This document shows positions 1 through 30,022 of a stretch of 30,022 bases of DNA, piece after piece. The stretch is from a virus. Position numbers and translations under genes: made by a program. Below the pieces are notes generated by a model. It was not told where the DNA came from. It searched no databases and saw only the letters and a list, made by a program, of their open reading frames with translations. Location: positions 1-30,022 of the IMG/VR virus record IMGVR_UViG_3300032236_000229, one strand, 5' to 3'. Position 1 is the stretch's first letter, and the number at the start of each line of letters is the position of its first letter.

Positions 1-1244
1 CAAGTAATGGTAGAAGTACCTGCATTAAAAGTAAAATTTGTGCTATTGGTTGTAAATGATGGCCCACCACTTGTTCCACCACTAAAAGTCACAGTAGAAG
101 CATTTAAGTTAAGGGTTTTTGTGCCAACACCTAAAGATATAGTCACGCCATTAGTGCTACAGGTTATGCTGTAATTGCTTGTAGAAGATGTGTCTAATGT
201 GCCATTTGTTAAAGTAAAAGTAGTTCCTATAATTGTTAGGGCACTTCCTAATGTCCAGCCACCGCCTACACCGTTAAAAATTAAATTATATAAAGACTTA
301 CCATTGGTGGTGATTGTCTTGCCTGTTGCTGTAGATGCAAAAGTAATAGTGTTTGAATTGGTGCTTGCACTAAATGAACCACCGCTAGGCAGGGTTAAAT
401 TACCATATACAGATAAAGTAGATGATGCTGCACCAAGAATAATGGCTTGAGTTGCTGTAACTGTTAAATCTTGACAAACCCCTGCTGTGCAAGTAATTGT
501 GCCTGTGCCTGAGCTAGTATCAATAATGACGTTATCGCCTGATGTCGGAACACCTGCGCCACCTGTACCGCCTGATGTTAAAGACCAATTAGTTGCTGTT
601 GAAGTATCCCAAGTTCCAGAACCACCAACCCAATAATAAGTTGTATTTTTAAATGCTACTGTTACAGCATCCCAAAATCCAGTTAATGAAAAAGTTGCCG
701 TTCTAGTTGTAGTTGCTCCAGCAGTTGCTTGGTCTTCATCGGAAACACAAATACCGCTATGCGTAGCAGCAACAGCATTATATAAAACTCTATTTGTTAT
801 TCCTGAAGGTGCAGTTGTTGTGCCTGTAGTAGTTCCTGTGCCAAAAATGCTTAAAACTAAATCATCAGAGCCTGTAGTTGTAGCTGAGTTTGTTGTAGCA
901 CTTGTTCCTGAGCCACCTGCAAAAGTTCCAACAACATCAAAAACATTAATACCACGATAACAAAGCATTACCCCAACATCTGAAGTAGTGCCGTTTGTTG
1001 AAGTTATAGTGACACTTGACTCAGACGAACTTGCTACTTTATAAAGAATCGCTGTACCTTTTTGAGAGCCTGTTCCTGAAACTCTTGTCCACCCTGTAGG
1101 GGTAGCTATTGTTGTAGTGCTACTATTTCCTACAAAAACTATAACTAATAAGTCACCAGCCTGATACCCAGCAGGTACAGGAACAACAGGATTTGTGGCA
1201 TTATTGGGTGTGCCAGCAGCTATAAATGACCATTTTTGAGCCAT
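1..1244 (-). CDS. Tail fibre / adhesin-like protein, partial (3' end beyond window)
   Basis: An open frame of 414 codons with no stop reads leftward from ATG 1242-1244 and runs off the left edge. The start shares one base with the stop of the preceding small gene (TAATG). Residues 1 to about 200 are Ser/Thr/Gly-rich and begin MAQKWSFIAAGTPNNATNPV, with an AGYQAGDLLVI...PTGWTRV block typical of bacterial and phage surface proteins. From about residue 203 a YYWVGGSGTWD...NWS segment resembles beta-helix or haemagglutinin-type surface repeats. It sits at the end of a run of structural genes, so a receptor-binding or decorating fibre is inferred. The C-terminus, which would carry the binding domain, is not in the window. 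The family assignment is by appearance only. Confidence 0.75.
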   Translation of the reverse strand, partial: MAQKWSFIAAGTPNNATNPVVPVPAGYQAGDLLVIVFVGNSSTTTIATPTGWTRVSGTGSQKGTAILYKVASSSESSVTITSTNGTTSDVGVMLCYRGINVFDVVGTFAGGSGTSATTNSATTTGSDDLVLSIFGTGTTTGTTTAPSGITNRVLYNAVAATHSGICVSDEDQATAGATTTRTATFSLTGFWDAVTVAFKNTTYYWVGGSGTWDTSTATNWSLTSGGTGGAGVPTSGDNVIIDTSSGTGTITCTAGVCQDLTVTATQAIILGAASSTLSVYGNLTLPSGGSFSASTNSNTITFASTATGKTITTNGKSLYNLIFNGVGGGWTLGSALTIIGTTFTLTNGTLDTSSTSNYSITCSTNGVTISLGVGTKTLNLNASTVTFSGGTSGGPSFTTNSTNFTFNAGTSTIT

Positions 1245-1438
1245 TATTCAACCGATACTGAGTCTGATGATATTGAATCTGATTGAGAATCAGGCGGAGT
1301 TACTAATGCAAGCCAATCGCTTAATCTTTGTTGTTTCATAGCTTCAATATCTGAATCTGCAAAAGTTTGGTCGTCAGGTAAGTCTAATGAATCACTAAAC
1401 ACACCGTAATCAGTATTAAATTGAAAATCAATTTTCAT
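1244..1438 (-). CDS. Small acidic phage protein between fibre genes
   Basis: 64 aa, beginning MKIDFQFNTDYGVFSDSLDL. I chose the ATG at 1438 because AAGGAT lies 5 bases upstream. An in-frame upstream ATG at 1471 lies inside the preceding gene and lacks a ribosome site. The protein is acidic, with a Ser/Asp-rich tail (SQSDSISSDSVSVE), and contains an IEAMKQQRLSDWLAL helix. Small proteins of this look sit between tail-fibre genes in many phages and may be assembly chaperones, but I do not recognise the family. It is translationally coupled to the adhesin-like gene by a one-base overlap. Confidence 0.7.
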   Translation of the reverse strand: MKIDFQFNTDYGVFSDSLDLPDDQTFADSDIEAMKQQRLSDWLALVTPPDSQSDSISSDSVSVE

Positions 1439-1446
1439 GTTTATCC

Positions 1447-3519
1447 TTAAGCTACAGCTACGCAACGCCATTTAGTTGTTGCAGTATTCCATACAAAACC
1501 CACATCTAAACGAGTCGTTGATACAGTTGTTGTTGGTAATGTTGCAGTAGATGATTCAAATGATGTTCCCCATGTTAAAGCAATAGCTGTAGTGCCTGTA
1601 ATAGCAATCCATAGCTTTTGACCATCTGTAGGAGTTCCGCTTAATCCGCTTGTAAATGATGTAATTGCAGTCGATTGATTTGTAATATCTACAAAATCAT
1701 AAGAATCTGTATTAATAGCTGGTGTTGCTGAGTTGGCAGATAAAGCCAATACTCTTGGAGTTACTCGCTTATTTGTAAGCGTTTGTGTATCAGATGTGCC
1801 TACAATAGTTCCGCTTGGGAATGTTGGCAAAGATAACCATGTATTAGGAGAACTTGAGCCAGCAGAAGCTAAAACTTGTCCTGATGTGCCATAAGAACCA
1901 TTAAACGCTACCGCTCCACTTGTATTAATAGTCATGGCATCTGTAGCGCTACCATTAATTACAAAATGAATAGAATTAGATGTTGTTGTTCCAATCGCTA
2001 AATCAGCAGTTGTTGATGTTAAATAAACATTGTTTGCTTGATTAAATGCACCTGAACCAGTAAACCCACTACTGTTCATACCAAAGTCACCATAATATGT
2101 GCTATCGGTAGAATTTGAATTATTTACAATAAAGTCGGCAGAAGCTGTTGTTCCTGTATTGCTGTTTTGTAAAATAATTTGGTTATAAGTAGAAACTGAG
2201 CTTTGTGAAGAAATTAAAGCGTTTGCAGGTGTATATGTAAGCGTTCCAATACTTAAAGATGTAGCAGTAGCAACACCTAAAGATGGAGTTGTAAAACTTG
2301 GGCTTGTTGCCAAAGCAACGACTGTTCCTGTACCTGTTGTTGAATAGCTAGTTCCCCATGCAGAACCTGTTGAGTTTGGAATTCCTGCGCCTGGATAAAC
2401 CATGCCACCACCGCCAGCAGATGCCCATACAAATGCAGAACCATTCCATTCTAAAAATGTAGATGCTGTTGTTGGCGCAGTAATAAATCCTGTAGTTCCT
2501 GTTGATGTTTGGTAAGCAATTTGATTAGATGCTCCACCTGCAATATTTGTAGCGCTTGATGCTAAACCTGAGAAATTAGGTGCAATTAAAGTGCCTGTAG
2601 ATGGAACAAAGCTTAATTTTGTAGAACTTGTCGTTAAAGGGTTATTACCGCTAGAGTTAGCTGATAGCGTTGGATACCAAGTCGCTGATGAGCTTGTATT
2701 GTCAGTAATTGCTGAATTTGTAGCATTTGTAGCTGTTGTAGCGCTTGTTGCTGTGCTTGCATTACCTGTCAAAGCACCCACAAAAGTAGTCGAAGTTACG
2801 CTAGTTAAACCCGCAATAGTCGTTGCTGTACCACCTAATGATATAGCTGTAGACCCTACAGTTACAGATGAATTAGTTAAAGCGCCATTGGGAATATTCG
2901 TTAAACTTGCGCCAGAACCTGAGAATAAAGTAGCTTTTAATGTGCCTGTGCTTGGCACATATTGAAGCTTTGTAGATGATGTATCTAATGTAGTTACTGT
3001 TCCGCTAGTTGCACTAGAAAACAATGGATAAAATGTTGTTGCGCTTGATGTGTCGTCTGCAATACCGATTGTTGAACCACTTGCAGAAGTCCAAGATGGT
3101 GCGCTTGCTCCGTTAGAAACCAAATATTGACCAGAAGTTCCGTTAGGAATAAAGCTAGTTACACCGCTTGCAGATTGATAAACTAACTGACTTGCAGCGC
3201 CACCAGCTATGTTTGTTGCTGTTGATGCCGTTCCTGATACGTTTCCAGAGAATGTAGGAGCAGAAAGAACCCCTGTAGATGGGTTAAATGTGTATTTACT
3301 AGACGTAACATCTAAGCTAGTCACATTACCTGTATTTACAGGGCTAAAAACAGGGTAAAGGGTCGCATTTACAGTTGTATCAGTAATCCCAATACTTTCT
3401 GTTGCAGATACTACAAATGGAACACCTTGACCAATAAAAGTATTAAAACTTCCATCAACATTAAAATACGCCTGAACAGGCAGAATATTTTGTACGGCAG
3501 AATTTGATGGGTCAGACAT
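1447..3519 (-). CDS. Tail fibre protein with internal repeats
   Basis: 690 aa, Ser/Thr/Gly/Ala-rich. The N-terminus carries an NILPVQAYFN...TFIGQG motif shared with the neighbouring 156-aa protein, so it may be a virion-docking segment. Residues from about 40 to 370 hold three diverged copies of a module: an (I)(T/A)D(T/N/D)T start, a YP(V/L/T)(F/L) strand, then a SS(T)K(L/Y)xFxPSTG(V/T)L strand and an SGxxSxATNIAGGA(A/S) stretch. The C-terminal part (LTNKRVTPRVLALSANSATP onward) resembles beta-structured ends of phage fibres. AAGG precedes the ATG. It is inferred to be a trimeric fibre or appendage. The receptor is unknown. Confidence 0.8.
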   Translation of the reverse strand: MSDPSNSAVQNILPVQAYFNVDGSFNTFIGQGVPFVVSATESIGITDTTVNATLYPVFSPVNTGNVTSLDVTSSKYTFNPSTGVLSAPTFSGNVSGTASTATNIAGGAASQLVYQSASGVTSFIPNGTSGQYLVSNGASAPSWTSASGSTIGIADDTSSATTFYPLFSSATSGTVTTLDTSSTKLQYVPSTGTLKATLFSGSGASLTNIPNGALTNSSVTVGSTAISLGGTATTIAGLTSVTSTTFVGALTGNASTATSATTATNATNSAITDNTSSSATWYPTLSANSSGNNPLTTSSTKLSFVPSTGTLIAPNFSGLASSATNIAGGASNQIAYQTSTGTTGFITAPTTASTFLEWNGSAFVWASAGGGGMVYPGAGIPNSTGSAWGTSYSTTGTGTVVALATSPSFTTPSLGVATATSLSIGTLTYTPANALISSQSSVSTYNQIILQNSNTGTTASADFIVNNSNSTDSTYYGDFGMNSSGFTGSGAFNQANNVYLTSTTADLAIGTTTSNSIHFVINGSATDAMTINTSGAVAFNGSYGTSGQVLASAGSSSPNTWLSLPTFPSGTIVGTSDTQTLTNKRVTPRVLALSANSATPAINTDSYDFVDITNQSTAITSFTSGLSGTPTDGQKLWIAITGTTAIALTWGTSFESSTATLPTTTVSTTRLDVGFVWNTATTKWRCVAVA

Positions 3520-3529
3520 AAATTACCTT

Positions 3530-4000
3530 TTAATAAGCAAAAGCAGTAATTAAAATACTATCTCCAGCCAACATTGGTGATGCTGTACCAGTAGTAATAC
3601 CATAACTTGTTAAAGTTGCTGAAGTTGCTGTGCTTCCTGTTTGTTGTAAAAACAATGAAGTTCCGCTAGTTACATCAGCAGCATAAACAATCCACCCATT
3701 AGGTGCTGTTGGAAAGTTAATAGTTCCTGATGATGCTCCGCCAGTTCCTACAGTTATTTTAAAAGCAGTAGTATTGTTAGCTACAAGCGCTGGGTTTGTA
3801 CCCCAGCCTGAGCCAAGTGTAGGAGCTACACCTGAACTTAACAAATTACCGTTTAAAGATAAAGAACTTGCATTAATAGGAGCAACTAAAGTATTACCAC
3901 CTTGTCCAATCAATGCTGTGCAATTATTGTTTGCATCATATTGAGCTTGAACAGGAAGAAGATTAATTGAAGCGCTATTTGATACGCCTGGATTTGGCAT
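3530..4000 (-). CDS. Fibre-type virion protein with shared docking motif
   Basis: 156 aa. The start at 4000 has a strong AGGAGG upstream. The N-terminus (INLLPVQAQYDANNNCTALI followed by GQG) matches the N-terminal motif of the adjacent 690-aa fibre. The rest is predicted beta-structure, rich in Thr, Gly and Ser, with a SSGTINFP...GWIVYA stretch and a hydrophobic end (SILITAFAY). It is probably a minor virion or fibre component that attaches at the same site as the larger fibre. I do not recognise a named family. Confidence 0.7.
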   Translation of the reverse strand: MPNPGVSNSASINLLPVQAQYDANNNCTALIGQGGNTLVAPINASSLSLNGNLLSSGVAPTLGSGWGTNPALVANNTTAFKITVGTGGASSGTINFPTAPNGWIVYAADVTSGTSLFLQQTGSTATSATLTSYGITTGTASPMLAGDSILITAFAY

Positions 4001-4009
4001 AAATCCTCC

Positions 4010-4363
4010 TTAGTTTTGGTCAACCATTGGCATTACATACAAAGTATTGGATGCGCCAACAGCAGTTACTGCGAATTGTGGAGGAACAACCATTACTTGA
4101 GGTGCTGACATAGCAATACCTAAAACAAATGATTGACTTGTATTACCGCCAGTAGGAAGAACAGCAGCAGGTGCAGTTACTGAATTACCAGGCAAAACTG
4201 GTGCAATAGTAACAGCAATAGGTGTTGAACCTGTATTTAAGAAACCACAAAAGTTTACTTGGTCATTACCGTTTGGAACGATAGTTACTGAAGTAGAGCT
4301 AGTTGTGGTTACCGCAATAGCTGTTGTTGGGCCTACAAAGCGAAAAGCTGATGTATTAGCCAT
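4010..4363 (-). CDS. Small beta-rich structural-region protein
   Basis: 117 aa, with AAGGAT upstream of the ATG at 4363. It has a low charge and alternating hydrophobic and Thr/Ser residues (TTAIAVTTTSSTSVTIVPNG), consistent with a compact beta-sandwich. It lies in a series of four similar small genes between the coat gene and the long fibre gene, separated by about 10 bases from each neighbour, so it is probably co-transcribed with them. A head-decoration or fibre-base role is inferred from position. No family was recognised. Confidence 0.65.
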   Translation of the reverse strand: MANTSAFRFVGPTTAIAVTTTSSTSVTIVPNGNDQVNFCGFLNTGSTPIAVTIAPVLPGNSVTAPAAVLPTGGNTSQSFVLGIAMSAPQVMVVPPQFAVTAVGASNTLYVMPMVDQN

Positions 4364-4372
4364 GATTTATCC

Positions 4373-4699
4373 TTAAACTGCAGTAGTAGGAATTGGGCCT
4401 TCATAACGAACGATTTGGAACTCATAAACACCAGCGGCAGGAGTTGCAGCTGTGCCTGTAATGTTACCAAATTGAATAGTTAAAACGCCATTAGTTAAAC
4501 AATCACATTCAGCAATAAAAATACCTACTGTTTGGTTAGCAATATAACCACCTGACATAATAAAATCAGTTGTTAAAAGACCAGGAATGTTAAAAGTTTG
4601 AGTAGCTGTAGTATTGGCTGCTACTTGAGCTGGCGTTAAAGATGGGCCGATATAAAATGTTTCGTGTGAATTTCCACGAGTTACTGTAGTAGATGACAT
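4373..4699 (-). CDS. Small structural-region protein
   Basis: 108 aa, with AAAGGAAA upstream of the ATG at 4699. The sequence begins MSSTTVTRGNSHETFYIGPS and ends FQIVRYEGPIPTTAV, and is beta-rich with two Cys in an ECDCLTNG segment. It is the first gene after the terminator at 4751-4785 and may have its own promoter, since a perfect TATAAT lies at 4741-4746 with no good -35. A virion accessory role is inferred from position only. Confidence 0.65.
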   Translation of the reverse strand: MSSTTVTRGNSHETFYIGPSLTPAQVAANTTATQTFNIPGLLTTDFIMSGGYIANQTVGIFIAECDCLTNGVLTIQFGNITGTAATPAAGVYEFQIVRYEGPIPTTAV

Positions 4700-4740
4700 A
4701 AATTTTCCTTTGCAAAGAATCCTCGATTTGAGGGTAATTA

Positions 4741-4746
4741 ATTATA
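4741..4746 (-). promoter_or_regulatory. Possible -10 element restarting transcription after the terminator
   Basis: The minus strand reads TATAAT here, immediately after the terminator tail. No convincing -35 is present at 16-18 bases. A CCTC/GAGG stem-loop (4721-4733) falls at the expected transcript 5' end and AAAGGAAA follows. The call is weak because of the missing -35. Confidence 0.35.
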
Positions 4747-4750
4747 ACTT

Positions 4751-4785
4751 AAAAACAGAAAAAGCCACCCTTTTTAGGGGGTGAC
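4751..4785 (-). terminator. Intrinsic terminator, leftward, after the coat gene pair
   Basis: On the minus strand GTCACCC (4785-4779) pairs with GGGTGGC (4770-4764) around an 8-base loop, and is followed by TTTTTCTGTTTTT down to 4751. It lies 24 bases past the end of the 140-aa gene that follows coat, so it should lower expression of the downstream fibre genes relative to coat. The stem has one G-T pair. Confidence 0.8.
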
Positions 4786-4808
4786 TTCATCTTTAATTCC
4801 AATCCCTA

Positions 4809-5231
4809 TTAAGGAAGGAATGTAAGGTCGTAACCATATACGAATACATCCATAGTTGCTGCTGCACCTTGAGCAGTACCTACGTTTACATACAATGGTG
4901 TACCTGCAAGAGTAGCTGTAGAAGCAACAGTACGTTGGCTAACTACAGTTGGACCTGTTAATGCAGATAATGCTGCGTTTGAAACAATAGCTGTACCACC
5001 AGCAGCAGGAGCAGTAAATACGCCCGCAGCAGCAGTTGTTAAGCTAGTTGAAGAATTTGTAAAAATTACATTAGAAACAGAGTAGTTACCTGTATCAAGA
5101 ATAGGTAATACTGTGTCGCCTGTAGCATTTACGTTAACACCTTGGAAAGAAGCCAACAAACGAATAGCTTGGTTAGAGCTTAAAAGTTGTGGGTGATTCG
5201 ATACGGTGGTTGCTGGACCTGGATTTGCCAT
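4809..5231 (-). CDS. Small virion-type protein downstream of coat
   Basis: 140 aa, with AAAAGGAAAA upstream of the ATG at 5231. It lies 27 bases after the coat gene and directly before an intrinsic terminator, so it should be made at a level similar to coat. The sequence is Ala/Thr/Val-rich with low charge (TNSSTSLTTAAAGVFTAPAA) and a hydrophobic end, FVYGYDLTFLP. Position and expected abundance suggest a head-decoration protein. The sequence itself does not identify a family. Confidence 0.65.
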   Translation of the reverse strand: MANPGPATTVSNHPQLLSSNQAIRLLASFQGVNVNATGDTVLPILDTGNYSVSNVIFTNSSTSLTTAAAGVFTAPAAGGTAIVSNAALSALTGPTVVSQRTVASTATLAGTPLYVNVGTAQGAAATMDVFVYGYDLTFLP

Positions 5232-5258
5232 GATATTTTCCTTTTAAATTAAGTTAAA

Positions 5259-6479
5259 TTAAGCTGCAACACGGCAAGCAAGTTCAGGGTACAACGGAGC
5301 CCAACCATAAAGAACGTCTAAACGTGTAGGAATAGAGTCATTATTGATTGTGTATTGGCGAACCACACGCATTGACAAGCCGATTTCTTTATCAGAAGCA
5401 CGACCAGCAAAATGAACACCTTCAGGCAACTCAAGGTCGGCTACTGCTAGAGTAAACGCATTGCGGTGCATGATGATGTTTTGTGGAGATACTGCGCCAG
5501 AAGCATTGAATGGAGTAACAGCAGATGCGCCAGCAGAAGTGATAGAAACGTTTTGGAACTGACCGCCAGAGATAACTGCTGGAGAAACAGTAACGCTATT
5601 ACCGCTAATTGCTTTAACAACGAAGTTACGCAACTTGTTAGAACCGTAAGCTTGACGGTTTTGTGGGTTGACTGCAAATACGTTAGCAATAGTGAATGTA
5701 TCACCTACGTTTGGTGTAAATGTACCTGATTTGCTCAATGTCAATGTTGATGTTGAAGCCCAACCAGTTGTCAAAATACCTGAGTCTGTTGAAGTATTGA
5801 TAGTAGCTGTACCTGAGTATGAGCCGAATGTTTGGCTCACAACGTTTTGGTCCATCTTCCAGTTCATACCAGCAGAGTCACGACCCATTAAACCTTTACG
5901 ATATTGTTCACCGATAGCTTCTTGTGGAACGAATAAACCTTTCAAGCTGTCAACGATAGTTGCAGATGTGAACGGCTCAACGATGCAAGAACGACGGCCA
6001 TCACGAGGAGCGCCTTCAGCGTCAAGGTAAGCACCAGCTGTCAAGTAAGTAATCAAGCCAGTTGGAGGAGTACCAGCAACACCAACGATGTTAGCTGTGT
6101 TAGCAGTAGCCATAGCTAAACCATCACGGTCAATCTTATTGGCGATAGCTGCAACAGCAGGTTTCAATACACGGTCAGAGAACATATCTAAAGACAATGC
6201 CAAATCTTGTGTTGTGAACTGTGTGTCAACGTGGAATTGTGTTGACAAAGTTACAGGCACAGAAGTTTCATTGAAGTCCTCTACGTTCAAAGCTGGGCCA
6301 GTTGTACCGATGAAACGGCCTGGGCGACGTACGTTTACTGTGTTACCAATTTTTGCGCCAACAACAGCGAATTGGTCGTCATAGTTGCGGTCTACTTCTG
6401 AAGTAAATGTTAGTTCGTTTTCGAGGACCATTAAGGCCTCATTAGTAATTTTCGATATCGTCAATAAATTATTTGACAT
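5259..6479 (-). CDS. Major capsid (coat) protein, P22 gp5-like
   Basis: 406 aa. The N-terminal region (ITNEALMVLENELTFTSEVD) followed by the GAKIGNTVNVRRPGRF block at about residues 41-56 is characteristic of the P22 coat family. The middle of the protein is Ser/Thr-rich, as expected for the inserted domain region. Length is close to P22 coat (430 aa). It lies directly downstream of the scaffold gene and has AAGGA before the ATG at 6479. It forms the icosahedral shell around the scaffold. The assignment rests on motif recognition and order, and is strong. Confidence 0.92.
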   Translation of the reverse strand: MSNNLLTISKITNEALMVLENELTFTSEVDRNYDDQFAVVGAKIGNTVNVRRPGRFIGTTGPALNVEDFNETSVPVTLSTQFHVDTQFTTQDLALSLDMFSDRVLKPAVAAIANKIDRDGLAMATANTANIVGVAGTPPTGLITYLTAGAYLDAEGAPRDGRRSCIVEPFTSATIVDSLKGLFVPQEAIGEQYRKGLMGRDSAGMNWKMDQNVVSQTFGSYSGTATINTSTDSGILTTGWASTSTLTLSKSGTFTPNVGDTFTIANVFAVNPQNRQAYGSNKLRNFVVKAISGNSVTVSPAVISGGQFQNVSITSAGASAVTPFNASGAVSPQNIIMHRNAFTLAVADLELPEGVHFAGRASDKEIGLSMRVVRQYTINNDSIPTRLDVLYGWAPLYPELACRVAA

Positions 6480-6503
6480 GATTTTTCCTTAAATTAAATT
6501 GGG

Positions 6504-7406
6504 TTATCTGCTTCTATTTTTCATGCGATAAGCTTTCCATTGTTGATACGTCATTTTGTCTGTATCGCTAACTTCGGCTGATGTCGCATTTCCCTTAATA
6601 GGGTTAATAGGAGCAGGAGCTTTTGATGCTTTCACAACAGGCTCACGTTTAGCTTCTTCTTTAGGCTCTGCCTTTTCGAATCTAGCTTCTAACTTACCAA
6701 TCTCTCTTAGAGCAGAAATAACAGATTTAGAATTTAATGCTTGCGCCACTTCAGGATTCTCAGCCAAATGGTAGAGGATTTTAGGCCCTACATCGCTCTC
6801 AAGAATCGCATCACGGATTTGGTCACTTACGACCACATCACTTGAAGCAATCATTTCTTCATAATCAGGCAATTCAGCTTTGGTAGCTTCTAACTTTTCG
6901 TTCCACGACTTATAGAGTGTGGCTCGTTCTTCGTTAGCTTTACGTTCAGCTTCTTGTCTGTCTCTGTCTTTCAAAGCCTTTTCAGCAGAATATTCAGCCA
7001 ATGCCTTAGCATATTCAAAAGCATCTTGAAATTGACTTGGTTGCGGTTCAGCATCCATATCAACCTCAACAGCTTTAGGCTGACTTCTACCTTCTAGCTC
7101 TCTTATACGATTCTCTAGTTCTTCACGCTTACTACGCTCTGCTTCTGCTTCTTTACGCAGTTGCTCACGTTGTTTTGTTAGTTCTGAAAACCGCTTTTCA
7201 AGTTTAGGGTTAGTTTTACGTTCTTCTGTTGGTTTTTCCTCTTGTTCTGCTGTCGGCTCACTCTGACCTTCTGCTTCGACCACTGGCTCTGTAAGAGTTT
7301 CCTCTGCTACAACCTCAGTAGGAGCTTCTTCGGTAGCTAAACCTAACTTATTGGCAGTCCATTCGGCTAGATTTTCTGATGTTACTACGTTTGCTGCTTG
7401 TGACAT
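6504..7406 (-). CDS. Scaffolding protein (P22 gp8-type role)
   Basis: 300 aa from ATG 7406, which has GAGGAT five bases upstream. A TTG four codons earlier has no ribosome site. The protein is highly charged and helical, with an acidic, low-complexity N-terminal third, a long coiled-coil (about residues 65-170, Glu/Lys/Arg-rich) and a short basic C-terminus (QWKAYRMKNRSR) like the coat-binding end of P22 scaffold. It lies between portal and coat as in P22. Residues 8-27 share a VTSENxxE(W/Y)...K(L/M)G(L/I) segment with the upstream GNAT protein. It is expected to guide procapsid assembly and then exit. Confidence 0.85.
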   Translation of the reverse strand: MSQAANVVTSENLAEWTANKLGLATEEAPTEVVAEETLTEPVVEAEGQSEPTAEQEEKPTEERKTNPKLEKRFSELTKQREQLRKEAEAERSKREELENRIRELEGRSQPKAVEVDMDAEPQPSQFQDAFEYAKALAEYSAEKALKDRDRQEAERKANEERATLYKSWNEKLEATKAELPDYEEMIASSDVVVSDQIRDAILESDVGPKILYHLAENPEVAQALNSKSVISALREIGKLEARFEKAEPKEEAKREPVVKASKAPAPINPIKGNATSAEVSDTDKMTYQQWKAYRMKNRSR

Positions 7407-7423
7407 GAGTATCCTCAAGAATT

Positions 7424-7466
7424 TACCCCGTCTACCTGACGGGTAAGGTTGGCACTAGATATAGTG
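7424..7466 (-). promoter_or_regulatory. Two stem-loops in the scaffold mRNA leader
   Basis: On the minus strand CACTA-TATC-TAGTG (7466-7453) comes first, then TACCCGTC-AGGTA-GACGGGGTA (7445-7424, one bulged base), ending 12 bases before the ribosome site of the scaffold gene. Neither is followed by a T-run, so they look like leader structures, not terminators. The first begins about 4 bases after the predicted transcript start. Confidence 0.5.
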
Positions 7467-7476
7467 TTATAGAGCT

Positions 7477-7505
7477 ATCTTAATACTATATATTGTGTTT
7501 TGCAA
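7477..7505 (-). promoter_or_regulatory. Promoter for the scaffold and coat genes
   Basis: On the minus strand TTGCAA (7505-7500) and TAAGAT (7482-7477) are 17 bases apart, in the 99-base gap between the GNAT gene and scaffold. A separate promoter here would raise scaffold and coat above portal and terminase. It matches other TTGCAA-type promoters in this window. It has not been tested against background frequency. Confidence 0.55.
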
Positions 7506-7925
7506 CTACTTAGATTCTTCTTTAATTGGTTCACGATACATTGAATGACTAATTGAATAATCTTTGTTTCTTCCTTTGTTTTCAACAAAACCGTGACGTT
7601 TATAAAATTCTTTTAATCTATCAACAGATGATGCTCCAAAGTCTTTAGAAGGACTTAAAACAACTCGTTTTCCATGTTTATCAGCATGAGCAACTAAATC
7701 TGACATAAATTTAGAGCCTATGCCTTCCCCACGTTTTTCTTTAGGAATAACAATTCGGCTCAATTCAATACCATTTTTACCACTATATAAATCTGATTCA
7801 ACACCGTGTTCTTTATATTTTTTAGAGATGTCTTTTACATCTTCTTCTTTTTCTTCAGGCTTAATACCCATCTTTTTATTGTTATATTCTTCACGATTCT
7901 CAGAAGTTACAATTTCACGAGCCAT
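7506..7925 (-). CDS. GNAT-family acetyltransferase-like protein in head module
   Basis: 139 aa. Residues 53-130 form a short GNAT domain: a beta strand (IELSRIVIPKEK), the acetyl-CoA pyrophosphate-binding R65-G-E-G-I-G70 loop with the following helix, and a C-terminal FYKRHGF motif. The N-terminal 25 residues are an extra segment resembling the scaffold's N-terminus. AAGGA lies upstream of the ATG at 7925, and the gene starts 3 bases after portal ends. The substrate is unknown. Its position between portal and scaffold and the shared N-terminal segment suggest it may be incorporated in the procapsid, which is inference. Confidence 0.8.
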   Translation of the reverse strand: MAREIVTSENREEYNNKKMGIKPEEKEEDVKDISKKYKEHGVESDLYSGKNGIELSRIVIPKEKRGEGIGSKFMSDLVAHADKHGKRVVLSPSKDFGASSVDRLKEFYKRHGFVENKGRNKDYSISHSMYREPIKEESK

Positions 7926-7927
7926 GA

Positions 7928-10072
7928 TTATTGTCCTTGGGTTAACGGATTAGGGTTTGTATAAATGTCTTTATCTGCTTGACCCATAAACGCATATTGT
8001 TCACGGTTTCTAGCTTGTATTTCTTTCTCTAAACGTGCTGTATCCATGTGGTGAAGCAATAACTCCATAATAGCTTCGATTTCCACCTTGTTTTGGCTAG
8101 TAATCGCTCTAGTATTTTGGTCGTTAACCTTAACTTCAGCCATAGTTTCAGTATTGTGAGCTTTAGCAGTTTGACGCATAAGTTCACGTTTAGTTTCTTC
8201 TTGTTCTTGCATTTGTTTAGTGCTTGTGCCGTGCTTAATATCCAACGCCATAGCTTGAATTTGTTGCTGTAACTGTTGAATAGTCTGTTGCGACTGAGCC
8301 AATTGCATTTGAACTTGCGGAGGAATGTCCGCTTTATCATCAATTTGAGCTAATGGGTTAGCAGCAGCTAAACGGTCAGCAATAACGTCAGCGCCTGGGA
8401 AGTCCATATTACGGAACAATAAGTCACCAGCAACTTGCATCAATTGAGGGTCAGCAGCCATAACTGTTGTCATCGCTTCTACGGCTTCTTGGCGCTTAGA
8501 ATTGAATCCTGGGCCTGTATCCATAACCACGTCATATTGACCTACAGTCACGTCATTAAGGATACTTTCTACGCCTTGTTCGTCTAATTGGCGCTTGTTG
8601 ATTTCAACCAAATCAGGTTTACCGTCATCACCAATAATACGCATTACACGCTCTGAATCGTAAATCTTAGGCACTAAATCAAGAATAATCTTGCCTGTAA
8701 ATGCAATAGAACGAGTTAAATTGTCATAGAAGTGGAAGTTAACCATATCCACTTGTTGTTGCTGACCTTGTAATGCCTTACCTGACACATTGCCTTGAGG
8801 TAATTGGCTAGGGTCAAAAATACCTACAACAGTCTGCAAATCTCTGTCCATGCCTTGAACTGCGGTCATTACGCCAGCAGGAGGTGGTTCAGGTTGTAAG
8901 CGTGTTGGTGGTGGCGCAGGTCTGCCTTCTGTATCTGTTTGTTTGTAACGTAATACAGGCATAGCTTTAATATTAGCTTGTGCCCATTCGTTCTCGTGAC
9001 CTTCATCTTGACCTTCTGCAAGCAACCATTTAGCTTTAGGAGCTAGGGCTACTGTTTCAGTCAATGAAGTTTGCCAAAAGTTATACATTCTTTGTGGGTC
9101 TTTAGCCATACGAACAATGCCGTATTTCTTGCGCTTATCTTCCACAACTAATTGCTGACCGTAAACAGGAATAATAGGAATATATCTACCTGCCCATGTG
9201 CCTTCTTCTAGCACTTCCATCGCTGTAACCTTGCACCAACGGATGTATTTCTTAACACTATCACGTCTGCTGACAATCGTAACGCCAGCCATAGCCAATT
9301 CTTCTTCGCTTGGTAGCTCATCTTGATAAGCATGAGTGCCATCAGACAATAGAACTAGCTTAACTTTCTTGCGTTCTGTATAGAAGTATTCAGCAACTCG
9401 AATATCCTCACGAGTTACCCATTCAGCATTGTTATCGCCTGTTCCACGACTTGAGAATCCTTGCATATCATCTGCATTTGGGTATTCTTTGCGGAAAGCT
9501 TCCTTAGTCATTACCGTAGTAATAAGACATTTCTCAGCATCTGAGCCATCAGGAGCTACTGAATTAGGGTCAAAATAGACTGTAAATGGGTTATCAATGG
9601 CTTTGATATAGATTTCTTGGTCAAAGCTATCATCGCTTACATAATCGTGCGTAACACGCCAATAACCCCAACCCATACGAACAGAGAAATCCACAGCATT
9701 ATCGTAAGCATGGTCGGCATTAGACTGAGTTTCAATATGACGCATAATTCCAGTAAGAATCTCAGCGACTTTCTCGTCTGACTGATTATTCATACCGTGA
9801 ACTTTAATTCTTGGTCGTTGTTGACGGATTTGGTTAGTAATCTGTCTTACATAAGGGTCTAGCTTGTTAATAGTTAGGCAAGGGCGAGCTTCCAATACAC
9901 GACTGTTTTGAATCTCTACAGGCCATTGGTCGCCAGCAGCAAACTTTAAGTCCTCTAACGCTTCAGAACGATTGTTTGAATCTGCATCGGAGCATAGTCT
10001 AAGGAACTGTTTAGCATCCTCAATTCTTGAATCTCCGTCTGATTGTGCTTCTGAAACGCTATCGTATGCCAT
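7928..10072 (-). CDS. Portal protein, P22 gp1-like
   Basis: 714 aa from ATG 10072, which has AGGAT upstream; a TTG five codons earlier is not needed. The N-terminal domain contains WPVEIQNSRVLEARPCLTIN and a QITNQIRQQRPRIKV stretch. The QGMDRDLQTVVGIFDPSQLP segment at mid-length is typical of P22-type portals. The length is like P22 portal (725 aa). The C-terminal 150 residues are a Gln/Glu/Lys-rich helix, matching the barrel region. It forms the dodecameric DNA entry channel. It follows TerL by 2 bases. Confidence 0.92.
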   Translation of the reverse strand: MAYDSVSEAQSDGDSRIEDAKQFLRLCSDADSNNRSEALEDLKFAAGDQWPVEIQNSRVLEARPCLTINKLDPYVRQITNQIRQQRPRIKVHGMNNQSDEKVAEILTGIMRHIETQSNADHAYDNAVDFSVRMGWGYWRVTHDYVSDDSFDQEIYIKAIDNPFTVYFDPNSVAPDGSDAEKCLITTVMTKEAFRKEYPNADDMQGFSSRGTGDNNAEWVTREDIRVAEYFYTERKKVKLVLLSDGTHAYQDELPSEEELAMAGVTIVSRRDSVKKYIRWCKVTAMEVLEEGTWAGRYIPIIPVYGQQLVVEDKRKKYGIVRMAKDPQRMYNFWQTSLTETVALAPKAKWLLAEGQDEGHENEWAQANIKAMPVLRYKQTDTEGRPAPPPTRLQPEPPPAGVMTAVQGMDRDLQTVVGIFDPSQLPQGNVSGKALQGQQQQVDMVNFHFYDNLTRSIAFTGKIILDLVPKIYDSERVMRIIGDDGKPDLVEINKRQLDEQGVESILNDVTVGQYDVVMDTGPGFNSKRQEAVEAMTTVMAADPQLMQVAGDLLFRNMDFPGADVIADRLAAANPLAQIDDKADIPPQVQMQLAQSQQTIQQLQQQIQAMALDIKHGTSTKQMQEQEETKRELMRQTAKAHNTETMAEVKVNDQNTRAITSQNKVEIEAIMELLLHHMDTARLEKEIQARNREQYAFMGQADKDIYTNPNPLTQGQ

Positions 10073-10074
10073 AT

Positions 10075-11361
10075 TTATCCTAACCAACTAGAAGGCGCTT
10101 GGAAAGTAGGCTTTCTTGCCACGACTTTCTTCGGCTCATTAACCATAAGTCCTACATATCTGAAGGCATCTGCACCATGTGAATAACTATCGTGAACTGG
10201 TGTTTTGCTAAATTGCCCTGTTTCGGGGTCAACATCATATCTGTAATGACGCAAACATTCTAACCCATCTGCACAATTTTCTCTATCAAAATAACAATTT
10301 CTGAAGATAGTTCTCGCAGCATTGATGCTATCAACAATAGGGGTTTTCCCTATAATCCTAGTTTTATAGCCTAAACTTCTAACGATTTCTTCAATAGTCC
10401 TGCCATTTCCTTGCAAAGTCTTATTCTCAGCATCGTGTGGCAACCATATCGTATCAATCATATAACCGTAATTCTGAACCTTAGCCATAATCTCTGACAT
10501 CGTGGTTTGATTTGTTTCTTCATAGCGCACAAAGCGGTTTTCCATGCCTACAAACTGAACTACCCACCAAGCAGTCGCATCTGACCATCCTAAGTCAAAC
10601 ACAATATGCACAGGTTTTACAGGGTCGTAAGTTACTCTTGTAATACGGCTTTCAACATCCGCTAATTGCATCTCTTTGGCAAAAATAGCGCCATCTACAG
10701 TCTGACGGCAGATACCTTCCCAAACCGTGTTATATGCTTCAATATCCCTAGATTTTAAGGAATCTTTCTCAATTCTGAGTGTTTCTGGAAACCACGGATT
10801 ATCAGACCAGTTGATTTTCTGCACAATACTGTTCTCAGGTGCATTAATAACAAACCTTTGATATGTCTCATCTGTCTGTAACTCAGGGTTGAAACTGACC
10901 CATATTTCCGAACTCTCTTTACGGATTGTCGGTATAAGAACATTCCACGATAGTTTTGATACTGTTTGTGCTTCCTCAACCCAGCAGATGTCAATACCCT
11001 CAAAGGATTTGACGTTCGCCACATTGTTTTTAAGCCCAACAAATGCAAACTCAGAGCCGTTCTTTCCCCTAATTGTGTTCTGCGTAACTTCATAGAATGT
11101 ATCCAATCCTAAAGCTGTGATTTGGTCACTTAATAACTTGTGAACCGAATCCTTCATAGAAGTCATAAATTCACGAGCGCATAGAACTCGAGTAGGTTTT
11201 TGTGCAGCTATAATAAGTAAAGCTCTAGCAATACCCCAAGACTTTGCACCACCACGACCACCATAAAGAACCTTATAGCGTTTAGGTTCAAACAAGCATT
11301 GAAGCTTAATCGGGAACTCGGCTTTGCCGATAGCTTCCCTGAGTAGTTCTTGGTCATTCAT
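10075..11361 (-). CDS. Terminase large subunit
   Basis: 428 aa DNA-packaging motor. The ATPase domain has a Walker A at G34-G-R-G-G-A-K-S41 and a Walker B at I125-C-W-V-E-E-A131. The RNase H-fold nuclease domain begins with the acidic residue D256 in VFDLGWSDATAWW, and near the C-terminus has the SHGADAFRYVGLMV stretch common to TerL proteins. The start at 11361 overlaps the small-terminase stop by 8 bases. It cuts concatemers and drives DNA through the portal. P22 context suggests headful packaging, which is inference. Confidence 0.93.
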   Translation of the reverse strand: MNDQELLREAIGKAEFPIKLQCLFEPKRYKVLYGGRGGAKSWGIARALLIIAAQKPTRVLCAREFMTSMKDSVHKLLSDQITALGLDTFYEVTQNTIRGKNGSEFAFVGLKNNVANVKSFEGIDICWVEEAQTVSKLSWNVLIPTIRKESSEIWVSFNPELQTDETYQRFVINAPENSIVQKINWSDNPWFPETLRIEKDSLKSRDIEAYNTVWEGICRQTVDGAIFAKEMQLADVESRITRVTYDPVKPVHIVFDLGWSDATAWWVVQFVGMENRFVRYEETNQTTMSEIMAKVQNYGYMIDTIWLPHDAENKTLQGNGRTIEEIVRSLGYKTRIIGKTPIVDSINAARTIFRNCYFDRENCADGLECLRHYRYDVDPETGQFSKTPVHDSYSHGADAFRYVGLMVNEPKKVVARKPTFQAPSSWLG

Positions 11362-11623
11362 TAGGTTTTACGAATACCACTTGAATACCAGTTAAAGGAG
11401 TTCCATCAGCGTTTTCAATGGTATTAGACTGAATAGCTTTGCCATCCATTCTATCCATAATCTCTTTAACAGCCCAAGGTTCGCCTTCTTCGGCTTTATC
11501 AGCTAACACCTGAGCAATGTTTCTAAGCTTTAAAGCATCATCCTGAACAAGCACTTTACGCAGTTGTTCATAGAATAATCTTCCTTTTGCAGAGTTACGA
11601 TTTCCTTCAGGTGCGCCAGCCAT
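11354..11623 (-). CDS. Small terminase subunit-like protein
   Basis: 89 aa, beginning MAGAPEGNRNSAKGRLFYEQ, followed by a helical DALKLRNIAQVLADKAEEGE and AVKEIMDRMDGKA segment seen in short phage proteins directly upstream of TerL. The length is shorter than classical TerS. The position and 8-base overlap with TerL make a DNA-recognition role likely. AGGA lies 11 bases upstream of the ATG. Confidence 0.7.
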   Translation of the reverse strand: MAGAPEGNRNSAKGRLFYEQLRKVLVQDDALKLRNIAQVLADKAEEGEPWAVKEIMDRMDGKAIQSNTIENADGTPLTGIQVVFVKPNE

Positions 11624-11648
11624 TATAGCAATTCCTAATTATTTGAAT

Positions 11649-11677
11649 ATATTATGTTAAATGTTGTTTTTTTACAA
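11649..11677 (-). promoter_or_regulatory. Promoter for terminase and portal genes, with inverted repeat at -35
   Basis: On the minus strand TTGTAA (11677-11672) and TAATAT (11654-11649) are 17 bases apart, in the 59-base gap before TerS. The -35 lies inside a perfect inverted repeat, TGTTGT-N6-ACAACA (11662-11679), which could be an operator. Confidence 0.55.
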
Positions 11678-11679
11678 CA
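11662..11679. repeat. Inverted repeat TGTTGT-T6-ACAACA, one of three related sites
   Basis: Perfect 6-base arms surround a T6 spacer. The 16-base core GTTGTTTTTTTACAAC recurs with one mismatch at 20014-20029 and, on the minus strand, with one mismatch at 17332-17347. All three are between genes. It could be a protein-binding site or a stem-loop. Confidence 0.6.
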
Positions 11680-11682
11680 CTT

Positions 11683-11898
11683 TTACTCATTCTTCATACT
11701 ATCAGAATTAGCTTCTGCTTGGTTAATATCTGCTTGGACTACAGGATTAACTGCGCCATTAGTTTGAATGGCTTGTACCTGTGGAATAGCTTGCTGTTTA
11801 ATCTTAGCGATTAGTTCAGCTACTTCAGCATAAGCACCTTTACCTAAGTGTTGAAGGATTAGTTCTACTTCTTTAATGTCATGAGATAAGTTAATCAT
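11683..11898 (-). CDS. Hypothetical phage protein
   Basis: 71 aa, helical, with a Gln/Ala/Asn-rich second half (KQQAIPQVQAIQTNGAVNPV). Its ATG overlaps the stop of the preceding gene (ATGA, 11895-11898), indicating translational coupling. It is followed by the promoter gap upstream of terminase. No family was recognised. Confidence 0.6.
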   Translation of the reverse strand: MINLSHDIKEVELILQHLGKGAYAEVAELIAKIKQQAIPQVQAIQTNGAVNPVVQADINQAEANSDSMKNE

Positions 11899-12191
11899 TT
11901 CTTTTTACCTTTCTTTTGGGCTTCACGCTTTTCTGAGTATGCAATGGCAACAGCCTGCTTTACAGGTTTACCAGCTTTTACTTCAGCTTTGATGTTTTCT
12001 TTAAACGCTTTTGGGCTTGCAGATTTCTTTAAAGGCACTTTCTTCTCCTTTGGCAATTCGCCAGTTGTTACTACTGTTGCTTGTTTATAAAGTCTTGGTC
12101 GTTTCTTAGGGGGAGTGTATTCCTCCAACGGAAACTGATAAATAAACTCGTCTTTCTTGAATAACTCTAACAAACGCTTAATAAAGTTCAT
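11895..12191 (-). CDS. Small basic phage protein
   Basis: 98 aa from ATG 12191 (AGGAG upstream, ATGA overlap with the GroES-like gene). The C-terminal half (SASPKAFKENIKAEVKAGKP followed by VKQAVAIAYSEKREAQKKGK) matches a short motif, K(A/S)GKPxKQAxAIAYS, found in many small phage proteins of unknown function. The tail is lysine-rich, so nucleic acid binding is possible. The N-terminus is an amphipathic helix (MNFIKRLLELFKKDEF). Confidence 0.7.
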   Translation of the reverse strand: MNFIKRLLELFKKDEFIYQFPLEEYTPPKKRPRLYKQATVVTTGELPKEKKVPLKKSASPKAFKENIKAEVKAGKPVKQAVAIAYSEKREAQKKGKKK

Positions 12192-12505
12192 ACATTCTCC
12201 TGTACCCAGCAGACATCCTGCCAATCCATAATCAAATAGCGTTCGCCATCTTCATAATGTTCTTGAAATTTTAAATATTCATCTTTGGAGTTTTTGCCCA
12301 TTGTTCCGAATCGAACAAAATCGCCTACAGATAAAGGCATTGGCTCTCTTTTATCGGCAGATATTTTCTTTCCCTGCCCTACTGCGACAATAGTACCCAT
12401 ATTGTCAGCTTCATCCATCACTACTTCAATGATGTCGCTTTTAATACGAGTTATAGGCTTAACTATTATTTTCCCGCCTAATGGTTTAAAATGCTCGATA
12501 GCCAT
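12188..12505 (-). CDS. GroES-like co-chaperonin
   Basis: 105 aa, close to GroES (97 aa). The order of elements matches GroES: an N-terminal PLGGKIIVKPITR strand, a mobile-loop-like segment (residues about 22-34, including SDIIEVVMDEADN), the GTIVAVGQGKK strand, a LSVGDFVRFG strand, and the ERYLIMDWQDVCWV end. Phage co-chaperonins such as T4 gp31 replace host GroES to fold the coat protein in GroEL. Its place at the head of the packaging and capsid cluster fits that role. AGGGG precedes the ATG, and the stop overlaps the next start (ATGA). Confidence 0.85.
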   Translation of the reverse strand: MAIEHFKPLGGKIIVKPITRIKSDIIEVVMDEADNMGTIVAVGQGKKISADKREPMPLSVGDFVRFGTMGKNSKDEYLKFQEHYEDGERYLIMDWQDVCWVQENV

Positions 12506-12529
12506 ATTGAATTCCCCTCAATGTTGGTT

Positions 12530-12568
12530 AGAAGCCCTAGAAAGTCACAAGCTCTCTAGGGTTTCGTT
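12530..12568. promoter_or_regulatory. Stem-loop in the leader between the 88-aa gene and groES
   Basis: CCCTAGA and TCTAGGG arms (about 12535-12541 and 12555-12561) can pair, with two further pairs beyond a mismatch. On the plus strand it is followed by TTTCGTTTTATT, which resembles a rightward terminator. On the minus strand it sits in the groES leader without a T-run. Its direction of action is uncertain. Confidence 0.4.
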
Positions 12569-12571
12569 TTA

Positions 12572-12838
12572 TTATATCTTGTCTTGTTCGTGTGCTACAC
12601 GTTTGTGAGAATAAACTTCACGCTCACCTTTGTTACCATCGTTCAACTCACCAAGTTTGCCTTCAAAGTTACCAGCATGGCTAATTGGTCGCGCGCCTAA
12701 CGCATCCATTTTACCCATACCAACACCGCCTTTGATAGCAGCTTTGCGTTCACCTGATGTGTCGCTTGACAATGCGCCTTTAGGCACTTTCTCGCCTGAT
12801 ACGCCTGGAACAAATTTTTCTTTATCCATCTTACCCAT
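12572..12838 (-). CDS. Hypothetical protein at head of the packaging operon
   Basis: 88 aa, glycine- and lysine-rich, polar, probably poorly structured. MGKMD occurs twice, at the N-terminus and near residue 41. AAAGGAAA precedes the ATG at 12838. It is the first gene after the strong promoter at 12885-12912. No known family was recognised. Confidence 0.65.
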   Translation of the reverse strand: MGKMDKEKFVPGVSGEKVPKGALSSDTSGERKAAIKGGVGMGKMDALGARPISHAGNFEGKLGELNDGNKGEREVYSHKRVAHEQDKI

Positions 12839-12861
12839 GTTAATTTCCTTTTTGCAAAAAG

Positions 12862-12879
12862 AACTAGAAAAGCCTAGTT
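12862..12879 (-). promoter_or_regulatory. Stem-loop at the 5' end of the packaging-operon mRNA
   Basis: AACTAG-GCTTTT-CTAGTT on the minus strand begins at the predicted transcription start (about 12878) and is followed by CTTTTTGC, then the AAAGGAAA ribosome site. It may stabilise the transcript or act as a weak attenuator. Confidence 0.5.
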
Positions 12880-12884
12880 TCCTT

Positions 12885-12912
12885 ATTTTATAACAAATTA
12901 AGCTATTGTCAA
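12885..12912 (-). promoter_or_regulatory. Strong sigma70-type promoter for the packaging operon
   Basis: On the minus strand TTGACA (12912-12907) is a perfect -35, and TAAAAT (12890-12885) lies 16 bases downstream. The -35 overlaps the stop codon of the zinc-ribbon gene at 12909. This is the best promoter in the window and would drive the 88-aa gene, groES-like gene and onward. Confidence 0.75.
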
Positions 12913-13061
12913 CGATGATTTCTCTTTTCGTAACAAGCAGAACAAAACCACTTTTGGTTCATTCCTTCATTATATGGCACATAACGACCCCAATAGGCAT
13001 CTTTATGAACTTTACAATTCTCACATAATCTTCTATTGGTCGTCTGTATCTGTTTCTGCAT
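12909..13061 (-). CDS. Small zinc-ribbon protein overlapping the VRR-NUC gene
   Basis: 50 aa, read from ATG 13061 in a different frame from the nuclease gene, overlapping its last 29 bases. Cys13-x2-Cys16 and Cys40-x2-Cys43 make a zinc-ribbon or HNH-like knuckle, with basic N- and C-termini. This cysteine pattern over an otherwise short frame supports a real gene. The ribosome site is weak, so coupling to the upstream gene is likely. Its stop codon lies within the -35 of the downstream promoter. The function is unknown; nucleic acid binding is inferred. Confidence 0.6.
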   Translation of the reverse strand: MQKQIQTTNRRLCENCKVHKDAYWGRYVPYNEGMNQKWFCSACYEKRNHR

Positions 13062-13335
13062 CTATCAAGTTTACCAGTCTTATTGCGCCTTCTACATCAT
13101 TAATGCGAACTAATGCACCGCCATACCATCTTTTCATAAATTCTAATTGGTCGTCAGTAAATTTAGCTTTTTCGCTTGACTTTACTTCCACAAGCACAGT
13201 AAGCCCTGAATAGCCTACTAAAAGGTCAGGCACTCCATGTCCTACTTTGGATAAATCCACCACAGAAGCGCCCAAATCTCTTAGTGCTTTAACGATGTCT
13301 TTTTGGTTTACATCAACTCTTTTTGCATAAGTCAT
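13033..13335 (-). CDS. VRR-NUC domain nuclease
   Basis: 100 aa, the usual length for stand-alone phage VRR-NUC proteins. The PD-(D/E)XK core is visible as GHGVPDLLVGYSGLTVLVEV followed by KSSEKAK, with the catalytic Asp in PDL and the E-x-K pair in EVK. The C-terminal DDQLEFMKRWYGGALVRIND helix-strand is typical. The family includes Holliday-junction or flap nucleases, so a role in recombination or in resolving branched DNA before packaging is likely. No clear ribosome site precedes the ATG at 13335. Confidence 0.85.
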   Translation of the reverse strand: MTYAKRVDVNQKDIVKALRDLGASVVDLSKVGHGVPDLLVGYSGLTVLVEVKSSEKAKFTDDQLEFMKRWYGGALVRINDVEGAIRLVNLIDAETDTDDQ

Positions 13336-13391
13336 AATATTTTCATATACTTGTGTGAATAATCTCTCAAATTAATTGAAAGGGGATAATT

Positions 13392-14138
13392 TTGAAAATT
13401 TTATTGTTGGACATAGAAACATCACCTAATGTAGCTCATGTATGGGGTATATGGCAACAAAACGTAGGGTTATCCCAATTATTAGAATCATCATACACCA
13501 TGTGTTATTCAGCTAAATGGTTGGGAGAAAAAGATGTTTATTTTGATTCCGTGCATCAAAGCACCTCTATTTCAATGTTAAAAGGCATACACGGGCTTTT
13601 AGATGAAGCTGATGCAGTTTGCCACTATAACGGAACAAAGTTTGATATGCCCACGTTAAACAAGGAATTCCTAATACACAAAATGACACCTCCACCACCT
13701 ATGAAACAAATAGATTTATTGAGAGTGGTTAAAAGTCAATTTAGGTTTCCAAGTAATAAATTAGATTATGTTGCACAAAGATTAGGTTTGGGGAAAAAGA
13801 AAGACCATGAAGGGCATACATTGTGGATTAAATGTATGGCAAACGATAGAAAAGCATGGTCAACAATGAAAGAATACAATATTCAAGACGTGTTATTGCT
13901 AGAAAAGCTATACAACCGATTATTACCTTGGATTAAATCACCAATTAATAAATCAATAATGATGAAAGATAGGAAAGGGTTTATTTGTCCTACTTGTGCA
14001 AAAGCTACATTAGTCAGTAAGGGATTTAGATATACCACTACAGGCGCATTTCAAAGATACCAATGTAAATCTTGTGGCGCATATTCAACAGATACTAGAA
14101 CAGTAATCCCACATACAAAGGTGAAACATTTAGCATGA
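13392..14138 (+). CDS. DEDD-type 3'-5' exonuclease with C-terminal zinc ribbon
   Basis: 248 aa from a TTG start at 13392 (AAAGGGG six bases upstream; no in-frame ATG would include the first catalytic strand). RNase H-fold exonuclease motifs: D7-I-E9 (Exo I), HYNGTKFD85 (Exo II) and Y163-N-I-Q-D167 (Exo III, YxxxD). Residues 200-229 form a zinc ribbon (C200-x2-C203, C226-x2-C229). It is a stand-alone proofreading or nucleic-acid-processing enzyme of the predicted YprB/DnaQ-like type. It forms a two-gene rightward unit with the SprT-like gene inside leftward genes. The start overlaps nothing. Confidence 0.85.
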   Translation: MKILLLDIETSPNVAHVWGIWQQNVGLSQLLESSYTMCYSAKWLGEKDVYFDSVHQSTSISMLKGIHGLLDEADAVCHYNGTKFDMPTLNKEFLIHKMTPPPPMKQIDLLRVVKSQFRFPSNKLDYVAQRLGLGKKKDHEGHTLWIKCMANDRKAWSTMKEYNIQDVLLLEKLYNRLLPWIKSPINKSIMMKDRKGFICPTCAKATLVSKGFRYTTTGAFQRYQCKSCGAYSTDTRTVIPHTKVKHLA

Positions 14139-14479
14139 AACTCACTCCAAAAGCCCTAGAAAACATTTACATCATGCTATGCAGTATTAAACCGTTTTCA
14201 GGGTGGAGTATGCCTACAAGTGCAGAAGTCATGTTTGTAGTTACAAACGAATTAGACGCTCTAGGAACGTATGTTTTTGATGATGACAAGGATATACACG
14301 TCATTACCATTTCTAAAGCCAAGAACGGGCATTTAGACACCGTTATAAAGACTTTGGCACATGAGATGATTCATTTAAAACGCCACAAAACAAAACATTG
14401 GGATAAGCACGATGCGGTATTCCGTAAATATGCTCATTCTGTAGCTACTGAATTGGGATTTGACCCACTTGAATTGTAA
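14135..14479 (+). CDS. SprT-like zinc metalloprotease
   Basis: 114 aa. The H76-E-M-I-H80 zinc-binding and catalytic motif in TLAHEMIHLKRH, with a following HWDKHDAVFRKYA helix, fits SprT/SprT-like proteins (Spartan-like proteases that can cleave DNA-crosslinked proteins). The start overlaps the exonuclease stop (ATGA, 14135-14138). Its target is unknown. The 3' end overlaps the convergent HNH gene by 46 bases. Confidence 0.75.
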   Translation: MKLTPKALENIYIMLCSIKPFSGWSMPTSAEVMFVVTNELDALGTYVFDDDKDIHVITISKAKNGHLDTVIKTLAHEMIHLKRHKTKHWDKHDAVFRKYAHSVATELGFDPLEL

Positions 14480-14811
14480 TGATTTTCAGCATGACAATTT
14501 AAACAAAAAAGAACACATTTTTCTAATTCTTTTAATTGTCTTTCAAAAGACCTAGTGTTACCTTTTTCAGATATTCCAAATGATTTAGTTGATTCGTCTA
14601 TGTGATGAAAAGCTAATGCGCCAACATATTTATTATATCCACAACAAATACATTTACCACCTTTAGCAAAAACTAATTGTTCTTTTACTTTTTGTCGTCT
14701 TTGTGTAACTCTTTCAACATTGCACTTGGCACATCTTAGACGTTTATTTTTTCCTTGCCCAATAAAATTAAATTTTGTTAAGCCATGTGTATTACAAAGT
14801 TTGTTTTCCAT
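14434..14811 (-). CDS. Free-standing HNH endonuclease
   Basis: 125 aa. The N-terminus has Cys pairs (CNTHG; CAKCNVER), and the core has CICCGY, FHHID and CLNCHAENHY, giving the Cys-flanked HNH with His residues for metal and catalysis. It lies directly downstream of the tRNA-Asn, a typical site for homing endonucleases. No ribosome site is visible before the ATG at 14811, where a perfect inverted repeat sits instead. The C-terminal 15 codons overlap the SprT-like gene on the other strand. Confidence 0.82.
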   Translation of the reverse strand: MENKLCNTHGLTKFNFIGQGKNKRLRCAKCNVERVTQRRQKVKEQLVFAKGGKCICCGYNKYVGALAFHHIDESTKSFGISEKGNTRSFERQLKELEKCVLFCLNCHAENHYNSSGSNPNSVATE

Positions 14812-14815
14812 AATT

Positions 14816-14840
14816 GTGATTAATTAGTTAAGTTAATCAC
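14816..14840. repeat. Perfect 8-base inverted repeat upstream of the HNH gene
   Basis: GTGATTAA (14816-14823) and TTAATCAC (14833-14840) are separated by 9 bases. It lies between the tRNA 3' end and the HNH start, 4 bases from the ATG, where a ribosome site should be. It could be an operator or a translation-blocking stem-loop. Confidence 0.5.
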
Positions 14841-14861
14841 ATCATAGCACATTATATTTGG

Positions 14862-14937
14862 CTCCGTATTAGAGAATCGAACTCTACTAACCATGGATTA
14901 ACAGTCCAGCCCATGCACCTTGCTCGGGTTCTACGGA
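14862..14937 (-). tRNA. tRNA-Asn (anticodon GTT), CCA encoded
   Basis: The acceptor stem TCCGTAG/ATACGGA pairs at six of seven positions. The D stem is CCCG/TGGG with a GG in the loop, and the anticodon stem-loop TGGA-CTGTTAA-TCCA has GTT at positions 34-36. The T arm is TAGAG-TTCGATT-CTCTA, the discriminator is G, and CCA is encoded at 14861-14859. The GGACTGTTAATCC arm is the hallmark of bacterial tRNA-Asn. It starts 4 bases after the Ref-like gene, so it is probably processed from that operon. Odd points: a mismatch at 7/66 and at 27/43. Confidence 0.9.
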
Positions 14938-14941
14938 ATCG

Positions 14942-15211
14942 TTAAGCAATTAATTCTAAAGTTTGTTCTAAGAGTTCTTCCTCGGTAATCCCATGTAACG
15001 CTTCAAAAGCTCGCCTTCCCAACCCATGTATTCCATACGTTGTTCCTCGGTGATGCTCTGGACACAATCCAATGACGGGAGCGGTATCTCTTTTACCTGC
15101 TCGTCTGATGTGGTGGATTTCGCAAGGTGATTCTCCGTAGCCAAGATGACGACACAAGGAACAGCCCAACCTGGCGACTTTGTCATAGTGTTGTTTCTGA
15201 GCCTTGTTCAT
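14942..15211 (-). CDS. Ref-like HNH nuclease (recombination-associated)
   Basis: 89 aa. C17-x2-C20 and C30-x2-H33-H34, then LCPEHHRGTTYGIHGLGRRA, match the zinc-bound HNH core of phage Ref proteins (P1 Ref is a RecA-dependent nuclease). The IHGLGRRAFEALHG(I)TE(E) end is typical of the family. It lies in the replication operon upstream of tRNA-Asn and overlaps the previous gene by 29 bases. A GAGA precedes the ATG at 15211. Confidence 0.85.
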   Translation of the reverse strand: MNKAQKQHYDKVARLGCSLCRHLGYGESPCEIHHIRRAGKRDTAPVIGLCPEHHRGTTYGIHGLGRRAFEALHGITEEELLEQTLELIA

Positions 15212-15377
15212 TTCTCTTTTTCATTGTTATATCTTCAAGCTTTTGTGCTAAATCTGTTAAATCAATAGCAAAGTCTACGGCAGCATCCCAGTTAGCTTTC
15301 AATGTAGCGTTATGGTAATTACGCAATGCAGAAGCAGAAGCAATAACAATTTCTGAATAATCTAATTCGCTAATCAT
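15183..15377 (-). CDS. Hypothetical small helical protein
   Basis: 64 aa from ATG 15377 (AAAGGGG upstream, ATGA overlap with the previous gene's stop). The sequence is a run of helices (ALRNYHNATLKANWDAAVDF, DLTDLAQKLEDI) with a basic tail. A longer reading from 15416 lies inside the upstream gene and is not supported. No family was recognised. Confidence 0.6.
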   Translation of the reverse strand: MISELDYSEIVIASASALRNYHNATLKANWDAAVDFAIDLTDLAQKLEDITMKKRNEQGSETTL

Positions 15378-15709
15378 ACATTCCCCTTTCGTCTGTTGGC
15401 AGATAATGTTTGCCAAATTTCAGTAATTCTAATTTCGTGTTGGCGTTTATTGTCTAACATTTTAAACTCTTTTAACGCTTCAATCCATTCTTCTACGACT
15501 TCCCGATATTGTGGACTGTTTATGGCCTTGGCTTCTCGTTCAGCTATTGTTCCATCTGATAATAAATAACAATGGCTCTTAGTCATTTTTAAAGCTTCCT
15601 CAAGACGTTTTACTTCCCCTGACAACTCCGCATGACTTTCATCTGTTGATGACAAAAACATAAGAGCTTTTTCAACACGGTTATCGTTTAAATGCTCTAA
15701 ATCACTCAC
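15374..15709 (-). CDS. Hypothetical helical protein of the replication operon
   Basis: 111 aa from a GTG at 15709, overlapping the stop of the small membrane protein gene (GTGA, 15706-15709). GGGG lies 8 bases upstream. It is predicted all-helical and charged (AELSGEVKRLEEALKMTKSH). Proteins of this look occur in phage replication and early operons, but I cannot name a function. Confidence 0.65.
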   Translation of the reverse strand: MSDLEHLNDNRVEKALMFLSSTDESHAELSGEVKRLEEALKMTKSHCYLLSDGTIAEREAKAINSPQYREVVEEWIEALKEFKMLDNKRQHEIRITEIWQTLSANRRKGNV

Positions 15710-15858
15710 TTAGCTAACCCCATAAATAAACCGATTTGAGAAAATGAATAACCTAACCACATAATCCCTGAACCAGTGTTTCCTAAATTTAACTGTTGAA
15801 CCCCAACAATTAAATACCCCAAACCCACTAAAGCAACTATCCAATGGCTAATAGTCAC
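15706..15858 (-). CDS. Small two-helix membrane protein
   Basis: 50 aa from a GTG at 15858 (GGGGGAG upstream). Its start overlaps the previous stop and its stop overlaps the next start, both as GTGA, which strongly supports a real gene. There are two hydrophobic segments, about residues 5-20 (HWIVALVGLGYLIVGV) and 31-47 (GIMWLGYSFSQIGLFMG), separated by a polar turn (QQLNLGNTGS). An inner-membrane location is inferred. The function is unknown. Confidence 0.7.
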   Translation of the reverse strand: MTISHWIVALVGLGYLIVGVQQLNLGNTGSGIMWLGYSFSQIGLFMGLAK

Positions 15859-16022
15859 TTTGTAGAACTCCCCCAAGTTTGTCTTTCTAATGAACGGATA
15901 TATTCGTCTTGTCTATCCATCATCTTTAAAAGCTTGTCATAAGCTAAACGCCAATAAGCTGAATCTTCATAAGCTTTTTTTAGTTGAAGCTCTAGTTCTT
16001 CAATTTTATCTTCAGGTTTCAT
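15855..16022 (-). CDS. Small coiled-coil protein
   Basis: 55 aa from ATG 16022 (AAGGA upstream), overlapping the previous gene by 11 bases. A heptad-like helix spans most of its length (DKIEELELQLKKAYEDSAYW). An in-frame upstream start at 16085 lies inside the preceding gene. No family was recognised. Confidence 0.6.
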   Translation of the reverse strand: MKPEDKIEELELQLKKAYEDSAYWRLAYDKLLKMMDRQDEYIRSLERQTWGSSTK

Positions 16023-16215
16023 TTTTCCTTCTTTCCCATAAAACATACAAACTGTTTTCAATACGCTTTCTTTCAGGCATCCCACGTCTTTCCATTACTA
16101 ATACTAGATACTTTCTTCTTTCTTGTAAAGGCATTTTTGCAATGTGTCGTATTTCGCACTCATGTCGCCACTGTTCAGAAAAGGTATCAAGCTCCTGATT
16201 GAATAAGTCGTTCAC
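16012..16215 (-). CDS. Small conserved phage protein next to the replication gene
   Basis: 67 aa from a GTG at 16215, with AAGG eight bases upstream, overlapping the DUF1376 gene by 29 bases. The core RHECEIRHIAKMPLQERRKY and the following L...MERRGMPERKRIE resemble a short family repeatedly found beside phage replication genes (the RHxCEVR...RRxYL...RRG pattern, possibly DUF7696). The function is unknown. It is basic and helical. Confidence 0.6.
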   Translation of the reverse strand: MNDLFNQELDTFSEQWRHECEIRHIAKMPLQERRKYLVLVMERRGMPERKRIENSLYVLWERRKNET

Positions 16216-16924
16216 GATATTGACCTTCTGTTTCTCCTGTTTTTGGCTCAATACCCATTTCCTTTCCTTTAGCCATAACACCAGCTACTGATTGATGCCA
16301 TTTAACCGTAGATTTATCAGAAGTAGTAACAGATTTTACTTTTTGATTTCTTACCCAATTTCTCCAAGTAGCTAACCAATCTAACTTTGCTCCTTTTTGA
16401 CCGCCTTGTGCAATCCAATAATCTCTAAATTGGTCAAATATTTCTTTAGGGTTTAAATCAGGTCTATTGGTTTTGCAAAACAACTCCCAGTCTTTTGGCA
16501 ATTCTTCTATTTTTAATCTTTGTGCTTTGGGAGCTTTAGCGACACCAATAATATGGTTATTGGTTAATGGTTCTTGGTTCTTGGTTGGTTGAACGGTCGT
16601 TGAACGGTCGTTGAACCTTCGTTCAGCAGATGCCTTTCCTGCTTTACTGGCTTGGCTTACACGGTCGTGATACTTTTCAATTTCTTCATCAATTCGCTTG
16701 TTATGCCAACAATCATCATCCTCTAAAACAAAAAATTCATTCAATACTGCATCAACAACTTCAACAGTTGAGCGAACTTTACGAGCTATAGTTGAACGGT
16801 CGTTGAACGGCTGTTCAGCTAAATAATAAAGGTCAATCATTCGCCTGTAGGCTAAATCTTCTTCATTAGAAAGATGGCTTGTGTGGGAGATGTAATCTCC
16901 AATGTGGAACGGATAAAAATTCAT
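16187..16924 (-). CDS. DUF1376 (YdaU-type) replication protein
   Basis: 245 aa from ATG 16924 (AAAGG upstream; a TTG five codons earlier is rejected). The N-terminus MNFYPFHIGDYISHTSHLSN, then EEDLAYRRMIDLYYLAEQPF, is diagnostic of DUF1376, found in the initiator position of many lambdoid and P22-like genomes. The middle is low-complexity and contains repeated FNDRST peptides encoded by 11-base DNA repeats, an arrangement like lambda O with its internal origin. The C-terminal half (WELFCKTNRPDLNPKEIFDQ, DWLATWRNWVRNQ) is a helical domain. The gene opens the leftward replication operon. Confidence 0.85.
   Translation of the reverse strand: MNFYPFHIGDYISHTSHLSNEEDLAYRRMIDLYYLAEQPFNDRSTIARKVRSTVEVVDAVLNEFFVLEDDDCWHNKRIDEEIEKYHDRVSQASKAGKASAERRFNDRSTTVQPTKNQEPLTNNHIIGVAKAPKAQRLKIEELPKDWELFCKTNRPDLNPKEIFDQFRDYWIAQGGQKGAKLDWLATWRNWVRNQKVKSVTTSDKSTVKWHQSVAGVMAKGKEMGIEPKTGETEGQYRERLIQSGA
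16588..16627. repeat. Iteron-like direct repeats, cluster 1 (candidate origin)
   Basis: 11-base units start at 16588, 16599 and 16610: GTTGAACGGTC twice, then GTTGAACCTTC, followed by a partial GTTCAGC. They lie inside the DUF1376 gene, next to AT-rich sequence (about 16500-16570). The period of 11 bases, near one helical turn, fits initiator binding. Confidence 0.65.
16791..16819. repeat. Iteron-like direct repeats, cluster 2
   Basis: GTTGAACGGTC (16791-16801) is directly followed by GTTGAACGGCT (16802-16812) and a partial GTTCAGC (16813-16819). It has the same unit and end as cluster 1, about 190 bases away, within the same gene. Confidence 0.6.
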
Positions 16925-16929
16925 ATATG

Positions 16930-16942
16930 CCTTTGTCAAAGG
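16930..16942 (-). promoter_or_regulatory. Palindrome covering the DUF1376 ribosome site
   Basis: CCTTTGACAAAGG on the minus strand can fold as CCTTT-GAC-AAAGG, placing the AAAGG ribosome site in the stem, 5 bases before the ATG at 16924. This could limit translation of the replication protein. Confidence 0.45.
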
Positions 16943-16975
16943 TAGTCACAAAAAAAGTGGGCAGGTCGGTGACTA
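16943..16975. repeat. Inverted repeat TAGTCAC/GTGACTA in the divergent region
   Basis: Perfect 7-base arms (16943-16949, 16969-16975) surround a 19-base spacer that contains A7. It lies in the leader of the leftward replication operon and is a candidate operator or leader stem-loop. Confidence 0.5.
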
Positions 16976-17012
16976 AGCGACTTTTCGGGGTTAACACCCT
17001 AGCCACAAACGA

Positions 17013-17040
17013 AATATACACCTAAAAAATATTTTTGCAA
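17013..17040 (-). promoter_or_regulatory. Leftward promoter of the replication operon
   Basis: On the minus strand TTGCAA (17040-17035) and TATATT (17018-17013) are 16 bases apart. The transcript would begin near 17006 and carry a GGGT-GTTA-ACCC stem-loop (16999-16988), then the larger inverted repeat, before the DUF1376 start. Confidence 0.6.
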
Positions 17041-17056
17041 ATAATTAAAAAAATAC

Positions 17057-17085
17057 TTGCAATACTGCTATTAGGGGACTAATAT
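17057..17085 (+). promoter_or_regulatory. Rightward early promoter
   Basis: TTGCAA (17057-17062) and TAATAT (17080-17085) are separated by exactly 17 bases. Transcription would start near 17092, at a TTACC-AACTC-GGTAA stem-loop (17091-17105), followed by AAGGAG and the ATG at 17120. It is back-to-back with the leftward promoter 16 bases away. Confidence 0.7.
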
Positions 17086-17090
17086 CTGTA

Positions 17091-17105
17091 TTACCAACTC
17101 GGTAA
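17091..17105 (+). promoter_or_regulatory. 5'-end stem-loop of the early mRNA
   Basis: TTACC-AACTC-GGTAA makes a 5-pair stem at the predicted transcript start, 3 bases before the AAGGAG ribosome site. Confidence 0.5.
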
Positions 17106-17119
17106 ACAAGGAGAAACAA

Positions 17120-17323
17120 ATGAATCAAGCAGAATTTCAAGAAATGCAGCTTCAAGAACAACGCTTAGAACAAGCGCTTGACAAGGTAGAGCATGGCGAC
17201 TTTCTAACTGATGATGAAGTAGCAATCATCTATTGGGCTTGTGGTAAAGCTAGAAAACCTAGACAATCTTTTATGGCTGGCATTTTTAATGACTGGTCAG
17301 AAGTTTACAAACTAGGTTTATAA
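17120..17323 (+). CDS. First early gene, hypothetical
   Basis: 67 aa, preceded by AAGGAG. The first half is a Gln/Glu-rich helix (QAEFQEMQLQEQRLEQALDK), then DDEVAIIYWACGKARKPRQS. Being the promoter-proximal early gene, it is a candidate for a host-takeover or regulatory role, but the sequence does not show which. No family was recognised. Confidence 0.65.
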   Translation: MNQAEFQEMQLQEQRLEQALDKVEHGDFLTDDEVAIIYWACGKARKPRQSFMAGIFNDWSEVYKLGL

Positions 17324-17336
17324 GTAATACTGTTGT

Positions 17337-17359
17337 AAAAAAACCACAGTTTTGTGGTT
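17337..17359 (-). terminator. Terminator-like stem-loop facing against the early operon
   Basis: AACCACA (17342-17348) and TGTGGTT (17353-17359) pair around a 4-base loop. On the minus strand the stem runs into T7 (17343-17337), a good intrinsic terminator for leftward transcription. On the plus strand there is no T-run, so the hairpin would be a leader structure of the ERF mRNA. Confidence 0.5.
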
Positions 17360-17389
17360 GGGGATATGTTTTTTAAAAAGGGGGAAATT

Positions 17390-17821
17390 ATGAATCAATC
17401 TGAATCTATTGCTAAATTAGCAACCGCATTATCAATCGTACAAGGCAAACTAACCCACGCTAAGAAGGATTCAGCCAATCCATTCTTTAAGTCGCACTAT
17501 GCAGACCTAGAATCTGTTTGGGAAGCTTGTAGGGCACTTTTAGCAGCTAATGGGTTATCTGTTATGCAGTTCCCAGGTGTGTACGAAGATGGAACAATGT
17601 CTTTGACAACTATTTTGGCTCATTCTTCAGGTGAATGGATTAAACAAGCCATGTCATTACCCGTATCTAAGCCCGATGCACAGGGTTCAGGTTCTGCGCT
17701 GACGTATATGCGTAGATATGCTTTAGCAGCCGTTGTGGGCGTTTATCAAGCCGATGACGATGCTAATTCAGCAGTGCAAAGCAAAGTGTTTAACAAAGTA
17801 ACAGCCAAAGATATTTTATAA
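17390..17821 (+). CDS. ERF family single-strand annealing protein
   Basis: 143 aa from ATG 17390 (AAGGGGG upstream; a GTG 12 codons earlier is rejected). Family features are [20 protein letters not shown] near the N-terminus, [13 protein letters not shown] in the middle, and the [20 protein letters not shown] core followed by DDDAN. ERF proteins anneal complementary single strands in phage recombination and circularisation (P22 Erf). It is shorter than P22 Erf (204 aa), lacking the C-terminal part. It works with the exonuclease and SSB-like protein encoded nearby. Confidence 0.9.
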
Positions 17822-17831
17822 AGGAAAGAAA

Positions 17832-18083
17832 ATGGCATACATACCAAAAGAAGGTTCAGGTTCTTTATTTAAGAACGACAAAAAGGTTTCTGACAACCAT
17901 CCTGATTACACAGGAACAATTATGGTCAATGGTAAAGAACATTGGTTATCGGGTTGGGTTAAAGAAGGTAAAAAAGGTAAATTCTTTAGCGTTTCTATTG
18001 GTAAAGAAAAGCTACCAGTAGGATTTAAAGAAGCTGGTGCGGATGAACTTCCAAAGCTTCCTGATGAAGATTTACCATTTTAA
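17832..18083 (+). CDS. Small DNA-metabolism protein with SSB-type C-terminal tail
   Basis: 83 aa, AAGGAA before the ATG. The body ([20 protein letters not shown], then [24 protein letters not shown]) is a series of beta strands, as in small OB-like or DUF736-like phage proteins. The last eight residues, LPDEDLPF, copy the acidic-plus-PF tip of bacterial SSB (DDDIPF), which recruits repair proteins. It follows ERF by 10 bases. I infer a single-strand DNA binding accessory protein. The fold assignment is uncertain. Confidence 0.65.
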
Positions 18084-18090
18084 GTAATAA

Positions 18091-18161
18091 TGGGTGAAAG
18101 CGAACAAAGTTGGCTCGGCAACTATAAATAGCCTGTAGATTAGCGGCTCGTGAGTAACCCA
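18091..18161 (+). other. Possible structured RNA segment between early genes
   Basis: In a 96-base gap, TGGGT (18091-18095) can pair with ACCCA (18157-18161), enclosing GTTG-GCTCGG-CAAC (18109-18122) and AGCC...GGCT (18130-18133, 18145-18148). This gives a weak three-way junction. The stems are short, so chance is not excluded. Confidence 0.25.
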
Positions 18162-18179
18162 ATCTTTTAGGGGAAAAAG

Positions 18180-18545
18180 ATGGAATTAAAAATAGCTAAA
18201 CAATTAAGAGTTAAAAAACTTTTAGAAGAACTAAAAACAACAGAAATGAATAGAAAACAAATGGCAGAGTTTTTAGGCATGAGCCAAAAAGCAATTTGTC
18301 ATTACGTTACAGAATTAAAGTTTTACAAACAGATTTACATTAGCCGTTATGAAACAAACACAACAGGTTCTTTTATTGTGTATTACATGACAGGTAATAA
18401 ACCTAACGCTGTAAGACCTAAAGCGAAAACTTACAAAGACTATAACGAAGCAGCTAAATTAAAACGAAGTTTAGAAATTAAAAAATTAAAACCTAAAAAG
18501 TTTATTCCACGACCAGATGTTGCTGCTGCTTGGTTATTTAATTAA
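18180..18545 (+). CDS. Winged-helix DNA-binding protein
   Basis: 121 aa, with AGGGG six bases upstream. Residues about 10-70 form a winged helix-turn-helix: KKLLEELKTTEMNRKQMAEF, LGMSQKAICHYVTELKF as recognition helix, then a beta wing (ISRYETNTTGSFIVYYMTG). The C-terminal part is lysine-rich (KLKRSLEIKKLKPKKFIPRP). It is likely a transcription regulator or DNA-bound replication accessory. The target is unknown. Confidence 0.7.
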   Translation: MELKIAKQLRVKKLLEELKTTEMNRKQMAEFLGMSQKAICHYVTELKFYKQIYISRYETNTTGSFIVYYMTGNKPNAVRPKAKTYKDYNEAAKLKRSLEIKKLKPKKFIPRPDVAAAWLFN

Positions 18546-18554
18546 GGGGAAATC

Positions 18555-18860
18555 ATGAAAAATATTATTTTTATTACTGCATTGTTTTGGGGTATTGCCC
18601 ATGCAGAAACCATTGCAACAGCACCTAACAACGCAAATGGAAAAATTGTTTTAACTAATGAAGTTTGTAAATTTGGCGAAAAAGTTTATGAAAAGTTATA
18701 TCGAGCATATAACTATAGTAGTAATGGTTCTAATTTAGAAGGTTGTTTTTATTTAGAAGATGAAACAGTTGTAGTTGTTTGGGCTGATAATACGACTTAT
18801 CGTTATCCAGCTACAGGATTTCAAATTAAAAAACAAAATTCAAGCGGATATAAATATTAA
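18555..18860 (+). CDS. Secreted or periplasmic small protein
   Basis: 101 aa, AAGGGGAAATC before the ATG. A signal peptide is visible: MKNIIFITALFWGIAHA with likely cleavage after AHA (residue 17). The mature part has two Cys (38 and 63), which could form a disulphide, and several Tyr/Asn-rich stretches. An early-expressed exported protein might alter the host envelope, for example to exclude other phages. This is inference from signal and operon only. Confidence 0.65.
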   Translation: MKNIIFITALFWGIAHAETIATAPNNANGKIVLTNEVCKFGEKVYEKLYRAYNYSSNGSNLEGCFYLEDETVVVVWADNTTYRYPATGFQIKKQNSSGYKY

Positions 18861-19037
18861 ATGAGTAAATTTATGGCTTGTCCTGAGTGTGAATCTCGGG
18901 ATTCAAAGACCACAGATACAAGAGAGCATCCAACTTATAACTGGATTGTTAGGCGCAGAGTTTGTCTTGATTGTGGTAATCGTTTTAAAACTTATGAGAT
19001 GGTAGAAGGAGAGGTTGAAGTAGATGAAAACTTGTAA
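18861..19037 (+). CDS. NrdR-type zinc-ribbon protein without ATP-cone
   Basis: 58 aa. CPECESRDSKTTDTRE and RRRVCLDCGNRFKTYE reproduce the N-terminal zinc ribbon of NrdR, the bacterial repressor of ribonucleotide reductase genes (Cys7, Cys10, Cys35, Cys38). NrdR's ATP-cone domain is absent, since the protein ends soon after (EMVEGEVEVDENL). It starts directly after the previous stop and overlaps the next gene by 14 bases. It may bind DNA or compete with host NrdR. No ribonucleotide reductase gene is in the window. Confidence 0.75.
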   Translation: MSKFMACPECESRDSKTTDTREHPTYNWIVRRRVCLDCGNRFKTYEMVEGEVEVDENL

Positions 19038-19227
19038 ACAATGTATGTATCATAGAGCGAATGACATGAATAATTATGGGGTATGTTTTCGCTATCCACA
19101 GGTTGTAAATACAGCAACAGGTCATTGGTGTGGAGAATTTAAAGAACCTGTAAACTTTGTAGAAGTTACTGAAGAAAAGTTAATTAACAAAAGGGGAAGA
19201 AAAAGTGTTGATAAGACAGGAGAGTGA
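19024..19227 (+). CDS. Small cysteine-rich protein
   Basis: 67 aa. Cys4-x2-Cys7, Cys21 and Cys36 (CKQCMYHR...GVCFRYP...HWCGEF) form a probable metal site of a type common in small phage proteins. A basic KRGRKS patch follows. It is in the middle of an overlapping gene string, with 14 bases shared with the zinc-ribbon gene and 23 with the exonuclease. The function is not known. Confidence 0.65.
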   Translation: MKTCKQCMYHRANDMNNYGVCFRYPQVVNTATGHWCGEFKEPVNFVEVTEEKLINKRGRKSVDKTGE

Positions 19228-19945
19228 ATCAGGCCATTTTTATGCCAAAGATGGGTCTACAGCATATAGAATCATTGGTGCGAATGGAAAAGAACGTAAC
19301 ACAACATTAAGAGATGCTAAAAAACATGGCTTAGTTCCGTCAGTTACGACCATATTGAGTCAAATTGCTAAACCAGGACTAGACACATGGAAACAAACCC
19401 AAGTGCTTCTAGCGGCTCTTACATTGCCTAGAGGGGATAATGAAACTGAACAAGACTGGCTACAACGAGTTATGGCTGATTCAAAAGCTACAGGTCGTGA
19501 TGCAGCGAATAGGGGAACGCAGATTCACGGAGTTCTTGAAAGCTATTTTGAAGGCACTTATATTCCTGAGTGGCCTTTGTACGTTCACAATGTCCATGAT
19601 GTTTTGGTGGATACTTTTGGGACTTGTGCTTGGGATAGCGAGAAGTCTTTTGCTCATGATTTGGGTTATGGCGGTAAGCTAGACTTATCGGCAGATAATG
19701 TAGTTGTAGATTTTAAGACCAAAGAAACCCCCTTAGAATCTGTCGTTCCATACCATGAACACATTTTACAACTAAGTGCATACCGAATGGGATTAAATAT
19801 GCCACAAGCTCGGTGTGCCATTGCATTCGTCAACGGAATCACTAATGAAGTAAAATTATGTGAAATTTCCGAAGAAGAATTACAAAAGGGTTGGGAATGT
19901 TTTAAGCATCTGTTATCGTATTATCAATTAAAAAATAATCTCTAA
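19205..19945 (+). CDS. PD-(D/E)XK exonuclease (RecB/Cas4-like fold)
   Basis: 246 aa from a GTG at 19205 (AGGGG upstream). An N-terminal VPSVTTILSQIAKPGLDTWK segment and RGTQIHGVLESYFEG helix are followed by the catalytic core GYGGKLDLSADNVVVDFKTK, where GKLD and DFK supply the acidic and Lys residues. EHILQLSAYRMG is the conserved QxxxY helix of this exonuclease group. In a cluster with ERF it is the likely 5'-3' exonuclease partner for strand annealing, as in Red-type systems. Confidence 0.82.
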   Translation: MLIRQESESGHFYAKDGSTAYRIIGANGKERNTTLRDAKKHGLVPSVTTILSQIAKPGLDTWKQTQVLLAALTLPRGDNETEQDWLQRVMADSKATGRDAANRGTQIHGVLESYFEGTYIPEWPLYVHNVHDVLVDTFGTCAWDSEKSFAHDLGYGGKLDLSADNVVVDFKTKETPLESVVPYHEHILQLSAYRMGLNMPQARCAIAFVNGITNEVKLCEISEEELQKGWECFKHLLSYYQLKNNL

Positions 19946-20004
19946 TTCCTGGCAGGGAAAAGCAAAATCCCCTCTCCTTCACATCCCCTAGCTGAGTACC
20001 TGCC

Positions 20005-20041
20005 ACCCTTACTGTTGTTTTTTTGCAACTTAGGGTTTTTC
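20005..20041 (+). terminator. Rightward terminator of the first early operon
   Basis: ACCCT (20005-20009) pairs with AGGGT (20032-20036), and inside it GTTG (20014-20017) pairs with CAAC (20026-20029). A T5 run follows at 20036-20040. It lies 60 bases after the exonuclease gene and just before the next promoter. The inner hairpin contains the repeated GTTG-T7-GCAAC motif. A larger TGGCAGG/CCTGCCA inverted repeat (19950-19956, 19999-20005) precedes it. Confidence 0.6.
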
Positions 20042-20045
20042 TTAC

Positions 20046-20074
20046 TTGAATTACACTAATATTAGTATTAAATT
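20046..20074 (+). promoter_or_regulatory. Promoter of the second early operon with internal palindrome
   Basis: TTGAAT (20046-20051) and TAAATT (20069-20074) are 17 bases apart. The spacer holds the perfect 12-base palindrome ACTAATATTAGT (20055-20066), a good operator candidate. The transcript would start near 20081. Confidence 0.55.
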
Positions 20075-20083
20075 ATTACTAAC

Positions 20084-20097
20084 GCATCGGGGGATGC
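20084..20097 (+). promoter_or_regulatory. 5'-end stem-loop of the second early mRNA
   Basis: GCATC-GGGG-GATGC lies just after the predicted start and before the AAAGGGG ribosome site of the 67-aa gene. Confidence 0.5.
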
Positions 20098-20113
20098 ACA
20101 CAAAGGGGTAAAA

Positions 20114-20317
20114 ATGGAAAGCTACAAAATCAACATTGACGGCATCATTTTAGAAGTTACATACACAGTTGAGCCGATTGACGAAACAGTTGGCATCCGT
20201 TCAAACAATGTAGAAATTCAATCTATTAATCATAACGGTCAAGATATATACGACCTTATTAGCAGTATCATTATTGGACTAATTGAAGATGAATTGATTG
20301 GAGTTGAAAATGAATAA
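20114..20317 (+). CDS. Hypothetical early protein
   Basis: 67 aa, AAAGGGG upstream. A predicted beta-rich N-terminal half (YKINIDGIILEVTYTVEPID) is followed by an amphipathic helix (DIYDLISSIIIGLIEDELIG). It is acidic. It is the first gene of the second early unit and overlaps the next gene by 8 bases. No family was recognised. Confidence 0.65.
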   Translation: MESYKINIDGIILEVTYTVEPIDETVGIRSNNVEIQSINHNGQDIYDLISSIIIGLIEDELIGVENE

Positions 20318-20390
20318 ATTTTTAGAAGCATTTTTATTATTAGCGATGGCGGTTATTTTTGCATTAATGTTTGTATGGGGATGGCAATGA
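20310..20390 (+). CDS. Very small single-pass membrane protein
   Basis: 26 aa, MNKFLEAFLLLAMAVIFALM and a short FVWGWQ end: one hydrophobic helix over nearly the whole length. It overlaps the previous gene by 8 bases and the next start by 4 (ATGA), supporting translation. The function is unknown. Confidence 0.6.
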   Translation: MNKFLEAFLLLAMAVIFALMFVWGWQ

Positions 20391-20644
20391 AACAAGAACC
20401 TGTTGCATTTATGAATCCTACAGGATTGGAATATAAACAGCCTGAAAGAGATTTTATGTATAACGATTGTTTATATCCAAAAGATAAAAATTGGATTCCA
20501 CTTTACACAGCACCAAAAGAGTTAAGTGATGAGGAAATAAAAGCTATTGATAACTCTGTCAAATATAGCGAATTAGCTTTATCGCATGACGAATATATGA
20601 ATAAGTTTGCTAGAGCAATACTAAAGAAAGCGAGTGAGAAATGA
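20387..20644 (+). CDS. Small phage protein with PVAF...PLYTAP motif
   Basis: 85 aa from ATG 20387 (ATGA overlap with the previous stop; in-frame ATGs at 20375 and 20381 are possible). The QEPVAFM...WIPLYTAPKELSDEE(I) pattern is shared by many small phage proteins of unknown function. The last codons and the following start junction are in an exact 26-base repeat with 20874-20899. The end is helical (NKFARAILKKASEK). Confidence 0.65.
   Translation: MKQEPVAFMNPTGLEYKQPERDFMYNDCLYPKDKNWIPLYTAPKELSDEEIKAIDNSVKYSELALSHDEYMNKFARAILKKASEK
20619..20644 (+). repeat. 26-base exact direct repeat, copy 1
   Basis: It is identical to 20874-20899, 255 bases downstream. It encodes the shared KKASEK protein end and contains the ATGA stop-start junction with the next gene. 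Confidence 0.85.
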
Positions 20645-20832
20645 CATTATCAGAATTGTATTTATGGTTTTGTTTTGTAACCATTAGTCTCATCGGATTG
20701 TGGGGAATATTATTAGGCTTATCTTATGTAGCAATTTATTTGATTGAACAAACGATGAGACATTTTAATGTTTATAAATCTTGGGTTGATTGGTATTTAA
20801 AAAAGGTAGAAGATGAATCCACAAAAATTTAA
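20641..20832 (+). CDS. Small membrane protein
   Basis: 63 aa, ATGA overlap with the previous gene. A hydrophobic region (LYLWFCFVTISLIGLWGILL, then GLSYVAIYLIE) spans residues 6-36 as one or two helices, followed by a charged tail. The inner membrane is the likely location. The function is unknown. Confidence 0.65.
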   Translation: MTLSELYLWFCFVTISLIGLWGILLGLSYVAIYLIEQTMRHFNVYKSWVDWYLKKVEDESTKI

Positions 20833-20899
20833 TCAAGATGCTTTTCAAAGGGCGACAGATTTTGCCAATGAAGTACTAAAGAAAGCGAGTGAGAAATGA
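20813..20899 (+). CDS. 28-aa ORF, truncated paralogue of the 85-aa protein's C-terminus
   Basis: 28 aa (MNPQKFNQDAFQRATDFANE then VLKKASEK). The last 8 residues match the end of the 85-aa protein except one (V for I), through the exact 26-base DNA repeat. It overlaps the membrane-protein gene by 20 bases and the next start by 4 (ATGA). It may be a duplication remnant kept as a translational relay to the downstream gene. Confidence 0.5.
   Translation: MNPQKFNQDAFQRATDFANEVLKKASEK
20874..20899 (+). repeat. 26-base exact direct repeat, copy 2
   Basis: It is identical to 20619-20644. It holds a ribosome-site-like GAGTGAGAA and the ATGA junction leading into the 72-aa gene. Confidence 0.85.
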
Positions 20900-21114
20900 A
20901 AGAACTTATATGGACTAAAGCTACAAAAATGTGGCTTTTAGGATTGTTTATAGGGCTTTGTTTGGGTTCATTATGGGGTGCTAGTATCAACGCTAACCGA
21001 GTGTTTAAAGACTGCCGTTACGCAGGTGTAGTGCGTATAGGTGAAGCTGCTTTTAAATGTGAGCAGTTTTCTAAAGTTGTATTGCTTACTCCTGACGAAC
21101 AGGCTAAAAAATGA
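20896..21114 (+). CDS. Small single-pass membrane protein
   Basis: 72 aa. A hydrophobic helix at residues 13-30 (WLLGLFIGLCLGSLWGAS) is followed by a soluble part with two Cys (40 and 55). It starts at an ATGA junction and ends in another, so it belongs to the coupled string. The role is unknown. Confidence 0.65.
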   Translation: MKELIWTKATKMWLLGLFIGLCLGSLWGASINANRVFKDCRYAGVVRIGEAAFKCEQFSKVVLLTPDEQAKK

Positions 21115-21464
21115 TGCGTAACCCTGATGCAAAGCATTTAAACTTTGCTGACTTGCAAGGGGTTATAGCATCTAATCCTAAATGGCTACCATCTAATATA
21201 GATATGCTTGCAGAGCGCAATGGTAAATTTTTATTGTGTGAATGGAAGCGACCTAACGAAGAATTTGGTGGTGGTCAAAAGATTCTGTTAAAAGCATTGT
21301 CTAAAGCACAGAACTTTACTGTATTGATTGTGCAAGGTAATACGGATAATGGAATGGTTGTAGATGTATTTTGGCAGCTAATGCCTTGGGGAAAACTTTA
21401 TCAACGTGGTAATAGCTTGCTAGAGTTTAAATCGTTTATTAATGACTGGTACGAAGGAGCTTAA
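21111..21464 (+). CDS. Putative PD-(D/E)XK nuclease-like protein
   Basis: 117 aa, ATGA overlap. WLPSNIDMLAERNGKFLLCE followed by WKRP has the Asp...Glu-x-Lys spacing of the PD-(D/E)XK fold, with Asp in NID and E-W-K at the second strand. The following GGGQKILLKALSKAQ helix and FTVLIVQG strand fit the same fold. A nuclease for small DNA substrates is inferred. Activity is not certain. Confidence 0.6.
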   Translation: MMRNPDAKHLNFADLQGVIASNPKWLPSNIDMLAERNGKFLLCEWKRPNEEFGGGQKILLKALSKAQNFTVLIVQGNTDNGMVVDVFWQLMPWGKLYQRGNSLLEFKSFINDWYEGA

Positions 21465-21465
21465 G

Positions 21466-21537
21466 ATGAGCGATTTACTCGCCCACCTATTCACATGGTT
21501 ATTTGTGATAATTGTAGTATTTTTGTTTATTTATTAA
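21466..21537 (+). CDS. 23-aa single-pass membrane peptide
   Basis: MSDLLAHLFTWLFVIIVVFL then FIY, preceded by a good AAGGAG 6 bases upstream. One hydrophobic helix. It is the last rightward gene and overlaps the convergent 65-aa gene by 4 bases. Short, so moderate confidence. Confidence 0.5.
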   Translation: MSDLLAHLFTWLFVIIVVFLFIY

Positions 21538-21731
21538 TACTTACGCATATTAGGCAAAGGCGCTTCTTTTTGGCTACCAGCAGGATGCGCTTTTTCCATT
21601 GGCAAAGCAATGTGCTTGTCTAGTTTTTTCTCTAAGCGTTCAACTTCTTTTTCAATTCTATGCTCTGATTCTTTAACATAGTGACCTTTTGGTGAAGAAT
21701 GAGTTTTGCCTGTAATTTTAAAGTTTGTCAT
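21534..21731 (-). CDS. Small charged protein after the endolysin
   Basis: 65 aa from ATG 21731 (GGAG upstream). Lys/His/Glu-rich, with a helical ESEHRIEKEVERLEKKLDKH segment. It is the last gene of the leftward lysis cluster, one base beyond the endolysin stop. No signal or lipobox is seen, so it is not an evident spanin. No family was recognised. Confidence 0.6.
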   Translation of the reverse strand: MTNFKITGKTHSSPKGHYVKESEHRIEKEVERLEKKLDKHIALPMEKAHPAGSQKEAPLPNMRKY

Positions 21732-21732
21732 T

Positions 21733-22248
21733 TTATGCTCCAATCATATTGTTTGCGTTCAATTTTACATCTTCTATGCGTTTAGTCCAACCTTTACCAA
21801 ATACAGGAAAAGTTTTTAATCCTTGGTAAAAAGCTAGTCTTTCAGCGCAAAAACTGTCAATAATTTGACGTACATCTGAATTATGTATGACCCCCATTGT
21901 TCTTGGGCCAATACTTCCGTCAGGTACGCATCCGATTGCCGATTGTAATGTTTTAACTGCTCTGCCTGGTCCTGCATTAACCGCAAAATCAAATACTGCA
22001 TAATCTAGTCCTTTAGGTAAATCATCCCCAAAACACTGTGACCAAAACTTAGCTTTATACATTGGCGCTACATATTCAGGAGTAAGGTTACGCATAACCT
22101 TTTCATCTACAGGATGCCCTACCCATGCTTCCCAAACCGCTTTAGTGACCCCTAAATTCGTCATACCGCCTGGGTCTAACTTGTTATCTACAAAACCACC
22201 TTCAGAAGCTAAAACAAGCTTTAAAGCATTATCAAAATTAGAAATCAT
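21733..22248 (-). CDS. Endolysin, glycoside hydrolase family 108
   Basis: 171 aa. The N-terminal catalytic motif VLASEGGFVDNKLDPGGMTN, followed by LGVTKAVWEAW, is characteristic of GH108 (catalytic Glu16). DYAVFDFAVNAGPGRAVKTL begins the C-terminal peptidoglycan-binding half (GCVPDGSIGPRT). It cleaves the murein glycan strand. No signal peptide is seen, so it depends on the holin just upstream, whose stop overlaps its start (ATGA). Confidence 0.9.
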   Translation of the reverse strand: MISNFDNALKLVLASEGGFVDNKLDPGGMTNLGVTKAVWEAWVGHPVDEKVMRNLTPEYVAPMYKAKFWSQCFGDDLPKGLDYAVFDFAVNAGPGRAVKTLQSAIGCVPDGSIGPRTMGVIHNSDVRQIIDSFCAERLAFYQGLKTFPVFGKGWTKRIEDVKLNANNMIGA

Positions 22249-22628
22249 TTATTTAAACCAGCAACCTTTTCATAGGTTCTTAAACCGCCCATGCCGAGCA
22301 TACCCATCATTAATTGCCATAAATTGTCATCAAGACCTGGTAATTGTGGAACAGGATGATTAATTGTTAATAGAATCCATATAGCAATAGGTCTAATAAC
22401 ATATTGATAAGCCAATGCAATAGCGCATACCCAACCGATAGCTGGTCGCCATCCTGCTACAAATGTAGAAGAACTAGCAGCTTCAGTCTTATTAATATCT
22501 AATTGACCTTGAACCAAAGTCAAAGCAGCAGCTAATTGTTGCTTTTCTTCTTCTGTTTTATCAGGCCAAATTTTATTGACAACAGTTTTGGCTAAATCAG
22601 CAATAGAACCTAATCCTGTAATGTCCAT
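22245..22628 (-). CDS. Holin, 3TM gene-transfer-release type
   Basis: 127 aa. An N-terminal amphipathic region and a KTEEEKQQLAAALTLVQGQL helix precede the hydrophobic AGWRPAIGWVCAIALAYQYV then IRPIAIWILLTI segment, typical of the 3TM holin family. It is directly upstream of the endolysin with ATGA coupling, and shares one base with the previous stop. It should make membrane holes for endolysin release. Confidence 0.82.
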   Translation of the reverse strand: MDITGLGSIADLAKTVVNKIWPDKTEEEKQQLAAALTLVQGQLDINKTEAASSSTFVAGWRPAIGWVCAIALAYQYVIRPIAIWILLTINHPVPQLPGLDDNLWQLMMGMLGMGGLRTYEKVAGLNK

Positions 22629-22837
22629 TATTTACCTGTCATGTAATGAGATATAAAACCAATAAATGTGCTTAATGCAGATACTACAGCCATACCCATC
22701 CAAAACCCACCACGACCTCGATTAGCGAGTTCTAAAAGTTCTTCCATGCCTTTTTCAAGTTTATCTATTTTCTTTTCCATAGCATCAACTTGAGCTACTA
22801 ATTGGCCATATTTAAAAAGGTCGATTTCGTTAGACAT
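22628..22837 (-). CDS. Coiled-coil membrane protein of the lysis cassette
   Basis: 69 aa. A coiled coil (residues about 10-40, QLVAQVDAMEKKIDKLEKGM) is followed by a C-terminal membrane helix (residues 46-65, WMGMAVVSALSTFIGFISHY). This architecture resembles XhlA-like or holin-accessory proteins. Its stop shares a base with the holin start. A role in tuning lysis is inferred. Confidence 0.65.
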   Translation of the reverse strand: MSNEIDLFKYGQLVAQVDAMEKKIDKLEKGMEELLELANRGRGGFWMGMAVVSALSTFIGFISHYMTGK

Positions 22838-22839
22838 GA

Positions 22840-23586
22840 TTATGTTTTCATGATGTACGCTAATGCGTAGTAAGGAGGAAGATTAGCGCCTGTACCGCTT
22901 ACACCTGTTGATGCGTTAGTTGTAGCTACTGTAATGCCTGTTGTAGCTGTGTTTGTATTAACTGAACCATAAACTTGATTGCCGTTCAATGCTCCAGAAC
23001 CCAAATTAAGAGATGATGCTGTTGTAGTTGTTGTTGCTTGTTGATGTGCGTGTCCTGGGTCTGTAACTACAGATGTTGCCGTATGTGTATGTGATACCAC
23101 AATAGCATCAGCAGAACCGCCTGTAGCGCCTACAGCATAGCTATTACCTGCTGCCATAACCATACGATTACGCAAGTCAGGAGTGCCGTTTGTACCATCA
23201 CAAAGCACCCATCCACTAGGAATAGAACCCAAAGAACCTGACCATAAAATAATCATGCCAGATGTAAATGGGCTAACAGTTGCAGATGCTGTTTGTAAAA
23301 TAGGATATAAATTATCAAGGGTCTGTAAAGTTACAGTTCCTGCCGTTTGAATCACAAACTTATAGGAATATCCTGTTTGCATCCAAATTTCATTGGGAAC
23401 ACGACCAGCGCTATCTAAAATAATAGGATTTGAATTGGCAATTAATCCATTACTTGATGTATAAGTTGTTAATAATGTAGATGAACCAGCTTGGTAGGTG
23501 TAGATTAATCCACCTGCTAACGGTACACCGTTATTATCAAAAAACTGCTGTCCGTTCCCTACAGGGGATAAAAGTACGCTTGCCAT
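22840..23586 (-). CDS. Tail fibre with head-binding-like N-terminus and collar domain
   Basis: 248 aa. Residues 1-90 (FFDNNGVPLAGGLIYTYQAG, NPIILDSAGRVPNEIWM, YSYKFVI) resemble the virion-binding domain of P22-type tailspikes and fibres. Residues about 118-150 (IPSGWVLCDGTNGTPDLRNR) form a phage tail-collar domain. HTHTATS and HAHQ follow, as in metal-binding His-x-His fibre tips. LPPYYALAYIMKT is the usual end. It is in the position of P22 gp9, after the injection proteins and before lysis, and is the likely receptor-binding protein. AAGGA precedes the ATG. Confidence 0.85.
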   Translation of the reverse strand: MASVLLSPVGNGQQFFDNNGVPLAGGLIYTYQAGSSTLLTTYTSSNGLIANSNPIILDSAGRVPNEIWMQTGYSYKFVIQTAGTVTLQTLDNLYPILQTASATVSPFTSGMIILWSGSLGSIPSGWVLCDGTNGTPDLRNRMVMAAGNSYAVGATGGSADAIVVSHTHTATSVVTDPGHAHQQATTTTTASSLNLGSGALNGNQVYGSVNTNTATTGITVATTNASTGVSGTGANLPPYYALAYIMKT

Positions 23587-25922
23587 TATTTTTCCTTACC
23601 ATAATTGATAAATTCATTGACTCTATTTAATTCTTTTTGACCTTTAACATATTTATATGCCATTGTACCGCCAACAGTTAATGGTAAAGGCAAACCAGTA
23701 GCTGCGGAAGCTGTTAAATCAGTTAAAACAGGCATAATTAAATTTTTAATTTGCGCTCCTGACCCAGATGTATTAACAGAGCCAGCAGGCACAGTATAAA
23801 TGTCTTTAGAAACATCATTTAATGTTCTAAATCGTTCCGCTCCTTGTTTACCAAAAATTAAATCTAATTTACCGCTTTTATCTAATTTTTTAATAATTAA
23901 ATCAAGTTTTGCAGGAGATACTACTGGATTACCTTTAACATCTAATTGAACATTTTTAGTTGCTTCATTTTTAATATGTTCTCCAACCACGCCTTTTAAT
24001 TCATTAATTAATTGTTGTCCTTCAGGACCAGCTTTTTCTAATGTTGAAAATATTTCATTTACATGGCTAGTTGGGCCACCAAGCATAGATTTTTCAACAA
24101 CATTTTCTAGTGGAACAGCACGTTCAATAGTGCCTTTTTTGTAAGCTGTAATATTGCGAACAGATGGAGTTTCTTCAAATTCTTTCATAAAATTACTATT
24201 TAAAGAGCGAGCATTTTTATAAGCATCTCCGCCTTTATCTTGAGTAATTCTATCAATTTCTTGTTTTAATTTACTACCATGAAACCCATTAGATGTTCCT
24301 GGTTCAACTTCTTCATTAATTAATTTTCTAATATCTTCAATTTGACGTAAGTTAATTGAGCCTGTGCCTTGTGCATCATTAGCTTTTAAATTTTCTTCAA
24401 CAATTTTTAAAATATCATTTTTATTATATTGAGTAGGACTATCTTTTTTAATTTTTTCAATATAATCAGAAATTGATTTATAAGGTACTTGTTCTAATGT
24501 TTCACCAGATTCATTAGCTTTTTTATAAGCATCTTGAACTTCTTGATAGCGTTGTTTTTTATATTTATTAACAACATCTGTAAGTCTTTGACCTAATTCG
24601 GCACGGTCAATCCCTGTTTCTTGTGCGCCAGTAGCTTTAATTTCTTTATCAAAATTGCGTAAAATCTTTTCGTTTTGTTGAGCATAATGTTCACGCAAAG
24701 GTGCGCCAGTTGTTGCATCTTTTGCTTTTTCTCTAGCCCAATTAACATCTTGGAAATCACGAGTAGCTTGGTCACGAGATAAATCAATAGGTTCTAATAA
24801 TTGATGTGCATTATTAATACGTTGATTAACTTTTGGAACTTCAGCAGCTCCAACACTACGCAAATTAGGATTTTCTTCACCTTTTAATGCAGGAAATTTA
24901 CTTTCTAATTCTTCTTTTGCATTAGCAAATTTTTGTTTTCCTGTTTCTACAGCTTTACCTAAATTTTCAGCGCCAAATTCAGCAGTTTTAGCAATACCCT
25001 TACCAACAATAGGAGCAGCTTTTAATGCAATAGCATTAATAAACCATTGAGCATCTTCTTTTTTCATGCCTGTTTGGTCTGCAATCCATTGTGCGCCTTT
25101 ATCAGAATGTTGACCAACAAAATTTAATACTTGTTGTGTTCCCTCATTGTTATAAGCTGGGTCATTAGTTAAACCAAAAGCTTTTCCAACAGGTTTATCA
25201 AAATATTGAGTAATTTTATTTAAAGCTTGTGTTGCAACATCTGTTCCGCCCAATTCATCAGCTAATCTAGCAAAAGGATGACCAACAAATTGAACAGCGC
25301 CTGGAATTGCGCCTAAAGCTGTGTCAGCTAAAGAAACAGTTTGTTTAGGTAATGTTTTAGTCCAATAATCAGGGCTAGTAACACTATTTTTAATGTTTTG
25401 CCATTGATTGTTTAATACATCACTTGCAGAAGGCGTATAAGTCCCTTTTTGGGATAAATAACTTGCAGATGGGTCAATTAATGAATCATCTTGTGATGGT
25501 TGAAAACTAGGGTCAATTTGAACATGAACAGGGTCTTTAGTACCATAAGGTCGATGCAACCCAACTTGAGCTAATAATGAATCAGGAACACTAGGATGGA
25601 TGTCTACAGCATCACCAGATTCATGTAAACTTTCTCCTGGTCTAGCAACTAAATTAGGATTGCTTCCACGATTATTATAAAGTTGTTGTTGTTTTTCATT
25701 GCTTCTAAATCCACTTGTAATAGGCAAATTTGTGCCTTTAGGATTTAATAATTTGTCAGCAACCCAAAGTTTAGATAAAGCATCAAGCCTAGACTGTAAA
25801 TCAGGGTTAAGTTTTGATGTATCAGAAATATCTGATGAATCTCTTTTAGCAGTTGTAACAACAGCAGGTAATGTTCTACCTCCTAAATACGCTGCTGATG
25901 GGTCAATGTTATCGTCATCCAT
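23586..25922 (-). CDS. Injected virion protein with M15 peptidase domain
   Basis: 778 aa. Residues about 38-140 look like a D-Ala-D-Ala/L-Ala-D-Glu peptidase of family M15: ITSGFRSNEKQQQLY, then SLHESGDAVDIH and VHVQ, giving probable zinc ligands H100, D107 and H133. IDPSA(A/S)YL occurs at both edges of this domain (I6 and I149). The rest is a long, charged helical protein with a Gly/Ala hydrophobic patch near the C-terminus (LTASAATGLPLPLTVGGTMA). It is in the place of P22 gp16, so it probably enters the host and opens murein for DNA passage. The start shares a base with the preceding stop. Confidence 0.78.
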   Translation of the reverse strand: MDDDNIDPSAAYLGGRTLPAVVTTAKRDSSDISDTSKLNPDLQSRLDALSKLWVADKLLNPKGTNLPITSGFRSNEKQQQLYNNRGSNPNLVARPGESLHESGDAVDIHPSVPDSLLAQVGLHRPYGTKDPVHVQIDPSFQPSQDDSLIDPSASYLSQKGTYTPSASDVLNNQWQNIKNSVTSPDYWTKTLPKQTVSLADTALGAIPGAVQFVGHPFARLADELGGTDVATQALNKITQYFDKPVGKAFGLTNDPAYNNEGTQQVLNFVGQHSDKGAQWIADQTGMKKEDAQWFINAIALKAAPIVGKGIAKTAEFGAENLGKAVETGKQKFANAKEELESKFPALKGEENPNLRSVGAAEVPKVNQRINNAHQLLEPIDLSRDQATRDFQDVNWAREKAKDATTGAPLREHYAQQNEKILRNFDKEIKATGAQETGIDRAELGQRLTDVVNKYKKQRYQEVQDAYKKANESGETLEQVPYKSISDYIEKIKKDSPTQYNKNDILKIVEENLKANDAQGTGSINLRQIEDIRKLINEEVEPGTSNGFHGSKLKQEIDRITQDKGGDAYKNARSLNSNFMKEFEETPSVRNITAYKKGTIERAVPLENVVEKSMLGGPTSHVNEIFSTLEKAGPEGQQLINELKGVVGEHIKNEATKNVQLDVKGNPVVSPAKLDLIIKKLDKSGKLDLIFGKQGAERFRTLNDVSKDIYTVPAGSVNTSGSGAQIKNLIMPVLTDLTASAATGLPLPLTVGGTMAYKYVKGQKELNRVNEFINYGKEK

Positions 25923-27448
25923 TATTGGTATAAACCTTTAGCTAAACGATGAATAATAATTCTGTCTTGTTTATATTTTGCAAATTCTTCATCAGACATT
26001 CTACTTGTTATGTCTTGAATTTGTTGTTGTTTAACTTTTTCAGGAGCGTTAGAGCTAGCAATATTATCAACCATGAAAATACGAGGGTCGTAAGCATCTG
26101 CCCAAGCAGATTGAAATTTTTGTTGTTGTATTTTTCCATTAATATCCCCACGTTTACTTACAAATGTATTTAAACCTTGAGTATATAGTTTTGCAGCAGT
26201 TGCTTCGCCTTTAACTTGGTCCATGACGTGTCCCAAGGCTTCTGGAGTAATTTTTTCACTTCCGCTTAATTTAGCATTTAAATCACGAGCAGAATCAGTC
26301 CCATTTAAACCCATAACAGATGCATTTCTAGCTTGAACTTGTGCTAGGTTTTTAACCAATGAATCTAAATCTGTATTACCAAATACCCATTTACCACCTT
26401 TTTGAACCATTTGATAAGCACTAGAACCAGATGCACTATTAATATATTGTTTAACTCTATCAACACCTGCATCTAACTGTTTAACATTAGGAATGTTATT
26501 ATTAGCATCTTGGAAAGCTTTATTACCTGTTGCATAAGCATCTTTTTGGTAATCATCCAAATTGCGAACACCACTTGGGCTACCTTTATAACTTAAACTT
26601 TCATCTTCTTGAATTAGTTTAGGAAGATTAGCGTTAGGTTTAGGAGCTACATTTTGTCCGCCTTGACCACCTTCACTACCAACTAATTGAACATTCATTG
26701 ATGGAGCATTGCCACCAACAGAAGGCGTTGTAGTTGTTTGATAAGCTGCACCACCAATATTTTGAACCGCTGCTTTAGGTGCAAATGCTTCATAACTTTC
26801 TTTTGGTGTAAATAATTGTTCAGCAGTTTGAACAGCAATTTTTGATAAATTAGGATTAGGACCTGAATTAGATAATCCTAAATTTCCAATAGCAGCATCT
26901 GTGTATCGTTGAATATTTGCATTGTCAGGATATTGTGCTTTTAATCTTTGTAATGCTGTTAAATATTCTTTAGGGTCATTAATTCCTGCTCGACCTAATG
27001 AAGAATAAACTCCTGCAACAATACCTCTTTCTTGTTGGCTCATATCTACTTTTGCTTTTTCAGCAGTAGTATGATTGTTTGCTAAAGTGGTTAATTTTGT
27101 AGCGTGTTCTGCACCGCTTAATGGCGCAATAACAGGTAATACAGAATTTACTTTATCAAGGTCAATTTGACCATCTGAACCCTGCCAATTTTTAGGGTCA
27201 GACATAAAACCTTGAATAGTTTGTCTTTCTGTATTTAATTGTCTTTCTTTTTGAAGTCCAATTTCAGATTTTTGTGATTCATAACCAGCAGTTTTTGATA
27301 AAGCTTGTTCTTTAGCAATCATAGCAGGATAAAGTTCTTTCAATTTAGAAAGTTCATATCCACTTTTTGCAGCACTCATTACATCACCAAGGCTCATTTG
27401 ATTTTGAGGTTTTACAGTTAAATCTGTATCAAATTTATAATCAGGCAT
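25922..27448 (-). CDS. Injection/internal virion protein (P22 gp20-position)
   Basis: 508 aa, GAGA upstream of the ATG. It is Gln/Ala/Asn/Lys-rich and mostly helical, with a low-complexity Gly-rich central part (residues about 230-275). There is no catalytic motif. Its place between the gp7-like gene and the M15-domain protein matches P22 gp20, one of three ejected proteins. Recognition is by position and composition, not by clear homology. Confidence 0.65.
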   Translation of the reverse strand: MPDYKFDTDLTVKPQNQMSLGDVMSAAKSGYELSKLKELYPAMIAKEQALSKTAGYESQKSEIGLQKERQLNTERQTIQGFMSDPKNWQGSDGQIDLDKVNSVLPVIAPLSGAEHATKLTTLANNHTTAEKAKVDMSQQERGIVAGVYSSLGRAGINDPKEYLTALQRLKAQYPDNANIQRYTDAAIGNLGLSNSGPNPNLSKIAVQTAEQLFTPKESYEAFAPKAAVQNIGGAAYQTTTTPSVGGNAPSMNVQLVGSEGGQGGQNVAPKPNANLPKLIQEDESLSYKGSPSGVRNLDDYQKDAYATGNKAFQDANNNIPNVKQLDAGVDRVKQYINSASGSSAYQMVQKGGKWVFGNTDLDSLVKNLAQVQARNASVMGLNGTDSARDLNAKLSGSEKITPEALGHVMDQVKGEATAAKLYTQGLNTFVSKRGDINGKIQQQKFQSAWADAYDPRIFMVDNIASSNAPEKVKQQQIQDITSRMSDEEFAKYKQDRIIIHRLAKGLYQ

Positions 27449-27460
27449 TTTTATTCTCTA

Positions 27461-28240
27461 TTAATATGTAGGAATGTTCAAATTACCAACAGAATCAGCA
27501 CCGCCATAACCAGCATAATTTTGACCTGTATTTGGACTTAATAATTTACTTAACATAAATCCATTACTAGCACCTGTAATACCACCAGTTAAAGCTTGTG
27601 TAGAGCCAATTTGACCTGCTGCTTGTGCTGCTGCTGAACCTACGCCTAATTGACTTGCTGCATTAGCATAATTTGTTCCTGCCTGAGCAGATTGAGCATT
27701 AGCTGTTTGTCCTAAACCTGCAATAGAAGCTAAAGTATTGTAAATACCTGTTCTTTGAGATGTGTAATTATTAAATGCTTGTTGATAAGCGCTACCTGCT
27801 GCTCCTTGTGTATAATCTTGCAATCCTTTTAAAGCATTACCACTTACCATACCACCTGTTGCATTATTGGCTTGATTTGTAGCGTTTTGTCCTTGTTGTA
27901 ATTGAAACGCATAATTAGGCGCTAAATTAGCATTTAAGTCTTGATTATTAAATTGATTAGTTAAATAACCTGAACCTGTAGCTGTTCCAATAGGATTACC
28001 ATTGGCATCATATTGAGTATATTGACCATTATTTAATGCACCAATTTGATTTAATGCGGTATAACCTGTTGCACGACCTGGAGCTTGTTGATTATTAATA
28101 GTATTAAACATTGCTAACTGATTATCAGATGCTTGATTAGCCGCATCAGCTTGCATTTGGGCTGCATTTTGAGATGCTTTTGAACCTAAATATCCGCTTA
28201 CTAAATTACTGCCTATAACGGCTGCTGCTATCCAACTCAT
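27461..28240 (-). CDS. DNA-transfer protein, P22 gp7-like
   Basis: 259 aa. The N-terminus is a hydrophobic MSWIAAAVIGSNLVSGYLGS, then Gln/Asn/Ala-rich helices (KASQNAAQMQADAANQASDN) and an APGRATGYTALNQIG segment, which is the signature of proteins annotated as phage DNA transfer proteins. It is ejected into the host to help DNA cross the envelope. The GGAG before the ATG lies inside the preceding gene (ATGA overlap). Confidence 0.8.
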   Translation of the reverse strand: MSWIAAAVIGSNLVSGYLGSKASQNAAQMQADAANQASDNQLAMFNTINNQQAPGRATGYTALNQIGALNNGQYTQYDANGNPIGTATGSGYLTNQFNNQDLNANLAPNYAFQLQQGQNATNQANNATGGMVSGNALKGLQDYTQGAAGSAYQQAFNNYTSQRTGIYNTLASIAGLGQTANAQSAQAGTNYANAASQLGVGSAAAQAAGQIGSTQALTGGITGASNGFMLSKLLSPNTGQNYAGYGGADSVGNLNIPTY

Positions 28241-28710
28241 AATGTCGCTCCTAAAGCTTCTGTTTTTAAGCTTTCAACTATTAATTTTAATTTATTGCTA
28301 GAATCAAAAAGCGCCATATTATCTGGTTCAATGATTTCAGCTTCTATTTCATCTAAATCTGTTTTATCAGTTTTATGGAAAGTTACGCCTATTGCATCGG
28401 TTAAAGCATAAGTAGCTCTTTTTGTTCCTGATTTGGACTCTATTATATCCCCAGCAACTAGCTTTTTCATACCTTTTTCAGTCCAAACTATTATCTCTCC
28501 TTTAGCGCACATAAAGAAATGGTCATATTTATGAACCTTTCCTACAATAAGCGTTCCAGCAGGTCTAATTAACTTTCTGCAATACATACCACCTGAGAAA
28601 TAATGCTCAGTTTCTAATTCAGCTTGTGGCAATTTTGACATTTCCTCTTGCAAGCGATTAATCTGCTCACGAGTAGGGACTTTTAGGGCTTCAATAATAG
28701 AATCAGACAT
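28237..28710 (-). CDS. Cupin-fold-like phage protein
   Basis: 157 aa from ATG 28710 (overlapping the previous stop by 8 bases). Residues about 38-135 read as a single-stranded beta-helix: EHYFSGGMYCRKLIRPAGTL, HKYDHFFMCAKGEIIVWTE, LVAGDIIESKSGTKRATYAL, HKTDKTDLDEIEAEII. HKYDH and the later H resemble cupin metal-site positions. Such proteins are common beside P22-like tail genes and may be virion parts. The reaction, if any, is unknown. No strong ribosome site. Confidence 0.7.
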   Translation of the reverse strand: MSDSIIEALKVPTREQINRLQEEMSKLPQAELETEHYFSGGMYCRKLIRPAGTLIVGKVHKYDHFFMCAKGEIIVWTEKGMKKLVAGDIIESKSGTKRATYALTDAIGVTFHKTDKTDLDEIEAEIIEPDNMALFDSSNKLKLIVESLKTEALGATL

Positions 28711-28939
28711 TGTAATAAGGCACTTTATAGGGTTTACCATTAACGGTAATATTAATAAATCCTACAGGATTTGAGGGTAAAGTTCCTGTTCCTTTAGTAG
28801 CATTTGTAGCACTTGTAAAATTTAATAAATTCAAAAAAAACTGTTGCCATGCTCGAGTCGGCATCTTGGTCGTATCATCAACCAAAGGTGTCTGTGGATA
28901 AGGGTTATTTTGAGTAGTTCCCCAAATTTGATTAGCCAT
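28703..28939 (-). CDS. Small P22-like tail-region protein
   Basis: 78 aa from ATG 28939 (AAGGA 11 bases upstream). MPTRAWQQFFLNLLNFTSAT, then GTLPSNPVGFINITVNGKPY(KVPYY), is a pattern found in short proteins of podovirus tail clusters, possibly a fibre or injection accessory. It overlaps the HNH stop by 8 bases. Confidence 0.65.
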   Translation of the reverse strand: MANQIWGTTQNNPYPQTPLVDDTTKMPTRAWQQFFLNLLNFTSATNATKGTGTLPSNPVGFINITVNGKPYKVPYYNV

Positions 28940-29411
28940 GATTAGCAAATTCCTTATGATATTTATATCTCATTGTATCTGATACAAATTTTGCTACATT
29001 TTTATCAAAATATTGGCCAAAATATTTTCTTTTTCCATCAACCCAAAGTCTTACTTCCCATTTTTTTCTATCTTCTCTCCATCTAACATTTTTAATACCT
29101 GATTTATTATCAGTTCTTAATTTAATATTGTATTTATTTTGAGAAGAATTACATTCTCTAAGATTTTCAATCTTATTATTTAATGGATTGCCGTCTATAT
29201 GGTCAATTTCATTTGGAAGATAACCATTAAACATTAAAAAGATTATTCTATGTGCAAAATATCTAACGCCATCTATTCGCACACATATTCTTTTTTGAAC
29301 TTGTGTGCAAACTATTGCGCCTATTTTTGTATTTTTTGATTTTTTAATTTTCCAATATAAATTACCATCTTTATAATCAAAAAGTTCATGTAAATAATTT
29401 TGAGTAATCAT
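28932..29411 (-). CDS. HNH homing endonuclease with AP2-like C-terminus
   Basis: 159 aa. YKDGNLYWKIKKSKNTKIGA and FAHRIIFLMFNGYLPNEIDH, then IDGNPLNNKIENLRECNSSQ, form the HNH_3 core (HR, DH, N-rich helix). NIKLRTDNKSGIKNVRWRED and KWEVRLWVDGKRKYFGQYF match the AP2/NUMOD DNA-binding part. It sits between tail genes with tight overlaps on both sides. The coding sequence is clearly more A/T-rich than its neighbours, suggesting recent insertion. Confidence 0.88.
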   Translation of the reverse strand: MITQNYLHELFDYKDGNLYWKIKKSKNTKIGAIVCTQVQKRICVRIDGVRYFAHRIIFLMFNGYLPNEIDHIDGNPLNNKIENLRECNSSQNKYNIKLRTDNKSGIKNVRWREDRKKWEVRLWVDGKRKYFGQYFDKNVAKFVSDTMRYKYHKEFANHG

Positions 29412-29923
29412 CAGTTGTCTGCTCCCTCTCCTTTTAGATTAGCAGATACTATAACACATTTTACAGCATCGGTGACCACTACTTCATAAACTCTATCTCT
29501 AGCCCAACCCAATCTGCGCCAAATAGCACGATTCTTGTATTTACCCTGTTGACCAATAGAAGTCCAATGCTCATTAGACCATGTTGAACCACCGTCATTT
29601 GACCAACGTAACATAGCTTGAGGATTAGCACCAACAGTCGCTAAATTGGCAACACCTGCTCTTGCTAAACCTGCTACGCCTACACCAGCTACACCATTTG
29701 TAGGGCTTGTAGAGCCTGTAACATTGCCTTCTAAACCTACGCCTGGTTGAAATTGAAGCTGTAATTCAGAGAAATATTGTCTTTGGAAGTCACTAACAAT
29801 ATGAGGACATCTGCGAACTCTGCGAATTTCATTACCATTATCTGTGTAATTTTGTGGGTCTAATTGGTAAATAATGCCGTTGGCATAATCTCCAACCAAA
29901 ATCATGTTTTGGAAGTTAGCCAT
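29411..29923 (-). CDS. P22 gp10-like tail accessory protein, C-terminal part (interrupted gene)
   Basis: 170 aa from the first ATG after an in-frame stop. No ribosome site precedes this ATG. The ILVGDYANGIIYQLDPQNYT, RRVRRCPHIVSDFQRQYFSE and MLRWSNDGGSTWSNEHWTSI segments, and the RAIWRRLGWARDRVYEVVVT end, are those of the phage stabilisation protein gp10, which plugs the portal. The same frame continues upstream to the right edge, broken only by one TAA. The gene is therefore longer than this ORF. Its C-terminus is complete and overlaps the HNH start. Confidence 0.85.
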   Translation of the reverse strand: MANFQNMILVGDYANGIIYQLDPQNYTDNGNEIRRVRRCPHIVSDFQRQYFSELQLQFQPGVGLEGNVTGSTSPTNGVAGVGVAGLARAGVANLATVGANPQAMLRWSNDGGSTWSNEHWTSIGQQGKYKNRAIWRRLGWARDRVYEVVVTDAVKCVIVSANLKGEGADN

Positions 29924-30022
29924 GCAATTACCACGATGCCGATGGAAAACGTTTTGACTATCTACGGCTAACCATTAATGCCACATTCCTGTGGAAAAGT
30001 CATAAACCCATGTTAAATCTAA
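29924..30022 (-). pseudogene. Upstream in-frame part of the gp10-like gene with a nonsense codon
   Basis: In frame with the 170-aa part, this 33-codon stretch reads LDLTWVYDFSTGMWH, then TAA (29977-29975), then WLAVDSQNVFHRHRGNC before the ATG. TWVYD.STG.WH and RHR.NC are motifs that gp10-family proteins carry just before LVGDY. One substitution (GAA to TAA) would explain the stop. It may be a sequencing error, a true mutation or readthrough. The gene's 5' part is outside the window. Confidence 0.7.

Follow-up and report, generated by a model that had tools for sequence, protein, structure and literature searches.

The DNA analysed here (hereafter the window) spans an entire IMG/VR virus record (30,022 bp). 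The record is classed there as linear and may therefore represent a fragment. On its minus strand, positions 16187–16939 contain a gene for a 250-amino acid protein of the DUF1376 (YdaU-type) family, which is a putative replication initiator. The protein matches PF07120 (DUF1376) with E = 3e-21 and a score of 76 bits, for which the cut-off is 30.1; this is its only Pfam match, PF14297 (Lin1244/Lin1753-like) being unmatched. It also matches PHROGs annotated as 'primosomal protein' and 'replication initiation protein'. In the AlphaFold model (mean pLDDT 87.7), a confident N-terminal winged-helix domain (model residues 11–90, pLDDT 92–98, encoded on the minus strand at 16667–16906) is followed by a low-confidence, probably disordered linker (residues 110–138, minus strand, 16523–16609; pLDDT 50–57 at residues 111–130) and by a separate C-terminal domain (model residues 139–249, minus strand, 16190–16522). 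The C-terminal domain probably serves in partner recruitment; residues 160–209 and 123–216 weakly match PHROGs 1408 and 1032, respectively, which are replication initiation proteins.

The structural matches of the N-terminal domain to winged-helix proteins have Z scores of ~6, which are middling and indicate the fold class only. No solved structure matched the DUF1376 protein by sequence, and a Foldseek search against the PDB yielded no confident match (best E = 0.46). Viral models of DUF1376 and Lin1244-type proteins in BFVD resemble each other in fold, and an hhalign comparison of DUF1376 with Lin1244_N gave a weak result (probability 2.7, E 0.017).

Two clusters of short direct repeats are present inside this gene. 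A first-pass annotation had described units with 11-base spacing at 16588–16620 and 16791–16812 and had proposed them as a candidate replication origin, and the units are found at both places: exact copies of GTTGAACGGTC start at 16588, 16599 and 16791, units with two mismatches start at 16610 and 16802, and TRF reports an 11-bp array at 16588–16616 with 100% matches. The GTTCAGC sequences that end the two clusters (16621–16627 and 16813–16819) are also present, but they are not partial units; they are diverged units in register, reading GCTGAAC on the coding strand, which brings the clusters to four and three units, respectively. Cluster 1 (16588–16627, minus strand) thus has a unit every 11 bp, with cores at 16621–16627 (GCTGAAC), 16610–16616, 16599–16605 and 16588–16594 (GTTCAAC). 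Cluster 2 (16791–16819, minus strand), which lies in the part of the gene that encodes the winged-helix domain, has cores at 16813–16819 (GCTGAAC), 16802–16808 and 16791–16797 (GTTCAAC). When read along the coding (minus) strand, the linker contains GTTCAACGACC GTTCAACGACC GTTCAACC in tandem and the N-terminal domain GTTCAACGACC GTTCAACTATA, in both cases preceded in register by the diverged GCTGAAC unit. Cluster 1 is followed on this strand by heptamers of the AACCAAT type (AACCAAG, AACCATT and AACCAAT; 16545–16587, minus strand), which form a putative DNA-unwinding element and are detected by TRF as a 7-bp array at 16554–16586. Cluster 1, which corresponds to residues ~105–117 of the protein, and the heptamers coincide with the low-confidence linker of the AlphaFold model.

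Matches to the unit pattern number nine in the window against a mean of 3.9 in shuffled sequences, and none of 100 shuffles reached nine. We further compared the gene with 5,000 synonymous codon shuffles, which preserve the protein sequence and codon usage. None of these reached the period-11 score of the gene, its period-7 score, to which the heptamers belong, or its number of GTT[C/G]AAC cores (five, against a mean of 0.92). Within the window, the arrays occur in this gene only, although the record may be incomplete.

To survey the family, DUF1376 genes were gathered by protein search alone and clustered at 70% identity into 82 lineages, and the DNA self-similarity at each period was compared with synonymous shuffles; the lineages are not fully independent, and the counts are therefore descriptive. 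Relatives selected by repeat pattern were kept out of the statistics because they had been chosen by the repeat itself. With multiples of three excluded from the periods counted, 60 of the 82 lineages beat all 100 shuffles, and nearly all of the best periodic segments were located in the linker (residues ~100–180). The lineages that beat all 60 shuffles numbered 52 at period 7, 50 at period 14, 31 at period 11 and 26 at period 22, with 23 and 20 at periods 21 and 12. Adjacent periods were nearly empty (0, 5 and 1 lineages at periods 10, 13 and 17, respectively), and control ORFs from the same loci scored in 0–1 of 82 cases at periods 7, 14, 11 and 22 and in 0–4 at any period. The region enriched for DNA periods 7/14 and 11/22 is the linker between the DNA-binding and C-terminal domains.

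The iteron sequence varies between lineages; the spacing and layout are constant. The largest iteron class, GTT[C/G]AAC, comprises 24 lineages, and the other classes are of the AACCCAG, TGC(G/C)AAC, AATCAGA and GTGAC types. The GTT[C/G]AAC core is near-palindromic, both central-base forms occur, and successive spacings are exactly 11 bp in 29 of 38 cases and 22 bp in five. In 21 of the 24 lineages, the DNA past the array has a higher AT content than the gene, strikingly so where the gene is GC-rich. The 50 nt that follow the array are 63% AT versus 52% for the gene, and in several genes with 36–45% AT overall they reach 60–66%. The second cluster noted in the window also has counterparts: in lineages with linker iterons, the coding sequence of the N-terminal domain contains 23 cores versus 4.4 expected. 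In the DUF1376 genes of L140, L148, L155, L156, L236 and L239, CCAACA hexamers (period 6) replace the heptamers.

Two observations from the survey weigh against an origin. The nearest relative in the first search, L001 (64% identity), lacks GTTCAAC units and carries 12-bp units of the CTGAAATCAGAA type along with the same heptamers; from this pair, which differs in iterons and shares heptamers, it seems that origin specificity can switch fast. In addition, iteron class showed no clear covariation with the recognition-helix residues among the lineages.

The base composition around the arrays is less telling. The AT-rich DNA that had been reported beside cluster 1 does exist (65% AT at 16545–16587), but it is modest within an AT-rich window and barely exceeds its surroundings, which also weighs against an origin here; such a tract is conspicuous only in high-GC relatives. 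GC skew, which had been suggested as a check, turns at 16765, inside the DUF1376 gene, but has its minimum for the record at 29743; because the skew follows gene direction, which switches at ~17.0 kb, it is uninformative as to the origin. The intergenic region at 16940–17119, which is probably an early promoter region, contains an 80% AT stretch at 17020–17070.

An alternative in which the arrays are sites where the DUF1376 protein acts mainly on its own expression or copy number (as an operator or by handcuffing), with the true origin elsewhere, could place that origin in this AT-rich intergenic region, for example, because it lies between divergent genes and includes the least stable DNA nearby (17010–17070). 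Plasmid iterons can also serve copy control. However, the region from 16940 to 17119 does not contain a single GTT[C/G]AAC core, and the linker arrays lie ~300 bp into the gene, with unwinding-type repeats after them in one lineage after another, a position that is odd for an operator and is that of the lambda ori. We consider this alternative unlikely.

In relatives, the DUF1376 gene has a primase/helicase gene, a DnaC-like loader gene (ydaV in Rac) or a DnaB-like ORF after it, and the order in Pseudomonas phage phPA-G is CI repressor, CII-like, DUF1376 and primase/helicase. Among the window genes searched, none was recognisable as a helicase loader, which weighs against the origin reading. 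Elsewhere in the window, a plus-strand gene inside a minus-strand region (13392–14138) encodes an RNase H-like exonuclease to which a possible zinc ribbon is fused; it matches PHROG 403 ('DNA polymerase exonuclease subunit'). Phased direct repeats are also found at packaging, partition and recombination sites, and the arrays might serve another DNA transaction of this kind or a host protein. This is quite improbable, because the arrays go with the initiator gene and not with terminase, partition or integrase genes, the iteron sequence changes between lineages within one gene family, and the terminase of the window is 5 kb away from the arrays.

The strongest evidence on the nature of the arrays comes from Lin1244-type homologs. 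A search whose query was limited to the first 118 residues of a Lin1244-type protein yielded 80 close homologs, which are 81–100% identical to that query. At least one core is present in all 80 (206 cores in total versus 28.7 expected), 123 of 126 core spacings measure 11 bp, and the last core falls in all three reading frames (33, 27 and 20 genes). One 30-mer, CAACGACCGTTCAACGACCGTTCAACAAAG, recurs unchanged in all three frames: 6 genes read it in frame 0, 15 in frame 1 and 14 in frame 2. The N-termini of these genes are 77–96% identical, and the resulting peptides include STTVQRPFNDRSTKE, STTVQRPFNKGK and NDRSTTVQQSK. Furthermore, the 11-bp array occurs with AAAGT pentamers in non-coding DNA of three contigs, L016 (9139–9166), L053 and L073. 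L016 additionally contains a Lin1244-type gene that carries an array of its own; immediately after this gene comes a DnaB-like ORF, called as such from the translated sequence and not by profile search.

Because the same array is found in three frames and in non-coding copies, selection acts on the DNA, and the FNDRST peptides are a by-product. The first-pass annotation had stated that relatives keeping FNDRST peptides with unrelated DNA repeats would refute its proposal; the DNA unit is kept in relatives while the peptide shifts through three frames, and FNDRST peptides with unrelated DNA were not seen. In the window protein, the repeated FNDRST peptides do appear twice, but only because the 11-bp unit lands twice in the same frame. 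The explanation in which the arrays would be useful for the repetitive peptide they encode (FNxRSTxVQ), with the DNA repeats following from protein repeats or replication slippage, is therefore highly improbable: similar peptides are encoded by repeats in many relatives and low complexity is tolerated in linkers, but protein-preserving synonymous shuffles fail to recreate the repeats, neutral slippage leaves the 11-bp period across different iteron sequences unexplained, and the three-frame reading and the non-coding cassettes led us to reject selection at the peptide level. Such frame-sliding arrays represent an unusually clean case of DNA-level selection overriding the encoded protein. Arrays of GTTCAAC were also observed outside DUF1376-type genes in L120 (a long array on the minus strand of a GC-rich contig, ~6197–6360) and in L092 (2235–2262), where the array lies ahead of a RuvC-type resolvase-like ORF.

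Taken with the survey, these results make it likely that the DUF1376 gene is the replication initiator gene and that the coding sequence of its linker is the theta origin of the phage. This reading is based on the frame-independent conservation of the array at the DNA level, the layout, the domain architecture and the gene context in relatives, from which we infer binding, melting and helicase recruitment. The winged-helix N-terminal domain would bind the 11-bp units, which, at one per helical turn, would all face the same side of the double helix. With multiple copies of the initiator bound, a nucleoprotein complex could form and open the heptamer tract beside the units, and the C-terminal domain may recruit the DnaB helicase, either directly or via a loader. 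The array layout recurs in dozens of distant phage lineages, and, as far as sequence can tell, the 11-letter repeats are very probably the start site of phage DNA copying.

We also lean towards a broader view, in which a frame-independent origin cassette combining 11-bp iterons with unwinding repeats of 5 to 7 nt would be a general property of DUF1376 and Lin1244-type phage initiators. This cassette would exist in several iteron specificity classes, slide through the three frames of the linker, sometimes be non-coding, and define where replication starts in a very large number of uncultured phages as well as in the Rac prophage (oriJ). DUF1376 still counts as a domain of unknown function; its members occur in phages and prophages across many Proteobacteria, E. 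coli K-12 among them. In the literature searched, in which subscription journals were thinly covered, no description tied DUF1376 or YdaU to origins, and a plasmid search returned 11 weak records, none of them decisive. If our reading is true, the DUF1376 gene would be an initiator gene, and the origin could be located by sequence alone in hundreds of genomes.

The suggestion of an origin embedded in its initiator gene, on the model of lambda O, gains support from the frame-independent array, the non-coding cassettes and the 11- and 7-bp periods of the linker. In the lambda ori in gene O and its Stx-phage relatives, the iterons likewise sit within the initiator gene, separating the part for DNA binding from the C-terminal part, with an AT-rich tract on their 3' side (PMC7466680). 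Tandem iterons within the initiator coding sequence are present here, and the AT-rich or unwinding tract 3' of the iterons is clear in relatives and weak in the window, where the heptamers are nevertheless significant. The early position of DUF1376 after cI/cro-type genes in relatives is another similarity. The lambda iterons occupy O codons 117–144 and are followed by an A-rich tract, a position comparable with that of cluster 1; they are 18 bp long with starts 20–24 bp apart, whereas the arrays described here consist of 11-bp units followed by 5- to 7-mer repeats. Unlike the lambda ori, the DUF1376 system often has a second cluster in the N-terminal domain and uses several iteron classes, and these are the four features in which it differs. 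An hhalign comparison of DUF1376 with a single lambda O sequence detected nothing (probability 0.2). The DUF1376 system would work like the lambda ori and SPP1 oriL, and membership of the lambda O family is not implied.

SPP1 oriL similarly lies within an initiator gene, gene 38, and combines direct repeats with an AT-rich unwinding element; its pairing with the non-coding oriR (PMC6316719) resembles the in-gene and non-coding arrays of L016, where the DnaB-like ORF adjoins the gene. Iteron plasmid origins are also similar: together with an initiator gene, they have direct repeats in phase with the helix next to an AT-rich tract. However, plasmid iterons are usually outside the rep gene and are longer than the units described here.

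The E. coli Rac prophage has an active origin, oriJ, for which no mapped position was found in the literature searched. Its YdaU protein (ydaU, b1359) belongs to DUF1376 (E = 2.7e-26), and the next gene is ydaV, which encodes the DnaC-like loader. The linker of ydaU (gene at L136:10120–10977) contains GTTCAA/GTTGAA-type repeats followed by GATACAGATAAAGAT, but the repeats are degenerate, with spacings of 33 and 12, and the period test is not significant. Because ydaU is a member of the DUF1376 family, its linker is a candidate site of oriJ, and our reading, if true, predicts the location of this origin.
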